From contig PGXO01000004.1 in the NCBI GenBank assembly GCA_002839185.1, forward strand, positions 1-64,000: DNA of 64,000 bases. The letters are read 5' to 3'. The notes below the pieces were generated by a model. It made no database searches, was not told the origin of the DNA, and saw only the letters and a list, made by a program, of their open reading frames with translations. A program made the position numbers and the translations under genes. Shown here one piece after another: positions 1 through 64,000 of this stretch. Each line of letters starts with the position of its first letter. Positions within the stretch are counted from its first letter, which is position 1. The DNA is from Synergistetes bacterium HGW-Synergistetes-1. GTDB taxonomy: Bacteria; Synergistota; Synergistia; Synergistales; Synergistaceae.

Positions 1-369
1 TTCATTGCATTCAGAACGGATCTCTTCATCAAACACGTGGTATACCGCGAGTCCCAACGGGACTCCTGCAAGTGGTCCTGCAAAAGTAGGATCGCCGTTT
101 GTTACGGTTTCGGCGTAGATCTCTGCGCCTTCCGCATCGGAAGAACCCAGTATCACTACACAGTTCTCGGCTCCATGCTTTTCAGCCGCATCAACGATGC
201 GCTGCTGGTTCTGCAGGTCCATTGCTCCTGCCGCGGTTCAGACAAAGCACTCGGTGGCAGAGAATACTATCTCGGCCCCGCTTTCTTTCAGACATGCCTC
301 CATGGCTGGTCCAGGGACGCCGTCCCTTTCTCCCATAAGGAGAAGCTTCTTACCTGCCAGTTTGCCCAT
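1..369 (-). CDS. grdA: Glycine/sarcosine/betaine reductase selenoprotein A (partial, 3' end outside window)
   Basis: Component A of the cytoplasmic glycine/sarcosine/betaine reductase complex. It carries the carboxymethyl group as a selenoether and is regenerated by thioredoxin. Read through one in-frame TGA (codon 44, positions 238-240), the protein begins [20 protein letters not shown] and contains [12 protein letters not shown], the hallmark selenocysteine/cysteine motif of GrdA. About 123 codons are visible; the family is about 155-160 residues, so the C-terminus lies beyond position 1. The start is preceded by an AGGGAGGTG-like ribosome binding site. It is the last visible gene of the minus-strand operon, 60 bp after trxA. 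A conventional ORF caller would break it at the UGA. Identity is very secure; decoding of UGA is inferred from the family. Confidence 0.95.
213..240 (-). promoter_or_regulatory. grdA selenocysteine UGA codon and candidate SECIS hairpin
   Basis: The UGA at 238-240 is followed on the mRNA, after 6 nt, by a small hairpin with stem GCAGG/CCTGC (plus-strand 213-217 and 227-231) and a 9-nt loop. Bacterial SECIS elements lie directly downstream of the UGA inside the coding region, so the position fits. The stem is short and the loop was judged only by eye. Confidence 0.5.
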
Positions 370-429
370 GACTGAACACCTCCCTAGATAATTTATTTTT
401 GCTGTAACTCCTTACCGGACGATACTGCC

Positions 430-753
430 TTACTTTGTGAGATTCTCTATCTCTGCCCTTATTGCTTCGATGGTGCACTCATCTTTTGAAAGGCGCTTAA
501 CTTCAACGCCGTCTTTCCAGAATAGGAATGTCGGAAGTCCCATCACGCGGAAGCCCATTGCGACCCTCTTGTTGGTTGAGCAGTCTACAGCTGTGAATTT
601 GACTTTGCCTTCGAAATTCTTTTCCATGTCATGGTAGAGCGGCTTCAGCGTCATGCAGGGAACACACTGCGGCCCCCAGAAATCCACAACCACTGGAAGT
701 TCCTTCTCTTCACGTACCTCTGTGTCACAATTTTCTTTTGTAAGATCGATCAT
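430..753 (-). CDS. trxA: Thioredoxin of the reductase operon
   Basis: Small thioredoxin (107 aa) that would deliver electrons to the reductase complex and re-reduce the selenenylsulfide of GrdA. The redox motif is WGPQCVPC with cysteines 30 and 33. CVPC differs from the usual CGPC of general thioredoxins but resembles thioredoxins found in clostridial grd operons. The conserved cis-proline (GLPTF) is present. It lies between the unrecognised 330-aa gene and grdA on the same strand, which supports a dedicated role. No thioredoxin reductase is visible in this window; it may lie beyond the left edge. Confidence 0.92.
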   Translation of the reverse strand: MIDLTKENCDTEVREEKELPVVVDFWGPQCVPCMTLKPLYHDMEKNFEGKVKFTAVDCSTNKRVAMGFRVMGLPTFLFWKDGVEVKRLSKDECTIEAIRAEIENLTK

Positions 754-796
754 TGTTTTTCACCTCCGCTAATATAAAAAATTTTTGATCATATAT

Positions 797-1789
797 TTAT
801 GCATCGGGCCTCGCTATATGGAGTGTTCTGTCACAAAACCAGTCATATGCAGTATCTTCCGATACTTTCTGGTTTCTAAGGCGCTCAATGCTTGTGCCGA
901 TGATAAAAAGAGGTTTTGACGGTTCAATAAGTGCGTCTGCATCCATAGAGAGTTCTTTTGCAACTGTTCTGAGTTCACGCTCTGTCTCTGTCACAGTTAC
1001 ACATATTGTCCAAGCCTCTTGATCCTGACTGTCAAAGTCCGCATATCCAGGGATATGCACTCTTTTCTGCCCCAGCAGAAAAATATGCAGTTTTCCAAGG
1101 TCCTCATAGAATTTAGATAAATTATTCTCATTCACTCTGAAAAAGAAGTATCTGTCTGTGTCTTTGAGTCTGCAAATATCCCATTCATACGGAGGTTCTT
1201 TTCTGTAAAGCTCAAAATCGTACCTGCTCCTGAGCAGGAGGTTTGTTCTGATAGAACCGCAAGCTGCACCGTACTTACTGATCCATTTGTCAAGTGCGGC
1301 TTCTCCCGGAGGGATCTGTCCCCTGGTCCGTACTCCCCAGTTCGGGAAGGCCTCCATAAAAGAGAGGATCAGAGGATGTTTCTGCCATGTATATATGACA
1401 TGTCCATTCTCTCTCCTATAGAGTTCGTTTGCTGCGAGATCGGGCACTACGGGCAGTTGCTCGTTCAATGAATATTCCTTTACACTGTACTGTCCGCGAA
1501 ATGCCTTTTCCATAAGCAGATAGAGACGGTTGTTCCACAGCGATAATTCGGGATCAAAGCTTTTAAGAGGCTCTGTTTTTATTCCGTATTCGGCTGCAAT
1601 CTCCGTGCGCGTTTTTATGCCGAGGTCTGTGAGGATGATCCCTCCTCCAAAAGCGGAGGCATAGCCGCTGTCGCAAAGATTTCGGAGTGTATACTTGTTT
1701 TCGCCGGCAAGGCTGACAGTCTCTTCATCCCAACATGGAAAATCAGGTTCAAAAAGCAGAAGGCCCCTTCTTAAATCTGCATTTGTCAT
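797..1789 (-). CDS. Conserved-looking protein of unknown function in the reductase operon
   Basis: 330 aa, not recognised. It starts 4 bp after the end of the BCCT transporter gene and stops 43 bp before trxA, so it is almost certainly co-transcribed with the selenoprotein genes. Its first 75 or so residues (start MTNADLRRGLLLFEP, later GGGIILTDLGIKTRTEIAAE) have the look of a winged-helix region, but this is only an impression. There is no signal peptide, no membrane segment and no obvious catalytic motif. Aromatic residues and tryptophans are abundant in the middle part. Base and codon use look like its neighbours. It could be a regulator, an assembly factor or an accessory enzyme of the reductase; function is left open. 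Confidence 0.75.
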   Translation of the reverse strand: MTNADLRRGLLLFEPDFPCWDEETVSLAGENKYTLRNLCDSGYASAFGGGIILTDLGIKTRTEIAAEYGIKTEPLKSFDPELSLWNNRLYLLMEKAFRGQYSVKEYSLNEQLPVVPDLAANELYRRENGHVIYTWQKHPLILSFMEAFPNWGVRTRGQIPPGEAALDKWISKYGAACGSIRTNLLLRSRYDFELYRKEPPYEWDICRLKDTDRYFFFRVNENNLSKFYEDLGKLHIFLLGQKRVHIPGYADFDSQDQEAWTICVTVTETERELRTVAKELSMDADALIEPSKPLFIIGTSIERLRNQKVSEDTAYDWFCDRTLHIARPDA

Positions 1790-1793
1790 GTTT

Positions 1794-3311
1794 TTATTCT
1801 TCCTTTGTTTTCTGTTCGTCTGTCGTCAGAGCCTTCCAGAATGAGACGCATGAGAAAAGCATGATGATACTGAAAGGAGCTGCTGCAGCAATAGATATTG
1901 TCTGCAGATTCTGAAGTCCGCCAGTCAGGAGAAGCACTACAGCAAGGGCTGCCATGAGTATGCCCCATATCCCCATTTTGCCCTTAGTTGGGTTAAGATT
2001 CCCTTCTTCAGAAAACATCGACAGAACAAAGGTTCCTGAATTTGCGGATGTAACAAAGAATGTCGTGATAAGCACCAGCATAACGACTGACATTATCATG
2101 CCCATCGGATAATGCTTGTACATCTCAAATATACCCACTGAGATATCTTTAAGAACTTCAGACGAGATATTGATTTGCTTCACAACTTCAAGGTAAAGGG
2201 CCGATGTGCCGAAAATAGCAAACCACATGAAACTGCCGAGTGCAGGTACAATCAGTACGCCGCAGACAAATTCGCGTATCGTGCGTCCCCGTGAGATCCT
2301 TGCTATAAACGAACCTACAAAGGGTGCCCATGAAATCCACCAGGCCCAGTAATATATCGTCCATCCATGGAGGAATGCCTCATACTCCCCGCCATAAGGT
2401 GCCATCATGAAGCTTTCTTTTATTACGCCACTGAGATAATCTCCTATGCCGGTCATGAAGGATCCTAGTATTGATATGCTTGGTCCGACAAGAAAGAGTG
2501 CCGACATCAGAAATAGGCATATATATAGATTAAAGTCAGCAACCTTTTTTATGCCCTTTTCTATACCAAGTACCGCTGAGCCTGTGTAAAGAATGGCAAG
2601 TCCAGCGATAATTAAAATCTGTATCAATGTGGTCTTAGGTATGCCGAATAACACGCTGAGGCCGCTGTTGATCTGCAGAGTCCCGAGACCGAGCGAGGTT
2701 GTTATCCCGCCAAGAGTTGCGAATACGGCAAATATGTCAACAGTTTTACCGAATTTTCCTCGGACTGCCTTTTCTCCGACTAGCGGAATGAATATGGAAC
2801 TGATAAGCCCGGGTGTGTTATGTCTGAACTGGTAATATGCAAGCGGCATCGCAATAACAGCGTAGCCTGCCCATGGATGCAGTCCCCAGTGCATGAAAGA
2901 AATCTGCATAGCGTCGCGGGCTGCCTGCACGGAACCCGGTTCGGCACCGAACGGGACCGAACCGAAGTGATACAGAGGCTCGGCAGCACCGTAAAATACA
3001 AGCCCTACTCCCATGCCTGCTGAAAAGAGCATTGCAAACCAGGACAAATTACTGTATTCAGGTCTGGAATCCGGTGCTCCTAAACGGACCTTTCCAAAGC
3101 GGCTCAGTCCGACAAATATGACAAATGCCACAAATATGTTCATTGTAAGCATATAGCCCCATCCGAAATACTTTGTGAGCACACCATTTACTGTTTTTGC
3201 AAAGCTGCCGAAAGTATCAGGCGAGATAAGCCCCCAAAGGACAATCATTATTGTTATAGCAATGGAGGTGAGGTAAACGGAATTGGCTTTTTTTTTCTTT
3301 GTTTCGATCAT
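1794..3311 (-). CDS. BCCT-family betaine/carnitine/choline-type transporter
   Basis: 505-aa integral membrane protein of the betaine-carnitine-choline transporter family, with about 12 predicted hydrophobic segments. Family hallmarks visible are GMGVGLVFYGAAEPLYHF (the glycine-rich substrate/sodium segment) and the tryptophan-rich signature WTIYYWAWWISWAPFVGSF followed by ARISRGRTIREF. BCCT proteins import quaternary amines such as glycine betaine. Placed between the selenoprotein B gene and trxA, it probably supplies the reductase with substrate, which favours betaine (or a related methylated amine) over glycine. Sequence alone does not settle sodium coupling or exact substrate. Confidence 0.93.
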   Translation of the reverse strand: MIETKKKKANSVYLTSIAITIMIVLWGLISPDTFGSFAKTVNGVLTKYFGWGYMLTMNIFVAFVIFVGLSRFGKVRLGAPDSRPEYSNLSWFAMLFSAGMGVGLVFYGAAEPLYHFGSVPFGAEPGSVQAARDAMQISFMHWGLHPWAGYAVIAMPLAYYQFRHNTPGLISSIFIPLVGEKAVRGKFGKTVDIFAVFATLGGITTSLGLGTLQINSGLSVLFGIPKTTLIQILIIAGLAILYTGSAVLGIEKGIKKVADFNLYICLFLMSALFLVGPSISILGSFMTGIGDYLSGVIKESFMMAPYGGEYEAFLHGWTIYYWAWWISWAPFVGSFIARISRGRTIREFVCGVLIVPALGSFMWFAIFGTSALYLEVVKQINISSEVLKDISVGIFEMYKHYPMGMIMSVVMLVLITTFFVTSANSGTFVLSMFSEEGNLNPTKGKMGIWGILMAALAVVLLLTGGLQNLQTISIAAAAPFSIIMLFSCVSFWKALTTDEQKTKEE

Positions 3312-3345
3312 ATCTCAAATGCCCCCTCTGATAAAATTACACAGA

Positions 3346-3376
3346 GGACGGAACTGTGTGTGATGCAGTTCCGTCC
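3346..3376 (-). other. Perfect 11-bp intercistronic hairpin between selenoprotein B and transporter genes
   Basis: Inverted repeat GGACGGAACTG (3346-3356) and CAGTTCCGTCC (3366-3376) with a 9-nt loop, within the 83-bp gap in the reductase operon. On the minus-strand transcript it is followed by TCTGTG, not a U-run, so it is not a standard intrinsic terminator. It may be a partial terminator, or an RNA processing or stabilising element that sets the ratio of reductase to transporter. Confidence 0.6.
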
Positions 3377-3394
3377 AGTACAGTAAAACGGTCC

Positions 3395-4705
3395 TTAGAT
3401 CTTAACCTTGAACACTGTTGGTTCTGTGATCTCAGTGGCCAGCGAATCCAAAGCAACTCCTACACGATGGTAACGGAGAGCCCATTCTGCTTCTTTTGAA
3501 AGCTGTGGATCGCCAAGAGGGTATGGTACTGAAACTGTCGGGACCATTCTGTTTGATCCGACTGTTTTTGCTACATCGATAAGGTTGCACATAACAACAA
3601 CCGGGAATCCTGCACGTTCAATTTCTTTTGCCATCGTTGCACCGCAACGTGTACAAGTTCCTCAGGTGGAGGTTAGAACCACGGCATCAACTTTTGCTTG
3701 TTTCAGCTCTGCGGCGATCTCGCGTCCAAACTTTGCAGCGAAGTTCTGTGTTGTACCAGTTCCGACTGTGGTATAGAAGTAGTCATGCAGCTTAGCGAAT
3801 TTGCCTTCTTTTTCATAGGCGCGCATCGCGTCAAGAGGAACTCCTCTGTCGGGTACCTTACACATTGCTTCAGGATCAAATCCGGCGTGTATCGTCTTAT
3901 ATTCGCCTTCCGGGAGACAATCTTTGCCTGTGATATTGTATTTGCCCCATTTCTGTGCCGATGCACTCTGTATCCTGTCGGGGTTGTCAAATGGAACGAC
4001 TCCGCTTGATGTTACAATTGCTATTGTGCATTTGCTGAGGTCCTTGACTGCTGGTGCCGGTGGAATCCTGTCTGTTTTAGGTATTACGAGCTCTGTCTGG
4101 AATGGCTCTCCTGCTATCTTTTTGAGGAGCATATCCATAACGCGGTCTGCTGCCATGGTAGCATTTGGTGCCGGGATTTCACTGCGGATACCGCGCGGGA
4201 AATAGCCTTCCTCAGATGCGGGAAGAAGCTGTTCGCCTTTTGCGATCTTTTCGGCAAAAATGGCCATTGCGGTCAGGTTATCCTTCATAAACGTTGCTTT
4301 CCTGCCGCCTCTGAAGATGTAACAAAAACTCTTATACTCTTCAACACCAGGGTTTTCTTCGTTCATTGATGTAATGACGGGAACGTTGTAGCGTTCTGCG
4401 ACAGCCTTGCAGACAAGTCCGCATCCGACTCCATAGCGTCCTGCCATAAAAGCCGGACCAGCAAAGAAAATATCGAATTTCTTGCCGTCAAGCCATGCAA
4501 ATATCTCTTTCAGCGCATCCTCTGTATGATTGGTAACGTAGTTGTCTCCGACAACAAATGTATTGGTAACTTCTATATTCGGCATAATATTGTTCAGCAT
4601 CATGGAACAGCCAATCAGTTTATCGTGAAAAATTGGCTTGCAGTCTGCTGCGTCTTCACCGCCGACCTGTCCGAAGAATTGGTTGATGTAATGAATAGCT
4701 TTCAT
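3395..4705 (-). CDS. grdB: Glycine/sarcosine/betaine reductase component B selenoprotein subunit (GrdB/GrdF/GrdH family)
   Basis: Substrate-binding selenoprotein subunit of component B, 436 aa when the UGA at 3662-3664 (codon 348) is read as selenocysteine. The product begins MKAIHYINQFFGQVGGED and carries the hallmark VVLTSTUGTCTRCGATMAKE around the selenocysteine. Length and Sec position match the family (about 436 aa, Sec near 350). The start at 4705 was chosen over an upstream in-frame ATG because of the family N-terminus and an AGGAG site about 8 bases before it. The gene follows the grdE-type gene closely. GrdB (glycine), GrdF (sarcosine) and GrdH (betaine) are homologous, so the symbol is generic. 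The adjacent BCCT transporter argues for betaine. Confidence 0.93.
3635..3664 (-). promoter_or_regulatory. Selenocysteine UGA of component B and candidate SECIS hairpin
   Basis: UGA at 3662-3664. Twelve nucleotides downstream on the mRNA is a 6-bp perfect hairpin CGTTGC-GGT-GCAACG (plus-strand 3635-3649). A short upper stem with GU in the apical loop about 11-12 nt after the UGA is the layout known for bacterial SECIS elements that bind SelB. Confidence 0.65.
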
Positions 4706-4724
4706 ATTTTTCAGCTCCTGATTT

Positions 4725-6032
4725 TTAAAAATCTGCACAGGTTCTCTTCGAATACCCACTGATGTGGTTAGCACAGAACATCCCGTTGTTTTCCATTACG
4801 CATGAACCGTCGGGATTGATGCAGCCTTCCCATCCGCCGGAATTTCCGTCACGGGCAAGAGCTTCAAGCTCTCCGATGATCTTCATCGGAGGCATCTCAT
4901 AATACTGTGAAACGTTGCCTGTACTGACAAGCGCATCTGATGCGGGATTCATGGAGACCAGTGGCTGAGATGCTCCGTCGCGTCCTGTTGATTCGTCGGA
5001 AAGCCCTATCGTTTTAATACCGAGGCGCTCAAATTCAACCAGCATAGCTGTGTAGTCAACGTCAGGATTGCCGTATCCTTCCTCTGCGATAACCGCGGCC
5101 TGCGCACCGATGTTTACTGCTATCTGCCCTGCAATCTGTACACAGCGTACTTTTTCTTCCATCTTTGGATTGAGGGTTGATATTATAACACCAAGGAAGT
5201 TGATAGTTTTGCCGTGAGCGGCGTAGAGACGCTTGATCATCGGGTTTGTTGAGAACTCATATGTTGAGATCTTTGACGAAGATGGCATGAAGCTACCTGA
5301 AACCATGCAGCCGTCAAGGAGCTCATTGGGATGCATAAGCGTGGGCAGCATTCTGTTGCCGTCCCAGCCGTAGATCATAGTATTGTAGCCAAGTGCTTCC
5401 ATCTGTGTCTGAGGCTGAAGCACATACACAACACTGGGAAGGGCCTTCGTTTTTTCATCGCGTTCTGCAATTGGGGGGAGATCGTAAACGTCTATCCTGT
5501 CTGGTTCAAGACTGCGCACACACTCTGCTATATGCTCAGCGAGACGCATTGCGCCCCAGCGGATAGCGTGATTCTTTTTCTGCTGTTCTCTCTGTTCGAA
5601 CAGTTCGTCCGTGTCAGCGACAAGAACAAGGTTGACCATGTTTCCCCAGATGGTATGGTGCTGGAAGGGGCCTCCGATGTCAATGAGTCCGTCCTGAAAA
5701 CCACCCCAATGCTTGCCGACAGCAAGAAGCGTTACGTCTTCAAGTACATGAGTCCGTCCCATTCCTGCCTGTCCTAGCGGAGAAGTGACTCCCGGAAATG
5801 CTCCCTGACCGCCGCTGACCTTGCATCTGAATTCTACAGATTCCTTTACAGGGCAGAGACGCACCATATCGCCTGGATGGACGATTACGAGATCCGCATC
5901 TGTGATGTGGCTGTCTTCGCGGACAACATTCAAAGCTTCTTCCTTGTTGACATAGAGCACGCCGTTTAAGAGTTGTGTCTTGTCAGCAAAGACGATGTCT
6001 TTGACTTTGAAACAGCCGATTTCGAGTCTCAT
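4725..6032 (-). CDS. grdE: Glycine/sarcosine/betaine reductase component B proprotein (GrdE/GrdG/GrdI family)
   Basis: 435-aa proprotein that is cleaved to two subunits of component B, the C-terminal one carrying a pyruvoyl group that forms a Schiff base with the amino substrate. The cleavage region DGCMVSGSFMPSSSK is present with cysteine at residue 242, the position described for the GrdE cleavage site. Other family segments are EEGYGNPD, STGRDGASQPLV, IGELEALARDG and SGGWEG. The start has an AAGGAGG site 11 bases upstream and faces the long intergenic region, so this is the first gene of the operon. Order grdE-type, grdB-type, BCCT resembles betaine reductase loci. Substrate specificity cannot be read from sequence alone. 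Confidence 0.93.
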   Translation of the reverse strand: MRLEIGCFKVKDIVFADKTQLLNGVLYVNKEEALNVVREDSHITDADLVIVHPGDMVRLCPVKESVEFRCKVSGGQGAFPGVTSPLGQAGMGRTHVLEDVTLLAVGKHWGGFQDGLIDIGGPFQHHTIWGNMVNLVLVADTDELFEQREQQKKNHAIRWGAMRLAEHIAECVRSLEPDRIDVYDLPPIAERDEKTKALPSVVYVLQPQTQMEALGYNTMIYGWDGNRMLPTLMHPNELLDGCMVSGSFMPSSSKISTYEFSTNPMIKRLYAAHGKTINFLGVIISTLNPKMEEKVRCVQIAGQIAVNIGAQAAVIAEEGYGNPDVDYTAMLVEFERLGIKTIGLSDESTGRDGASQPLVSMNPASDALVSTGNVSQYYEMPPMKIIGELEALARDGNSGGWEGCINPDGSCVMENNGMFCANHISGYSKRTCADF

Positions 6033-6815
6033 TCTGTCTATTCCTCCTTCATTTTAGTTGTACGTGCTGAAAACGTATTCAATTTGCGTGTTTAGAATCT
6101 GAATATGAATATCAAATATGCAGCACGTTTTTAACGCATTTTGAAGTTACTCTATAGTGGACTAAAGTTCAATAATGAAAAAGTGTGTATCAATGTAACG
6201 TTTTTTACTACACATAAGATGAATGGTTGAGTCCTGCATTCAACATAACATTGGGGGTAGTGTCCAAGGCAATGAAATCGTTGTTAAGAATATACCTGAA
6301 AGTTCGTTTACTTGGTAACGCTTTTCTTGATACTGGCAGGTGAACGGGTTTGAGGATTTTGAAATGGAGAGGGTAAAAGCATGGCGTCTGTGATACACAA
6401 CAACCCTTTAAAAAACACAGTATAGCGGTTACGAAAGTATAAGGCGAAACGCTGAAAGCTAGGAAATCAGATGATTTACGGTGTTATCCTATAAAAGGTT
6501 ATAAAAGGAAAAATGTCCGTTTTAAGCCAACCGCCATCTCTCAATGTGTTTATTCAATACTTTATTTCAAATCCCAATAAGGCTATGATCTCATGAGTAG
6601 TGCAATAACAAAAATATAGTAGACTGCTATCGGCATGATACAGTATAATCGCAGTTTCATTTGATATGCAGCGTAGAGGATATTTGCGCCTAGTCGGTAA
6701 AAGCTTTCCTCATATGGTGACGATCGCCAGTTAACTGAATACTTGTCAAATTCTTTGCTGATATCTGATAAATGCTGTAACTGAAAGAAAAATCTAATAA
6801 AAAAGGGAAAATGAT
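6033..6815. other. 783-bp intergenic region between divergent grdE and rsmA
   Basis: No convincing gene on either strand: reading frames are short and stop-rich, and no tRNA or riboswitch was recognised. In particular, no tandem glycine riboswitch was seen in front of grdE. It must hold the promoter of the reductase operon (minus strand). A weak candidate on that strand is TTCATT, 17 bp, TATAGA around 6155-6185. The plus-strand end (6800-6815) has a GGGA ribosome binding site for rsmA. The stretch looks more AT-rich than its flanks and could contain a decayed gene, a regulatory RNA or activator sites. Confidence 0.4.
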
Positions 6816-7664
6816 ATGGCCAGAATACCGAATTTTATTCACAACACAGATATAGGGCAGAATTTCCTCATCGATCATTCTATCGTGGACTTTATGATCG
6901 GGAGGGCAAAGCTGACGGCTGAGGACAAAGTCCTTGAGATAGGGCCCGGTGAGGGTATACTCACAGAGGGGCTCCTTTCGACCGAATGCTCGGGAGTATG
7001 TACTGTGGAACTCGATACGAGACTCAAGCACACGATAGATATGCTGGCCATAAAAGACAGCAGGCTTCACCCTTTATGGGGAGATGCAGTGCAGTTCGAT
7101 TACGAAAGCAAACTTCCATGGATGCCCAACAGGATAATTGCCAACCTGCCATACCATATCACCACGCCTCTTCTTTGGACCTTCCTTGAAAAGCTTGCTC
7201 CGCATGGACTTGAATACATGCTTCTGATGGTGCAGCTTGAATCCGCTCAGAGGATCACATCACCCTGCGGACATCGTGAACGCTCCCCGCTTGGCATAAC
7301 AGTTGAAGCAATGGGAACATCAGCAATTCTTAGGAACGTTCCTCCGTCTGCCTTCAGGCCTCAGCCAAGGGTCAATTCATGCATTATCGAGGTAAAGATC
7401 GAGAATAACAGGACACTTGCATGTGACAGGACATGGAGGGGTCTGCTGGCTAGATCTTTCGCCCAACGGAGGAAGACACTTATAAACAACTGGATATCAG
7501 GTTACGCTGACATTGATCGCGATAAAGCACTGGAAATACTTGAAATAAACGAACTGAAACCCACTGCCAGGGCAGAAGAACTTAGCCTAGATACCTGGCG
7601 CCGGCTTTCTCAGGAGCCCGAATTTTACCTCAAACCAAAAGACGAGAAGGAGTCAGAAATATGA
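6816..7664 (+). CDS. rsmA: 16S rRNA dimethyladenosine transferase (A1518/A1519)
   Basis: KsgA/RsmA, 282 aa, dimethylates two adjacent adenosines near the 3' end of 16S rRNA during small-subunit maturation. The start region GQNFLID (residues 14-20), the S-adenosylmethionine motif EIGPGEG (41-47) and the target-base motif NLPYHI (110-115) are all present, followed by FRPQPRVNS and an arginine-rich SFAQRRKTLIN segment. Length is normal. It is the first gene of a short plus-strand operon and overlaps trmB by 4 bp (ATGA). Confidence 0.95.
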   Translation: MARIPNFIHNTDIGQNFLIDHSIVDFMIGRAKLTAEDKVLEIGPGEGILTEGLLSTECSGVCTVELDTRLKHTIDMLAIKDSRLHPLWGDAVQFDYESKLPWMPNRIIANLPYHITTPLLWTFLEKLAPHGLEYMLLMVQLESAQRITSPCGHRERSPLGITVEAMGTSAILRNVPPSAFRPQPRVNSCIIEVKIENNRTLACDRTWRGLLARSFAQRRKTLINNWISGYADIDRDKALEILEINELKPTARAEELSLDTWRRLSQEPEFYLKPKDEKESEI

Positions 7665-8614
7665 CCTGGGATCTACGCAGGATAATAGTAGATGAGAATG
7701 TCGATCTGCCCCTTGACTGGGGCTCGCTTTCTCCGTCAGGAAGGGTCTTTGTTGAAATCGGGTTCGGGAACGGCGAGTTTCTGGAATACCTTGCACAAAC
7801 ATTTCCCGAAGTCCTGATCGTGGGCATTGAGGTCTCACAGTGGTGCGTTGCCAAGGGAGCAAGGAGAGCGCTTGCCGCCGGACTCGGCAACGTGCGAATA
7901 ATGCACGGTGATGCCCGTTTCCTGCTTCGTCATTGTTTCTCTCCCGAGTCGGTCGAGAGGGTCTACATGAACTTCCCATGTCCCTGGCCAAAGACAAGGC
8001 ACGCTTCAAGGCGCGTTACAGTACCGCACTTTGCTGACCTTCTGTCATACCTCATCGTTCGCGGAGGATCATTTGAACTTGCCACAGATGTAGACTGGTA
8101 CGCAGAGGAAGCAGCTGAAACCATATCAGTTCCGGGTGTTTTTCAGGCAGATCCGATAGAGGTCGACCCAAAGAGGCCATATATCACAAAGTACGAAAGA
8201 AAGTGGAGAGCCATGGGAAAAAGCACATGGCACCTGGTCCTGCATAAAACGGGCAAATATAATGATCCTATCATGGAAGACAATGACTGGCAGATGGAAA
8301 TGGAGTGTGAAAGCTTAATGAAACTTGAGGATGTCCTTTCAAAGATCAAAGACGCGGAGGGCAAAGGTGTCGGCGGTAGAGGGCACTGGGTCTTCAGGGA
8401 GACATTCGTTTCGGATTCGGGAGTTGGTCTTGTCCTTGTCATAACAACTGATGACGGGTTTGAACAGCACTTCTACCTTAAGGTGATCCCCGGCCGGAAT
8501 GGATTTAAGATAAAGGTTGATTCTGTGGGGCATCCATACAGGACTCCTGCTATGCGTGCTGCACTGCACTACGCGCTTGCTGCATCTGGTGCAAAGGAAG
8601 AAAGCATGATCTGA
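7661..8614 (+). CDS. trmB: tRNA (guanine-N7)-methyltransferase with C-terminal extension
   Basis: TrmB forms 7-methylguanosine at tRNA position 46. The N-terminal Rossmann domain has EIGFGNGEF (residues 32-40). The family motif normally written FPDPWPK(K)RH appears as NFPCPWPKTRH (104-114), so the usual aspartate is Cys107. After the catalytic domain (about residue 210) comes an extra region of roughly 100 residues, ending in HYALAASGAKEES. TrmB of some thermophiles and other deep-branching bacteria also carries a C-terminal extension, whereas the E. coli and Bacillus enzymes do not. The gene overlaps rsmA by 4 bp and converges on the MFS gene 10 bp downstream. Confidence 0.88.
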   Translation: MTWDLRRIIVDENVDLPLDWGSLSPSGRVFVEIGFGNGEFLEYLAQTFPEVLIVGIEVSQWCVAKGARRALAAGLGNVRIMHGDARFLLRHCFSPESVERVYMNFPCPWPKTRHASRRVTVPHFADLLSYLIVRGGSFELATDVDWYAEEAAETISVPGVFQADPIEVDPKRPYITKYERKWRAMGKSTWHLVLHKTGKYNDPIMEDNDWQMEMECESLMKLEDVLSKIKDAEGKGVGGRGHWVFRETFVSDSGVGLVLVITTDDGFEQHFYLKVIPGRNGFKIKVDSVGHPYRTPAMRAALHYALAASGAKEESMI

Positions 8615-8624
8615 ACATGGTTCT

Positions 8625-9833
8625 TTATCTTTTTACTTTGGCAGAAAAGATCATTGTTGCGGCGTACCATACAGTAACTGTCCAAGGGAGAAAGGCTACT
8701 ACCCTCAGTGTTTTTTCAAGACCAAAGATATCTGCCGAAAAACCTACAGGTGTAGTCAGGAGATTTGCGATCCCCCATGAGACGCCCATTGCCAGCGAAC
8801 TTACAGTACTCCTGGACATAGGGCACTTTTTTTGTGCAATCGCTGTGGTCACTGGATTGCTTGCCTGAAGGAAGGCGAACCCTATAATGAGGCTGGCTAT
8901 CGATAAAAAGCCGGTCGTGTTAAGGCCGGCGATAATAAATATCGGAGAGATTCCAAGCGTCCAGAGCAGTACTTTTTCATCGCCTTTGGAATCAGCCAGC
9001 TTACCTCCGATTATTCCACCGATAGTGCATGCCAGGGTTATAGCGAAGAGGATCACCCCGCCTTTGACGATGCTACCCCCCTTTAGGACTACCAGCATCG
9101 GAAGGAATATTCTTATCCCCTGAAGGGTCGCGTCTCTTACTGTTGCAACCACCACGAGCGAGAGGATCTTTTTCATAATATCTTTAATATTTGTAAAAAA
9201 TCCCCTGAATTCAGCTTTTTCCTTTGTTATGTTCTCAGCTTTCTGATCCGAGACTATTTTTTTCCAGATGTAAAGACATATGATGAAGCCTGGTATCAGA
9301 ACTATCGGAAACATCTCTTTTCCGATAAGCGAGATTATAAATACTACATATACGGGACCCACCGCACTTCCAAAACTTCCGCATGCAGCAAAAAGAGAGA
9401 TGAAAAAGGCCAGGTCTTTGCTTCCTGCTGAAGATCCTGTACGCCCGAGTCCCTGTGGGTGGAATGATGCTGTGCCCATGCTCATCAATCCTACTAGCAG
9501 AAAGGCCAGAGAGTAATTAGGAGCCAGTGGCAGCAGGCATGCACCTGCAATGCTCAGCATCGGTGCCCAGACGGCAAGCCAGGGCCTTTTCTGTCTGTCT
9601 GCAAAATATCCTGCTACCGGCTGGCCCAACAGGTTCGTCAGTCCGAAAATAGCATTCAAAAGTCCGGCCTGACTCAAAGATATCGATATGGAATTAACAA
9701 GCATTGGTATAATTGTAGGTAAGGCTGTTGAGTGCATGTCGTTCATGAAATGCAGAAAGGAAAATCCGAAAAGACTCCTTCTGTCGCTTTGTTCCTCATG
9801 TGTTTTTGTCTGTTTTTCTGGTGTTTGCGGCAT
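8625..9833 (-). CDS. MFS transporter, fosmidomycin-resistance (Fsr)-like
   Basis: 402-aa major facilitator with about 12 hydrophobic segments. The first segment FLHFMNDMHSTALPTIIPML resembles the HFxND start of Fsr-type exporters, and the loop 2-3 motif appears as GYFADRQKRP. The soluble N-terminal 20 residues are polar. Its AGGAGG ribosome binding site lies about 8 bases before the ATG. It is transcribed alone on the minus strand, divergent from rsmD and convergent with trmB. The substrate is unknown; drug efflux is only a family-level suggestion. Confidence 0.8.
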   Translation of the reverse strand: MPQTPEKQTKTHEEQSDRRSLFGFSFLHFMNDMHSTALPTIIPMLVNSISISLSQAGLLNAIFGLTNLLGQPVAGYFADRQKRPWLAVWAPMLSIAGACLLPLAPNYSLAFLLVGLMSMGTASFHPQGLGRTGSSAGSKDLAFFISLFAACGSFGSAVGPVYVVFIISLIGKEMFPIVLIPGFIICLYIWKKIVSDQKAENITKEKAEFRGFFTNIKDIMKKILSLVVVATVRDATLQGIRIFLPMLVVLKGGSIVKGGVILFAITLACTIGGIIGGKLADSKGDEKVLLWTLGISPIFIIAGLNTTGFLSIASLIIGFAFLQASNPVTTAIAQKKCPMSRSTVSSLAMGVSWGIANLLTTPVGFSADIFGLEKTLRVVAFLPWTVTVWYAATMIFSAKVKR

Positions 9834-9847
9834 TTGGGGCCTCCTGT

Positions 9848-9876
9848 ATTGTATACACTTTAGATGTGCGATATTA
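9848..9876 (+). promoter_or_regulatory. Candidate sigma-70 promoter of rsmD-coaD
   Basis: TTGTAT, 17-bp spacer, TATTAT in the 87-bp divergent gap between the MFS gene and rsmD. The -10 is 5/6 to consensus, the -35 only 3/6. Confidence 0.4.
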
Positions 9877-9920
9877 TACTCTTTTTACATCTCATTTAGT
9901 TGAAACAGGGTGAAATTTGT

Positions 9921-10409
9921 ATGAAAGAAATGCGTCCCACCATGGGCAAGGTAATGCAGGCACTTTTCAATATTTTGGGATCGCTGGAGGGCAAAAGCTT
10001 TCTTGACCTTTTTTCTGGCAGCGGCCAGATAGCCCTCAATGCGTACAAAAGAGGTGCTGATCGGGTTTCTCTTGTTGAATCAGAGAGAAAGCGTTTTGGG
10101 GATATAGTTAAAACCATGCCTGAGGATGTAAAATGTCTTTGCATGGATGTCAGGAGGGCTTTGTCAAGATTTGCAAAAGACGGAGAGTCATTTGATGTTA
10201 TTTTTGCCGACCCGCCATATGGACTGAGTTGGGGAGCCGAACTCCCGCAGCTGATTTTTAAACACAGCGAAGTCCTTTCCCCGAACGGAACGCTGATCTT
10301 CGAACACTCTGAAAAAGAAGATGCAGATGATATTCCGGGATGGGAGAGGGAAGAGAGAACTTACGGAGGAACAGTTCTCACATTCTACAAAAGGAGTGTT
10401 GATCAATGA
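9921..10409 (+). CDS. rsmD: 16S rRNA (guanine966-N2)-methyltransferase, short N-terminus
   Basis: RsmD family, methylates G966 of 16S rRNA. Visible motifs are RPTMGKVMQALFNIL at the very start, LDLFSGSGQIALNAYKRGAD (S-adenosylmethionine site) and FADPPYGL (catalytic DPPY). The product is 162 aa. RsmD is usually about 180-190 aa and begins with a strand like RIIGGxxKGRxL before RPT; here the ATG sits three codons before RPT. A TTG at 9900 would add only 7 residues. The ATG has a GGGTGA site 8 bases upstream. It overlaps coaD by 4 bp, the common rsmD-coaD pairing. Confidence 0.88.
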   Translation: MKEMRPTMGKVMQALFNILGSLEGKSFLDLFSGSGQIALNAYKRGADRVSLVESERKRFGDIVKTMPEDVKCLCMDVRRALSRFAKDGESFDVIFADPPYGLSWGAELPQLIFKHSEVLSPNGTLIFEHSEKEDADDIPGWEREERTYGGTVLTFYKRSVDQ

Positions 10410-10894
10410 TAAGGGCCGTATATCCCGGATCTTTCGACCCGATAACCAACGGGCATATTTATATAGCAGAAAGAGGCGCTGCCCTATTTGACGAGCTGGT
10501 CGTAGCAGTCCTCGTAAACCCTGAAAAGAGATCGACCTTCAGCGAGGAGGAGAGGCAGATAATGGCCAGGGAGGCTCTTGTCCACCTTCCCAACGTAAAG
10601 GTCAAATTTTTTGAAGGCCTGCTGGTAGACTTTATGAGACAGGAACAGAGCAGGATAATAATAAGAGGCCTTCGCGCACTTTCTGACTTCGAATATGAAT
10701 TCCAGCTTGCGCAGATGAACAGGCAGCTGGCTCCGGAGATAGAGACTTTTTTTATAGTTACAGACGCGAAGTACTCATATCTTTCAAGCAGGGGCATCAA
10801 GGATGCCTTCCAGTTCGGAGGCGCAATAAAAGACATGGTCCCGCCCGGGGTGTTCAGGCGCCTTAGGGAACGTATCCCCCCACGCAACGTATAG
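10406..10894 (+). CDS. coaD: Pantetheine-phosphate adenylyltransferase
   Basis: CoaD, 162 aa, transfers AMP from ATP to 4'-phosphopantetheine, the penultimate step of coenzyme A synthesis. The nucleotidyltransferase motif PGSFDPITNGH is at residues 7-17, IIIRGLR near 84-90, and the second ATP motif YSYLSSRGIKD near 123-132. Length is typical of the hexameric bacterial enzyme. Start overlaps the rsmD stop (ATGA). Confidence 0.97.
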   Translation: MIRAVYPGSFDPITNGHIYIAERGAALFDELVVAVLVNPEKRSTFSEEERQIMAREALVHLPNVKVKFFEGLLVDFMRQEQSRIIIRGLRALSDFEYEFQLAQMNRQLAPEIETFFIVTDAKYSYLSSRGIKDAFQFGGAIKDMVPPGVFRRLRERIPPRNV

Positions 10895-10928
10895 CCTTTA
10901 TCTCAAATAAAATCGATCATTCTTCGTT

Positions 10929-10963
10929 GACGTGCTTTTCCTGTCATACGGCGGAAGCACGTC
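10929..10963. terminator. Hairpin between convergent coaD and GNAT genes
   Basis: Inverted repeat GACGTGCTT (10929-10937) and AAGCACGTC (10955-10963) with a 17-nt loop, touching the stop codon of the minus-strand GNAT gene. A convergent position suits a shared terminator, but there is no clear U-run on either strand. Confidence 0.35.
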
Positions 10964-11387
10964 ATCTGTCCTTCGGCCTGGGTCTTCGGATCTCCATAAA
11001 GTCCAGCGGACGGGCAATGACTTTAAATCCGCATTTTTCGTAAAGTCCGTGTGCGTCTCCTGTTACAAGAAGCCATTGGTAGACGTCGACAAGGTCAGGA
11101 TGGGCCAGCACAAGTTCTACCATTTTATGGCAGATGCCTTTTTTCCTAAATTCCATGTCAACATAAAAGTCCGTCAGATAGGCAAATCTTGTCTTGTCTG
11201 AGATCACACGGCCATAAGCTATCTGCCTGCCATCATCAGAAAAAGCTCCGATGACCAGGGCGGAATTGACAGCCGCTTTTTTCATTTCATCTATCTTTAT
11301 TCCGGGGCTCCAATATGACTGTGAGAGCATTTCTGTTACCCTTTCAAAATCCATTGATCCAATTCCGCAATTGTAGACGATGTCCAT
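10962..11387 (-). CDS. GNAT-family N-acetyltransferase
   Basis: 141 aa, compact GCN5-related acetyltransferase fold. The acetyl-CoA region is seen as LTDFYVDMEFRKKGICHKMV (motif A, degenerate R/Q-x-x-G-x-G/A) and the late strand-helix segment GDAHGLYEKCGFKV is typical. Starts 3 bp after tmcAL on the same strand, so probably co-transcribed. The substrate is unknown. Confidence 0.82.
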   Translation of the reverse strand: MDIVYNCGIGSMDFERVTEMLSQSYWSPGIKIDEMKKAAVNSALVIGAFSDDGRQIAYGRVISDKTRFAYLTDFYVDMEFRKKGICHKMVELVLAHPDLVDVYQWLLVTGDAHGLYEKCGFKVIARPLDFMEIRRPRPKDR

Positions 11388-11390
11388 AAT

Positions 11391-12608
11391 TTATTCCCCG
11401 CTTATTATGATCTTTCTGGAATGTTCCCTTCCGAATTCTCCCTCAGGTAAGAGCTGTTGCCATATCTCTGATCCTATGAGTTCATATCTCATGGCTTTTT
11501 CCGCAATTTCAGATATTGAAGAAGCTGCGCCGCACCTTGTAATAACGGGCAAAGATGCTGTTTTTCTCATGCGCCGCAGCATTTTTCTTCCGTTTTCGTT
11601 CATTCCGAGTACTCTTATGTACGGAGGTCCTATCCTTTGGAATGCTCTGTTTGTCCAGTGTTCAAGTCCTATCAGAATGTGTATCCCGTGCCTCTGTACT
11701 CTTCCAAGCGGGTATCTCCTGCTTGTGCACGCCTTTCCCCATTCGGTGAATGAAGAGCTTCTGATCGCTTTTTCCCTCAGCAGGTACTCTATCCCCTCCC
11801 CGATCTCTGCGTACTTTGAGATATCGCCGGGATCCATTGAGATGAGCCTGGACCGGAGGATATTCCAGAGCCTTCCTTCATCAGTGCAGGCACGCCCCTT
11901 TTCTATGGCCTCTTTTAATATCTCGGCTGAAAAATCAGGGAGCCGGGAGAGCGCTTCTGAGACTTTTCCTTTTGAAAGAGCTTTTCTTACAGCGGTCGCG
12001 CTCGAAAATTCGGCAAGCTCGTTTTCATGATATCCGGATCCAAGCCTCTTGACCGGCACAGCATCTATCTTCCAGTTTTTTTTCTTTATCCTGAGCATAT
12101 ATGACAGTGCAAGAGAATTGTTCGAACCTTTCAGCTTCTCAGCTGTTCCGGGTACCATACGGTCAAGGGCAGCAGCCCTCGATTCGACGAAAGAACAGCC
12201 TTTGTCAAGCTCTTCTTTTAAACAAAACTTGAAAGGTTCGGGTTCTTCGATTAAAATATCTAAGATTTTGTCCATTTGCCAGTCAGGGGATTCCAGCCCG
12301 AAGGAAATGTGTGTTACGATTCCTGTCATAGCTAGGATATCAACAGCGGCATTTGCGAATACCCCTGCATTATGAGATGAAAAGACGAGAGGAAGTTCAA
12401 GGACCAGATCGGCACCGCATTTTAGCGCGGCCTTTGTCCTCTCCCACTTTGATATTAAGGCAGGTTCTCCTCTTTGGACAAAGTTTGAGGAGAGCACTAC
12501 TATGATGCCCTCAGCACCTGAGAGTGAACGGGCTTCTTTCATGTGGTGGCGGTGTCCAAGATGAAGCGGGTTATACTCGGCAACTATCCCTGTGATGGGA
12601 GTATGCAT
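11391..12608 (-). CDS. tmcAL: tRNA(Met) cytidine acetate ligase (YlbM/TmcAL)
   Basis: 405 aa. TmcAL activates acetate with ATP and acetylates the wobble cytidine of elongator tRNA-Met (ac4C34). The nucleotidyltransferase start GIVAEYNPLHLGHRHH (residues 7-22) and the segment LSSNFVQRGEPALISKWER are family hallmarks. The start at 12608 (MHTPITGIVAEYNP) is preferred because a longer in-frame start would add 15 residues not expected in the family. It is divergent from ackA, 81 bp away. Use of free acetate fits an acetate-producing anaerobe. Confidence 0.9.
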   Translation of the reverse strand: MHTPITGIVAEYNPLHLGHRHHMKEARSLSGAEGIIVVLSSNFVQRGEPALISKWERTKAALKCGADLVLELPLVFSSHNAGVFANAAVDILAMTGIVTHISFGLESPDWQMDKILDILIEEPEPFKFCLKEELDKGCSFVESRAAALDRMVPGTAEKLKGSNNSLALSYMLRIKKKNWKIDAVPVKRLGSGYHENELAEFSSATAVRKALSKGKVSEALSRLPDFSAEILKEAIEKGRACTDEGRLWNILRSRLISMDPGDISKYAEIGEGIEYLLREKAIRSSSFTEWGKACTSRRYPLGRVQRHGIHILIGLEHWTNRAFQRIGPPYIRVLGMNENGRKMLRRMRKTASLPVITRCGAASSISEIAEKAMRYELIGSEIWQQLLPEGEFGREHSRKIIISGE

Positions 12609-12689
12609 AAATTCGATCACCGTCCTCTTATGGTAAGAATACCACAAAGACACGGAGATAATCAGAATAAGGGAGGCAATCTGATTCTA

Positions 12690-13889
12690 ATGAAAATTCT
12701 AGTTCTTAACTGCGGAAGTTCTTCTTTTAAGTATCAGCTTATCGACATGGACGGGGAAGTAGTCCTCGCCAAGGGACTTGTTGAGCGCATTGGTATAGAC
12801 GGCTCAAAGATCAAGCATACCAAGACAGGAAAAGATCCGGTCTCGCGTGTAGTTGATTTCCCGAACCACACAGTCGCCATCAAGTATGTTCTTGACATGC
12901 TTGTTGACTCTGAATACGGAGTCCTAAAGGATCTCAGTGAACTTTCCGCAGCGGGACACAGAATAGTCCACGGCGGAGAGAAGTTTACATCTTCAGTTCT
13001 TGTAACTCCTGAAGTTATCAGTGCAATAGAAGAAGTTATACCTCTGGCACCCCTCCACAATCCGGCTAACCTCCAGGGCGTCCGTGCTCTTATGGAGGTT
13101 CTCCCTAACACGCCGAATGTAGTTGTATTCGATACGGCATTCCATCAGACAATGCCACCGAAAGCATACATGTACGGCATTCCGTATAAATACTATGAAG
13201 AAGACAGGGTCCGCCGTTATGGTTTCCATGGTACAAGCCATTTCTATGTCGCAAACAGAGCGGCTGAGATTCTGGGCAAGCCGATCGAATCTCTTAAAAT
13301 AGTTACCTGCCATCTTGGTAACGGAAGCTCAATCACGGCTGTAGACGATGGAAAATCAGTTGATACTAGCCTTGGTTATGGTACGGCAGAAGGTATTATT
13401 ATGGGTACGCGCAGCGGAAATCTTGACCCTTCAGTAATGGTATTCCTTATGGAAAAACTGAAAGATCCAAAATCGGTTAATGAAGAAGTTCAGAAAAAGA
13501 GCGGTCTTCAGGGTATTTCAGGAATTTCCAGCGATCTTCGCGACGTCGAAGAGGCTGCGGAAAAAGGAAATGCCCGTGCCAAGCTGGCGCAGGAAATGCT
13601 TATTTACCACGTAAAAAAATATATTGGCTCTTACGCTGCGGCAATGGGCGGCATCGACGTCCTGGTCTTCACAGCAGGTATAGGGGAGAACGGAGTATCC
13701 TTCCGTGAAGAAGTCTGTAAAGGGCTGGAATTCATGGGTATAAAGATCGATCCGGAGAAGAACAAGGTCCGCGGCAAAGAGGTCATTTTCAGCACACCCG
13801 ATTCAAGAGTTGCTGTAATGGTTGTTCCGACAGATGAAGAAATGGTCATTGCCAGGGACACAAAGCGCTGCTGCGAGGCAAAAAAATAG
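12690..13889 (+). CDS. ackA: Acetate kinase
   Basis: 399 aa. Converts acetyl phosphate plus ADP to acetate plus ATP. Acetyl phosphate is the product of the reductase encoded at the left end of the window, so AckA is the expected energy-conserving step. Motifs seen: NCGSSSFKY (residues 7-15), FDTAFHQTMP, YGFHGTSH, HLGNGSS, MGTRSGNLDP and FTAGIGENG. Start chosen at the ATG giving the standard MKILVLNCGSSS N-terminus, with a GGGAGG site 13 bases upstream; a longer in-frame start at 12543 would overlap tmcAL. No phosphotransacetylase gene is visible nearby. Confidence 0.97.
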   Translation: MKILVLNCGSSSFKYQLIDMDGEVVLAKGLVERIGIDGSKIKHTKTGKDPVSRVVDFPNHTVAIKYVLDMLVDSEYGVLKDLSELSAAGHRIVHGGEKFTSSVLVTPEVISAIEEVIPLAPLHNPANLQGVRALMEVLPNTPNVVVFDTAFHQTMPPKAYMYGIPYKYYEEDRVRRYGFHGTSHFYVANRAAEILGKPIESLKIVTCHLGNGSSITAVDDGKSVDTSLGYGTAEGIIMGTRSGNLDPSVMVFLMEKLKDPKSVNEEVQKKSGLQGISGISSDLRDVEEAAEKGNARAKLAQEMLIYHVKKYIGSYAAAMGGIDVLVFTAGIGENGVSFREEVCKGLEFMGIKIDPEKNKVRGKEVIFSTPDSRVAVMVVPTDEEMVIARDTKRCCEAKK

Positions 13890-13896
13890 GAGAATA

Positions 13897-14487
13897 ATGT
13901 CTGAATTTATCAAAGCTGCGCCCAAAAGTTGGCATCACAGGCTTATTATTCCGGCAATACCAAAGGATGGTACGCCATATACCGAAAGCTTTTCACTGAC
14001 AGCTGACCGGAAGATCAACTATTGGGGACAGCTTTATTCTCTTGCAGCTCCGCTTCAGGTTGAAGTAGAGGCTTACAGGGCAGAGGGCAGGATAATTGCC
14101 GCAATATCAGTATCCGGAAGCGTCACTGTGTCATGCTCAAGATGTCTTGGACCGGCAGGGGTTGCAATTGAGGGAGAATTAAGGTATCTTTTCTCTCTGG
14201 ACAAAGAAGAGGATAAAAAAGCCGAACCTGATTATGAAACAGATGGAGACGAAGAACTCATGATCCTTGATTCATGGGAGGATGAGATCGACCTAGGGCC
14301 ATTGGTGTGGGAGGTAATGATAACACTTCTTCCAACTGCGCCTCTCTGTTCTGAAGAGTGCAGGGGACTTTGTCCAAAATGCGGCGCTGATCTGAACACT
14401 TCATCATGTACATGTACTGATGAAGAGGGAGATCCGCGTTTTGAAGTCCTGAAATCTTTAGTGCAGAAAGAACAGGAAAATAGCTGA
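13897..14487 (+). CDS. yceD: YceD/DUF177 family protein
   Basis: 196 aa. YceD proteins are widespread partners of rpmF; they have been linked to 23S rRNA processing or stability, but the exact biochemical role is not settled. The family cysteine pair CSRC is followed by an acidic stretch and a C-terminal Cys cluster CSEECRGLCPKCGADL, which may bind zinc. It lies 7 bp after ackA and 74 bp before rpmF, the usual yceD-rpmF order. Confidence 0.88.
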   Translation: MSEFIKAAPKSWHHRLIIPAIPKDGTPYTESFSLTADRKINYWGQLYSLAAPLQVEVEAYRAEGRIIAAISVSGSVTVSCSRCLGPAGVAIEGELRYLFSLDKEEDKKAEPDYETDGDEELMILDSWEDEIDLGPLVWEVMITLLPTAPLCSEECRGLCPKCGADLNTSSCTCTDEEGDPRFEVLKSLVQKEQENS

Positions 14488-14561
14488 CTGCATAAAAAGC
14501 AAAAAAGTGATAGAATTGCACAGGCGACATTTTCGCCGAAGATTTAAGGGGGGAACAAATT

Positions 14562-14768
14562 ATGGCAACTCCAAAAAGGCGAGTATCCCACTCCCGTACA
14601 CACAACCGTAAAGCACAGTGGCTTGGTGCTCTTTCAGGACCCAGTCTTACGGCCTGCACCCACTGCGGTGAGATGATAGAGACATACAAAGCCTGCCCTG
14701 CATGCGGTTACTACAAAGGACGTCAGGTAATAAAGGTTTCAGAAGCCTCTACAGCTGCTAAAGACTAG
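14562..14768 (+). CDS. rpmF: 50S ribosomal protein L32
   Basis: 68 aa. The start MATPKRRVSHSRTHNRKAQW and the zinc-ribbon cysteines CTHCGEM...CPACGYYKGR are diagnostic of the four-cysteine form of L32. A GGGGGAAC ribosome binding site precedes the ATG. It sits before the fatty-acid genes, as in many bacteria, but a hairpin separates it from fapR. Confidence 0.98.
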   Translation: MATPKRRVSHSRTHNRKAQWLGALSGPSLTACTHCGEMIETYKACPACGYYKGRQVIKVSEASTAAKD

Positions 14769-14782
14769 TGATATGCCTTACG

Positions 14783-14822
14783 AAGATCCGGAGCAAAGGG
14801 TTATCCCCTTGCTCCGGATCTT
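14783..14822 (+). terminator. Long GC-rich hairpin after rpmF
   Basis: Stem of about 18 bp with one A-C mismatch: AAGATCCGGAGCAA... pairing with ...TTGCTCCGGATCTT, loop TTAT. It starts 15 bp after the rpmF stop. The following bases are ATATTATG, with no real U-run, so it is a weak match to an intrinsic terminator despite the strong stem. Confidence 0.6.
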
Positions 14823-14914
14823 ATATTATGGGCACGTAGACATAATTCGGAGCAGCTCAATGGAACAGATTTATCGAGCCTTCATAAAAATTTTAGACGG
14901 CCTGTAATATGCCA

Positions 14915-14943
14915 TTGACAACTTTTAAATTCTGTAATATCTT
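14915..14943 (+). promoter_or_regulatory. Promoter of the fapR fatty-acid operon
   Basis: TTGACA (14915-14920, perfect), 17-bp spacer, TATCTT (14938-14943, 4/6). Transcription would start near 14950, about 43 bp before fapR. Confidence 0.7.
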
Positions 14944-14950
14944 GTCTGGT

Positions 14951-14967
14951 GTTATGACCTGCTAACA
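14951..14967 (+). promoter_or_regulatory. FapR-like operator at the transcription start
   Basis: GTTATGACCTGCTAACA overlaps the predicted transcription start. Its core TTATGACCTGCTA resembles the FapR box core (TTAGTACCTGNTA), and the ends GTTA/TAAC are inverted. The position directly downstream of the -10 and just before fapR suits autorepression relieved by malonyl-CoA or malonyl-ACP. Match judged by eye. Confidence 0.5.
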
Positions 14968-14992
14968 ATTACTTTTTACGGGAGATGCCATT

Positions 14993-15562
14993 TTGCGTTC
15001 AGAGCTGAAAAAGCAAAGGCACAGACAGCTTATAGAGCTGATATCCACTAACCCTCTCATGACGGACGAAGAGATAGCCGCTTCCCTTGGAGTGAGCATG
15101 AGTACGGTGCGTCTTGATCGTGGTCTTCTCTCTATACCTGAGCTGAGGGAAAGAATGCGGACAATGGCCGAGCAGGCGACCAGCAGGCTCAAGTCTTTAA
15201 GGGCAGAAGAAGTGGTCGGCGAACTTCTTGAACTCGAGCCTGACGGATGGGCTCTTTCTGTGTTGAACACGACCAGGGACATGGCATTCAGACATACGAA
15301 TCTTGTTGGTGATTATTATATATACGCCCAGGCTGCTACTCTGGCAATAGCGACGATCGACAGGGAAATGGTAGTAGTAGGATCCGCAAGGCTGAGGTAT
15401 CGCCGAGCGGCTTTCGTCGGAGAAAGGATACTTGCAAGATCCAAAGTGGGGACTTACAAGGGAGACAAATATGTCGTCAGTGTGCATACACGGGTCGGCG
15501 ACAGGGAAGTATTTGTCGGAAGATTTGTTGTAGTCGCCAAGAATTCAGAGGAGCTAGCTTAA
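14993..15562 (+). CDS. fapR: FapR-type regulator of fatty acid and phospholipid synthesis
   Basis: 189 aa. FapR represses lipid-synthesis genes and releases DNA when malonyl-CoA (or malonyl-ACP) binds. The N-terminal helix-turn-helix is seen as MTDEEIAASLGVSMSTVRLDR (about residues 23-43). The C-terminal hot-dog fold includes the ligand-side segment DMAFRHTNLVGDYYIYAQA. It starts with TTG; a GGGAG site lies 8 bases upstream. It heads the operon plsX-fabH-fabK-fabD-fabG-acpP-fabF, which it most likely controls. FapR is best known from Firmicutes. Confidence 0.92.
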   Translation: MRSELKKQRHRQLIELISTNPLMTDEEIAASLGVSMSTVRLDRGLLSIPELRERMRTMAEQATSRLKSLRAEEVVGELLELEPDGWALSVLNTTRDMAFRHTNLVGDYYIYAQAATLAIATIDREMVVVGSARLRYRRAAFVGERILARSKVGTYKGDKYVVSVHTRVGDREVFVGRFVVVAKNSEELA

Positions 15563-15576
15563 ATGGAGGCGAAAAT

Positions 15577-16581
15577 ATGCTGATAGCACTTGATGCAATG
15601 GGAGGGGACCACGCTCCGCTGGAGCCGTGCAACGCTGCCATTCTTGCCTGTCGCGAGCAGCCGCATCTTTCCGTTGCGCTGATCGGTGACAGCGAAAAAA
15701 TTAAACCGATAATTGAAAAAGCAGAAAAAAATGTCCGTTCGAGGCTGAATATAGTTCCCGCGAACGAAGTGATAAACGGAGGAGACTCTCCTTCGATCTC
15801 CATAAGGAGAAAAAAGAATTCGAGCCTGGTCATAGGTTTCGAAATGGTTCGCTCAGGTGAAGCCGCGGGTATCGTATCATCCGGCAACACAGGGGCGATC
15901 GCAGCAGGAGGAGTTATCCTCCTGGGGCGTATCCCGGGAATAGACAGACCGGGTCTGGGAGCAATGCTTCCGGTCCTGAACAGGCCTACCCTGTTGATGG
16001 ATGTAGGGGGCACAGTCAGGTGCAAACCTATAAACCTTTTCCAGTTTGCCCAGATGGGATCCATATACATGAAGCTCTTCAGGAATGTTGAAAACCCCTC
16101 GGTTCGTCTTCTGAATATGGGCGAGGAACTGACAAAGGGGGACGAAGTTATATCTGCCGCAAGACAGCTGATAGAAAACAGCGATCTGAATTATCAGGGA
16201 TATGCTGAAGCGAACGACATACCAAACGGCATATCAGACGTAATAATCTGCGACGGTTTTACCGGGAATGTCGTTATCAAATTCGGAGAAGGCCTGGGAG
16301 AACTGCTGAAAGACCAGTTTAAGGAAGAATATGCCAACCATTTGCTGCCCAAGGTGGGACTTTTATTTATGTGGCCTGCAATGAAGAGGGTACTTGGAAG
16401 GTTTGACTGGGAAAAAGCAGGAGGATCTCCGGTCCTTGGAGTAAACGGGACTGTGATCAAAGTACATGGGCGCTCAAAAAGTAAGGCAATATCATACGCG
16501 ATACTTGGAGCAGCAAATTTTGTAGAGCACAACGGAGTCGGAAGGATCAGAGAAGAAATAGCCAGAGGTGGTGCGCAATGA
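15577..16581 (+). CDS. plsX: Acyl-ACP:phosphate acyltransferase
   Basis: 334 aa. PlsX makes acyl phosphate from acyl-ACP, feeding PlsY in phosphatidic acid synthesis; it is a peripheral membrane protein. The family start LIALDAMGGDHAP (residues 2-14) and segments SSGNTGAIAAGG, DVGGTVRCKP and CDGFTGNVVIKFGEG are present. It starts 14 bp after fapR and overlaps fabH by 4 bp (ATGA). Confidence 0.96.
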   Translation: MLIALDAMGGDHAPLEPCNAAILACREQPHLSVALIGDSEKIKPIIEKAEKNVRSRLNIVPANEVINGGDSPSISIRRKKNSSLVIGFEMVRSGEAAGIVSSGNTGAIAAGGVILLGRIPGIDRPGLGAMLPVLNRPTLLMDVGGTVRCKPINLFQFAQMGSIYMKLFRNVENPSVRLLNMGEELTKGDEVISAARQLIENSDLNYQGYAEANDIPNGISDVIICDGFTGNVVIKFGEGLGELLKDQFKEEYANHLLPKVGLLFMWPAMKRVLGRFDWEKAGGSPVLGVNGTVIKVHGRSKSKAISYAILGAANFVEHNGVGRIREEIARGGAQ

Positions 16582-17543
16582 TCAAATACATTGGCAGGTC
16601 GGCAAAAATTCTGGGAACCAGTAAATATATCCCGGAAAAGATAATGACAAATAAGGATTTTGAAAAAATCGTAGAGACCAACGACCAATGGATCGTTGAG
16701 AGGACTGGTATACGCAAGAGACATTTTGCCCTTGATGGTGAGAAATGCAGCGATCTTGCTTACAGGGCAGCGCTTCTGGCCCTCGAAGATTCAGGGCTGA
16801 ATGCTGATCAGATCGACATGATCCTGGTGGGGACCAATTCACCGGATACAGTCTTTCCAAGCGTTTCATGCAAAGTCCAGGGAAGGCTTGGCGCTGTCAA
16901 CGCGGGAGCGATAGATATCCAGGCAGGATGTACAGGAAGTTTGACTGCACTCACAGTTGCAGCCTCCGGAATATCCAGCGGGATCTGGGACAAGGTCCTT
17001 GTAATAGGAGCTGAAGTTTTCAGGGACATTATCGACTGGACTGACAGGGGTACCTGCATCCTCTTCGGTGATGGCGCAGGGGCCTGCGTAATAGGAGTCT
17101 CCGATTCAGAGGGAGGATTTACTTCGACCCGTCTCCTTGCAGATGGCACAGGCCACGAAATGATAAGACTTGAGAGCGGTGAGGATCACATCATGCCGAT
17201 CGTGAAGATGAAGGGCAATGAGGTCTTCAAGTTTGTAAATACAGTAATGCCGAAATTCATAAAGGGATTCTGCGAAGAATCAGGAGTGACTCCGGAAGAC
17301 ATAGATTTTTGGATATTCCATCAGGCTAATACGAGAATAATAGACGGGGTATTCAAAAGACTGCACATTTCGCAGGAAAAAACGCTGATCAACCTTCCCG
17401 AGTATGGCAATACATCGGCGGCATCGCTTATGATAACACTCCACGAGGCGATGGAGGCCGGCAGGATCAAAAGCGGAGACAAGGTATGCTTTGTGGCATT
17501 CGGAGCGGGAATGACACTGGGAGTCCTCCTCTACGAGGCTTAG
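16578..17543 (+). CDS. fabH: 3-oxoacyl-ACP synthase III
   Basis: 321 aa. FabH condenses acetyl-CoA (or a branched acyl-CoA) with malonyl-ACP to start fatty-acid synthesis. The catalytic triad is visible: Cys118 in GCTG, His248 in IFHQAN and Asn278 in YGNTSAAS. The C-terminal GAGMTLGVLLYE is typical. It overlaps plsX by 4 bp and is followed 13 bp later by fabK. Confidence 0.97.
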   Translation: MIKYIGRSAKILGTSKYIPEKIMTNKDFEKIVETNDQWIVERTGIRKRHFALDGEKCSDLAYRAALLALEDSGLNADQIDMILVGTNSPDTVFPSVSCKVQGRLGAVNAGAIDIQAGCTGSLTALTVAASGISSGIWDKVLVIGAEVFRDIIDWTDRGTCILFGDGAGACVIGVSDSEGGFTSTRLLADGTGHEMIRLESGEDHIMPIVKMKGNEVFKFVNTVMPKFIKGFCEESGVTPEDIDFWIFHQANTRIIDGVFKRLHISQEKTLINLPEYGNTSAASLMITLHEAMEAGRIKSGDKVCFVAFGAGMTLGVLLYEA

Positions 17544-17556
17544 GGAGAAAATCAAT

Positions 17557-18504
17557 ATGTTCGAAAACAATCGAGTTACCAAACTTCTGAAGATAAAATA
17601 TCCTGTAATTCAGGGAGGTATGGCATGGGTAGCAGACGCTGACCTGGCAGCCGCAGTAAGCAACGCCGGCGGTCTGGGTGTAATAGCAGCTGCAAGTATG
17701 CCCCCTGAACTTCTGGAAGAGCAGATAGTAAAAATCAGGAAATTGACTGACAAGCCTTTCGGGATGAATATAATGCTCCTTTCCCCAACATCTGATGATG
17801 CGCTGGAAATAGCAGCTCAGTACAAAGTCCCTGTAGTGACGACCGGGGCAGGAATGCCGGGCAAAGTCCTTGAGAGGCTCAAACCGCTGGGAACGATAGT
17901 TATTCCCGTCATAGCTTCAACGGCACATGCAGAGAGAGTGTCAAAGCAGGGTGCTGACGCTGTCGTCGCCGAGGGCAATGAGGCAGGCGGACACATAGGC
18001 GAGATAACTACCATGAATCTTGTTCCACAGGTCGTAGATGTAGTCTCAATACCTGTAATAGCGGCAGGCGGAGTGGCAGACGGAAGAGGCATGGCAGCTG
18101 CTTTTGCTCTGGGAGCTGAAGGAGTACAGGTAGGTACACGCTTTGTTTGTGCTGCAGAATCAAACGTGCATTTCAACTACAAAGAAAAAATAATTGAGGC
18201 AAACGACAGGGCCACTGTTGTCACAGGAAGGTCTACAGGACATCCTGTAAGAGGCATTAAGAACAAGCTCTCCAGGGAGTTTGAGGAACTTGAAAAAAAA
18301 GGTGCTTCAACAGAAGAACTTGAGAAACTTGGAACGGGCAAGCTGAGACTGGCAGTTGTTGACGGAGACACAATGTGGGGTTCGCTAATGGCAGGGCAGT
18401 CTGCCGGACTTGTTAAAAGAATTGAGCCCGCGTCAGCGATAATCATGGACATTGTCAATGGCGCTGCAGCGGAGATCGAAAGACTGAAGAGGTTTGCTGA
18501 CTGA
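17557..18504 (+). CDS. fabK: Enoyl-ACP reductase II (FMN-dependent)
   Basis: 315 aa TIM-barrel flavoprotein that reduces enoyl-ACP, the last step of each elongation round; it is the triclosan-insensitive alternative to FabI. The start QGGMAWVADADLAAAVSNAG, the segment EGNEAGGHIG with the catalytic histidine, and the phosphate-binding AAGGVADGRGMAAAFALGA are typical. The related nitronate monooxygenases share the fold, but location between fabH and fabD makes FabK the clear choice. It overlaps fabD by 1 bp (TGATG). Confidence 0.94.
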   Translation: MFENNRVTKLLKIKYPVIQGGMAWVADADLAAAVSNAGGLGVIAAASMPPELLEEQIVKIRKLTDKPFGMNIMLLSPTSDDALEIAAQYKVPVVTTGAGMPGKVLERLKPLGTIVIPVIASTAHAERVSKQGADAVVAEGNEAGGHIGEITTMNLVPQVVDVVSIPVIAAGGVADGRGMAAAFALGAEGVQVGTRFVCAAESNVHFNYKEKIIEANDRATVVTGRSTGHPVRGIKNKLSREFEELEKKGASTEELEKLGTGKLRLAVVDGDTMWGSLMAGQSAGLVKRIEPASAIIMDIVNGAAAEIERLKRFAD

Positions 18505-19451
18505 TGAAATATTCTCTTATTTTCCCCGGACAGGGCGCTCAAAGGCCCGGCATGGGCAAGGACCTTTATGATAAGTTCGATGTCTCTAAAAGTGTCTTTG
18601 AAGAGGCAGACGATGCCCTTGGATTTAAGTTAAGTGACATTATCTTTAACGGAACAAAAGAAGATCTTATGAAGACGGCCATAACGCAGCCTGCGATCCT
18701 GACTGTAAGCATAGCTGCTTTAAGAGGCCTTGAGAGCGCTTACGGAAAAAAGCTTGAACCATTTCTGGCTGCAGGCCATAGCCTTGGAGAATACACTTCA
18801 CTTGTTGCTGCGGGTGCGGTAAGCCTTGCTGACGGAGTCAGACTCGTTCATCTGAGAGGCACACTGATGCAGGAGGCTGTCCCTGTCGGAATAGGCGCTA
18901 TGTCTGCGATAGTAGGAATGAACATGGAGGAAGTAGTCGAATTCTGTAAAGAAGAGGCCCATGGTGAGGTTTGTGAAGCGGCCAACATCAATTCACAGGA
19001 ACAGATAGTCATATCAGGGCATAAGGGAGCAGTCGACAGGGCTTCGGCAGCAATAGAAGCGACCGGAAGGGCGAAAGTACTCCCACTGAGAGTAAGCGCT
19101 CCTTTCCATTGCGAACTCATGCGCCCCGTAGGCGTTAAGCTGAGGGATGAATTTGAGAATATCAGCTGGAACGAGCCCTCCTGTCCTATCGTGACCAATG
19201 CCGCAGCAAAAGCGGTGCAGGATGTAGGAACTCTCAAAGAAGCACTTTACATGCAGACATTTTCACCTGTGCTCTGGATGCAGAGTGTGCTTGAAATGGA
19301 GAGGAAAGGCACGGAAGGGTATATAGAGCTTGGTCCCGGGAGCGTCCTTTCAGGCCTGATCAGAAAGATATCAAAGAGTAAGAGACCATATCCGGTCTCA
19401 GGACCAGAAGAGCTGGAAGCAGCCCTTGAGTTTTTGAGAGGGGGAATTTGA
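18504..19451 (+). CDS. fabD: Malonyl-CoA:ACP transacylase
   Basis: 315 aa. Transfers malonyl from CoA to acyl carrier protein. Family start LIFPGQGAQRPGMGKD, nucleophile Ser93 in GHSLGEY, and catalytic His202 in APFHCELM are present. Length is normal. The ATG overlaps the fabK stop, and its own stop overlaps the fabG start, so translation is probably coupled. Confidence 0.96.
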   Translation: MKYSLIFPGQGAQRPGMGKDLYDKFDVSKSVFEEADDALGFKLSDIIFNGTKEDLMKTAITQPAILTVSIAALRGLESAYGKKLEPFLAAGHSLGEYTSLVAAGAVSLADGVRLVHLRGTLMQEAVPVGIGAMSAIVGMNMEEVVEFCKEEAHGEVCEAANINSQEQIVISGHKGAVDRASAAIEATGRAKVLPLRVSAPFHCELMRPVGVKLRDEFENISWNEPSCPIVTNAAAKAVQDVGTLKEALYMQTFSPVLWMQSVLEMERKGTEGYIELGPGSVLSGLIRKISKSKRPYPVSGPEELEAALEFLRGGI

Positions 19452-20191
19452 TGCAGAAGGAAAGGATAGCTCTTGTAACAGGCGGCGGCAGAGGCATAGG
19501 GAGAGAGATAGCACTTGAACTGGCCCGCAGAGGGTGTTCGGTTGCCCTTAACTACAGCAGGTCGGAAAAAGCGGCTGAGGAGGCCGCTGCTGAGATAGAA
19601 GCAATGGGCCGTAAGGCCCTGACTGTCAAGGCGGACGTATCATCCGCAGCTGAAGTGAAAGAGATGTTCGCATTTGTTGCGTCAAAGCTTGGAACTGTAG
19701 AAATACTTGTGTGCAATGCAGGCATCACCAGAGACAATCTTCTTATGAGGATGAAGGCCGAGGAGTGGAACGATGTTATCTCGGCAGACCTTTCATCGCT
19801 TTTTTATTGCGCCAAAGAAGCCTTGAGACCTATGCTGAAGGCAAGATGGGGAAGAATAATAGCCATAAGCTCAATCACAGGCCTAATAGGAAATCCCGGA
19901 CAGTGCAACTATGCTGCTGCTAAAGCAGGGATGACAGGGTTCATAAAAAGTCTTGCAAGGGAAGTAGGTTCAAGGGGTATCACTGCCAATGCAGTAGCTC
20001 CGGGTTACATAGAAACAGACATGACCTCGGAACTGCCTGCGGAAATCAAGGAAGCGATGCTGAAGAACATTCCGTCAGGAAGGACAGGAACTCCTTCAGA
20101 CGTTGCGAAAGCCGTTGCATTTCTGGCTTCAGACGATTCAGAATACATACAGGGTCAGGTAATAGCCGTTGACGGCGGCATGACTATGTAG
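19451..20191 (+). CDS. fabG: 3-oxoacyl-ACP reductase
   Basis: 246 aa short-chain dehydrogenase that reduces 3-oxoacyl-ACP with NADPH. Cofactor motif TGGGRGIG at residues 10-17, active-site Ser near 141, Tyr154 and Lys158 in YAAAK, and the NNAG-like segment CNAGITRDN. The start at 19451 overlaps the fabD stop by 1 bp (TGATG). Confidence 0.96.
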   Translation: MQKERIALVTGGGRGIGREIALELARRGCSVALNYSRSEKAAEEAAAEIEAMGRKALTVKADVSSAAEVKEMFAFVASKLGTVEILVCNAGITRDNLLMRMKAEEWNDVISADLSSLFYCAKEALRPMLKARWGRIIAISSITGLIGNPGQCNYAAAKAGMTGFIKSLAREVGSRGITANAVAPGYIETDMTSELPAEIKEAMLKNIPSGRTGTPSDVAKAVAFLASDDSEYIQGQVIAVDGGMTM

Positions 20192-20257
20192 AGCAAAAAC
20201 CTGTAAAACAAAAGCATATCCGGATAAGAAGAGTAAAATTGGAAGGAGGTGAACTGT

Positions 20258-20509
20258 ATGAAATTGGAAGAAGTACAGGCAAAACTTAAGGAGATCGTAA
20301 TGGATCGCCTTAACGCGGAAGAGGAGCAGATCAAGCCCGAAGCATCATTTGTTGAAGATCTTGGCGCTGACTCCCTTGACATCGTTGAGCTTATCATGGG
20401 AATCGAAGAGGAATTTGACATTGAGATCCCGGATGAAGATGCAGAGAAACTCACCACAGTTGGCGAGGCAATGAGTTACGTAAAGGCCAAATTGGGAGTA
20501 GAAGGCTAA
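20258..20509 (+). CDS. acpP: Acyl carrier protein
   Basis: 83 aa acidic carrier. The phosphopantetheine attachment site is Ser39 in the DSL motif ([11 protein letters not shown]), followed by the helix-III segment [13 protein letters not shown]. The ATG is preceded by the near-perfect AAGGAGGTGA site at 20243-20252, the strongest ribosome binding site in the operon, in line with high expression. An in-frame GTG 9 bases upstream lies inside that site and is rejected. Confidence 0.98.
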
Positions 20510-20528
20510 ATCACGAAATGAAACTTTT

Positions 20529-20560
20529 TAGGAGGGGCTGCATTAAACCGGTCCCTCCTA
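20529..20560 (+). other. Intercistronic hairpin between acpP and fabF
   Basis: Inverted repeat TAGGAGGG (20529-20536) and CCCTCCTA (20553-20560), loop 16 nt. No U-run follows, so it is not an ordinary terminator. It may shield the acpP message or alter the acpP:fabF ratio. Confidence 0.4.
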
Positions 20561-20579
20561 TCTTCACGGAGGAAAGTCT

Positions 20580-21818
20580 ATGAGAAGAGTAGTGATCACA
20601 GGAGCGGGTGCAGTAACGCCCATAGGGATCGGCAAAGAGGAATTCTGGAAGTCTCTTGAAGAAGGCAAAAGCGGTGTTGGCCTTATTACCCTTTTTGATA
20701 CTTCTAAGCACAGCGTAAAAATAGGCGCAGAGGTAAAAGATTTTGATCCTGAACAGTGGCTTGACAAAAAAGAGGCACGGCGTACAGACAGAATACTGCA
20801 CCTCTCTACAGCTGCGACTGACCTGGCTGTAAAAGACGCCGGTCTTGATCTTGGATCTTTGGATAAGGAAAAGTTCGGCGTCTATATAGGAAGCGGTGTC
20901 GGAGGGATCGGAACCATAGATGACAACTTTACCGCTCTTTTTGAGAAAGGACCAAGCAGGGTGAGCCCCTTCATGGTGCCGATGATGATAGCAAATATGC
21001 CTGCAGCCTATGCCGCAATAAGGTATGGAGCAATAGGCCCCAATATGGCAGTAGTAACTGCCTGCGCTTCTTCTATAAACAGTATAGGAGAAGCTTATTA
21101 CTGTATACAGCGCGGAGATGCAGACATAATGATCTCCGGAGGAGCAGAGGCTGCTATCACATCGATAGCCACCGCAGGTTTTACATCCCTCAAAGCCCTC
21201 TCTACGAGGAACGATGACCCCGAACATGCCTCACGTCCCTTCGACTTAGGCCGCGACGGTTTCGTAATGGGCGAAGGTTCCGGGATACTTATCCTTGAGG
21301 AGCTCGAACACGCAAAAAAACGAGGTGCTCACATCTACGCAGAGATAACAGGTTACGGCAATACATGTGACGCATACCACATAACAGCGCCTGATCCTAC
21401 TGGCGACGGTGCTTACCGCTCTATGGCCATGGCAATGAAAAATGCAGGATGGACTCCTGAAGATGTTGACCTTATAAATGCCCACGGGACTTCGACTCCT
21501 TTGAACGACAAGATGGAGACCGCTGCAATAAAGAGGCTCCTTGGTGACCATGGCTGTACAGTTATGGTCCAGTCAACAAAATCCATGGTTGGACACCTTC
21601 TCGGTGCCGCAGGAGCTGTTGAAACTATAGCAGCGCTTTTGGCGATAGAGGAAGGCATAGTTCATCCGACTATAAACCAGTTTGATCCGGATCCCGAGTG
21701 TGACCTCAATACTGTTCCAAACAAAGCTGTCAGTGCTGAAGTAAACAAAGTCCTGATAAACAATTTTGGCTTTGGAGGCCACAACGGAGTTCTTGCGATC
21801 GAACGCTTCAAAGACTGA
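20580..21818 (+). CDS. fabF: 3-oxoacyl-ACP synthase II
   Basis: 412 aa elongating condensing enzyme. Active-site Cys162 (TACASS), His302 (NAHGTSTPLND) and His339 (SMVGHLLGAAG) are all in place, and the C-terminal NNFGFGGHNG is typical. A GGAGG site lies 7 bases before the ATG. It follows acpP and is 1 bp from rnc, giving the frequent acpP-fabF-rnc order. Confidence 0.97.
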   Translation: MRRVVITGAGAVTPIGIGKEEFWKSLEEGKSGVGLITLFDTSKHSVKIGAEVKDFDPEQWLDKKEARRTDRILHLSTAATDLAVKDAGLDLGSLDKEKFGVYIGSGVGGIGTIDDNFTALFEKGPSRVSPFMVPMMIANMPAAYAAIRYGAIGPNMAVVTACASSINSIGEAYYCIQRGDADIMISGGAEAAITSIATAGFTSLKALSTRNDDPEHASRPFDLGRDGFVMGEGSGILILEELEHAKKRGAHIYAEITGYGNTCDAYHITAPDPTGDGAYRSMAMAMKNAGWTPEDVDLINAHGTSTPLNDKMETAAIKRLLGDHGCTVMVQSTKSMVGHLLGAAGAVETIAALLAIEEGIVHPTINQFDPDPECDLNTVPNKAVSAEVNKVLINNFGFGGHNGVLAIERFKD

Positions 21819-21819
21819 T

Positions 21820-22536
21820 ATGAAGAGCACAGCTGATAGTGAGAGGCTGGCAGAAGATCTTCAGAAAAAGATAGGCTACAGATTTAAGAACAAAGATCTT
21901 CTCAAACAAGCCCTGACCCATTCATCGTACGCAAATGAGTCAGGGTCATCTTCACATAATGAGAGACTGGAGTTTCTCGGTGATGCTGTACTTGAACTCA
22001 CCGTTTCGGAGCATCTTTACAATAAATACAAAGATCTCGATGAAGGACAGCTTACCAGAATACGTTCGCAGATCGTATGTGAAAAAAAACTATACAAGTG
22101 GGGCCTCATGCTCGGGCTTCAGGAATCAATAAAGCTCGGAAAGAGCCTAATTAAGAAAGGCCCGACAGTAGCAGTAACGGCTGACGCTGCTGAATCGCTC
22201 TTTGGAGCCGTATTCCTCGATGGAGGATATACTCATGTCCTGTCGCTGGCGAAGAGTTATGTCGAATTCCATCAGGCGGAGCTTTCACCTGACAGGCTTG
22301 ACACAAAGACCATGCTACAGGAAACTTTGCAGGCGATGGGAATGGGAGTTCCTTACTACAAGACCATTGAACGATCAGGCCCTGATCATTCTTTGCTATT
22401 TAAAGTACAGGTGACGATAGACGAAAAAATACTTGCCGAAGCATGGGGCAAATCCATTAAAGAAGCAGAATTCAACGCCGCGAAGACAGCACTGGAAAAG
22501 ACGGAAAGCTCCGACAGTTATCGCCGGTTGCGATAG
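21820..22536 (+). CDS. rnc: Ribonuclease III
   Basis: 238 aa double-strand-specific endoribonuclease for rRNA and mRNA processing. The signature ERLEFLGDAVLEL occupies residues 48-60 and the second acidic cluster is seen in DAAESLFGAVFLDGG. The C-terminal double-stranded-RNA-binding domain begins at DTKTMLQE. The start just after the fabF stop (1-bp gap) is preferred over an in-frame start 54 bases earlier inside fabF. Confidence 0.96.
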   Translation: MKSTADSERLAEDLQKKIGYRFKNKDLLKQALTHSSYANESGSSSHNERLEFLGDAVLELTVSEHLYNKYKDLDEGQLTRIRSQIVCEKKLYKWGLMLGLQESIKLGKSLIKKGPTVAVTADAAESLFGAVFLDGGYTHVLSLAKSYVEFHQAELSPDRLDTKTMLQETLQAMGMGVPYYKTIERSGPDHSLLFKVQVTIDEKILAEAWGKSIKEAEFNAAKTALEKTESSDSYRRLR

Positions 22537-22613
22537 AGATCACTCCTGCTTTTATGTTTTAAAAACTTTATCTTCAATGCAAACCTGAGGATTGTTGAGA
22601 AGTCATAAGGCAT

Positions 22614-22838
22614 CTAGCTTTTGAAACCCGTTGAAACAAACTTGTCTATAGATTTACCGTTCAGTATCTTTGGAGCACTCTTATCTTTTCTTGATCCATT
22701 TATAAACATCCCCTTGATCAACAGTTCTGACAAAAGTATTGAGGTTGACAAAAATTTCTGATCCTTCGGCATCAGGACCAATAAAATTATCACATTAATA
22801 AGTTCGTTAAATACATTGAGCACAAATTTCAACGACAT
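22614..22838 (-). CDS. Possible small hydrophobic protein (weak)
   Basis: 74-codon reading frame on the minus strand in the rnc-pyrR gap, starting MSLKFVLNVFNELINVIILL, with an AAGGA site 5 bases before the ATG and one possible membrane segment (LINVIILLVLM). The C-terminal half is basic. No family recognised. The stretch is AT-rich and the frame may be chance; it is listed because the ribosome binding site is good and nothing else explains 22537-22856. Confidence 0.25.
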   Translation of the reverse strand: MSLKFVLNVFNELINVIILLVLMPKDQKFLSTSILLSELLIKGMFINGSRKDKSAPKILNGKSIDKFVSTGFKS

Positions 22839-22856
22839 AAAATTCCTTGCAACCGA

Positions 22857-22885
22857 TTGCATAAATTTTAAAAGTGATATATAAT
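22857..22885 (+). promoter_or_regulatory. Promoter of the pyr operon
   Basis: TTGCAT (22857-22862), 17-bp spacer, TATAAT (22880-22885, perfect). Transcription would begin near 22892, giving a leader of about 158 nt before pyrR. Confidence 0.65.
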
Positions 22886-22915
22886 ACCCGAAGTTCAACT
22901 TACGGGGGGAAACAG

Positions 22916-23008
22916 ATGATATCAAAGAGAGAGTCACTCATGTCACTTCGTTCTTACCTCGGAGATATTGATCCTCCGTTTCAAAGGGTCATTTTTAAGA
23001 TCGCCTGA
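22916..23008 (+). CDS. Candidate pyr leader peptide (30 aa)
   Basis: A short frame with ATG at 22916, GGGGGGA ribosome binding site 6 bases upstream, starting MISKRESLMSLRSYLG and ending in TGA at 23006-23008. The stop codon falls inside the loop of the intrinsic terminator that precedes pyrR. A run of five T (22992-22996) sits just before the hairpin. This is the geometry of UTP-sensitive coupled attenuation, as in the enterobacterial pyrBI leader: slow RNA polymerase at low UTP lets the ribosome reach and melt the terminator. Function is inferred from layout only. Confidence 0.5.
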   Translation: MISKRESLMSLRSYLGDIDPPFQRVIFKIA

Positions 23009-23026
23009 ATGGGCGGTCCTTTTTTT
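22999..23026 (+). terminator. Intrinsic terminator (attenuator) in front of pyrR
   Basis: Stem GATCGCC (22999-23005) with GGCGGTC (23012-23018), loop TGAATG, followed by CTTTTTTT. It ends 24 bp before the pyrR start codon, so it can only serve as a regulatory attenuator of the pyr operon. A smaller hairpin CGGAG/CTCCG (22960-22978) lies just upstream and could be part of a competing fold bound by PyrR. Confidence 0.8.
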
Positions 23027-23049
23027 ATTATAAAAAGGAGGGGTATAAA

Positions 23050-23604
23050 TTGACAGTTTTAAGAGAAAAGGCAAAGCTTATGAGTTCCGATGACCTCAAC
23101 AGGGTGATCAAGAGGATCGCACATGAAATGGTCGAGCAGAACAAGGGTACCGAAAACATGATCCTTGTAGGCATTCACAGAAGGGGCGTCTACCTTGCAC
23201 GCCGCCTGCAGAAGATCATCGAAGAGGTCGAGGGTACTAAGGTCCCATGCGGTGAGCTTGATATCACCTTGTACAGAGATGATCTGACCATGCTTTTCGA
23301 ACAGCCGATGGTCCACAGCACGAGGATGCCCCAGGACATCTCCGGTAAGAATATTTATCTTGTAGATGACGTTCTTTACACAGGAAGAACTGTGCGTGCT
23401 GCCCTTGAGGCCCTTGTAGACCTCGGGCGTCCCTCATCAGTGAAGCTGGCTGTAATAATCGACAGAGGCCACAGGGAACTTCCAATACACGCGGATATGT
23501 GCGGCAAGAATGTGCCGACATCCAAAAATGAAGTTATCGAAGTGAAAGTCACAGAGCTTGACGGAAAGGATGAGGTGGTGATCTGTGAACGCGATGCCCA
23601 GTGA
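23050..23604 (+). CDS. pyrR: PyrR bifunctional regulator / uracil phosphoribosyltransferase
   Basis: 184 aa. PyrR binds pyr leader RNA in response to UMP/UTP and has uracil phosphoribosyltransferase activity. The PRPP-binding loop VDDVLYTGRTVRAAL lies at about residues 105-119, and GIHRRGVYLA (41-50) is typical. Start codon is TTG with AAGGAGGGG 7 bases before. It is the first gene of the pyr operon, just after the leader terminator, and overlaps pyrB by 20 bp. Confidence 0.95.
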   Translation: MTVLREKAKLMSSDDLNRVIKRIAHEMVEQNKGTENMILVGIHRRGVYLARRLQKIIEEVEGTKVPCGELDITLYRDDLTMLFEQPMVHSTRMPQDISGKNIYLVDDVLYTGRTVRAALEALVDLGRPSSVKLAVIIDRGHRELPIHADMCGKNVPTSKNEVIEVKVTELDGKDEVVICERDAQ

Positions 23605-24541
23605 GGTCGGACAGATAGTTTGGCGTCACAGAAATGTGATAGATGTAGACTGTTTTACAAGGGAGGAACTATACTTCCTGCTCGATCAGGCGCGCCATAT
23701 GGAGAACGTAATGGACAGACCGATCAAAAAGGTCCCGGTCCTGCGCGGTAAGATGGCTGTCAATCTTTTCTTTGAAAATTCAACAAGGACAAGGGTCTCA
23801 TTTGAGCTTGCAGAGAAGATGCTTTCTGCAGATGTGGTCAACTGGTCTGTTTCAGGCTCAAGCCACGCTAAGGGCGAGACAATGAGGGACACAGCCTGGA
23901 CCCTTGAAGCAATGGGAGCGGATATAGTAGTAATGCGGCACGGAGCTGTAGGATCTGCACAGTATCTGGCTTCAAAGCTGAAAAGGGCAATAGTTCTGAA
24001 CGCGGGAGACGGGACCCACGCCCATCCCACACAGGCCCTGCTTGACCTTTACACTGCATGGAAACACCTGGGTAATCTGGAAGGCAAAAAAATCGCCCTT
24101 GTAGGTGACGTCCTCCACAGCCGTGTAGCAAGAAGCGACATAATAGCGTTTAAAACTATAGGGTGCGATGTGGTCCTCTCAGGGCCCCCTACAATGATGC
24201 CGAGAGAGATAAACTCACTGGGCTGCCGGTATGAGAAAGATCCCAAAAAAGCTGTTGAGAATGCTGACATGGTATACCTTCTCAGGATACAGAAAGAGAG
24301 ACAGCAGGATGGACTCTTCCCGTCTGTAGACGAATACCACCGCTGGTGGGGCGCCGACGATGATTTGATGAAGTATGCGAAACCCGGAGCTCTTGCGATG
24401 CATCCGGGACCGATCAACAGGGGCGTGGAAATTGCCTCCGAAGTTGCAGACGGACATCAGAGCGTAATACTGGAGCAGGTGCGTTCAGGAGTCGCGATAC
24501 GCATGGCTCTTCTCTATCTCTGTGGAGGAGGCGCAAGATAA
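23585..24541 (+). CDS. pyrB: Aspartate carbamoyltransferase catalytic subunit
   Basis: 318 aa. Condenses carbamoyl phosphate and aspartate, the first committed step of UMP synthesis. The carbamoyl-phosphate motif FENSTRTRVSFE is at residues 63-74, and HPTQALLDLYT, GDVLHSRVARS and HPGPINRGVEI are present. GTG at 23585 is chosen with an AGGTGG site upstream; an ATG at 23594 would shorten it by three residues. The pair pyrB-pyrC overlap by 1 bp. No pyrI regulatory subunit is visible. Confidence 0.96.
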   Translation: MNAMPSEVGQIVWRHRNVIDVDCFTREELYFLLDQARHMENVMDRPIKKVPVLRGKMAVNLFFENSTRTRVSFELAEKMLSADVVNWSVSGSSHAKGETMRDTAWTLEAMGADIVVMRHGAVGSAQYLASKLKRAIVLNAGDGTHAHPTQALLDLYTAWKHLGNLEGKKIALVGDVLHSRVARSDIIAFKTIGCDVVLSGPPTMMPREINSLGCRYEKDPKKAVENADMVYLLRIQKERQQDGLFPSVDEYHRWWGADDDLMKYAKPGALAMHPGPINRGVEIASEVADGHQSVILEQVRSGVAIRMALLYLCGGGAR

Positions 24542-25845
24542 TGGGAAAGATATTGTTCACGGACTTTAAAATATTTAACGGCACAGAATTTATTGAGGGC
24601 AGGAAAGTGCTGGTCGAGGACGGAAAGATCTCGAAAGTTGGCAAAGATCTTGACAGCAGTGACGCAGAGGTTATCGATGGTTACGGAAAGATCCTCTCAC
24701 CTGGCTTTGTTGACCTTCATGCCCATTTCAGGGATCCGGGCGGTGAGTGGAACGAGGATATTGGTTCCGGAGCCAGGGCGGGAGCAGCCGGTGGATTTAC
24801 GACACTTATTGCCATGCCCAATACCAAACCTGCAATTTCAGAGCCTTCTCTTGTAGAATATGTGCTGAGCCACGGGAAAGCAGCCGGTGCGTCAAGGATA
24901 CTTCCATCCGGATGTGTCAGTAAAAACAGGGAAGGCAAGGAGATGGCAGAACTTCTCAAGATGGCTGAGGCAGGAGCTGTCTTTTTCACAGATGACGGAG
25001 CCCCTATAGCCACAAGTTCCCTTTTCCGCCTCGCATTGATGTACACAGGAAAAGATCAGCCTAGAATAATGGAGCATCCGGAAGAGATCAGCCTTTTCAA
25101 GGGCGGTCAGGTGCATGAGGGAAAGGTCAGTGCGCTGAGCGGCCTCAAGGGTATCCCCGCAGCATCAGAGGAGATAGATGTGGCAAGGGGAATAGCTCTT
25201 GCCAGGGAGACCGGGGGAAGAGTCCACTTTACACACCTGAGCAGTGCGGGAGCCTTGGGACTTATAAGGCAGGCCAAGAAGGAAGGGTTGGATGTCACAT
25301 GTGATACCACCTTCCACCATTTGACCCTTAATGAAAACGCAGTTATCAACAGCGGTTATAACTCAAGATACAAAGTGAATCCTCCGCTTAGGAGCATAGG
25401 AGACCAGGCTGCTCTGTGGGAGGGGATGCTAGACGGAACGATAGATGCCATAGTGACAGACCACGCTCCATGGCACATGGATGAGAAAGATGAGCCATTC
25501 CAGGATGCACCGTTTGGGATAGCGTCACTTGAATGCGCTGCCGCTGTACTGATAGACTTTAAGAACAAGAACTACCCTGATGTACCGCTTGAGCTGATCC
25601 TGAAACAAATGACGAGCTCCCCGGCATCCCTCCTTCCTGAAAAGTGGCAGTCATTGGGCAGGATAGAAGAAGGGGCCATCGCGGACATAACGGTCATAGA
25701 TATGGAAAGGACCAGGATCGTTGACTGCTCTGAATGGTTCAGCAAGGCAAGATGCTGCCCATGGGAAGGAATTGCCCTGACCGGCTGGCCTGTAATTACT
25801 TTTCTAGAAGGCAGGAAGATTTGGCAGGATAACGAAGATCTTTAG
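24541..25845 (+). CDS. pyrC: Dihydroorotase
   Basis: 434 aa zinc amidohydrolase that cyclises carbamoyl aspartate. Metal ligands His60 and His62 occur in DLHAHFRDPG; further metal-site and substrate segments are THLSSAGAL, DTTFHHLTLN and DHAPWHMDEK. The length and motifs place it in the long (class I) bacterial type found with pyrB in Gram-positives. It overlaps pyrB by 1 bp (TAATG). Confidence 0.95.
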   Translation: MGKILFTDFKIFNGTEFIEGRKVLVEDGKISKVGKDLDSSDAEVIDGYGKILSPGFVDLHAHFRDPGGEWNEDIGSGARAGAAGGFTTLIAMPNTKPAISEPSLVEYVLSHGKAAGASRILPSGCVSKNREGKEMAELLKMAEAGAVFFTDDGAPIATSSLFRLALMYTGKDQPRIMEHPEEISLFKGGQVHEGKVSALSGLKGIPAASEEIDVARGIALARETGGRVHFTHLSSAGALGLIRQAKKEGLDVTCDTTFHHLTLNENAVINSGYNSRYKVNPPLRSIGDQAALWEGMLDGTIDAIVTDHAPWHMDEKDEPFQDAPFGIASLECAAAVLIDFKNKNYPDVPLELILKQMTSSPASLLPEKWQSLGRIEEGAIADITVIDMERTRIVDCSEWFSKARCCPWEGIALTGWPVITFLEGRKIWQDNEDL

Positions 25846-26038
25846 AAACTGACCCTACCAAAGAGCATCTTGCAGGACAATCGCAGGGGCGTGTTAAAGT
25901 TTGTCAGGTAATCAGAGGATCAGGTCTTGACATCTTTAGTGCGGCCCCTGTTTTGGTGTATCCTTAATGCCGGGCGCAATAGGGCTCTTTTGCGGATGTA
26001 TGTGCATAAAGCAGTAGATATAATCTGGAGGTGTAGGT

Positions 26039-26743
26039 TTGAATAATAAAAAATGTGAATTGATCGCAGCGGTGGATCTGCCGACTCTGGACGCAGCCAG
26101 GGAGTTTCTTGAGAAGCTCGATAAAGCGACCCCTTATGTAAAGATAGGACCCAGACTTTACGCAATGGGGGGAGCTCCGTTCATCGGTGAAATAGTTAAA
26201 AAAGGATACAGCCTTTTTCTTGACCTTAAACTGCATGACATACCCAACACTGTAGCATCAGCAGTTGAACCTCTTTCTGAGATGGGACTGTGGGCTTTGA
26301 CCATCCACACGTCAGGCGGACGTGAAATGATGTCTCGGTCCGTCGCAATGAGGGATAAGACAGGAAGCAGGATGAACATCTTTGGGATCACGGTTCTGAC
26401 AAGCCTCGGAGGAGACCTTTGGAGCGAAGTGCACCCGGGATCTGACCTTGACCGATCACTTGAAGCAAGAGCGCTTGCAGCCGCAAGTGCAGGACTTGAC
26501 GGCATAGTCTGTTCGCCGCTGGATCTTTCGCTTCTAAGCGGAAAAGCTGAAAAACTTGCAAGAGTTGTCCCTGGTATCAGGAGAATAAGAGCATCGACAG
26601 AGGATCAGACAAGGGTGGCAACTGCAAAGGAAGCAGCTGCAGCAGGGGCTTCATATGTCGTTGTTGGAAGGCCGATACTTGAAGCAGCTGATCCTATCAG
26701 TGAAGTCAGAAGTATACTTAAGGAAATATCGGAGGTGCAGTGA
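26039..26743 (+). CDS. pyrF: Orotidine 5'-phosphate decarboxylase
   Basis: 234 aa. Decarboxylates OMP to UMP. The catalytic tetrad region DLKLHDIPNTV is at residues 62-72 (Asp62, Lys64, Asp67), and the phosphate-binding VVGRPI segment is near the C-terminus. TTG start with GGAGGTG upstream. A 193-bp gap separates it from pyrC, so a second control point may exist there, although no clear promoter was found. It overlaps pyrE by 1 bp. Confidence 0.95.
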   Translation: MNNKKCELIAAVDLPTLDAAREFLEKLDKATPYVKIGPRLYAMGGAPFIGEIVKKGYSLFLDLKLHDIPNTVASAVEPLSEMGLWALTIHTSGGREMMSRSVAMRDKTGSRMNIFGITVLTSLGGDLWSEVHPGSDLDRSLEARALAAASAGLDGIVCSPLDLSLLSGKAEKLARVVPGIRRIRASTEDQTRVATAKEAAAAGASYVVVGRPILEAADPISEVRSILKEISEVQ

Positions 26744-27345
26744 TGAGGAAAGACTTTGTAAAAACAGATGACAAGGAAGTGGCCGCCAGGATCATGGAAA
26801 TGATGAAAGAGAGCGGGGCCCACCTCGAAGGACATTTCAAACTGACCTCCGGACTTCACAGCGGTCATTACATACAGTGTGCCCTTATGCTCCGTTTCCC
26901 TGAGTTTGCAGCATACGCGGGAGAAATGATCGCAGAGCGGATAGCGCACAAAAAACCCGATATCATCCTTTCTCCTGCGTTGGGCGGACTCATCATAGGC
27001 CACGAAGTTGCCAGTGCGCTTGGAGTGCCCTTTATCTTCTGCGAAAGGCAGGAGGGGGTGATGAGGCTCAGAAGGTTTCCCCACCCGGGCAAAGTGCGTT
27101 TCGCGCTCATCGAAGATGTGGTTACCACAGGCAAGTCATCACGGGAAACAGCGCAGATACTTGCCGAAGGAGGAGCGGAATGGGTCTCTTCCGCTTCAAT
27201 AATCGACAGGCGTGCAAATGATACTTATAAGGACTGGGACCTTGTTTCCCTCTGGAAACTAAGTTTTCCTCTTTATGAAGAGCAGAGCTGTCCTCTGTGC
27301 AAAGAGGGCCTGCCACTTGTAAAGCCGGGGAGCCGTCCGGGCTGA
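26743..27345 (+). CDS. pyrE: Orotate phosphoribosyltransferase
   Basis: 200 aa. Joins orotate to PRPP to give OMP. The PRPP-binding motif is ALIEDVVTTGKSSRE (about residues 121-135) and the flexible-loop segment EVASALGVPFIFCERQEG precedes it. ATG at 26743 overlaps the pyrF stop; an in-frame GTG three bases earlier is also possible. The C-terminal tail includes a CPLCKEG pair that is not a usual feature. Its stop overlaps the next gene by 1 bp. Confidence 0.93.
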   Translation: MRKDFVKTDDKEVAARIMEMMKESGAHLEGHFKLTSGLHSGHYIQCALMLRFPEFAAYAGEMIAERIAHKKPDIILSPALGGLIIGHEVASALGVPFIFCERQEGVMRLRRFPHPGKVRFALIEDVVTTGKSSRETAQILAEGGAEWVSSASIIDRRANDTYKDWDLVSLWKLSFPLYEEQSCPLCKEGLPLVKPGSRPG

Positions 27346-28178
27346 TGCCTGCCCGCACTTTGCGGAGAAGTCTGAATAAAGTCTTATTAACTGCTTTTGC
27401 GCTGCTGATGTTGCTTTTCCATCCGGCAGCTGTGAGTGCGGGAAATTTTGCTGTGACTTCACCCTGGATCGGTTTCATCGCCTCTTTTATTGCGGGTGAT
27501 ACTAAAAATGTCCGCTACCTTTCCAATTGGGACTCCTCCGGAAACGTGATAAAAACATCTTCCCCAAGGTCTGGCGAGATAATTATCGCCATAGATTTAA
27601 AAGATGCAGAAAACTTCAGGATAAAGAAAAACAACAAGTACCTCAGGCTTCTCTACGATGATATGCCTATGACAAAAGAGCAGCTGCAGAGCGCTTTCTT
27701 TGATCCTGCAATGCTTCCTTTTCTCGCGCAGAGCGCAATGAAAATAATGTCGGAAGAGGACAAAGGCAGGTACACATATTTTCAGAGGAGGCTTGCTGAG
27801 TTCCAGTCAAAGATAGAAAGTACGATAGACATCGGAAGGCACCTTTTAGGAGATACAAAAATGCTTGATGTTACCGGAGCCGAAGGGACATGGATCCGTT
27901 CCTCGATCTCAGGTGCTGTCAGGCCCCCTGCAGCAGTATGGGAGGGGTGGAAGGCAGGCGACACTAAAGCAATGAAAGCCGCACTTGATGAAGCCGCCAG
28001 ACGCAACTGGCTAATACTGCTCGATCCATGGACCCCGGAGATCATAAGATCTGCGGCTGTTGGCTATGAATACAGGCTGACTCTGCCTCCTCCATCCAAA
28101 GACCAGGACTATTTCGTCTTTCTCCATGATATTTTTCTTGCAATATGGAATAAAACTAAAAACGTGAAGACTAAATGA
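27345..28178 (+). CDS. Exported protein, possibly a divergent TroA/ZnuA-like substrate-binding protein
   Basis: 277 aa with an N-terminal signal peptide (MPARTLRRSLNKVLLTAFAL... then AVSA). The start overlaps the pyrE stop (TGATG), so it is translationally coupled to the pyr operon. The mature part shows a pattern reminiscent of periplasmic metal-binding proteins: FAVTSPWIGFIASFIAGDTKNVRYL, then DPAMLPFLAQSAMKIMSEED with YFQRRLAEFQSKIE, then WLILLDPWTPEIIRSA. The metal-ligand histidines usual in that family are not seen, so binding of another ligand, or a different fold, is possible. No permease or ATPase gene of such an importer is adjacent. Confidence 0.6.
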   Translation: MPARTLRRSLNKVLLTAFALLMLLFHPAAVSAGNFAVTSPWIGFIASFIAGDTKNVRYLSNWDSSGNVIKTSSPRSGEIIIAIDLKDAENFRIKKNNKYLRLLYDDMPMTKEQLQSAFFDPAMLPFLAQSAMKIMSEEDKGRYTYFQRRLAEFQSKIESTIDIGRHLLGDTKMLDVTGAEGTWIRSSISGAVRPPAAVWEGWKAGDTKAMKAALDEAARRNWLILLDPWTPEIIRSAAVGYEYRLTLPPPSKDQDYFVFLHDIFLAIWNKTKNVKTK

Positions 28179-28198
28179 TATTATTGGCTGTAAAATAT

Positions 28199-28226
28199 GA
28201 CAGTAATGCATAGTAGCATTACTGTC
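28199..28226 (+). other. Perfect 11-bp hairpin before lptA
   Basis: GACAGTAATGC (28199-28209), loop ATAGTA, GCATTACTGTC (28216-28226). It lies 20 bp after the upstream stop and 34 bp before the lptA start. No U-run follows (TAACGATAC), so it may be an operator, an RNA-processing site or a leaky terminator. Confidence 0.6.
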
Positions 28227-28260
28227 TAACGATACTTTCTTCAAGGAATGAGGTCTAACC

Positions 28261-29151
28261 ATGTCAGGCATAAAATATTATCTAAGGTTGCTTCCGGCTG
28301 CTGCATTTTTCCTGTTTTTGCCCTTTCAGACCACTCTGTCAGCAGCTCCTGTTGAGGGAACGATGTCGGCGGATACAATAAATTACAATGTAAATACAAA
28401 AAAAATATCAGCTGTAGGAAATGTAATAATAAAAAGAGAGGGAGCCATACTCTGGGGCGATAAAGGGGAAGGCAATATGGAAACTTCCGAGTTTACGCTT
28501 CAGGGAAACGTTAAGGGAACTTTTCCTGCGGAGAAGACTGACCTGACAGCAGACAGTGTCAAGTGGAAAGGTTCGAAAAACTCTGAAAATGATGGTATTG
28601 CTGAGGCCGTAGGCAAGGTCCATCTGACACGGGGAGCGAATGAGAAGATAGATGCGGATTATGTGCTTTGGGAACTTGGTACAAAAAATTACACAGCAAA
28701 AGGCAATGTAGACGCAAAAACTGAAAATAACATCCTTATAGCCGATGAAGCCGGACAGAGCAAAGATAAATTCTGGGGCAAAAAAGTTAAAAGATATGAG
28801 GATATTAAGCAAAAGCTTGTTGTAAGAGCTGATACTGTTAACGGGACCAGGGTAAATGAAGAGATAAACGAACTGGTCGCAGTAGGGAACGTAGTAATGG
28901 ATTTTGTGGACAAGGAAGGCCTCAAAAGCAAGGTAACAGGTGAAAAAGGGGTATATTCCAAATCAAAAGCCACCTTTGTGATATCAGGAAATGCAAAGGC
29001 TGTCCGCAGCGATGGGAAAACTGTTTTGGCGGATTCGATAATAGTGCACGAGGACTCCAACGATATTGAGGCAATAGGTAACTCGAAGATAACATTCATT
29101 ACTAACGAGAAAAAGGACAATAAAGAAGAGAAGCCGAAAAGCGGGGAATGA
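28261..29151 (+). CDS. lptA: OstA/LptA-family lipopolysaccharide transport protein
   Basis: 296 aa with a signal peptide (hydrophobic run LLPAAAFFLFLPF, cleavage near LSAAP). The mature protein is made of repeated OstA-like strands: VEGTMSADTINYNVNTKKIS, AVGNVIIKREGA, LQGNVKGTF and later AVGNVVMDF. LptA bridges the periplasm in LPS export to the outer membrane. At 296 aa it is longer than E. coli LptA (about 185 aa), so it may combine LptC- and LptA-like functions. It is followed 3 bp later by lptB. The highly charged C-terminus (KKDNKEEKPKSGE) is likely disordered. Confidence 0.85.
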   Translation: MSGIKYYLRLLPAAAFFLFLPFQTTLSAAPVEGTMSADTINYNVNTKKISAVGNVIIKREGAILWGDKGEGNMETSEFTLQGNVKGTFPAEKTDLTADSVKWKGSKNSENDGIAEAVGKVHLTRGANEKIDADYVLWELGTKNYTAKGNVDAKTENNILIADEAGQSKDKFWGKKVKRYEDIKQKLVVRADTVNGTRVNEEINELVAVGNVVMDFVDKEGLKSKVTGEKGVYSKSKATFVISGNAKAVRSDGKTVLADSIIVHEDSNDIEAIGNSKITFITNEKKDNKEEKPKSGE

Positions 29152-29154
29152 GCA

Positions 29155-29901
29155 ATGGCAATTACCACAAGATCAGAGTTTGAGGTGCTCAAGGCAGAAC
29201 ACCTCGTTAAATCTTATAATAAAAGAAGAGTAGTCGACAATGTATCTATCGAAATAAAAAAGGGTGAAATAGTCGGGCTTTTGGGGCCCAACGGAGCGGG
29301 CAAAAGCACCACTTTTTACATGATGATAGGAAGGATAATGCCGGAGTCAGGAAGAGTATTTAACGGAGAAAAAGATATTACGGCACTCCCTATGTATGAG
29401 AGAGCCAGGACGGGGCTTGGCTACCTTCCTCAGGAAGCTTCAGTATTCAGGAAACTTACAGTGAGACAGAACCTCGAACTGGTCCTTGAAGAGGCCGGTA
29501 TCCTCAAGGAAGAACGTGATGCAAAAATAGAGACCCTGCTTGAGGGTTATGGTCTGAAACAGATCGAAAATATCCTTGGGGTCTCTCTTTCAGGCGGAGA
29601 GAGACGACGCGTTGAAATAGCCAGATGCCTGGCTCTTGATCCTTCATTCATTCTTCTGGATGAGCCATTCAGTGGAATAGATCCAATAGCAGTGGCCGAT
29701 CTGCAGGCGATCATAAGACAGCTGAAAGACAAAGGTTACGGAATACTTCTTACAGACCACAACGTCAGAGAGACACTTTCAATTACTGACAGAGCGTACC
29801 TCATCCATCAGGGTAAGGTGTTTTTGGAAGGCCTCCCCGGAGAGATAGCAGCTAACGAAGAGGCGAGAAAATTCTACCTCGGCGCAGATTTTTGCTGGTA
29901 A
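29155..29901 (+). CDS. lptB: LPS export ABC transporter ATPase
   Basis: 248 aa ABC ATPase powering LPS extraction from the inner membrane. Walker A LLGPNGAGKSTT, Q-loop LPQEASVF, signature LSGGERRRVEIARCLA, Walker B FILLDEPFSGIDP and the switch histidine in LTDHNVRET all match LptB. It is paired with lptA. The permease genes lptF/lptG are not in this window. This gene is strong evidence for a lipopolysaccharide-type outer membrane. Confidence 0.95.
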   Translation: MAITTRSEFEVLKAEHLVKSYNKRRVVDNVSIEIKKGEIVGLLGPNGAGKSTTFYMMIGRIMPESGRVFNGEKDITALPMYERARTGLGYLPQEASVFRKLTVRQNLELVLEEAGILKEERDAKIETLLEGYGLKQIENILGVSLSGGERRRVEIARCLALDPSFILLDEPFSGIDPIAVADLQAIIRQLKDKGYGILLTDHNVRETLSITDRAYLIHQGKVFLEGLPGEIAANEEARKFYLGADFCW

Positions 29902-29917
29902 GGGCATACTTTCCCAA

Positions 29918-31477
29918 ATGAGCCGCAACGACAACCTTCCGGGCATGGTAAGACATGCGATGAGGATGATGGTCGGCACTCTTGCAAGCAGGATACTTGG
30001 TCTTGTAAGGGAAATGCTTACCGCGGCCTTGTTTGGAGCGACCCGCCAGCTTGACGCGTTTTATGTGGCATACACACTGGCAAATCTTTCACGTCAGCTT
30101 TTGGCGGAAGGAGCTCTTTCCGCTTCTTTTGTCCCGGTGTTTTCAAGGACTCTTGAAAACAAAGGAAAAGACTCGGCACAAAATCTTGCAAGGCAGGCCC
30201 TCTCAGTACTCTTGCTGGGAGGCGCTTTTGTCGTAACTGTCGGTATAATTTTCGCTCCGGTGTTCGTAGGGATAATGGCTCCAGGATTTGCCGCGGAAGA
30301 GAGAGCTCTGGCGATATCCCTCACCAGGATAATGTTCCCCTTCCTTCTCTTTGTCTCGGTGGGAGCTCTTGCTATGGGCGTGCTGAACAGTATGGGCTCA
30401 TTTTTTGTTCCGGCAGTAGCTCCGGCGCTCAGCAACCTGGCTTACATACTCTTTTTGATAGCTACTATGAAAAACCTGACTATATGGAACCTCTCATCAG
30501 CGGTCCTCATCGGAGGTATCTGCCATATGCTCCTTCAGTGGTACTGGTGCAGCAGGATGGGAGTGATGCTGACGCCAGCCGTTCCGAAAAAGGACAATGC
30601 AGAACTCAAAAACATGATGTACCTCTTTTTTCCATATGCTGCCGGACTCTCATTAAATCAGGTAAACCCTGTGATAAGCAGGATGTTCGGTTCTTTTCTA
30701 ACAGGAGGTTCGATCTCTGTCCTTACTTATGCGGACAGGATCCTTCAGCTCCCGCTTGGGCTTTTTGTCATAGCTATTTCACAGGCGGTCCTTCCCATGC
30801 TCTCCAGACAGGATCCAAATGACAGGGCAGGGTTCAGGGATTTTATAAGAGATGCACTCAGGTTTAACCTTTTTGTAATTCTGCCTGTATCTGTAGGACT
30901 CTTCGTTCTTTCCCAGGAGACCGTGCATATACTATTTTTCAGAGGTGCTTTTACCGAATGGGCCTGGCATGCAACAGGCACTGCCCTTGCGATATACGGT
31001 CTTGGCCTTCCGGGGATGGCAAGCAGTACCGTCATACTGAGGGCGATGTATGCCAGAAGGATGCCAAAGGGTGCTGTTGGGGTAACCGGGGTGACTGTGG
31101 CAGTCAATTTGGCTGCTTGTCTATTGCTGATGCCGCTTTTCAAATACGCGGGTCTTGCAGGAGCCACAGCCGCAGCATTCACATGTTCAAGCCTGTACGG
31201 AGCATGGGCTCTTTCAAGGAACCTTAAAGAACCTCTAGGCGTCTTTGATCCCAGATGGCTGGCGAAGATACTTTCTTCTACTATACTGATGTTCATTACT
31301 CTCTATGCAGTCAAAATGACTCTGCCATATCCGGTTTCTGCTTCGTTGGGACTCAGGGCGATCTGGCTGTCCGGCATGGTGCTTGCGGGGATAGCAGTAT
31401 ATTCCCTCTCTACGATCCTTCTCCGCTGCTCTGAGTGGCAATGGATAAAAGATGCGCTGAAAAAGAAAAATAATTAA
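29918..31477 (+). CDS. murJ: Lipid II flippase MurJ
   Basis: 519-aa MOP-superfamily membrane protein with about 14 hydrophobic segments. Translocates lipid II across the inner membrane for peptidoglycan synthesis. Family features: GTLASRILGLVREMLTAALFGATR near the start, FVPVFSRTLE, and the central VNPVISRMFGSFLTGGSISVL. Start ATG is 16 bp after lptB, so the envelope genes form one transcription unit. Confidence 0.94.
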   Translation: MSRNDNLPGMVRHAMRMMVGTLASRILGLVREMLTAALFGATRQLDAFYVAYTLANLSRQLLAEGALSASFVPVFSRTLENKGKDSAQNLARQALSVLLLGGAFVVTVGIIFAPVFVGIMAPGFAAEERALAISLTRIMFPFLLFVSVGALAMGVLNSMGSFFVPAVAPALSNLAYILFLIATMKNLTIWNLSSAVLIGGICHMLLQWYWCSRMGVMLTPAVPKKDNAELKNMMYLFFPYAAGLSLNQVNPVISRMFGSFLTGGSISVLTYADRILQLPLGLFVIAISQAVLPMLSRQDPNDRAGFRDFIRDALRFNLFVILPVSVGLFVLSQETVHILFFRGAFTEWAWHATGTALAIYGLGLPGMASSTVILRAMYARRMPKGAVGVTGVTVAVNLAACLLLMPLFKYAGLAGATAAAFTCSSLYGAWALSRNLKEPLGVFDPRWLAKILSSTILMFITLYAVKMTLPYPVSASLGLRAIWLSGMVLAGIAVYSLSTILLRCSEWQWIKDALKKKNN

Positions 31478-31558
31478 TTGATCGATGTTATCATTTACAT
31501 AGGATCTGACGTATAGATCGGTCTGCTTCTATTCAGGATATTCCAAGGGGGCGTAACA

Positions 31559-32107
31559 GTGAAAAGAAAATTTTTATTTTTTTCGATGCTTTTGCTTACA
31601 TTCACCATAATTGCATATCCGCTTTCTTTCCGTGCCGAGGCGAATCAAAACGACATTAATAGTTTGCTGGAAGAAAGACAGACAGACTGTTGGGTGGAAG
31701 GAGAGCGATTAGGGGAACTCATTCTGGGTTCAAGGGGAACGATACAGTTCATATATCTTGACGCAAAATTATCAAAGGCGATATCAACTGAGCAGGGTCT
31801 TGCGCCATGGGTCGACGATCTGAATCAATATTACGGGTCACCTGAGACCAGAAAAAAAGTCCTCTTCATAGTTAATCTTGAGGCAAACAAACTATGGACT
31901 GTCGAAGAGGAAAAGATCAGTGTCGGAGGCTATCATTTAACAAAAACGGATGTTATATCCTCAAGCTGGAAGAATCCTTTCGGGACAGTAGACGCTGGTA
32001 CCAGCTGGCAGTTTGCCTTCGTTGTACCGCAGGACAAAGTCAAGCCGGGGACAGAGATCATGGTGGGTTATGGTGACGATCTAATAAAATGGAAGGTGCC
32101 GAAATAA
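31559..32107 (+). CDS. Exported protein of unknown function
   Basis: 182 aa, GTG start with an AAGGGGG site. N-terminal signal peptide: basic MKRK followed by a hydrophobic stretch and a likely cleavage near FRAEA. The mature part has no known motif; it ends in segments rich in beta character (GTSWQFAFVVPQDK, EIMVGYGDDLIKWKVPK). It is immediately followed (no gap) by the 58-aa zinc-ribbon gene and then tsaD. Probably periplasmic or surface-exposed. Confidence 0.7.
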   Translation: MKRKFLFFSMLLLTFTIIAYPLSFRAEANQNDINSLLEERQTDCWVEGERLGELILGSRGTIQFIYLDAKLSKAISTEQGLAPWVDDLNQYYGSPETRKKVLFIVNLEANKLWTVEEEKISVGGYHLTKTDVISSSWKNPFGTVDAGTSWQFAFVVPQDKVKPGTEIMVGYGDDLIKWKVPK

Positions 32108-32284
32108 ATGCACAAGTACAAATGCGCTTCGTGCGGACATATTTTTACTTCAGAAAATTTTGCTGAAAAATGCCCGGAGTGCGGCTCAAGGATACTGATA
32201 CATAAAGAGGGAGAACCAAAGAAAAACAGCTCTTGCAGCTGCAAGGGCGGCAATTGTTCATCCTGTGCCGGTCAATGCGGATGA
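32108..32284 (+). CDS. Small Cys-rich zinc-ribbon protein
   Basis: 58 aa. The first half is a zinc ribbon of the FmdB-like or rubredoxin-like sort: MHKYKCASCGHIF and KCPECGSRIL give two CxxC pairs. The second half is a linker with a lysine pair and a tail CSCKGGNCSSCAGQC containing five more cysteines. It begins right after the upstream stop and overlaps tsaD by 4 bp (ATGA), so it is translated with both neighbours. The short length makes it easy to miss. Metal binding is inferred from cysteine spacing; role unknown. Confidence 0.75.
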   Translation: MHKYKCASCGHIFTSENFAEKCPECGSRILIHKEGEPKKNSSCSCKGGNCSSCAGQCG

Positions 32285-33312
32285 TGGCTGAGCCCAAAGA
32301 ACTCATCACCCTTGGAATAGAGACAAGCTGTGATGACACTGCACTTGCTGTCATGAAGGGCAGAAATATCGTATTGTCCTCGGTGATATCCAGTCAGATA
32401 GAATCGCATTCCGAATACGGAGGAGTTGTTCCCGAACTCGCATCGAGGATGCACCAGGAAATGATCATCCCCCTTCTGGAAGAAGTGCTTGAAGAAACAT
32501 GCATAAATGATCCAGCAAAAGAGATCGACCTTATTGCCGTTACTGCCGGGCCGGGACTGATGGGTTCGCTTCTTGTCGGTGTCATGACTGCCAAGGCGCT
32601 CTCACAGGCGTGGAGGACACCTATCATTGGAGTCAACCACCTGGAGGGACACATATTTGCAAACGTCGCCGCGAACAGAGACCTCGCTCCGCCTTTTATT
32701 TCAGCTATAGTATCGGGGGGGCATACTGAGATCGTATGGGTGAAGAATTTTGGAGAATATGAACTTCTGGGTTCAACAAGAGATGATGCAGCTGGCGAAG
32801 CCTATGATAAGATTGCGAAAATGATGGGGCTTGGCTATCCTGGAGGTCCGGTCATAGACAGTCTGGCATCGCGAGGCGACCCGGAAAGCTATGCGCTGCC
32901 AATGCCGCTTTCCTCGTCAGGCAAGGTCGAATTCAGTTTCAGCGGATTAAAAACTGCTGCGGCCAATATAATAAGAAACTCGGAAAAAACAGGCACCTCC
33001 TTAAAAAAGGAAGATATCTGCGCATCTTTCCAGAAAGCGGTAATAGGATCTCTTACATGCAAAATAAAACTCGCTGCAGACATGACAGGGGTAAAAAGAC
33101 TGACGCTTTCAGGAGGCGTTGCAGCAAATTCCGGTCTTCGCAGCAGGCTTAATGAGATGGCAGAAGAAGAGGATTGGGAGTTATTCCTTCCTCCGAAAAA
33201 TATGTGTACTGATAATGCTGTTATGATCGCATCTGCCGGAACGGACTCTTTCCTCAGGGGCAACAGGTCAGACCTTTCGCTCTCTCCAGACCCTTCATGG
33301 GAGATTTGGTAA
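32281..33312 (+). CDS. tsaD: tRNA N6-adenosine threonylcarbamoyltransferase
   Basis: 343 aa. TsaD transfers the threonylcarbamoyl group to A37 of ANN-decoding tRNAs, with TsaB and TsaE. Start region LGIETSCDDTALAV, metal ligands His120 and His124 in NHLEGH, and SGGHTEI, GEAYDKIAKM, LSGGVAANSGLR are diagnostic. Several ATGs cluster at the start; 32281 gives the ATGA overlap with the preceding gene, 32284 is an equal alternative. TsaB and TsaE genes are not in this window. Confidence 0.95.
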   Translation: MMAEPKELITLGIETSCDDTALAVMKGRNIVLSSVISSQIESHSEYGGVVPELASRMHQEMIIPLLEEVLEETCINDPAKEIDLIAVTAGPGLMGSLLVGVMTAKALSQAWRTPIIGVNHLEGHIFANVAANRDLAPPFISAIVSGGHTEIVWVKNFGEYELLGSTRDDAAGEAYDKIAKMMGLGYPGGPVIDSLASRGDPESYALPMPLSSSGKVEFSFSGLKTAAANIIRNSEKTGTSLKKEDICASFQKAVIGSLTCKIKLAADMTGVKRLTLSGGVAANSGLRSRLNEMAEEEDWELFLPPKNMCTDNAVMIASAGTDSFLRGNRSDLSLSPDPSWEIW

Positions 33313-33551
33313 TTACTTTTCTTGCCCGCATCCTTACTCTCAATATTTTCCTGCCCTGATACCCTCCTAGTAAGCCTTGGTGTAAAAACACCCCGGTTCT
33401 GATGATTTTTGAAAAAAGGACATCAGCGCGCACATTCTCTGCACAAATTACGTAAGATAAGCAAAATTCAAAGCATGTTTAAAAATAGAAGGAATGAGTA
33501 AATATGCAGACATAAAAGGCATATACATCACATATTTGACTCTAGTCGCAT
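33313..33551. other. Intergenic region between tsaD and groES promoter
   Basis: About 240 bp without a recognisable gene. A small stem GGTGT-AAAA-ACACC occurs near 33377-33396, too weak to call as a terminator. Otherwise nothing recognised. Confidence 0.3.
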
Positions 33552-33580
33552 TTGAGAAAAACCTTCTCTCTTATTAAACT
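33552..33580 (+). promoter_or_regulatory. groESL promoter
   Basis: TTGAGA (33552-33557), 17-bp spacer, TAAACT (33575-33580). The predicted start near 33587 lies directly before the CIRCE operator. Confidence 0.7.
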
Positions 33581-33595
33581 TCAGTCGAAAAGAAG

Positions 33596-33622
33596 TTAGC
33601 ACTCGATTGACGTGAGTGCTAA
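33596..33622 (+). promoter_or_regulatory. CIRCE operator (HrcA binding site)
   Basis: TTAGCACTC, 9-bp spacer, GAGTGCTAA: an exact match to the CIRCE consensus. HrcA bound here represses groESL until heat or protein stress occupies GroEL. hrcA itself is not in the window. Confidence 0.97.
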
Positions 33623-33659
33623 CATCAAATAACAAAATATTAACAGGAGGGGTCATTTT

Positions 33660-33950
33660 ATGAAACTTAAGCCACTTGGAGACAGAATAGTTGTTAAAGC
33701 CGCACCTCACGAAGAAAAGACAAAAGGCGGACTCGTTCTTCCTGAAACAGTGAAAGAGAAGCCAGTCGAAGGAATCGTTGTTGCTGTAGGAGAGGGAAAA
33801 GTACTTGAGAACGGCAAACGTCAGCCCATGGATGTCAAACCTGACGACAGGATCATATACAGCAAATACTCAGGTACTGAAGTCAAGCTTGATGGTGAGG
33901 ATTTCCTCATCCTGAGCGAAAGAGACGTACTGGCAGTAGTAACGAAGTAA
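33660..33950 (+). CDS. groES: Co-chaperonin GroES
   Basis: 96 aa, the ten-kilodalton lid of the chaperonin. Start [14 protein letters not shown], the mobile-loop segment [12 protein letters not shown] and C-terminal [10 protein letters not shown] are typical. AGGAGGGG lies about 9 bases before the ATG. It is first in the CIRCE-controlled groES-groEL operon. Confidence 0.98.
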
Positions 33951-33959
33951 GAAATATAA

Positions 33960-35633
<1,674 letters not shown>

Positions 35634-35662
35634 TATCCACAAGATCAGATAGCAGTATTTCG

Positions 35663-35693
35663 AACAGGCGGGGGTTGCCCCCGCCTGTTTTTT
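35663..35693 (+). terminator. Terminator of groESL
   Basis: GC-rich stem AACAGGCGGGGG/CCCCCGCCTGTT with a very small loop, followed by a T-run. Strong intrinsic terminator 30 bp after the groEL stop. Confidence 0.95.
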
Positions 35694-35790
35694 GTCCTGC
35701 AATAAAAATTATAGAGTGGAAATCGCGGCTTCTTTATGTCATACTTACTAACGCGCAAAGTGTATGTTAGTGAAAGGGCAGGTTTTTTAG

Positions 35791-37335
35791 ATGAAAAACA
35801 GAGAGAACAAGATCCTGATATTAGACTGCGGCTCCCAGTACACACAGCTTATTGCAAGGAGAGTAAGAGAACTCGGAGTTTTCAGCGAAATACTCTTCTG
35901 GGATTCTCCTGCAGAAAAGATCGAAGCATCTTCTCCCTCAGGCATAATCATTTCAGGCGGTCCCAGGAGCGTCCTTGACAGCGATGCTCCGTCCATACCG
36001 ATGCATATACTCGGATCCGACATACCGGTCCTCGGTATTTGCTACGGGATGCAGCTGATAGCACATCAGTTTGGTGGGAAAGTCAAACGAGGTGAAGCTG
36101 CGGAGTACGGGAGAGCAAAAGTAAAGTTCTCCGCCGGTGGCCGTGTCTTCGGAGGAATTGGAGAGGAAAAAGAACTCGAAGTATGGATGAGCCACTGGGA
36201 TCAGGTAACAGAGCTTCCGCAGAACTTTTCTGCTACGGCATGGAGCGAGAACGGCGCCCTTGCCGCTTTTCAATCATCAGACGGAAGGATAAGCGCGCTC
36301 CAGTTTCACCCGGAAGTGGTCCACACACCGAAGGGAAGGGAGATCCTCTCGGCATTTATATTTGATATATGCGGCTGCACTGCTGACTGGAACCTAGGGA
36401 TCGATTGGGTCGAGAGAGAAATAGACAAGATCAGGGAAAAGGTTGGGACAGGAAGGGTGATATGCGGTCTTTCCGGCGGAGTCGACTCAACGGTCTCCGC
36501 AGTCATCACATCCAAAGCCGTTGGCGAAAATCTTCACTGTATTTTTGTAGACCACGGACTCCTACGAAAGAACGAAGCCGACCAGGTAATGGAGACTTAT
36601 CGAACTCTCAGTCTCAACGTACACAGGGTCGATGCCGAGGAGAGGTTCCTCTCTGCACTTGCAGGTGTCACTGATCCGGAGAAAAAGAGAAAGATAATCG
36701 GAGCACTTTTTATTCGTGTTTTTGAAGAAGAGGCCCGGCGAATCGGTGGTTCAGACTGGCTGTTACAGGGCACAATATATCCTGACGTAGTAGAAAGCGG
36801 ACATGGCGGAGGAAACGTTATAAAGAGCCATCACAATGTTGGCGGGCTGCCGGATGACATGAAAATGAAGCTCCTGGAGCCCCTGCGCGACCTCTTTAAA
36901 GATGAAGTCAGGGCAGTTGGAAAAGCCCTTGGTATAGAGCCGCATTTCCTTGAGAGACATCCTTTTCCCGGCCCGGGCCTCGCAGTAAGATGTCTCGGAG
37001 AGTTAAAGAAAGAGCGTCTTGATGTACTTAGGGAGGCTGACGCGATCTTTATAGAAGAGATAAGGAAGTTTGGACTGTACAAGGAAATATGGCAGGCATT
37101 CTGTGCCCTTCTTCCTGTACGGAGCGTCGGGGTCGTGGGGGATGTAAGGACATACGGGGAGACAGCGGTGCTGAGGGCGGTTTCATCACTCGACGCAATG
37201 ACAGCAGAGTGGGTCCATCTCCCCTACGAACTTCTGGACACAGTAAGCAGAAGGATATGCAACGAAGTGCCCGCTATCAACAGGGTCGTGCTTGATGTAA
37301 CGGGAAAGCCGCCCGCAACTATAGAGTGGGAATAG
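35791..37335 (+). CDS. guaA: GMP synthase (glutamine-hydrolysing)
   Basis: 514 aa. Amidates XMP to GMP. N-terminal class I glutamine amidotransferase: GSQYTQLIARRVRE, catalytic Cys84 in GICYGMQ, His173 and Glu175 in QFHPEV. The ATP-pyrophosphatase P-loop SGGVDST is at 228-234, and the C-terminal dimerisation region ends KPPATIEWE. All parts and normal length are present. It is followed 21 bp later by larB. Confidence 0.97.
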   Translation: MKNRENKILILDCGSQYTQLIARRVRELGVFSEILFWDSPAEKIEASSPSGIIISGGPRSVLDSDAPSIPMHILGSDIPVLGICYGMQLIAHQFGGKVKRGEAAEYGRAKVKFSAGGRVFGGIGEEKELEVWMSHWDQVTELPQNFSATAWSENGALAAFQSSDGRISALQFHPEVVHTPKGREILSAFIFDICGCTADWNLGIDWVEREIDKIREKVGTGRVICGLSGGVDSTVSAVITSKAVGENLHCIFVDHGLLRKNEADQVMETYRTLSLNVHRVDAEERFLSALAGVTDPEKKRKIIGALFIRVFEEEARRIGGSDWLLQGTIYPDVVESGHGGGNVIKSHHNVGGLPDDMKMKLLEPLRDLFKDEVRAVGKALGIEPHFLERHPFPGPGLAVRCLGELKKERLDVLREADAIFIEEIRKFGLYKEIWQAFCALLPVRSVGVVGDVRTYGETAVLRAVSSLDAMTAEWVHLPYELLDTVSRRICNEVPAINRVVLDVTGKPPATIEWE

Positions 37336-37356
37336 CGACGACGTGGGAACTTCGAG

Positions 37357-38037
37357 ATGGAAGTAAGGCTTGACGCTGACAGAAGCAGAAGAAAGGGTTT
37401 TTCAGAGGTCATTTTCTGCGAAGGAAAGTCTGAAAAACAGCTTCTTGACATTGCAGAAAAGATAAAAGCCCAAAGACTGGACACTGCCTTCAGCAGGATG
37501 GCTGAGGATCAGTTCAGGACAGTTGTTTCTGTAATAGAGGATTTCAGATATGATCCTCTTTCGCGTGTCGGACATACTCATTTTGGTGAGATAAATAAAA
37601 ACGGAGCCCTCATAGCTGTCGTTTCTGCAGGAAGCACGGATGTGCCGACAGCTGAAGAGGCTGCTCAGATAATAGAGTTTTTCGGTTCAAAAGCGGATAG
37701 GTTTTATGATGTCGGAGTCGCCGGTATACACCGCCTTTTTAACGTTTTGCCTGATATAAGGAAAGCGGATGTGGTTATCGTAGCGGCAGGGATGGACGGC
37801 GCTCTGCCAAGCGTAGTCTCAGGGTTGGTATCATCACTTGTGATAGGCCTTCCGACCTCAGTGGGATATGGCATTGCAGAAAAAGGAAACACAGCTTTGA
37901 GGTCAATGCTGTGTTCATGCAGTCCGGGTCTGGTCGTGGTCAACATAGACAACGGAGTCGGCGCGGCGCTTTCTGCGCTTGCGGCTTCTAAAATAAAGTG
38001 TTCCGAACCCGGTCAATTTAACCTGTTGGACGAATGA
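37357..38037 (+). CDS. larB: LarB-type nickel pincer cofactor biosynthesis protein
   Basis: 226 aa, AIR-carboxylase (PurE)-like fold. LarB carboxylates and hydrolyses nicotinic acid adenine dinucleotide at the first step of nickel pincer nucleotide synthesis, the cofactor of lactate racemase and other LarA-family enzymes. Visible features: SAGSTDVPTAEEAA, DVGVAGIHRLFN, AAGMDGALPSVVSGLV, PTSVGYG and VVNIDNGVGAAL. Slightly shorter than the usual 240-250 aa. larC, larE and larA are not adjacent, so the partner genes must be elsewhere or the protein serves another pathway. Confidence 0.85.
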   Translation: MEVRLDADRSRRKGFSEVIFCEGKSEKQLLDIAEKIKAQRLDTAFSRMAEDQFRTVVSVIEDFRYDPLSRVGHTHFGEINKNGALIAVVSAGSTDVPTAEEAAQIIEFFGSKADRFYDVGVAGIHRLFNVLPDIRKADVVIVAAGMDGALPSVVSGLVSSLVIGLPTSVGYGIAEKGNTALRSMLCSCSPGLVVVNIDNGVGAALSALAASKIKCSEPGQFNLLDE

Positions 38038-38046
38038 TAGTATAAT
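38017..38046 (+). promoter_or_regulatory. Candidate promoter for the AI-2E-type permease gene
   Basis: TTTAAC, 18-bp spacer, TATAAT (38041-38046, perfect), straddling the larB stop. Confidence 0.4.
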
Positions 38047-38110
38047 TGCCCTTAGTCAGTTAATATCTTGAAACGAGAATATTTATCTTACACAGGCTGT
38101 TTAAAGATGC

Positions 38111-39241
38111 ATGTTTACAGGATCGGGGGCAGGGGCATTGCATGACGAGCGTTACCTCAAGATGTCGAAGAAGATCAGGGAGAGCGTGGTACCTTTTGCA
38201 GCGCTTCTGGTGCTTTTCCTTTTTCTTTCATGGCTTATAGTCTCACCACTGGGCCGCCCGCTGCTGTGGTCTGTCGTACTCTCTTACTTTGCATACCCTC
38301 TTTACAAAAACCTTCACAACAATTTTTTTTCAGGAAGACTTACCAATATCGCAGCCGGAATAACAACACTTGCCATAGTAGTATTCATGGCGATCCCCAT
38401 GCTCTTCTTCGGACTCTTTTTGATAAAGGAATTTTTGAAGGTATATGAAGCTGTAATGCAGAGCGGGGTGCTTTCAGGTTCATACACGGAGATACTTCAA
38501 AAACTCCACAATGTTCCGCTGCTTGGCAAATTACTTTACAAACTTGATTTCGTCAGCGGATTCCCCGTATTTGAATCGATCATCGGCAGCAGCGTGAACT
38601 GGATAACGGGGTTTGTACGTATACTATCCAGGGAGATACTGGGCAACGCTTTCAAAGTTTTCTATCTGCTGGCAGTCGTGACGGTATCCTCTTTCTTTAT
38701 AGTCAGAGATGGTCACCTCATACTTCAATACGTGAAGGACATCATGCCTCTTACCGAGTCTGAGCGGGAGAACATAGTTGACAGATCTGCCAAGATGCTC
38801 AGAGCGGTCGTATACGGTATAGTTGTAACAGCAGCGATCCAGGGAAGTCTGGGTGGACTGGGATGGTGGTTTGTGGGTCTTGGACATCCGGTCCTTTTCG
38901 GTTTCTTTATGTTTATCACTGGAATGATACCTTTTGTCGGCACTCCGGTGATATGGGTGCCTGGCGTTTTGAGTCTCTTTATTAACGGAGATTATACCGG
39001 AGGCCTTATCCTTCTTGGATGGGGAATAGGAGCAGTCAGCATGGTTGACAATTTTGTCAGGCCAGTTTTCATCTCCGGAGAGAGTAAGATCCATATGCTT
39101 GTAATATTTGTAGGGATATTCGGAGGTCTTTTCAACTGGGGCTTCCTTGGCCTTTTTATAGGACCTCTCATCCTTTCTATAGGAATTTTCCTTCTTGATC
39201 TATATAGAGCCATAGTTTCGGAAAAATTCAAAGAGAACTGA
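38111..39241 (+). CDS. AI-2E (YdiK/PerM) family membrane protein
   Basis: 376-aa membrane protein with about seven or eight hydrophobic segments in two groups separated by a soluble stretch (about residues 120-190), and the C-terminal signature DNFVRPVFISGESKIHMLVIF typical of the family. Members include the proposed autoinducer-2 exporter TqsA and sodium/proton antiporter-like proteins; the substrate here is unknown. The start is uncertain: 38111 (ATG) has no strong ribosome binding site, while a TTG at 38138 follows a GGGGCAGGGG run and an ATG at 38162 begins MSKKIRES. Confidence 0.82.
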   Translation: MFTGSGAGALHDERYLKMSKKIRESVVPFAALLVLFLFLSWLIVSPLGRPLLWSVVLSYFAYPLYKNLHNNFFSGRLTNIAAGITTLAIVVFMAIPMLFFGLFLIKEFLKVYEAVMQSGVLSGSYTEILQKLHNVPLLGKLLYKLDFVSGFPVFESIIGSSVNWITGFVRILSREILGNAFKVFYLLAVVTVSSFFIVRDGHLILQYVKDIMPLTESERENIVDRSAKMLRAVVYGIVVTAAIQGSLGGLGWWFVGLGHPVLFGFFMFITGMIPFVGTPVIWVPGVLSLFINGDYTGGLILLGWGIGAVSMVDNFVRPVFISGESKIHMLVIFVGIFGGLFNWGFLGLFIGPLILSIGIFLLDLYRAIVSEKFKEN

Positions 39242-39268
39242 CGGTTCCAAATCTTTGGAGGTTATGCC

Positions 39269-39916
39269 ATGATCACGATAGTAGCTGTTTCAGGAAATAA
39301 AAACAGCGGCAAGACGACGCTTTGCAGGAAACTCCTTAGCGAGTTGGAAGTTTTGGGCATAAGGGTCGGATACATAAAAAGAACATCAGATGAGGTCCTT
39401 TCAGAGAAGGGCACAGACACAGGGTCAGTCTCTGAGATGTGTATAGGTGCCGTTCTCTGGGGCAGGGACGGTCTGAGGAACGAACTTGCGGCATCTCAAG
39501 AGACCACCCCGTCCTTTATTGCTTCCATCTACTTCCCGGACTCTGAACTTGTAATACTTGAGGGCGGCAAGGACCTTGCTCTTCCAAAGATATGGGTCAG
39601 GACAGAAGGTGAAGAACAGCCTCAATATCCCGGGATATTCATGATATATGACCGTTGCGGAAACAAAGACAGCGGGCTTGTTTACAGTGGCGGAGAAGAG
39701 AAGGAAATGGCAGTACGCCTTGCCTCACTGGTGAGAGGAAAGGCATACAGAAGCGCAAAGATATATTTCGGGGACCGGCCTTTGCCCATGAAGGATTTTA
39801 TCGCAGACTTCGTAAGAGGCAGTATCATGGGAATGCTGGCCTCACTTAAGGGCGGCAGCAAAACTGATAAAACCATAAGGATCTATCTCGACAGCAGCAC
39901 AGAGGGCAAAAAATAA
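39269..39916 (+). CDS. MobB-like P-loop GTPase (molybdopterin guanine dinucleotide synthesis)
   Basis: 215 aa. The Walker A motif GNKNSGKTTLCRKLL (about residues 10-24) and the following strand GYIKRTSDE match MobB, which assists attachment of GMP to molybdopterin. The C-terminal region DFIADFVRGSIMGMLASLKGG resembles the extra domain found in longer MobB-like proteins. The middle is more divergent. No mobA or moa genes are adjacent. Molybdenum or tungsten cofactor use is plausible in an anaerobe with formate dehydrogenase or aldehyde oxidoreductases, but none is seen here. Confidence 0.75.
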   Translation: MITIVAVSGNKNSGKTTLCRKLLSELEVLGIRVGYIKRTSDEVLSEKGTDTGSVSEMCIGAVLWGRDGLRNELAASQETTPSFIASIYFPDSELVILEGGKDLALPKIWVRTEGEEQPQYPGIFMIYDRCGNKDSGLVYSGGEEKEMAVRLASLVRGKAYRSAKIYFGDRPLPMKDFIADFVRGSIMGMLASLKGGSKTDKTIRIYLDSSTEGKK

Positions 39917-40025
39917 CGCAGCTGTCTTGAACATAAACAAACTTTTATGATGATCGTTGATTTTTCAGAAAGAAAATCGAAAATAGACCCAGCGATCAAA
40001 TGTTGAGTAAAAGCATATTAAAAGG

Positions 40026-40054
40026 TTGTAAGTTAATTTAAAAGTAGATATAAT
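40026..40054 (+). promoter_or_regulatory. hppA promoter
   Basis: TTGTAA (40026-40031), 17-bp spacer, TATAAT (40049-40054, perfect), about 60 bp before the hppA start. The upstream part of this 199-bp gap is AT-rich and otherwise featureless. Confidence 0.65.
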
Positions 40055-40115
40055 AACAAATTGGGTCAGCTAAAATGCTGATTAAACCACAACCTTCAAG
40101 GGGGTCTCTTTTCCA

Positions 40116-42074
40116 ATGGAAATTTTAGGCGTTATAGGAGGCATAGCAGTAGTAGCACTTCTCTACGCAGGCTATGCTTCGGGTAAGATCAATGCATTTA
40201 AAGTTGATCATGATAGGATCAATGAACTTTCCGGCATTATACAGAGCGGTGCTATGACCTTTCTATACAGGGAGTACAAGGCACTGGTTCCTTTTGTCAT
40301 ATTGGTAGCAGCGCTTCTGGCGTGGAAGATAAACGTTCCAAGTGCGATATGTTTTGTCGCAGGGGCTCTCTGCAGCGCACTTACAGGATACATCGGGATG
40401 AAAGTTGCGACGAAAGCGAACGGCAAGACGGCCTTTGCGGCGATGAAAGGCATGAACGGTGCTCTTACGATAGCATTCACAGGCGGAAGCGTTATGGGAA
40501 TGGCAGTAGTTGGAGTAGGTCTTCTTGGAGTAGTTGTGATGTTCGTTCTCTTCGGAGATCCCAGCATCATCACTGCCTTCGGTTTTGGTGCCAGCTCCAT
40601 CGCGCTATTTGCCCGTGTAGGCGGCGGTATCTATACCAAAGCTGCTGACGTAGGCGCTGACCTTGTCGGTAAAGTAGAGGCAGGCATCCCCGAAGATGAC
40701 CCCCGCAACCCGGCAGTCATAGCGGACAATGTCGGCGACAACGTCGGCGACATTGCAGGTATGGGTGCAGACCTCTTTGAATCATACGTTAACTCCATCA
40801 TCGCCGCAATGGTCATCGGAGCTCTGTTCGCAGGCATGGCCGGCGTGATGTATCCTCTTCTTCTTGCAGCTGTTGGCATAATTGCCTCCATACTCGGGAC
40901 ATTCTTTGTAAAGGTAAAAGAAGGCGGAGACCCTGCAAAGGCTCTTCGTTACGGTCTGGGTTCAACAGGACTCTTTATGATAGTGGGGACATTCTTCCTC
41001 ACCCGCTGGGTATTTGCGGGAGATCTGACCCTGTTCTATGCGGTCGTGTCAGGAGTTGTTTCCGGCATCCTTATCGGAGCGGCGACAGAATTCTATACAT
41101 CAGGCGACTATGCCAGCGTAAAGGAAATAGCTGCAGCCTCTGAGACAGGAGCTGCAACTAACATACTTGCCGGTCTTGGAGTCGGTATGAAATCAACAGC
41201 CGTTCCGGTCATCCTTGTCTGTGTTGCCATCCTTGCAGGGGTACAATTCGGCGGACTCTACGGGATAGCCTGCGCTGCAGTCGGTATGCTTGCCATCACA
41301 GGCATGGCTCTTTCTGTAGACGCATACGGACCCATAGCAGACAATGCAGGCGGTATAGCTGAAATGGCAAACCTGCCGGAAGAAGTCAGGCAGATCACAG
41401 ACAGGCTTGACGCAGTTGGCAACACCACAGCAGCGGTAGGCAAAGGTCTTGCTATCGGATCTGCTGCTCTTACAGCACTTGCTCTCTTTGTTGCGTATGC
41501 ACAGGCGACTAACCTAGACGTCATCGACCTTAAAGACCCTAGGGTAATGGTGGGACTTTTTATAGGCGGTCTTCTGCCCTTTATCTTCAGCGCTCTTTCG
41601 ATACAGGCTGTCAGCAGGGCTGCTGAAAAAATGATCGAAGAAGTTCGCAGGCAGTTCAGAGAGATCCCGGGAATTATGGAAGGAACGGGCCGTCCCGAAT
41701 ATGAGCGCTGTGTTGATATTTCCACTGCGGCAGCACTTCGTGAGATGATCCTCCCAGGTCTTATGGCAGTGCTTGCTCCGGTAGCCGTCGGATTCGGACT
41801 TGGAGCCCAGGCGCTTGGTGGACTTCTCGGCGGATCGATAGTTACAGGCGTTATGATGGCGATCTTTATGTCCAATGCCGGTGGTGCATGGGACAATGCC
41901 AAGAAATACATTGAATCCGGCCATCACGGCGGTAAAGGAACTGCGCCGCATGCAGCAGCAGTAGTCGGAGATACCGTGGGCGACCCCTTCAAGGATACAG
42001 CAGGACCCAGTCTTAACATTCTCATAAAGCTCATGTCGGTCGTTGCTACAGTATTGGCTCCGCTGCTCATTTGA
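40116..42074 (+). CDS. hppA: Membrane pyrophosphatase, ion-pumping, potassium-dependent type
   Basis: 652-aa integral membrane enzyme that hydrolyses pyrophosphate and pumps protons or sodium ions. The pyrophosphate-site motifs [20 protein letters not shown] and [21 protein letters not shown] are intact. The segment [10 protein letters not shown] has alanine where potassium-independent forms have lysine, which points to the potassium-dependent subfamily; some of these pump sodium. It recovers energy from pyrophosphate made in biosynthesis, useful to an energy-limited fermenter. Single-gene unit with its own promoter and terminator. Confidence 0.95.
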
Positions 42075-42120
42075 TCGACCAAACTTGAATCATTCAGACT
42101 GAACATGAGATAATTATTTT

Positions 42121-42147
42121 GAGGGAGAGTATTACTCTCCCTCTAGT
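42121..42147 (+). terminator. hppA terminator
   Basis: Perfect 10-bp stem GAGGGAGAGT/ACTCTCCCTC with loop ATT, then TAGTTTT. The T-run is short and interrupted but the stem is strong. It lies 24 bp before dnaG. Confidence 0.75.
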
Positions 42148-42170
42148 TTTCTGTATACCGGAGGTGTGCC

Positions 42171-43925
42171 ATGGCCAGCGATGATGTCAGAGAAGTCAAA
42201 TCCAGACTTGATATTACCGAGGTTATCGGTGACTATGTAGTCCTGCGGAAAAGCGGTCAGACTTACTGGGGCAAATGTCCCTTCCATAACGAGAAAACCC
42301 CCTCCTTTAGCGTCTCTCCCGAAAGGCAGACCTTTCACTGTTTTGGCTGCGGCAAGGGCGGAGATGTATATACATTCATAATGGAAATTGAAAACCTGGA
42401 TTTCAAGGAAGCTTTGGAAAGGCTTGCAGAGAGGGCAGGAGTGAAGCTCCAGGGATTTGCGGTGAGCAGCCGTGGAAGCACTCTTTCCAGAGGGAACATT
42501 TTAAGGCATGCGCTGGACTTCTTCATAAGGTCTCTCGACAATGCTTCAGGAGAAGCGGCAAGGGCATATCTTACAAGGCGCAGCATTACAAAAGAGGACA
42601 TGAAAAGATTTGAGCTGGGCTGGGCGCCGCCTTCATGGGATTCGCTCTTCAGGCATCTCACAGATATGGGCTTTACAGAGGGACAGATAATTGAAAGCGG
42701 ACTTGCTGCGCAAGGCACAAGAAATGCTTATGACAGATTCCGCGGACGTGTGATGTTTCCAATATACAGCGCAACAGACAGGATCATAGGGTTCGGAGGG
42801 CGGATACTTGATGGTGACGGAGCAAAATATCTGAATAGCCCTGAAAGCACACTTTTCAACAAACGCAACAATCTCTACCTGATGAACAAAGCTAAGATGC
42901 AGATAAGGGAAAAAGGACACGCGATCCTCGTAGAAGGTTACATGGATGCAATAAGGTGCCATCTTTCGGGATATACAAATACAGTTGCTTCATTGGGAAC
43001 TTCACTTACAGATGCCCAGGCCGTTTTGATCAAAAGAATGACAGGTCTTTGTTATATCTGCTATGATTCGGACAGTGCAGGTCAGGAAGCTGCGCTTAGA
43101 GGAATGTATACGCTACAGAAACAGGGAGTTTCAGTTAAAATAGTTAGACTGACAGGAGGCAAGGACCCAGATGAGGTCCTGCTGCAAAATGGTGGTTTGC
43201 AGATGTTTGGATCAGCTATAGGATCTGCTATCCCGCTTCCCATATATCATGCCATGCTCAGAAAGGCTGATATGGAGATACCTGAGAAATCTTTTGCAGC
43301 AAGGAATGACCTTTTGGAAGGGCTTGCATCACTGTCGGCGTTCGACATAGCTCCGCATATTGAGAAGATATCGCAGCAAATGGGTGTATACCCCCATGAA
43401 CTGAAGAGAGAAATAGAAACCAGGCGAATAAGTCAAAGTGATGCGGGATCAAAAAGGATGCCGGAAGATGATTTTATCGAAGCCGTTGCTATTCCCGATA
43501 AGGATTCCTGCTTAGAACCTGATGACCTGGAATGTATATTTTGCAGTATGCTCTGGGGAAGTGAAGAACTGAGATCAAGATTCTCTCCGGAGTACGTGGT
43601 GCCTTTTGTAAAAGATGAAATACTGCAAAATATGGTCTCCGCTCTTTTATCCGGTGAAACTCCGCTTCATCTGGAGGATAGGTGGAGGCAGCTTGGTGAC
43701 AGAAGATCTTTCGAATTGATCGCAAGGGGTAATGGAATAATTGCGAGAGAAGGCATTGATGCTGATAAGGCAGAAAGTATTGCTGATACGATCAGAAGAA
43801 GGTGTGTTGAGGAAAGAGTTGGATCTCTTAATACAAAACTCAAAAAGGGAACAGCCACAGAAACTGAAGTCCAGGAACATTTAAAGCTGACAAGAATTCT
43901 AAAAGGAGGGAAATTCGGGGCATGA
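42171..43925 (+). CDS. dnaG: DNA primase
   Basis: 584 aa. Makes RNA primers at the replication fork. The CHC2 zinc finger (Cys36, His39, Cys57, Cys60 in [11 protein letters not shown] and [11 protein letters not shown]), the catalytic core [21 protein letters not shown] and the TOPRIM motif [10 protein letters not shown] are present. The C-terminal helicase-binding region is divergent, as usual. Overlaps rpoD by 4 bp (ATGA), reproducing the common dnaG-rpoD macromolecular synthesis order, without rpsU. Confidence 0.96.
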
Positions 43926-45316
43926 AAAAGACAAGGTCGACTAAAAAAACTAATGCTGCCACATCTGCAGCATCGGATAGCGCGCCGAAACTCATCGATG
44001 AAACCATAGAGGAAATAACCGAAGATATCTTACTTGACCTGAACGATTTTTCAGATCCGGAAAAGGGCGATATATGCGGTCCTGCCAACATAGAGGATGA
44101 GTTACTTGAAACTCATGACAGTACTGATCTGGACGAAGATATTAAGGTCATCTGCGCAGAGGAGGATGAGAGTATCTCCGAGGTCGAGGCAGTAAAAGGG
44201 GATAGCAGTGAAGATGGTGATCCTGCAGATTACACCGCCTACATCGACAACGTAAGGGATCTGCTGCATGAGGGCAGAGAGAAGGGCTTTGTGACCTATG
44301 AGGACATAGAGAAGCACATGCCTAAGGATTTCCTCACAGCGGATATTCTTGACAGCCTTTACATGAACCTTATGGAGCTTGGTGTAGACGTAGTTGATGA
44401 ACCGAAGACAAAAGTAGACCCATCTGAGGGTGAGCATATCCTCCCAACTAACGCCAATAACGAAGAGATGGGAGATCTTGAAGATCTTCCCCTGTCGGAT
44501 CCTGTCCGCATGTATCTGAGGGAGATAGGCAAAATACCTCTCCTGACATCGGAAGACGAAGTTTCGCTTGCAAAGGGAGTAGAGGCAGGGGACATGACCT
44601 CGAAAGACAAGCTTGTTGAGGCGAACCTGAGGCTGGTCGTCAGCATTGCAAAAAAATATATAGGCAGGGGGATGCTCTTCCTTGACCTGATCCAGGAGGG
44701 AAACCTCGGCCTTATCCGCGCTGTTGAGAAGTTCGATTACCGAAAGGGTTACAAGTTCAGCACTTATGCCACATGGTGGATAAGGCAGGCTATAACAAGA
44801 GCGATAGCGGACCAGGCAAGGACGATAAGAATACCTGTCCACATGGTAGAGACGATAAACAAGCTGATCAGAGTCTCAAGACAGCTTGTCCAAAGGCTGG
44901 GGAGAGAACCGGCCGCTGAAGAGATAGCAGCTGAAATGGAGATAGCGTCTGACCGTGTTGAGGAGATACAGAGGATAGCACAGGAACCTGTCTCACTTGA
45001 AACTCCCATCGGTGAGGAAGAAGACAGCCAGCTTGGTGATTTTCTTGAAGACAAGGATCTCCCAAGCCCTGAAGAAGCCGCGGCAAGCCAGATATTGAGA
45101 GAGCAGCTTGATGAAATGCTTGATGACCTTACAGACCGTGAACGTGAAGTCCTTAGGCTGAGGTTCGGCCTTGAAGATGGACACGCACACACTCTGGAAG
45201 AGGTTGGCAGGCGTTTTGGTGTTACAAGGGAAAGGATCCGCCAGATAGAAGCCAAGGCGTTGCGAAAGCTTCGTCATCCAAGCAGAAGCAAAAAATTAAA
45301 AGATTTCCTGGAATAG
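43922..45316 (+). CDS. rpoD: Primary sigma factor RpoD (sigma-70)
   Basis: 464 aa. The N-terminal 110 residues are strongly acidic with a region 1.1-like segment ([22 protein letters not shown]). Regions 1.2 ([17 protein letters not shown]), 2 ([37 protein letters not shown], quoted here as [20 protein letters not shown] then [17 protein letters not shown]), 3 and 4 ([20 protein letters not shown]) are complete. It recognises the TTGACA/TATAAT promoters noted in this window. Confidence 0.97.
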
Positions 45317-45325
45317 ATAAATAGT

Positions 45326-45371
45326 TTGTGAAAAGACATCACAAGTCTGTTTGTTAAGAAAATATTAATAA
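45326..45371. repeat. Two adjacent inverted repeats after rpoD
   Basis: TTGTGA-N7-TCACAA (45326-45344) and TTGTTAA-N7-TTAATAA (45351-45371, one mismatch). The half-sites look like those of Rex or CRP-type regulators but the spacing is wrong for the Rex consensus (N4 between 7-mers). The first could be a weak rpoD terminator. The rest of the 45317-45523 gap is AT-rich without a gene. Confidence 0.35.
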
Positions 45372-45462
45372 TACTTATTTATTTTGCGTAAATTTGTCAT
45401 TAAACGTTTTATGTTGATAAATTATGGCTGTGTGTTTTGCTATTGTGAAAGTTTGATAATTA

Positions 45463-45491
45463 TTGCACGAGCGGTCGATATGGATTATACT
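45463..45491 (+). promoter_or_regulatory. Candidate promoter of the S4-protein/eno unit
   Basis: TTGCAC, 17-bp spacer, TATACT (45486-45491), 33 bp before the S4-domain gene. Confidence 0.5.
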
Positions 45492-45523
45492 TTCTTTGGC
45501 ATTGCTGGGATGGTGATCATCTT

Positions 45524-45796
45524 TTGAGACTTGATAAGTACCTGAAACTTTCGAGACTGATCAAACGCAGGACTCTGGCACAGGATATGGTTGAGATAGG
45601 CGCAGTTAGGATCAATGGTAAAACCTGCAAATCTGCTGCGGAAGTAAGGACCGGCGACACGATCGAAGTTGCCTACCCTGGCAGAATAGTGAGAGTTAGT
45701 GTGCTGACATCCGACGAAACTCAGCTTAAAAGAAACGCAGTTCCGTATGAGTTGCTCGAAGAAAAGAGAGTTGACAGGGAAGAACGTCCCTGGTGA
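45524..45796 (+). CDS. S4-domain RNA-binding protein (RqcP/Hsp15-like)
   Basis: 90 aa. The S4 fold is seen in MRLDKYLKLSRLIKRRTLAQDM and AVRINGKTCKSAAEVRTGDT. Proteins of this size and sequence (YabO/RqcP, Hsp15) bind 50S ribosomes with obstructed peptidyl-tRNA and support ribosome-associated quality control. TTG start with GGTGATC upstream. It precedes eno by 26 bp and probably shares its transcript. Confidence 0.85.
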   Translation: MRLDKYLKLSRLIKRRTLAQDMVEIGAVRINGKTCKSAAEVRTGDTIEVAYPGRIVRVSVLTSDETQLKRNAVPYELLEEKRVDREERPW

Positions 45797-45822
45797 ATTA
45801 CCTAAGAAGGGGGTAGGCTCAA

Positions 45823-47106
45823 TTGTCATACATTACTAATGTCCATGGCAGAGAAGTACTCGATTCAAGAGGCTTTCCGACTGTTGAGGTGGAGGTGACT
45901 CTCGACTCGGGTATCATTGGAAAAGCCAGCGTCCCGTCCGGTTCCTCTACCGGAACATATGAGGCCCACGAACTTAGAGACTGTGACAGCGGAAGGTATA
46001 TGGGCAAAGGAGTACTTAAAGCAGTACAAAATATTAATGAGATAATCTCCCCTGCCCTAAGAGGAATGGACCCCCTTGAGCAGGATCAGATAGACACCGT
46101 GCTGATACAGCTTGACGGAACTCTTCACAAAAAGAAACTGGGAGCTAATGCAATACTGGGAGTATCTCTAGCTGCTGCCAGGACAGCGGCTTACTCAAAA
46201 AATATCCCGCTCTGGAGATATCTGGGCGGACTCAATGCCAACCTTATGCCTATCCCGCTTATGAACATAATAAACGGAGGCACTCACGCAAACAACAATC
46301 TTAACATCCAGGAATTCCTCATCATACCCCATGGAGCTCCCTCTTTTACAGAAGCTCTGCGTATGGGGGCTGAGACATACCATGCGCTGAGCCGTATCCT
46401 TACAAAGTACAACAAATCGACAGGTACCGGAGATGAAGGCGGTTTTGCCTCTGATTTCAGAGACCAGGAAGAGGTGCTTGATTTTATGCTTATGGCTATC
46501 CGCAGCGCCGGCTATCAGCCTGGCAGGGATATATCCATTGGTCTGGATATAGCGGCAAACCAGTTTTACTGCAAAGGAGCATACCAGTTCCACGGCAGTG
46601 ACTACAAATATACCGCGAGTGAACTTATAGATATATATGAACTTATGTGTGAAAAATATCCCATCATCTCGATAGAGGACGGGCTTGCAGAGGATGACTG
46701 GCAGGGCTGGATAGACATGACAAAAAGATTGTCGCACAAAATCCAGCTTATAGGTGACGATATTTTTGTTACTCACACTGACAGGCTTCAGATTGGAATG
46801 GACAGGGGAGCGGCGAACGCGGTCCTTGTTAAGCCAAACCAGATAGGGACATTAACTGAGACTCTCAAGCTTGTTGAGATGGCTAGACGCGGAGGCTACA
46901 GGACAATCATTTCTCACCGCTCAGGAGAGACTGCTGACTGTTTTATCGCAGACCTGGCTGTAGCAACAGGTGCCGGGCAGATCAAAGCAGGAGCGCCGAG
47001 AGGGATCGAACGTCTCAGGAAATATAACCGCCTGATACTTATAGAAGAATCCCTTCAGGGACGCTCACATTTTGCCGGTCCGGACATGACCATAAGCCGG
47101 AAGTGA
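45823..47106 (+). CDS. eno: Enolase
   Basis: 427 aa. Interconverts 2-phosphoglycerate and phosphoenolpyruvate. Start ITNVHGREVLDSRGFPTVEV, NIINGGTHANNNLNIQEF, general acid region GDEGGFASD, metal ligands in SIEDGLAEDDW and GDDIFVTH, and the signature VLVKPNQIGTLTET. TTG start with AAGGGGG upstream. Normal length. Followed 99 bp later by rex. Confidence 0.97.
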   Translation: MSYITNVHGREVLDSRGFPTVEVEVTLDSGIIGKASVPSGSSTGTYEAHELRDCDSGRYMGKGVLKAVQNINEIISPALRGMDPLEQDQIDTVLIQLDGTLHKKKLGANAILGVSLAAARTAAYSKNIPLWRYLGGLNANLMPIPLMNIINGGTHANNNLNIQEFLIIPHGAPSFTEALRMGAETYHALSRILTKYNKSTGTGDEGGFASDFRDQEEVLDFMLMAIRSAGYQPGRDISIGLDIAANQFYCKGAYQFHGSDYKYTASELIDIYELMCEKYPIISIEDGLAEDDWQGWIDMTKRLSHKIQLIGDDIFVTHTDRLQIGMDRGAANAVLVKPNQIGTLTETLKLVEMARRGGYRTIISHRSGETADCFIADLAVATGAGQIKAGAPRGIERLRKYNRLILIEESLQGRSHFAGPDMTISRK

Positions 47107-47205
47107 TATTGTTCCTGAGGAAAGCAAAAGAGCAGAAGATAAGGATCGCTAATATTTTGAGAGCCCAATAAATTTTTATTCAGCTAATACCAGGAGGTGC
47201 GTTGT

Positions 47206-47838
47206 ATGAAGGTGGCAGAACCGACCGTCGAGAGGCTGATCCAGTATTATCGGCTGCTGATCCAGATGAAGGAAGAGGAACGCAAGGTCGTATCATCGCT
47301 TCAGATAGGAGAGATCCTTGGAATAAAGGCAAGCCAGGTGCGCAAGGACCTTTCATATTTTGGAGAGATTGGTAAAAGAGGTGTGGGATACCACGTGAAC
47401 CGCCTCTGCCTGCATATTGAGAATATACTCGCCTCTCCCAAGGTATGGAAGGTGGCTCTCGCCGGAGTGGGCAACCTTGGTACAGCCCTTATGGGACATG
47501 CCGCATTCCAGAGTTACAAGTTTGACGTTGATGCTCTCTTTGACGTTGACCCTGAAAAAGTCGGACAGGAGATAATGGGGGTCAAATGCTGGCATGTTGA
47601 TGAAATTGCAAAAGTCATGGAGGAACGGGACATTGAAGTGCTTATTCTCGCTGTTCCTGCTTCAGCGGCGCAGAACTGTGTTGACAAGGCAGTTCACTCT
47701 CCCTCGCTGAAAGGCATTCTTGCTTTTACTCCAGCTACTGTAGTTGTTCCTGAAAAGATACTTTTTTACAGGGTGGACATATTCGTAGAGCTTGAGAAAC
47801 TCCTGTTTTTCCTTAAAGAGAGAGAAGGAAAGCACTAA
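47206..47838 (+). CDS. rex: Redox-sensing transcriptional repressor Rex
   Basis: 210 aa. Rex senses the NADH/NAD+ ratio and represses fermentation and respiration genes when NADH is low. N-terminal winged helix (ERKVVSSLQIGEILGIKASQ, VRKDLSYFGEIGKRGVGY) and Rossmann motif ALAGVGNLGTAL are present, with the C-terminal domain-swap helix FVELEKLLFFLKER. ATG at 47206 with GGAGGTG 6 bases before; an in-frame GTG at 47197 lies inside that site. Confidence 0.95.
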   Translation: MKVAEPTVERLIQYYRLLIQMKEEERKVVSSLQIGEILGIKASQVRKDLSYFGEIGKRGVGYHVNRLCLHIENILASPKVWKVALAGVGNLGTALMGHAAFQSYKFDVDALFDVDPEKVGQEIMGVKCWHVDEIAKVMEERDIEVLILAVPASAAQNCVDKAVHSPSLKGILAFTPATVVVPEKILFYRVDIFVELEKLLFFLKEREGKH

Positions 47839-47896
47839 CATTAATTTTATTACACAAAGAGCCTAAGTCATGATAAAATAACCAGCGTTACTTTTG

Positions 47897-47920
47897 ACCA
47901 AAATTAAAATTTGGTTTTTA
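47897..47920 (+). terminator. Terminator after rex
   Basis: Short stem ACCAAA/TTTGGT with loop ATTAAAA, then TTTTT. Weak AT-rich intrinsic terminator. The overlapping TTGACC at 47894 could also be the -35 of a yajC promoter. Confidence 0.5.
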
Positions 47921-47956
47921 TAAAAAATATATTATATACGTTAAGGAGGAATTAAT

Positions 47957-48373
47957 TTGGGTGGACAGCAGGGCGGACTTGTAGGCATGATGCTTCCTCT
48001 CGCTATGTTTGCGGCGATCTTCTATTTTATGATCATTCGCCCGCAGAAGAAAAAGCAGAAGGCACATGAGGAAATGCTTGCAAGTATCAGCAGAGGTTCT
48101 ACGATAATTACAGCTGGCGGTTTCTTTGGAATAGTAAGAGAGGTCCTTGATGACAGCTACATCATTGAGCTTGACGAAGGCATAAAGGCAAGGATACTCA
48201 AAAGTTCTGTCTCAATGAAAAAAACCGACGGCGGAATGGATACAAAACCGAAGAAAAAGAAGCTTAAGAAGTCGGAAACACCGGCGGAAACAGCTGAAGA
48301 GTCTGTGAAGGAAGCTGAAGTCGTTGAAGCTGAAATTGAAGAAGCAGACGATACAGTAAAGGAAGAGGTCTAG
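47957..48373 (+). CDS. yajC: Preprotein translocase subunit YajC
   Basis: 138 aa. Small membrane partner of SecDF. One N-terminal membrane segment (LVGMMLPLAMFAAIFYFMII) is followed by the family motif RPQKKKQKAHEEMLASISRG and STIITAGGFFGIV. The C-terminus has an unusual extension of about 45 residues that changes from lysine-rich (KPKKKKLKKSE) to strongly acidic (EAEVVEAEIEEADD). TTG start with AAGGAGG upstream. Confidence 0.93.
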   Translation: MGGQQGGLVGMMLPLAMFAAIFYFMIIRPQKKKQKAHEEMLASISRGSTIITAGGFFGIVREVLDDSYIIELDEGIKARILKSSVSMKKTDGGMDTKPKKKKLKKSETPAETAEESVKEAEVVEAEIEEADDTVKEEV

Positions 48374-48408
48374 ATCTTAGTTTAAATTGAAGTAAGTTGT
48401 GTATTTAT

Positions 48409-48446
48409 ACGGAGAGGACAACTACATTGTCCACTCCGTTTTCTTT
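48409..48446 (+). terminator. Hairpin with U-tract between yajC and secD
   Basis: Stem ACGGAG-A-GGACAA (48409-48421) with TTGTCC-A-CTCCGT (48427-48439), loop CTACA, one A-A mismatch, followed by TTTTCTTT. Classical intrinsic terminator lying 27 bp before the secD start, so it probably attenuates or separates secDF transcription from yajC. Confidence 0.8.
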
Positions 48447-48465
48447 GCAAGGAGGCGCTTTCTTT

Positions 48466-49848
48466 ATGGTAAAAAGAGACAAATGGCGGTTGGTCTTTAT
48501 TCTGGCCGTGATTCTTATAGCTGCATTCATAGTTTTCCCGATACAGGGCAAGGTTCGTTTGGGACTTGACCTGATGGGCGGTGTACACATAGTCCTGCAG
48601 GCAAAAGGGACCCCTGAAAATCCTGTCACATCAGACAGTATAGAAAGACTCCTTGCTGTGCTGAGGAGCCGCATCGACCAGTACGGGATCGCAGAGCCGG
48701 TCATTCAGAGACAGGGTGAGGACCGAATTGCAGTGGATCTCCCCGGTATCGAAGACCCTGAAGCGGCACTTGACCTCATTGGAAGGACCGCGGTACTGGA
48801 GTTCCGACAGGTGCTTGGAGAATCACCAAGGGTACCTGCTGAGCCGGTACGTTCAAACTATGACAGCGATGAACAGTTCAAGGCGGCTCAGGACCGCTGG
48901 CAGCAGGCCAAAAACGAGGTCAATGAATATGTCAGGCAGATGGAAGATGCTGTAAAGGCAAACCCCGATATCGTTGTAGGTAAAGGTGAAGACGGTGCGG
49001 CTTATCTACTGGGTAAGGCATATGTCACAGGTAAAGATCTTACCAAGGCCGACACTACCTTTGATCAGTTTGGTAAAGCTGCGGTGTCTCTGAAGTTCAA
49101 CACAGAAGGCGCTAAGCTTTTTGATGAGGCTACAGCAGCTAATGTAGGCAAACAGATCGCGATCCTTCTTGATGGAATGGTTATTTCCGCCCCTGTGGTC
49201 CAGCAGCGCATTTCAGGAGGAGAGGCACAGATAACGGGTAAATTTTCCACTCCTGAGGCAAACAGACTTGCTATAATGCTCAGGGCAGGTGCACTTCCCG
49301 TAGCGGTCGAGATACTCGAAAACAGGTCTGTTGGCCCGACGCTTGGCGCAGATTCTATCAAGCAGGGCATACGCTCCGGTCTTATAGGAGCGGCGTTAGT
49401 TGTGGTATTCATGCTTATATACTACGGCTTCCTAGGTATAGCGGCAAACCTGGCACTTTGCGTGGCAATGCTCCTTGTAATGGCGAGTCTGATATTCCTT
49501 AAATCAACCCTAACTCTTCCGGGTATCGGGGGAATAATACTCACAATAGGAATGGCTGTCGACGGCAACATTCTCATTTACGAGCGCATGAAGGAAGAGC
49601 TGATGTCAGGGAAGACACAGATGGCAGCACTGGACGCAGGTTTCAGAAAGGCTCTTGTTGTCATACTTGACTCGAACATAACCACACTGATCGCCGCGGC
49701 AGTATTGTTCTATTTCGGAAGCGGCCCCATCAGAGGTTTTGCTGTGACACTTAGTATAGGTGTTATTTCCGCAGTTTTCTGCAATGTGGTCGTCACAAGA
49801 TCGCTGCTCGGCGTAATGCTTTCAAACCGTAAAATGAAAACGCTATAG
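48466..49848 (+). CDS. secD: Protein translocase subunit SecD
   Basis: 460 aa. SecDF uses the proton (or sodium) gradient to pull preproteins through SecYEG. N-terminal membrane anchor then LGLDLMGGVHIVLQAKG, the periplasmic domain, and a five-helix RND-like membrane block with GMAVDGNILIYERMKEE. Start at MVKRDKWRL has GGAGGCG about 9 bases upstream; an upstream frame extension lies in the terminator hairpin and is rejected. secF follows 15 bp later. Confidence 0.95.
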   Translation: MVKRDKWRLVFILAVILIAAFIVFPIQGKVRLGLDLMGGVHIVLQAKGTPENPVTSDSIERLLAVLRSRIDQYGIAEPVIQRQGEDRIAVDLPGIEDPEAALDLIGRTAVLEFRQVLGESPRVPAEPVRSNYDSDEQFKAAQDRWQQAKNEVNEYVRQMEDAVKANPDIVVGKGEDGAAYLLGKAYVTGKDLTKADTTFDQFGKAAVSLKFNTEGAKLFDEATAANVGKQIAILLDGMVISAPVVQQRISGGEAQITGKFSTPEANRLAIMLRAGALPVAVEILENRSVGPTLGADSIKQGIRSGLIGAALVVVFMLIYYGFLGIAANLALCVAMLLVMASLIFLKSTLTLPGIGGIILTIGMAVDGNILIYERMKEELMSGKTQMAALDAGFRKALVVILDSNITTLIAAAVLFYFGSGPIRGFAVTLSIGVISAVFCNVVVTRSLLGVMLSNRKMKTL

Positions 49849-49863
49849 AAGGAGGCGCTGTTA

Positions 49864-50745
49864 ATGGTTGCTTTTAATGCATCAAAACTGAATTTACCAT
49901 TCATGAAATACAGACTTTACGCCATTGTGATAAGCCTCGTTCTAGTGGCTGCTTCTCTCGGTCTGATAGCTACGAAAGGACTGAACCTGAGCGTTGACTT
50001 CACCGGGGGCCTCGTGTTGCAGGTCGAATTCTCTTCTCCGGTGCAGGTCTCAGATATACGTGCCAGTCTTAGCGAGATCGGACAAGGACAGGCAATAATC
50101 CAAGCTTATGACAACAATGAAGTGCTGATACGTTTCCAGGCGCAGGATGAAGAGGTAAGGAGAGAGGTACTAGAAACCCTGAAAAAGGATTTCGGCGGGC
50201 TGAAAATTCTCAAGATAGACAAAGTAGGTCCAGTGGTAGGGCAGGAGCTTCGCACTCAGGCTTTTATAGCTCTAAGTCTTGCCCTGGTCGGAATCCTTCT
50301 CTACATGGCATTCCGTTTCAAGTTCAGGTTTGGTGTTGCTGCCGTCCTTGCCCTGATGCATGACTCCATAATAATGCTCGGCGTATATAGCCTTACTGGC
50401 AAGGAAGTCTCAGTGGCTTTTATAGCTGCGATACTTACTGTAGTAGGTTACTCACTCAATGACACCATCGTTGTCCTTGACCGTGTACGTGAAAACTGGA
50501 CAGCAGTAAGGACAAAGGGAGTCGTCGAACTTGTCGATATGTCTATCAATCAGACACTTGCCAGAACAATAAATACATCCTTAACGACTTTGCTGCCGGT
50601 AATTGCAATGTTTATATTCGGTGGAGAAGTTATAAGCAATTTTGCTTTTGCTTTCCTTGTAGGCATAATAGTTGGTACTTACAGCTCAATATACATAGCA
50701 AGCTCAATTGTGGCTGAGTGGTATCTTCGCTATCCGAAATTCTAA
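49864..50745 (+). CDS. secF: Protein translocase subunit SecF
   Basis: 293 aa. Partner of SecD. Anchor segment, then LSVDFTGGLVLQVEF, and the membrane block with the family motif VVGYSLNDTIVVLDRVREN and NQTLARTINTSLTTLLPV. Normal length. GAAGGAGG ribosome binding site. Followed by a strong terminator. Confidence 0.96.
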   Translation: MVAFNASKLNLPFMKYRLYAIVISLVLVAASLGLIATKGLNLSVDFTGGLVLQVEFSSPVQVSDIRASLSEIGQGQAIIQAYDNNEVLIRFQAQDEEVRREVLETLKKDFGGLKILKIDKVGPVVGQELRTQAFIALSLALVGILLYMAFRFKFRFGVAAVLALMHDSIIMLGVYSLTGKEVSVAFIAAILTVVGYSLNDTIVVLDRVRENWTAVRTKGVVELVDMSINQTLARTINTSLTTLLPVIAMFIFGGEVISNFAFAFLVGIIVGTYSSIYIASSIVAEWYLRYPKF

Positions 50746-50761
50746 AAACAATTTTTATTTA

Positions 50762-50792
50762 AAAGAGAGGCATTGTGCCTCTCTTTTTTTTT
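50762..50792 (+). terminator. Terminator of secDF
   Basis: Stem AAAGAGAGGCA/TGCCTCTCTTT with a 2-4 nt loop followed by a long T-run. Begins 17 bp after the secF stop. Confidence 0.95.
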
Positions 50793-50874
50793 GTCTCTTT
50801 ATCATCATTTTGTTGTATTATAGATGTTCAATCAGTAAAGCATTTTTGATTGCTTGCCTATGAGGAGGGGTTTT

Positions 50875-51246
50875 ATGAAGAGCTATATTCTCGCTATAAC
50901 CGTTACCATGTTTCTGTCTGCGCTTTTTGCTTTTCAGAACATAGGGGATGTTACAGTCAGGTTTCTTGTATTTGAATGGGTCCTTCCGCAGGGAGTATGG
51001 GAAGTTCTTGTCTTCTGTGCCGGCGCAGCGATAATGTGGATATTCTCTATTTTTTCCATGTTTGAGGTTAGAGGCAAGTATAAAAAAGAACTGAAAACAA
51101 AGGATGAAAAGATCGCTGCCGTAGAGAGAGAAAAAAAGACGATACTCGAATCAGTCGCAGCAGCCAGAAATCCTTTCCCCACAAACGAAGAACCCGGCCA
51201 GACACACTACACAGAGGTAAATACACCTGGCGGAACGGTCGAGTAG
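50875..51246 (+). CDS. LapA-like (LPS assembly protein A domain) membrane protein
   Basis: 123 aa. Two N-terminal membrane segments (SYILAITVTMFLSALFAFQN and WEVLVFCAGAAIMWIFSIFS) separated by NIGDVTVRFLVFEWVLP, followed by a charged coiled-coil-like segment (YKKELKTKDEKIAAVEREKK). This matches the LapA/YciS domain layout. The proteins are linked to LPS synthesis control in Enterobacteria, but in distant phyla the role is unproven. ATG at 50875 with GAGGAGGGG upstream. It is followed 2 bp later by recJ. Confidence 0.75.
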   Translation: MKSYILAITVTMFLSALFAFQNIGDVTVRFLVFEWVLPQGVWEVLVFCAGAAIMWIFSIFSMFEVRGKYKKELKTKDEKIAAVEREKKTILESVAAARNPFPTNEEPGQTHYTEVNTPGGTVE

Positions 51247-51248
51247 TT

Positions 51249-52907
51249 TTGGTAGTAATTTGCTCAAAAGATGAACTAAACATTTACAGACCCGGGAATA
51301 CAGCGGTTGAAATTGCTGCCCGCCTGGACTGCTCTCTATTTCAGGCCGCGCTGCTGGAGATGAGGGGAGTGACCTCGGAGACCAGTGATTCAGTGATAAA
51401 AAGCTGGATATCTCCTGATATGGAGAGCATGCTGGGCTCACTGGCTCTTGGTGAGACCAATTCGCTTGCTGTTGACATATTCAGGGCACTGGACGAAGAA
51501 TCTGACGTGGTCGTGTACGGCGACTATGATGTCGACGGAATATCAGCAACAGCCCTTGCAGTTGAAATGGTCCTCCACAAGAAGGCAAGCGTGAGGTATT
51601 TCATCCCTCACCGTTTCAACCAGGGATATGGACTGCACTCGGATGTAGCGACAAGCATTGCCAAACGGAAGTGTGATCTTGTCGTGGTCGTTGACTGCGG
51701 AACTCAGGATGTCGGATCAGTGAAACTCATAAAGGAGAGCGGTATTCCGGTCGTTATTATTGACCACCACCTCGCTGAAGGCGAACTTGCAATCTCAGAC
51801 ACCATGGTAAACCCCCAGATCGGCGGTGACATCACTGCCAAAAGGCTTTGTGCTGCTGGGGTGATATGGTGCTGGGCATGGCAGAATCAGCTTCTTCCCA
51901 GGGAAAAGCTGCAAAAACTCCTTGACCTTGTTGCATTGGCAACTATTGCTGACTGTGTTTCCCTTGCCTCGCCCCTGAACAGAGTACTTGTTCAGAGAGG
52001 TCTGGACGTGCTAAGGAGAACTCCGAGGTCAGGTCTTGCCATACTTATGGAAAAACTTGGAATAAACTCCTCAGTTCTAGATCCGGAAGACCTTGCAATG
52101 AAGATAATTCCCTGCCTCAACGCAGCAGGAAGACTATATTTCGCAGACCTTGCAGTAAAAATTCTATTTAATGCTGACGATCTTCATGAGAAGGTCGATC
52201 AAATTATAGATCTAAACAAAAAAAGAAGAGAGCTCTCTTCTAAGATCCTTGAGCAGGTGGATGGTGAACAGGCAGAACCATACCAGTATGTCCTGACAGA
52301 CAAGGATTGGTCTGTAGGGGTACTTAGCAGTGTTGCCAGCAGGATATGCAGCCAGAGAAACGCTCCTGTAGCCCTTGTGGCCTCAGTAGGAGATATTATG
52401 AGGGGTACACTGAGAATGCCCGCGGGTGGAGATGCAGTCGGCATATTGAAGGCCCTCGCTCCGAAGTTGAACACGTGGGGCGGACATCGCCTTGCTGCAG
52501 GTTTCAGCGTGAAATTTGACAACTGGCAGGAAGTCAGAGATGAAATGGAAAAGATGCTCTCAAGGGTAAAAGTATCAAGCGACAAAGAAGATCTTTTGTA
52601 CTGGTCGCCCTCTGAACTTGACCTCAATGCATGGTATGAAGCTGAAAAACTTGGACCTTTCGGCATGGACAATCCATCTCCTAAGTTATATTCCCCTTAC
52701 AATGGCAATATTAAGATACTGCCTCTGGGGAAGAACGGAAAGCATGTGAAGATAGATCTGGGCGAATCAACGCTCCTAGGTTTCGGAGCGGCTGAGATCG
52801 TTAAGGACAGAGAAAGCCTGATGGGCTGGGTATACAGACCTCGTTTGGACACATGGCGGAACGTGACCTCCCTTCAGCTTGTCCTGGAAAAAATGGTAAC
52901 AGTCTAG
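51249..52907 (+). CDS. recJ: Single-stranded-DNA-specific exonuclease RecJ
   Basis: 552 aa. 5'-3' single-strand exonuclease of the DHH superfamily, acting in recombination and repair. Motif I VVYGDYDVDGISATAL (residues about 88-103), motif III VIIDHHLAEGE, and the DHHA1 motif GGHRLAAGFSV are present, followed by the OB-fold region. TTG start 2 bp after the previous stop; no other good start nearby. Normal length. Confidence 0.93.
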   Translation: MVVICSKDELNIYRPGNTAVEIAARLDCSLFQAALLEMRGVTSETSDSVIKSWISPDMESMLGSLALGETNSLAVDIFRALDEESDVVVYGDYDVDGISATALAVEMVLHKKASVRYFIPHRFNQGYGLHSDVATSIAKRKCDLVVVVDCGTQDVGSVKLIKESGIPVVIIDHHLAEGELAISDTMVNPQIGGDITAKRLCAAGVIWCWAWQNQLLPREKLQKLLDLVALATIADCVSLASPLNRVLVQRGLDVLRRTPRSGLAILMEKLGINSSVLDPEDLAMKIIPCLNAAGRLYFADLAVKILFNADDLHEKVDQIIDLNKKRRELSSKILEQVDGEQAEPYQYVLTDKDWSVGVLSSVASRICSQRNAPVALVASVGDIMRGTLRMPAGGDAVGILKALAPKLNTWGGHRLAAGFSVKFDNWQEVRDEMEKMLSRVKVSSDKEDLLYWSPSELDLNAWYEAEKLGPFGMDNPSPKLYSPYNGNIKILPLGKNGKHVKIDLGESTLLGFGAAEIVKDRESLMGWVYRPRLDTWRNVTSLQLVLEKMVTV

Positions 52908-52939
52908 CGATCTTTAACGAACGGCTCGGTGGTGCATAA

Positions 52940-55252
52940 ATGAGCGAAGAGAACAAGGCAGGTACTTTGAATGTGCGATCTGCCCACCTGTCCGGAATAA
53001 ACAGGAAAGATGATGGCGGATTGAGCGAAAAGGGCTGCAGATCCCTGATGGAAGGTTATTGGGGGCGTATACCTGAGGCTCAGCGTGTCTCGACCCTCAG
53101 GCTGGCATGGCAGGATCTCTGGTCAAAGATCTCAAAATATCTTTCAAAAGACGATATGACAAGTATAGGAGAGGCATTTGTATTCGCTGCCGAATCACAT
53201 GGAGGGCAGATGAGGTACAGCGGCGACCCGTATGTTGTACATACGGTCTCTGTTGCAGCCATTCTGGCCGGTATGGAAATAGACCGCGAAACTATTATAG
53301 CCTCACTTCTGCATGATGTTCTTGAAGATACACAGATAACAGCTGAGGATCTTTCAGAAAAATTTGGAGCAGGAGTCGTTACCCTGGTTGACGGAGTTAC
53401 CAAACTGGGGAAACTTCCATTTAAGACTTTTGAGGACTATCAGGCTGAGAACCTCAGGAAGATGTTCGTGGTCATGGCCAAGGATATCAGAGTCGTCCTC
53501 ATCAAGCTCGCAGACCGTCTTCACAACATGAGGACCATATCATCCCACAAAAGGGAAAAACAGTTGACCATAGCTCGTGAAACCCTTGAGATATACGCTC
53601 CCCTGGCACATCGTCTCGGTATATATCAGGTAAAAAGAGAGCTTGAAGACCTTTCTTTCCGTATGCTCGATCCCGAAATGTACTATGACATAAAGCGCAG
53701 AGTCAGGAAAAAGCTGCCCGAACGCGAAATGATAATAAAAGATGCTATGGACATCCTCTCTCAGAAAATCGAGGAAGACGGACTAGAAGCTTCAATAAAA
53801 GGCCGCCCCAAGCATTTTTACAGCATCTACGAAAAAATGAGAAGGAAAAACCTATCTTTGGATCAGCTCTACGATCTCCTGGCTCTCAGGGTGATAGTGA
53901 AAAATCTTGCTGACTGCTATCAGGTCCTTGGAATAGTACATACGATATGGAAGCCTATACCCGGGCAGTTTGATGACTATATTGCAAATCCCAAAAGCAA
54001 CCTCTATCAATCCCTGCACACTACGGTAGTAGGCCCTGCAGGAGAACCGCTTGAGGTCCAGATAAGGACCCGGGAAATGCATTCTCTTGCCGAATACGGA
54101 ATAGCTGCCCACTGGAACTATAAAGAGGGCGGGAAGAGGGTCAATCATCTTGACGAGGGCCTCACCTGGATACGAAAAGCCCTTGAAGTAGTGCCCGAAG
54201 GACAGGAAGATGAAGGAGTCAGCTCACAATTTATGGATAACCTGAAGACCGACGTCCTTTCTTCGGAGGTCTTTGTTTTCACACCTAAAGGTAATGTGAT
54301 CTCTGTTCCAAATGGATCGACACCCATAGATTTTGCATACGCCATTCATACAGAAATAGGACATAAGTGTGTCGGAGCAATGGTCAACGGCCGAATTGCC
54401 CCGATGGACCAGGAGCTGCAGAACGGAGATATAGTCCGCATACTGACATCGCCTCAGGGAAAACCCTCCAGGGACTGGCTAAAGATAGCAAGATCCACCC
54501 GCACAAGAAGCAAGATAAAGAGCTGGTTCCGTCAACAGGACAGGCAGGAGCGGGAAGAAAAGATAAACAGGGGCAGAGAGCTTCTTGAAAAAGAGGCCCT
54601 GAGAAGAAACCCGGGAACAGAAAATCCGCTTGAAGCGATCTCTCCTAAACTTAGCCATGTAGCAAGGGAAATGGGATATCTGAACACTGAAGAGCTGATA
54701 GTGTCGGTTGGGACCGGCAATCATACTGCAGCAAGCATCTTTGGAAGGATGGCATCGGATACGAAGCAGGCACCGGAACCGATACCGGCGCAGGCTCCTC
54801 CGCAAAGAAGCGAAGCTGACTCCGAAATAGTGGTAGAAGGAGCCTCGGGTGTGCTTGTATCCCTTGCCCAGTGCTGCCGTCCGGTCCCCGGAGATCAGAT
54901 AGTAGGCTGTGTCACACAGAGCAGGGGTATTACAGTACATCGCAAAGATTGTGCTAACATAGACAAGGCCGACCCGGGCAAGATGATAAATGTTTCCTGG
55001 GGGAGGCTGAAGGATCATCGATATACTGCGAGGATCAAAGTTGAGGGGGTCGACAAGCCTACTCTCTTCGGAGAAATAGTCCAGGCAATTACTGCGATGG
55101 ACGGGGTCCTTGTCGGAGTAAGGGCAAACGTTGTAAACAACTCACGGACAAGGGTAGCTGCCGATGTCCAGATAAAGGATATAGAACATCTTTACAGAAT
55201 AATAGCAAGGCTCAATACCATTTCCGGGGTCATTGAGATAACCAGGGGGTGA
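52940..55252 (+). CDS. rel: Bifunctional (p)ppGpp synthetase/hydrolase (Rel/SpoT)
   Basis: 770 aa. Controls the stringent response. HD hydrolase domain with His125-Asp126 in LLHDVLEDT, synthetase domain with GRPKHFYSIYEKM and PKSNLYQSLHTTV, TGS domain (VFVFTPKGNVISVPNGSTPIDFAYAIHTEIGH, seen as VFTPKGNVISVPNGSTPIDF), conserved-Cys region LAQCCRPVPGD and C-terminal ACT domain. HD residues are intact, so hydrolysis is expected. The N-terminal 40 residues are poorly conserved-looking. Followed by dtd after 6 bp, the classic rel-dtd pair. Confidence 0.95.
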   Translation: MSEENKAGTLNVRSAHLSGINRKDDGGLSEKGCRSLMEGYWGRIPEAQRVSTLRLAWQDLWSKISKYLSKDDMTSIGEAFVFAAESHGGQMRYSGDPYVVHTVSVAAILAGMEIDRETIIASLLHDVLEDTQITAEDLSEKFGAGVVTLVDGVTKLGKLPFKTFEDYQAENLRKMFVVMAKDIRVVLIKLADRLHNMRTISSHKREKQLTIARETLEIYAPLAHRLGIYQVKRELEDLSFRMLDPEMYYDIKRRVRKKLPEREMIIKDAMDILSQKIEEDGLEASIKGRPKHFYSIYEKMRRKNLSLDQLYDLLALRVIVKNLADCYQVLGIVHTIWKPIPGQFDDYIANPKSNLYQSLHTTVVGPAGEPLEVQIRTREMHSLAEYGIAAHWNYKEGGKRVNHLDEGLTWIRKALEVVPEGQEDEGVSSQFMDNLKTDVLSSEVFVFTPKGNVISVPNGSTPIDFAYAIHTEIGHKCVGAMVNGRIAPMDQELQNGDIVRILTSPQGKPSRDWLKIARSTRTRSKIKSWFRQQDRQEREEKINRGRELLEKEALRRNPGTENPLEAISPKLSHVAREMGYLNTEELIVSVGTGNHTAASIFGRMASDTKQAPEPIPAQAPPQRSEADSEIVVEGASGVLVSLAQCCRPVPGDQIVGCVTQSRGITVHRKDCANIDKADPGKMINVSWGRLKDHRYTARIKVEGVDKPTLFGEIVQAITAMDGVLVGVRANVVNNSRTRVAADVQIKDIEHLYRIIARLNTISGVIEITRG

Positions 55253-55258
55253 TGTACA

Positions 55259-55702
55259 ATGAAGGCACTTCTGCAGCGGGTCGATAAGGCCGGTGTCTCG
55301 GTGGAAGGAAAGCTCACAGGTGAGATAGGGAAAGGCCTTTGCGTTTTTCTTGGTGTAGTCCACGAAGATACAGAAAAGGATATTACATGGCTTGCAGATA
55401 AAATAGTTAATCTCAGAATATTTGAAGACGGATCAGGTAAAATGAACAGATCTGTCATAGACGAAAAGGGAGAGATACTTGTTGTTTCGCAGTTTACATT
55501 GTGCGGCGACTGCAAAAAAGGGCGAAGACCCTCATGGACAAATGCAGCTGAACCATCTTTTGCAAACAGCATGTATGAAAAATTCGTCAAAGAGATTGAA
55601 GTAAGGGGAGTCAGAACAGCAACGGGAGTTTTTCAGGCTTATATGAAGGTTGAAATATGCAATGACGGCCCCGTGACTCTTATGATAGACACCAGGGAGT
55701 GA
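55259..55702 (+). CDS. dtd: D-aminoacyl-tRNA deacylase
   Basis: 147 aa. Hydrolyses D-amino acids wrongly attached to tRNA. The SQFTL motif (residues 77-81, SQFTLCGD) and the Gly-cisPro motif in NDGPVTLMIDT are present. Length is normal. Sits directly between rel and the MBL hydrolase. Confidence 0.96.
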   Translation: MKALLQRVDKAGVSVEGKLTGEIGKGLCVFLGVVHEDTEKDITWLADKIVNLRIFEDGSGKMNRSVIDEKGEILVVSQFTLCGDCKKGRRPSWTNAAEPSFANSMYEKFVKEIEVRGVRTATGVFQAYMKVEICNDGPVTLMIDTRE

Positions 55703-55709
55703 GTAAAGC

Positions 55710-56339
55710 ATGAAGATCAAAAGATTTGCGCTTGGCGCACTGTGGACGAACTGTTATGTGATCAGCGATTCCGGCAGCGAAGGGATCGTCATTGATCCGG
55801 GAGGTCCTGCAGCAGAGGTCGAGGAGTACATACGGGACAATGATATCAGGCTGCACTGGATAATCCTCACGCACGGACACGGCGATCACATAGGAGGTGT
55901 CCCGGAACTGAGGAACCTCTCTGAAAACGGCATTGCAATACACACAGAGGATGCGGACTGTCTTTTAGATGCGAACAGAAACCTTTCTGCCTTCATGGGG
56001 ACCTCGGTAGAGCTTCCTTCTGCGGATAAAAAACTTAACGAAGGTGACACGCTCAAAGTCGGGAGTATGAACATAAACGTTATCCATACGCCCGGACACA
56101 CATTGGGAGGCATATGTCTCCATATCACTGAGGGCGATGAGGAAGTGCTGGTATCAGGAGACACTCTTTTTGCCCGCTCCATAGGAAGAAGCGATCTTCC
56201 GGGCGGAGATGAAGATGTTCTGGTCAGATCCCTGAAAAAATTGACTGACCTTCCGGATAAACTGAGGGTACTTCCCGGACATGGACCTGAGACAACGATA
56301 GGCGCTGAAAAAATTTACAACCCCTATTGGCCGAGATAG
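55710..56339 (+). CDS. Metallo-beta-lactamase-fold hydrolase (glyoxalase II-like)
   Basis: 209 aa. The zinc-binding motif THGHGDHIGG is at about residues 54-63 (His55, His57, Asp59, His60), followed by HTPGHTLGG and SGDTLFARSIGR, and the late histidine in LPGHGPET. This is the single-domain YcbL-like group, often annotated as hydroxyacylglutathione hydrolase family; thioester hydrolysis is likely but the natural substrate is unknown. 7 bp after dtd and 6 bp before radC. Confidence 0.9.
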   Translation: MKIKRFALGALWTNCYVISDSGSEGIVIDPGGPAAEVEEYIRDNDIRLHWIILTHGHGDHIGGVPELRNLSENGIAIHTEDADCLLDANRNLSAFMGTSVELPSADKKLNEGDTLKVGSMNINVIHTPGHTLGGICLHITEGDEEVLVSGDTLFARSIGRSDLPGGDEDVLVRSLKKLTDLPDKLRVLPGHGPETTIGAEKIYNPYWPR

Positions 56340-56345
56340 TCCGGT

Positions 56346-56996
56346 ATGAAGATAAAGGACCTTCCTGCAGAAGAGAGACCGCGAGAAAAACTTCTGACCC
56401 ATGGAGCTCATTCTCTTTCAGTTGTAGAATTGCTTGCTATACTTCTGAGGACAGGAAGAAGGGGAGAGGACGTCCTGGAGTTTTCGGCCTCTCTTCTGAA
56501 TGATTGGGGAGGTCTCGAAGGTCTTTGTCGTGCAGACACGCAGGAACTGATGGGAGAAAAGGGGCTCAACTCCGCCAAGGTGGCGACGCTTGCCGCTGTT
56601 ATAGAACTGGGAAGCCGGATAGCCGCCCTTGGAGTCAAGGATCGTGACCAATGGCAGGTCAGACTGGAAAAGATAGCGAAAGATACCCGTTTTTGCGACA
56701 GGGAGTTGATATATGCGTTATTCCTGGACGCAGGCGGAAAAGTTATTGAGGAAGAGAAGATCTCATACGGAGGGCAGAGCGGAGCCTATCTTGATATACC
56801 GGTCTTTTACAGAAAGGCCGTGCGTATGAACGCATACGGTGTTGTGCTTGTTCATAACCATCCGGATGGGAGTTGCTCGGCAAGCAGGGAAGATGTTGCG
56901 ATAACGGATCATGTTAAAAAAGGACTTGATTTTCTGGGTGTGGAGCTTCTGGGACACTATATTGCCGCAGGAGGACAGCTTACACAAGTTCAATGA
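56346..56996 (+). CDS. radC: RadC/JAB-domain protein
   Basis: 216 aa. N-terminal helix-hairpin-helix-like part (RPREKLLTHGAHSLSVVELLAILL) and C-terminal JAMM-type metal site His170, His172, Asp183 in VHNHPDGSCSASREDV. Once considered a repair protein, the family role is unresolved. It commonly precedes mreB, as here. Confidence 0.93.
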   Translation: MKIKDLPAEERPREKLLTHGAHSLSVVELLAILLRTGRRGEDVLEFSASLLNDWGGLEGLCRADTQELMGEKGLNSAKVATLAAVIELGSRIAALGVKDRDQWQVRLEKIAKDTRFCDRELIYALFLDAGGKVIEEEKISYGGQSGAYLDIPVFYRKAVRMNAYGVVLVHNHPDGSCSASREDVAITDHVKKGLDFLGVELLGHYIAAGGQLTQVQ

Positions 56997-57037
56997 TGCA
57001 TACTCAGCCCAAAAATGAGATAATATAAAGGTACATA

Positions 57038-58129
57038 TTGGTTTCGGGGAAATTTTTGAAAGCGGGTGGCAAGGTGTTTAAGTTCAGACCGAACTTGTTT
57101 AATTATGAAATTGGGATAGACATAGGTACAGTCAATACGGTCATTTTTTTGAAATCCAAAGGGATCGTAGTCAACGAACCGTCAGTTGTTGCGGTAAGGA
57201 ATCTGGACAGGAAAGGCCAGAAAGAGATAATAGCCTTCGGTACAGATGCAAAAAAAATGATCGGACGTACCCCCATAGGCATCAAAACTATAAGACCACT
57301 TGCTAACGGAGTTATAGCTGACTTCGAGATGACGGAGCACATGATAAGGCATTATATGAAGAACCTTACAGGGGCGGGTAATTTTTTCTCCTATCCCAAG
57401 GTCGCGGTGTGTGTGCCGGCATGTGTCACCGAAGTCGAAAAGAGGGCTGTTGTTGAAGTGACTCTTGCTGCAGGGGCGAAGGAAGCCATAGTTGTTGAAG
57501 AACCTCTTGCAGCCGCAGTGGGGATAGGTATAGCTATAAACGAGCCTCAGGGTAATGTTGTGGTCAACATGGGCGGCGGAACTTGCGAAGTGGCGGTCAT
57601 ATCACTTGGCGGGATAGTTGTGAACCATGCTGTGAGGGTCGCAGGGAATTCGCTGGATGAAGCGATAATATCCCTTATGCGGCAGAATTACACGCTTGCC
57701 ATAGGAGAGAGCACCGCGGAAGAGATAAAGATAGCGATAGGATCGGCTCTCCCTATGGAACAGGAACTGTCTATGAACGTCAAGGGAAGAGACCTGGTCG
57801 ACGGACTGCCTAAGGTGGTAAACCTCAGCTCCGTAGAAGTGCGCGAGGCACTTGAACCTGTCGTTGCCCAGATAGAGGACACGATACGCTCCGCGGTAGA
57901 GCAGACGCCGCCTGAGCTTGTGAGGGACATTGTGGACCAGGGTATAGTGCTTTCAGGAGGGACTGCCCTTTTAAGAGGACTCAGCCTGCGTTTTTCTGAT
58001 GCCCTCAATGTACCTGTCCATGTGGCAGAACAGCCGCTCTTTTCAGTGGCGCTCGGGCTCGGTAAAATTCTGGAGACTCCAAGGGAAAAGAGCAAAGTTT
58101 CAATAACGATAGACAGACAGGGCAGCTGA
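57038..58129 (+). CDS. mreB: Rod-shape actin homologue MreB
   Basis: 363 aa. Actin-like filament that guides cell-wall elongation. Phosphate 1 motif GIDIGTVNTVIFLKSKGIVV, EPLAAAVGIG, phosphate 2 motif GGGTCEVAVISLGG (Cys where Thr is usual) and adenosine motif VLSGGTALLRGL. The chosen TTG at 57038 gives about 15 more N-terminal residues than typical MreB; a downstream TTG or GTG is possible. The extra basic/hydrophobic residues may aid membrane binding. First gene of the shape cluster. Confidence 0.93.
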   Translation: MVSGKFLKAGGKVFKFRPNLFNYEIGIDIGTVNTVIFLKSKGIVVNEPSVVAVRNLDRKGQKEIIAFGTDAKKMIGRTPIGIKTIRPLANGVIADFEMTEHMIRHYMKNLTGAGNFFSYPKVAVCVPACVTEVEKRAVVEVTLAAGAKEAIVVEEPLAAAVGIGIAINEPQGNVVVNMGGGTCEVAVISLGGIVVNHAVRVAGNSLDEAIISLMRQNYTLAIGESTAEEIKIAIGSALPMEQELSMNVKGRDLVDGLPKVVNLSSVEVREALEPVVAQIEDTIRSAVEQTPPELVRDIVDQGIVLSGGTALLRGLSLRFSDALNVPVHVAEQPLFSVALGLGKILETPREKSKVSITIDRQGS

Positions 58130-58176
58130 CACATATTGTCCTGCCTTTTTAAGAAGATTTTGGAGGTGCTGTCGGA

Positions 58177-58962
58177 ATGAATATTCTGGACAGAGAGCTT
58201 AAACCATGGCTGCACGGAGCGATCTCCGTGCTGTTGGGTTTTTGTGTCCTCTGGATCATGATCGCATTCCCTGAATTGCACCGCACCTTCGTGGATGGCG
58301 CAAACAACATCCTTTATTATCCGGAAAAACCCGCCATAGAACTGAGAAACATAGTGAAATACAGCAGCAACTGGGTGCTTGAGAGATCCAGCCTTCAGGA
58401 AAGGGTCACAAAACTTGAGCTTGCAAACAGAGTAATGTCGGAGGAGCTTCAAAGAGCCGGCGTTAAAATCCCAGTTGCTAAAGAGGGCAATGTTACCGCA
58501 AAGATAACGCTTCGCTACCCTGATGACTGGTGGCAGGAATTCAGGATCGATAAAGGAAGCAGGGACGGAATAAAGGAAGGCGCTGCTGTAACATCCGAAG
58601 GTTTTCTGATCGGTCGTGTAATAAGGGTTGATCAGAACTACTCGTGGGTGCAGATGATAACATCCTCCTCCTTTCTTATAGCTGCTGCCGTGGACGAGAC
58701 ACGTGATCTGGGGGTCATAAACGGTGATGACAGGGGAAATCTTACGCTTCTCTATGTTCCAGAGGAGAGACACCTTAAAAACGGGATGGGAGTATCAACA
58801 TCGCTTATGGGCAGGCATGTTCCCCCGGGTATCCCCATAGGACGCGTAATTGGTGCCAAAGAGAGCAAAGATGGTTTCTTGCCGATCAGTATCCAGGCTG
58901 GAGCTCACCTGACGCAGCTTTACAGCGTTGAAATCTATTTGGGCGGAGACAGCAAAGAATGA
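58177..58962 (+). CDS. mreC: Rod-shape-determining protein MreC
   Basis: 261 aa. One N-terminal membrane segment (AISVLLGFCVLWIMIAF), a coiled-coil-like stretch (LERSSLQERVTKLELANRVM) and the periplasmic beta-rich domain with VTSEGFLIGRVIRVDQNYSW and the typical IPIGRVIGAKES. Anchors the elongation complex to PBP2. Overlaps mreD by 4 bp. Confidence 0.93.
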   Translation: MNILDRELKPWLHGAISVLLGFCVLWIMIAFPELHRTFVDGANNILYYPEKPAIELRNIVKYSSNWVLERSSLQERVTKLELANRVMSEELQRAGVKIPVAKEGNVTAKITLRYPDDWWQEFRIDKGSRDGIKEGAAVTSEGFLIGRVIRVDQNYSWVQMITSSSFLIAAAVDETRDLGVINGDDRGNLTLLYVPEERHLKNGMGVSTSLMGRHVPPGIPIGRVIGAKESKDGFLPISIQAGAHLTQLYSVEIYLGGDSKE

Positions 58963-59426
58963 TTTATCTGATCGCAGTCTGGTTATTACAGGATTTTGTC
59001 CAGGTATTTTTAATGGGCTTTTTTATTGTCCCCAATATTTTTTTGATGATGCTGCTGTTGCTGTCCCTTTTGCCTGCGACCAGGAAAGAGAAACAGATAA
59101 TTCTGATCTGGGCCGCTTTCGCAGGGGGGCTGTTATGGGATTTCAGGTGGACTAACCTTCCGGGACTGACAGCGGCTCTGAATGCAGGACTAGTCTCTGC
59201 CTCATGTTTTCTCTGGTATAAAATTCCGGCACAGGGCAGAACAGTTGTCTTTTTTACATTTATACTCATTGCTTCGATCCTTTTTTCCGGATTTGCACAT
59301 TTTGCATTATGGACGGTCCCAAGCCAGGTAGCCTTAAGACAGTTTTTTGTGCAGCAGCTTTTGGGTGTGCCTCTTGTGATCGTATTTTCCCTGATATATT
59401 GGAAGGTCTCAGACAGGAATGTCTAG
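58959..59426 (+). CDS. mreD: Rod-shape-determining protein MreD
   Basis: 155 aa, almost wholly hydrophobic with about five membrane segments; includes FAGGLLWDFRWTNLPGLTA, resembling the conserved MreD GLxxD segment. Low sequence conservation is usual; identity follows from position between mreC (4-bp overlap) and the PBP2 gene (8-bp overlap). Confidence 0.88.
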   Translation: MIYLIAVWLLQDFVQVFLMGFFIVPNIFLMMLLLLSLLPATRKEKQIILIWAAFAGGLLWDFRWTNLPGLTAALNAGLVSASCFLWYKIPAQGRTVVFFTFILIASILFSGFAHFALWTVPSQVALRQFFVQQLLGVPLVIVFSLIYWKVSDRNV

Positions 59427-61191
59427 CAGACAGGCCCGGTTCGACATAGACAGAAGGATAAGGTTCCTTCAGTTTATGGTGTTGTTCACAGTTGCGGTGC
59501 TGCTCATGAGCCTATTTTTCTTCCAGGTAATCAAGGCAAACGAGTATGTAAGGCTGGCATCGCAGAATAGACTGAGAATTATAAGAATGTCGCCGCCAAG
59601 AGGCACGATCACAGATTCCAAAGGAGCGCCCCTTGCTGTTAATGTTAGGACTTTCAGCGTTAACGGATACCCTGTAGATCTTCAGCGGGAAGGCAACATA
59701 AAGCTGGTTTCGTCGATCCTTATGAGAAATGGGATCCCGATCAACGAAGAAGAACTGAAAATACTGATAGAAAAGCAGTATTCTGCACCTTACCGTGCGA
59801 TAACAGTTGCATCGAACCTTACATTTGCTCAGGCAGCGGAGCTGATCACAGACAAAAATTTCAGTGAGGCGCTCTTTCTTACACCTGTTTGGAAGAGGAC
59901 GTATCCGGCAGGAAATTTTACCGCACACGTGGTCGGTTATGTCTCAGAGATAACCAAAGATGAGCTGGAAACAAGAAAGGACAGCTCATACCGCGGTGGC
60001 GACATGATAGGCAAGAACGGGATCGAGGCTTGGTATGATGAAGATCTTCAGGGTCTGCCCGGTGAAGAGGTAATAGAAGTAGACGCAAAGGGAAGAAAGC
60101 TCAGGGATATATCTTACAGCCCTCCGCAAAGGGGCAGTGATGCAGTCCTGACGATAGACCTTGCTGCGCAGCGCTATGCTGCGGAACTGATAGGAAAATT
60201 CAGGGGGGCTGTCGTTGCAATGGATGTCAACGATGGTTCTGTAAAATGTCTTTATTCGTCCCCAAGCTATGATCCCAACCCCTTCACTTGGGGCATCTCA
60301 AACAAGGAATGGGCGGCCCTGACAGACCACAAAGAAAGACCGATGATGAACAGGGCGATATCAGGCGGGTATCCACCGGCATCAACGTTTAAGATCGTCA
60401 CGGCTTCTTCCGTGCTTGAAAATAAAGTGGTTAATACAAAGACAATTGTAAGATGTCCTGGATACTTTGAACTTGGAGACAGAAGATTCCGATGTTGGAA
60501 AAGAGAAGGACATGGTCCTGAGACTGTAGTAACGGCCCTCAGGGATTCCTGCGATGTATATTTTTATCAGACAGCTACCTGGCTGGGGATAGACAGACTG
60601 ATCAAAACTGCCGGAAAGTATGGTGTCGGAGAAAAGACAGGAATAGACCTTTTGGGAGAAATTTCAGGAACTATTGCAGGACCGGAGTGGAAAAAAGAAA
60701 GGGTAAAGGAAAACTGGTACGGGGGAGATACTGTCAATTATTCAATAGGACAGGGCTACGTCCTTATGACGCCTGTCCAGCTCCTTAGAGCCTACGCCGC
60801 TATAGCCAACGGGGGTAAACTAGTTAAGCCACGAATAAATTCTAAAGCGATACCTGAGTACACTAAGCTTGAAGTAGCTCCGGAGATCATAAAGATAATG
60901 CAGGAAGGCCTGCGTGAAGTTGCAAGCACAGGCACCGGAAGGCGCGCAAGTTCTTTTGGAGTTCAGATCGCAGGAAAGACCGGCACGGCTCAGAACGCCC
61001 ATGGTGAAGACCACGCGTGGTTTGCAGGATATGCTCCGGCAAACGCGCCGCGCTACGCAGTGGTTGTCATCGCGGAAGCGGGAAAGGGCGGAGGAGCGGT
61101 CGCAGGGCCAATAGTTGGAAAAATGCTCAACTTGCTTATAAATGGGAATAAGTACGCCGAACCGGCCCCGGTCAAGCCTAAAACAGAATAG
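59419..61191 (+). CDS. mrdA: Penicillin-binding protein 2 (elongation transpeptidase)
   Basis: 590 aa class B PBP. One N-terminal membrane anchor, then the pedestal motif RGTITDSKGAPLAVN, and the transpeptidase domain with Ser322-x-x-Lys325 (YPPASTFKI), SCD in RDSCDVYFY, and KTG in IAGKTGTAQN. Crosslinks new wall with RodA. Start overlaps mreD by 8 bp. Length is normal (about 600). Confidence 0.95.
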   Translation: MSSRQARFDIDRRIRFLQFMVLFTVAVLLMSLFFFQVIKANEYVRLASQNRLRIIRMSPPRGTITDSKGAPLAVNVRTFSVNGYPVDLQREGNIKLVSSILMRNGIPINEEELKILIEKQYSAPYRAITVASNLTFAQAAELITDKNFSEALFLTPVWKRTYPAGNFTAHVVGYVSEITKDELETRKDSSYRGGDMIGKNGIEAWYDEDLQGLPGEEVIEVDAKGRKLRDISYSPPQRGSDAVLTIDLAAQRYAAELIGKFRGAVVAMDVNDGSVKCLYSSPSYDPNPFTWGISNKEWAALTDHKERPMMNRAISGGYPPASTFKIVTASSVLENKVVNTKTIVRCPGYFELGDRRFRCWKREGHGPETVVTALRDSCDVYFYQTATWLGIDRLIKTAGKYGVGEKTGIDLLGEISGTIAGPEWKKERVKENWYGGDTVNYSIGQGYVLMTPVQLLRAYAAIANGGKLVKPRINSKAIPEYTKLEVAPEIIKIMQEGLREVASTGTGRRASSFGVQIAGKTGTAQNAHGEDHAWFAGYAPANAPRYAVVVIAEAGKGGGAVAGPIVGKMLNLLINGNKYAEPAPVKPKTE

Positions 61192-61205
61192 GGGTGAATT
61201 TGAGA

Positions 61206-61874
61206 ATGATGATCCATCTCAAGGGTATACAGACAGGAATTTTACGATGCGTAGTTCCTGAGGAACTTAGCGAAAAAAAGATACTTGAAGAGTTTGAGGA
61301 ACTTACTGTCAACGGGAAAACCCTGCTGGAGGGAAGCAGCATCATAATGGATCTGCAGGGCAGAAGCTTTGGAGCTGCCCTTGTTGCCAAGATATGGAAA
61401 TATTTTATCGAACCGACCGGCTGCTCTGTTATCAGCTGGGCCGTTACCGATCCGGAGACAGCCCTGGCACTGGAACGACTGGGTATGGCTGTCGGAGATT
61501 TTGATAATAAATCAAGACAGGAAAGACCTTCAAGCCGCAAAGGAGCCGGGACGCTCCTCTATTCTGGAACACTGCGCGGGGGACAGAAGATAATACATGA
61601 GGGAGATGTTATAGTGACAGGCCACGTCAATGTCGGGTCAGAGATTTCTGCCGTGGGACACATAGTTGTATTTGGAAGACTTAAAGGCCTGGCTCACGCG
61701 GGTTTTAAAGGAGACGAAACGGCTTCGGTCTCTGCAAGATCATTCGAATCTGGGCAGGTCAGGATCGGCCGCAAGGTAGGACTAATTGATAAAAGTTCTG
61801 ATATATGGGGTAAAGCTGTTGTAATAACCGTTAACGAGGATGAAGTGCTGCTCACAGAGTGGCCTGCGATATAG
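61206..61874 (+). CDS. minC: Septum-site-determining protein MinC
   Basis: 222 aa. Inhibits FtsZ assembly away from mid-cell. The C-terminal beta-helix is clear: GGQKIIHEGDVIVTGHVNVG and GHIVVFGRLKGLAHAG. The ATG at 61206 has AGGGGTGA 8-9 bases before; an in-frame GTG at 61194 would overlap that site. Followed 12 bp later by minD. Confidence 0.93.
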   Translation: MMIHLKGIQTGILRCVVPEELSEKKILEEFEELTVNGKTLLEGSSIIMDLQGRSFGAALVAKIWKYFIEPTGCSVISWAVTDPETALALERLGMAVGDFDNKSRQERPSSRKGAGTLLYSGTLRGGQKIIHEGDVIVTGHVNVGSEISAVGHIVVFGRLKGLAHAGFKGDETASVSARSFESGQVRIGRKVGLIDKSSDIWGKAVVITVNEDEVLLTEWPAI

Positions 61875-61886
61875 GAGGATGAAAGT

Positions 61887-62684
61887 ATGGACTGCAGGAT
61901 AATAGTTATTACATCGGGCAAAGGCGGTGTAGGGAAAACAACAACTACCGCCAACCTCGCTGTCGCACTGGCAAGCGAGGGTCATAAAGTTGTTGCGGTA
62001 GACGGAGATGTGGGGCTCAGGAACCTTGATGTGATAATGGGTCTTGAAAACAGGATAGTATATACATTGGTGGACGTTATCGAGGGTACCTGCCGGCTCA
62101 ACCAGGCACTGATAAGAGACAAGAGGATAAACAATCTCTATATGATCCCAACGGCACAGTCAAGGACCAAGGATGCAGTTACATCAGAGCAGATGCTGGA
62201 TATCTGCAGACAGCTCAGAAGTGAATTTGATTATGTCCTTATAGACAGCCCTGCAGGTATAGAGGCCGGGTTCAGAAATGCCTCGGCAGGCGCTGACGAA
62301 GCTCTGGTAGTGACTACCCCTGAAGTTTCGGCAGTGAGGGATGCTGACAGGATAATAGGATTGCTCGAATCTATGGAAAAAGCTCCTATCAGCCTTATTA
62401 TTAACAGGATCAAGCCTGAGATGGTAAAACGTGGCGATATGCTTGCCGTCCAGGATGTTTTAGATATCCTTGCTGTCGACCTGATAGGTACTATACCTGA
62501 TGACGAAAGCGTTGTTACTTCATCCAACAAAGGGGAACCGCTGACATTTTCAAATGGATCAGCAGCCTCTCAGGCTTTTTTGAACATAGCAAAGAGGATC
62601 TGCGGCAACGAAGTTCCTTTTATGGACCTCTCCGGAAATCAGAAGGGATTTTTCTCTTCCCTTCGTAGGTTTTTTGGAAAGTAG
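61887..62684 (+). CDS. minD: Septum-site-determining ATPase MinD
   Basis: 265 aa. Deviant Walker A GKGGVGKTT at residues 11-19, VDGDVGLRNLDVIMGLE, Walker B YVLIDSPAGIE, and a C-terminal amphipathic membrane-targeting helix (GFFSSLRRFFGK). Recruits MinC and is stimulated by MinE. Part of contiguous minC-minD-minE. Confidence 0.97.
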   Translation: MDCRIIVITSGKGGVGKTTTTANLAVALASEGHKVVAVDGDVGLRNLDVIMGLENRIVYTLVDVIEGTCRLNQALIRDKRINNLYMIPTAQSRTKDAVTSEQMLDICRQLRSEFDYVLIDSPAGIEAGFRNASAGADEALVVTTPEVSAVRDADRIIGLLESMEKAPISLIINRIKPEMVKRGDMLAVQDVLDILAVDLIGTIPDDESVVTSSNKGEPLTFSNGSAASQAFLNIAKRICGNEVPFMDLSGNQKGFFSSLRRFFGK

Positions 62685-62696
62685 GTGGCAAATATA

Positions 62697-62978
62697 ATGT
62701 TTGAATTCCTGTCACGGTTCTTTTCAGGGGGCAAAAGCAAGGAAGTAGCAAAAGAGAGGCTGCAGCTCGTCCTTATCCATGACCGCAACGATATTGCTCC
62801 AGAGAAACTGGAAGCGTTGAAGGTGGACATGGTGAAGCTGTTAAAAAAATATCTGGATATAGACGAAAATGGAATAAATATGAATCTGGAGAGGCGAAAC
62901 CGGTCAGTTGCTTTGGTCGCAGACATACCGCTTAAGAGTTCACAAAGGCCGGTAAGAGGAAGGAAGAAGAATGGCTGA
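62697..62978 (+). CDS. minE: Cell division topological specificity factor MinE
   Basis: 93 aa. N-terminal membrane-contact segment MFEFLSRFFSGG and the MinD-contact region KERLQLVLIHDRNDIAPE are typical. The ATG at 62697 is chosen; an in-frame GTG at 62685 would place four residues before it and lies in the AGGTGG site. Basic C-terminal tail (PVRGRKKNG). Overlaps rodA by 8 bp. Presence of MinE implies an oscillating rather than DivIVA-anchored Min system. Confidence 0.94.
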   Translation: MFEFLSRFFSGGKSKEVAKERLQLVLIHDRNDIAPEKLEALKVDMVKLLKKYLDIDENGINMNLERRNRSVALVADIPLKSSQRPVRGRKKNG

Positions 62979-64000
62979 AAAGAGCGGCAGCAGCTGGAGG
63001 GAGATCAGGTCGAACATTGATCTGCTAATGCTGTTTGCCACAATAGCTTTGTTTCTTTTTGGAATAGCTGCTATTTACAGTGCGAGCCCAAATAAGGCTG
63101 TCACACTCTCCTCGTTTGCTGTTCGCCAGCTGGTGTGGGGTGGAACAAGTGCGGTCGTCTACGCGATGGTGTTAAAGATAGGGTATCAAAGGTTCCTGGA
63201 TCTTGCAGGACCGCTTTTTGCCATTATGGTTCTGGTTCTGCTTCTGCTATTGGCAGTCGGGTATACTTCAAAGGGATCCCAAAGCTGGTTCAACCTTGGT
63301 TTTTTCAGGATACAGCCCTCTGAAATGGGCAAGGTCATACTGGCACTGGCGCTGGCAAAGATCTGTTTCAAACTGCCTCCGACAGATATGAAAGGCATAG
63401 CTGCTGCTGTAGGTCTGGGAGGAGTTATGATAGTGCTGATACTTCTTCAGCCCGACCTGGGAAGCTCTCTTGTCTACTCCGTGATGCTTTTTGCAGTACT
63501 GATAGCGGCCGGAGCGCCCGTGAAATTTCTGTCGGGTATAGTGATCTCCATCCTGGCGATGCTGCCTGCCGCATGGATATTTCTCAAGCCCTATCAGAAA
63601 ATGAGGCTCATGGTATTTCTCGATCCTACAATAGACCCCCAGGGTGCGGGGTATAATGTAATACAGTCAAGGATAGCTGTCGGATCAGGAGGTCTTTTCG
63701 GAAAAGGATTTCTTCACGGCACCCAGGGCAAACTTCATTTTTTACCGGAACCGCACACGGATTTTATCTTCAGCGTATTTTCTGAAGAGTTTGGCTTTAT
63801 AGGCTGTCTGGTCGTTTTGATTCTTTTTACGATGCTGCTTTTGAGGATGCTCAACGTTGCATATTATACAAGGGACACCAGGGGAAAACTGCTTACAGCA
63901 GGAATAGTTGCGTGGATATGGTTCCAGATAACTGAAAGCATCGGAATGAGCATGGGCCTGCTGCCTGTAACCGGTCTGCCCCTGCCTCTCTTCAGTTATG
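62971..64000 (+). CDS. rodA: SEDS peptidoglycan polymerase RodA (partial, 3' end outside window)
   Basis: About 343 codons visible, starting MAEKSGSSWREIRSNIDLLM and reaching GLLPVTGLPLPLFSY at the window edge. Multi-spanning SEDS protein with GSQSWFNLGFFRIQPSEMGK, LLQPDLGSSL, and the loop QGAGYNVIQSRIAVGSGGLFGKGF characteristic of RodA/FtsW. The signature FLPEPHTDFIFSV and the mre-PBP2-min context support RodA rather than FtsW. It would polymerise glycan strands with the PBP2 encoded upstream. The start overlaps minE by 8 bp. Confidence 0.94.
   Translation, partial: MAEKSGSSWREIRSNIDLLMLFATIALFLFGIAAIYSASPNKAVTLSSFAVRQLVWGGTSAVVYAMVLKIGYQRFLDLAGPLFAIMVLVLLLLLAVGYTSKGSQSWFNLGFFRIQPSEMGKVILALALAKICFKLPPTDMKGIAAAVGLGGVMIVLILLQPDLGSSLVYSVMLFAVLIAAGAPVKFLSGIVISILAMLPAAWIFLKPYQKMRLMVFLDPTIDPQGAGYNVIQSRIAVGSGGLFGKGFLHGTQGKLHFLPEPHTDFIFSVFSEEFGFIGCLVVLILFTMLLLRMLNVAYYTRDTRGKLLTAGIVAWIWFQITESIGMSMGLLPVTGLPLPLFSY

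What the first reader, a model, noticed from the sequence alone, without database searches (positions are those of the whole stretch)
22892..23049. pyr leader: 30-codon peptide ending in the loop of an intrinsic terminator
Promoter (TATAAT at 22880), ribosome binding site, 30-codon frame, five-T tract just before the stem, a stop codon in the hairpin loop, then a T-run and pyrR. This is the architecture of ribosome-coupled, UTP-sensitive attenuation, known for enterobacterial pyrBI. Here it precedes pyrR, whose product normally acts on leader RNA. Two mechanisms may be layered, or the peptide may replace the classical PyrR antiterminator fold.
Basis: partly seen in the sequence, partly recalled or inferred. 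Interest (0 to 1): 0.7.

Follow-up and report, generated by a model that had tools for sequence, protein, structure and literature searches.

The report
Ribosome-coupled attenuator upstream of pyrR
In this anaerobic bacterium (phylum Synergistota) the genes for making pyrimidines are most likely switched by a ribosome translating a tiny throw-away peptide into a transcription stop signal, a trick best known from E. coli, and in this lineage it appears to have replaced the usual switch in which the PyrR protein grips the RNA.

Summary
In detail: promoter, ribosome-binding site, 30-codon frame, U5 tract, intrinsic terminator with the stop codon at its apex, then pyrR-pyrB-pyrC and pyrF-pyrE. In this genome alone the open frame is not significant (39% of shuffles stay open). 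Across the phylum it is. In 43 leaders of this type the best-SD start, chosen without regard to frame, opens a frame into the terminator in 42; the other two frames hold 33 and 41 stops against 1. Amino acids are not conserved (dN about equal to dS), while the stop sits at or inside the hairpin. U is enriched just before the hairpin in this family (z 5.5). No PyrR-binding loop and no antiterminator are found, although both are clear in other Synergistota. Some relatives carry a PyrR-binding loop whose 3' arm overlaps or abuts the leader's ribosome-binding site, an intermediate state. Best explanation: UTP-sensitive, ribosome-coupled attenuation like E. coli pyrBI, left after the PyrR site was lost from an ancestor resembling the Thermus pyr leader. 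New variant of a known kind; expression was not tested.

The parts
22848..22861 (.). LacI-type palindromic operator TGCAACCGATTGCA, overlapping the -35 box
   Evidence: one of two exact sites in the genome; conserved before pyrR across much of the phylum
22857..22862 (+). -35 box TTGCAT
   Evidence: sequence; 17 nt before TATAAT
22880..22885 (+). -10 box TATAAT
   Evidence: sequence; also present in relatives
22904..22909 (+). leader ribosome-binding site GGGGGG
   Evidence: best score in the leader for a start codon (anti-SD pairing -9.7 kcal/mol)
22916..23008 (+). 30-codon leader peptide with stop codon UGA 23006-23008
22992..22996 (+). U5 tract just before the hairpin, candidate UTP-sensitive pause region
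   Evidence: U enrichment before the stem in 13 leaders of the family, z 5.5
22999..23026 (+). intrinsic terminator (attenuator): stem-loop 22999-23018, T7 23020-23026
23050..23604 (+). pyrR (TTG start), first gene of the operon
   Evidence: closest solved structure is Thermus PyrR 1UFR
23585..24541 (+). pyrB, aspartate carbamoyltransferase
   Evidence: identified from sequence, overlaps the end of pyrR
24541..25845 (+). pyrC, dihydroorotase
   Evidence: identified from sequence
26039..26743 (+). pyrF, orotidine-5'-phosphate decarboxylase
   Evidence: identified from sequence
26740..27345 (+). pyrE, orotate phosphoribosyltransferase
   Evidence: identified from sequence

Best explanation
It is a UTP-sensitive, ribosome-coupled transcription attenuator. 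Transcription starts near 22892. A ribosome loads on the strong SD and follows RNA polymerase along the 30-codon leader. When UTP is low, polymerase slows in the U-rich stretch before the hairpin, the ribosome catches up, and by terminating at the UGA it covers the hairpin, so no terminator forms and pyrR-pyrB-pyrC (probably on through pyrF-pyrE) is transcribed. When UTP is high, polymerase outruns the ribosome, the hairpin forms and transcription stops. The peptide itself has no function: only start, open frame and stop position matter. PyrR is not needed and is probably kept for uracil salvage. A LacI-family repressor acting at the operator over the -35 box gives a second, promoter-level layer. 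Shown from sequence: all parts, frame selection across lineages, absence of a recognisable PyrR loop and of an antiterminator. Inferred: pausing, UTP response, repression by the LacI-type protein, and PyrR's present role.
For: Frame: 42 of 43 operator-positive, loop-free leaders with a terminator are open from the best-SD start to the hairpin; stops 1 versus 33 and 41 in the other frames; 18.5 open expected. One leader per genus: 18 of 19 open, P = 4e-6; 13 distinct leaders of this family all open, P = 9e-7. Stop position: in the 15 f1 leaders scored the stop lies between -5 and +16 nt of the hairpin start in 13, the other two read through it. In E. coli, moving a stop codon from 28 to 5 bp before a terminator cut termination from about 90% to under 10% (PMC4824070). 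Amino acids not conserved: L003 versus L005 dN 0.216, dS 0.242. U enrichment in the 20 nt before the stem, 129 versus 92.9 expected, z 5.5. No PyrR loop: leader-only loci score at most 12.9 bits against 36-52 bits for loop-bearing loci; Rfam RF00515 hits only the latter, even at E up to 5. Upstream sequence complementary to the terminator 5' arm is found in the classical PyrR leaders (mean z -1.19, n 24) but not here (+0.56, n 13). Same plan as E. coli pyrL, which also has a U-rich stretch and reads through its attenuator.
Against: No expression data of any kind. The U enrichment is clear only in this family: partial in f6 g29/33/36, absent in f3, f10 and f6 g30, so the UTP-sensing step is weaker than the ribosome-coupling step. 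The window PyrR still has the positions equivalent to B. subtilis H22, R141 and K152, so RNA binding to some other site is not excluded. The single-locus frame is not significant by itself.
Confidence: 0.7

Rival explanations
1. Layered, Thermus-like control: PyrR with UMP binds the leader RNA at a diverged site near the leader ribosome-binding site, blocks its translation, and so lets the terminator form.
For: Relatives in f2, f4, g2 and g22 carry a PyrR-binding loop whose 3' arm overlaps or directly precedes the leader SD. The PyrR tree places the f4 form near the base of the clade that holds the window. Window PyrR keeps several RNA-contact positions.
Against: No loop detected here by Rfam or by a model built from this phylum. 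The position of B. subtilis R146 is R or K in 33 of 33 classical PyrRs and in 0 of 55 operator-positive loop-free ones, H in the window.
Confidence: 0.13
2. The terminator only sets a fixed basal level and the frame is incidental; real control is by the LacI-family repressor at the operator.
For: The operator and regulator co-occur strongly: 65 of 71 operator-bearing genomes have the regulator against 10 of 117 others. Two genera (g20, part of g21) keep the operator but have no terminator.
Against: Frame selection across 19 genera is not expected of an incidental frame.
Confidence: 0.1
3. The leader senses charged tRNA or general translation speed through particular codons, as in amino-acid operon leaders.
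For: Leader peptides exist and some (f3, f10) are rich in Lys and Arg without a U tract.
Against: No codon run or conserved residue in this family; dN is about dS; no alternative antiterminator pairing, which tRNA-sensing attenuators need.
Confidence: 0.05
4. Classical PyrR attenuation with antiterminator and PyrR-stabilised anti-antiterminator.
For: The next gene is pyrR, and 34 leaders in other Synergistota are of this class.
Against: Loop and antiterminator both tested and absent here.
Confidence: 0.02

Closest known systems
E. coli pyrBI leader (pyrL), UTP-sensitive ribosome-coupled attenuation
   Same: Leader ORF with SD, U-rich stretch before an intrinsic terminator, ORF reaching into or through the terminator, pyrimidine genes downstream; coupling required to prevent the terminator (PMC5021804, citing Roland et al. 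1988).
   Different: There is no pyrR in the E. coli operon and its leader (44 codons) reads through to just before pyrB. Here the leader (30 codons) stops at the hairpin apex, the first gene is pyrR, and a LacI-type operator covers the -35 box.
Thermus strain ZO5 pyrR-pyrB-bbc-pyrC leader (Van de Casteele et al. 1997, J Bacteriol; from memory, not held)
   Same: Proposed ribosome-dependent attenuation without antiterminator, upstream of pyrR. Closest solved PyrR is Thermus 1UFR. Synergistota f2, f4, g2 and g22, with a PyrR loop at the leader SD, look like a related design.
   Different: In the window the PyrR-binding loop is gone, so the leader appears to work without PyrR. I could not test the Thermus sequence itself here.
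Bacillus-type PyrR attenuation (Rfam RF00515)
   Same: pyrR first in the operon and an intrinsic terminator; present in other Synergistota (34 leaders).
   Different: No binding loop, no antiterminator, leader ORF instead.
LacI-family repressors of nucleotide genes (PurR, CytR)
   Same: Palindromic operator with central CG over the promoter; PF00356 regulator.
   Different: A pyrimidine regulon (pyr, uracil permease-like gene, the regulator itself, perhaps carAB) with a regulator of only about 195 aa in this family. The LacI-family survey PMC4052901 does not mention Synergistota, and in the passages read the only pyrimidine-synthesis regulator is PurR.

Membership tests
UTP-sensitive ribosome-coupled attenuator (pyrBI type) | leader ORF with ribosome-binding site, in frame into the attenuator | tested here: met
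UTP-sensitive ribosome-coupled attenuator (pyrBI type) | intrinsic terminator before the first structural gene, within reach of the terminating ribosome | tested here: met
UTP-sensitive ribosome-coupled attenuator (pyrBI type) | U-rich pause region upstream of the attenuator | tested here: met
   U5 here and z 5.5 in the family; not in f3, f10 or f6 g30
UTP-sensitive ribosome-coupled attenuator (pyrBI type) | no alternative antiterminator structure | tested here: met
UTP-sensitive ribosome-coupled attenuator (pyrBI type) | read-through rises when UTP is low and depends on leader translation | not testable with these tools
   needs reporter fusions
PyrR-dependent attenuator (RF00515) | PyrR-binding loop in the leader | tested here: not met
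PyrR-dependent attenuator (RF00515) | antiterminator complementary to the terminator 5' arm | tested here: not met
Thermus-type pyrR leader | ribosome-dependent leader ORF before pyrR, no antiterminator | tested here: met
   (sequence signs only); the definition is from memory
Thermus-type pyrR leader | PyrR acts on the leader RNA | tested here: inconclusive
   no loop, but PyrR keeps some RNA-contact positions; binding not testable
LacI-family regulator controlling the pyr promoter | PF00356 DNA-binding domain in the regulator, operator at the target and at its own promoter, co-occurrence | tested here: met
LacI-family regulator controlling the pyr promoter | the regulator binds this operator and represses pyr | not testable with these tools
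   needs gel shift and a deletion

The most novel reading that the evidence does not exclude
Synergistota preserve an evolutionary series in which PyrR's RNA switch was handed over to the ribosome: classical PyrR antiterminator, PyrR loop at a leader ribosome-binding site, and leader peptide alone with PyrR free to lose RNA binding. The whole is overlaid by a pyrimidine-specific, half-size LacI-family repressor that regulates itself.
Probability: 0.5. Interest if true: 0.72.

Novelty: new variant of a known kind. Interest (0 to 1): 0.58.

Why it matters
If right, UTP sensing by polymerase-ribosome coupling is not an enterobacterial speciality. It occurs in a distant phylum, in front of the gene for the very protein that does the job elsewhere. 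The phylum offers living intermediates that show how a protein-RNA switch can be replaced by a ribosome-based one, with matching changes in PyrR residues. It also points to an apparently undescribed LacI-family pyrimidine regulon, and it means a pyrR gene first in a pyr operon cannot be taken as proof of PyrR-RNA control.

Tried and rejected
A classical PyrR fold was searched for with Rfam at gathering and relaxed thresholds, then with a covariance model from 22 loops of this phylum; absent here. An alternative antiterminator pairing with either arm of the terminator: none beyond shuffles in this family. Codon-specific sensing: no recurring codon run. Minimum free energy of the whole leader: not unusual (z -0.39), so not used as evidence. 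A leader peptide plus terminator before carA or the uracil permease of the same genome: none seen by eye. Papers on the Thermus ZO5 leader and on PyrR RNA-contact residues were not found in the held library, so those points rest on my own knowledge.

Full report
The genome (2.17 Mb) belongs to the Synergistota: the closest named relatives are Synergistaceae metagenome assemblies. pyrR was found in 121 of 188 genomes of the phylum, and I collected and oriented 126 upstream regions.

Is the leader frame real? In the window alone it cannot be told: 39% of shuffles of the leader body stay open. Across lineages, yes. For every leader with a terminator I chose the start codon by anti-SD pairing energy and start-codon type, blind to frame. 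Among 43 leaders with the LacI-type operator and without a PyrR loop, frame 0 is open to the hairpin in 42, with 1 stop in total against 33 and 41 in frames +1 and +2, and 18.5 open expected from dinucleotide shuffles. With one leader per genus, 18 of 19 are open, stops 1/10/17, P = 4e-6; 13 distinct leaders of the window's family are all open, P = 9e-7. The P-values treat lineages as independent, which is only approximately true. The peptides do not resemble each other between genera, and within the genus a pair aligned without gaps gives dN 0.216 and dS 0.242. What is kept is frame and end point: in the 15 leaders of this family the stop lies 5 nt before to 16 nt after the start of the hairpin in 13, and in 2 the frame reads through; in other families it often reads through, as E. 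coli pyrL does. Measurements in E. coli show that a terminator within a few base pairs of a stop codon is nearly silenced by the terminating ribosome (PMC4824070).

Is it UTP-sensing? The 20 nt before the stem are enriched in U in this family (129 against 92.9 expected, z 5.5), partly so in f6 g29/33/36, and not in f3, f10 or f6 g30. So the pause signal fits pyrBI here, but the other families may sense something else or sense UTP otherwise.

Is PyrR involved? Rfam's PyrR element matches loci of other Synergistota and none of the leader-only loci up to E = 5. A covariance model from 22 loops of this phylum gives 36-52 bits for loop-bearing leaders and at most 12.9 bits for the rest. Sequence complementary to the terminator's 5' arm, the mark of an antiterminator, is present in the classical loop-bearing leaders (mean z -1.19) and absent from this family (+0.56), the other leader-only families (-0.22) and the loop-plus-leader group (0.06). 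In the loop-plus-leader group (f2, f4, g2, g22) the AAGG of the loop's 3' arm runs into, or lies a few bases from, the SD of the leader, so PyrR binding could shut off leader translation. That is how I understand the Thermus ZO5 proposal. The PyrR tree puts all classical loops in one clade (25 rows, 99/96); in the other clade the f4 loop-plus-leader form branches early and the leader-only forms are nested with f2 and g2 (the g22 proteins were not in the tree). This suggests that the loop was lost, probably more than once, though several deep forks are weakly supported and rooting is by midpoint. PyrR residues agree in part: the position of B. subtilis R146 is R/K in 33/33 classical and 0/55 operator-positive loop-free proteins; K152 and N153 are kept in 41/41 loop-bearing ones but not generally elsewhere; the window protein has lost R146, R27 and T18 but keeps H22, R141, K152, N153. 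The role of these residues in RNA binding is from my own knowledge, and the contrast is confounded with phylogeny.

The palindrome TGCAACCGATTGCA (22848-22861) covers the -35 box. In this genome it occurs exactly twice, here and before a uracil permease-like gene, and with one mismatch beside the only PF00356 (LacI) gene and far upstream of carA. In the phylum 65 of 71 genomes with an exact site have an ortholog of that regulator, against 10 of 117 without (odds ratio 116, P = 3e-32, again ignoring relatedness). Most close relatives keep an operator-like site about 37-43 nt upstream of the start of the regulator gene. The regulator is about 195 aa in this family and mostly about 270-290 aa in others. 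Its effector is unknown.

Verdict: a ribosome-coupled attenuator, most likely UTP-sensitive, that has replaced PyrR-RNA control in this lineage, under a LacI-type promoter layer. Nothing here was tested by experiment.

Noticed in passing
window 22848-22861; G000:C12:40567-41151; G000:C11:33243; G000:C5:60166: LacI-type operator and its probable cognate regulator: a pyrimidine regulon (pyr operon, uracil permease-like gene, the regulator itself, perhaps carAB) apparently undescribed.
   Followed up: yes
L159-L178 versus L180-L188: The LacI-family regulator is only about 190-195 aa in the window's part of family f1 (DNA-binding domain plus part of the effector domain) and mostly about 270-290 aa in other families, shorter than usual LacI proteins; the short form occurs in genera that have the loop-free leaders.
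   Followed up: partly
L027, L034, L036: Close relatives keep operator and promoter before pyrR but have no terminator: the attenuator has been lost.
   Followed up: partly
L048, L053, L055 versus L065, L071, L072: Genus g30 has two pyrR copies per genome, only one behind an operator and a leader with terminator.
   Followed up: no
L066, L067, L070, L074, L077, L078, L086: In genus g49 (family f7) the operator lies right after a gene whose end looks like dihydroorotase, just before pyrR, with no attenuator.
   Followed up: no
L102, L112, L052, L056 and other f3/f10 leaders: Leader frames rich in Lys/Arg and without a U tract before the hairpin; their signal may not be UTP pausing.
   Followed up: partly
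window 3624-3661 (-), ORF 3395-4774 (-): Bacterial SECIS element (RF01990) inside a selenoprotein gene resembling a glycine/betaine reductase subunit (TSTUGTCT...), next to a BCCT-type transporter-like ORF 1794-3311 (-).
   Followed up: partly
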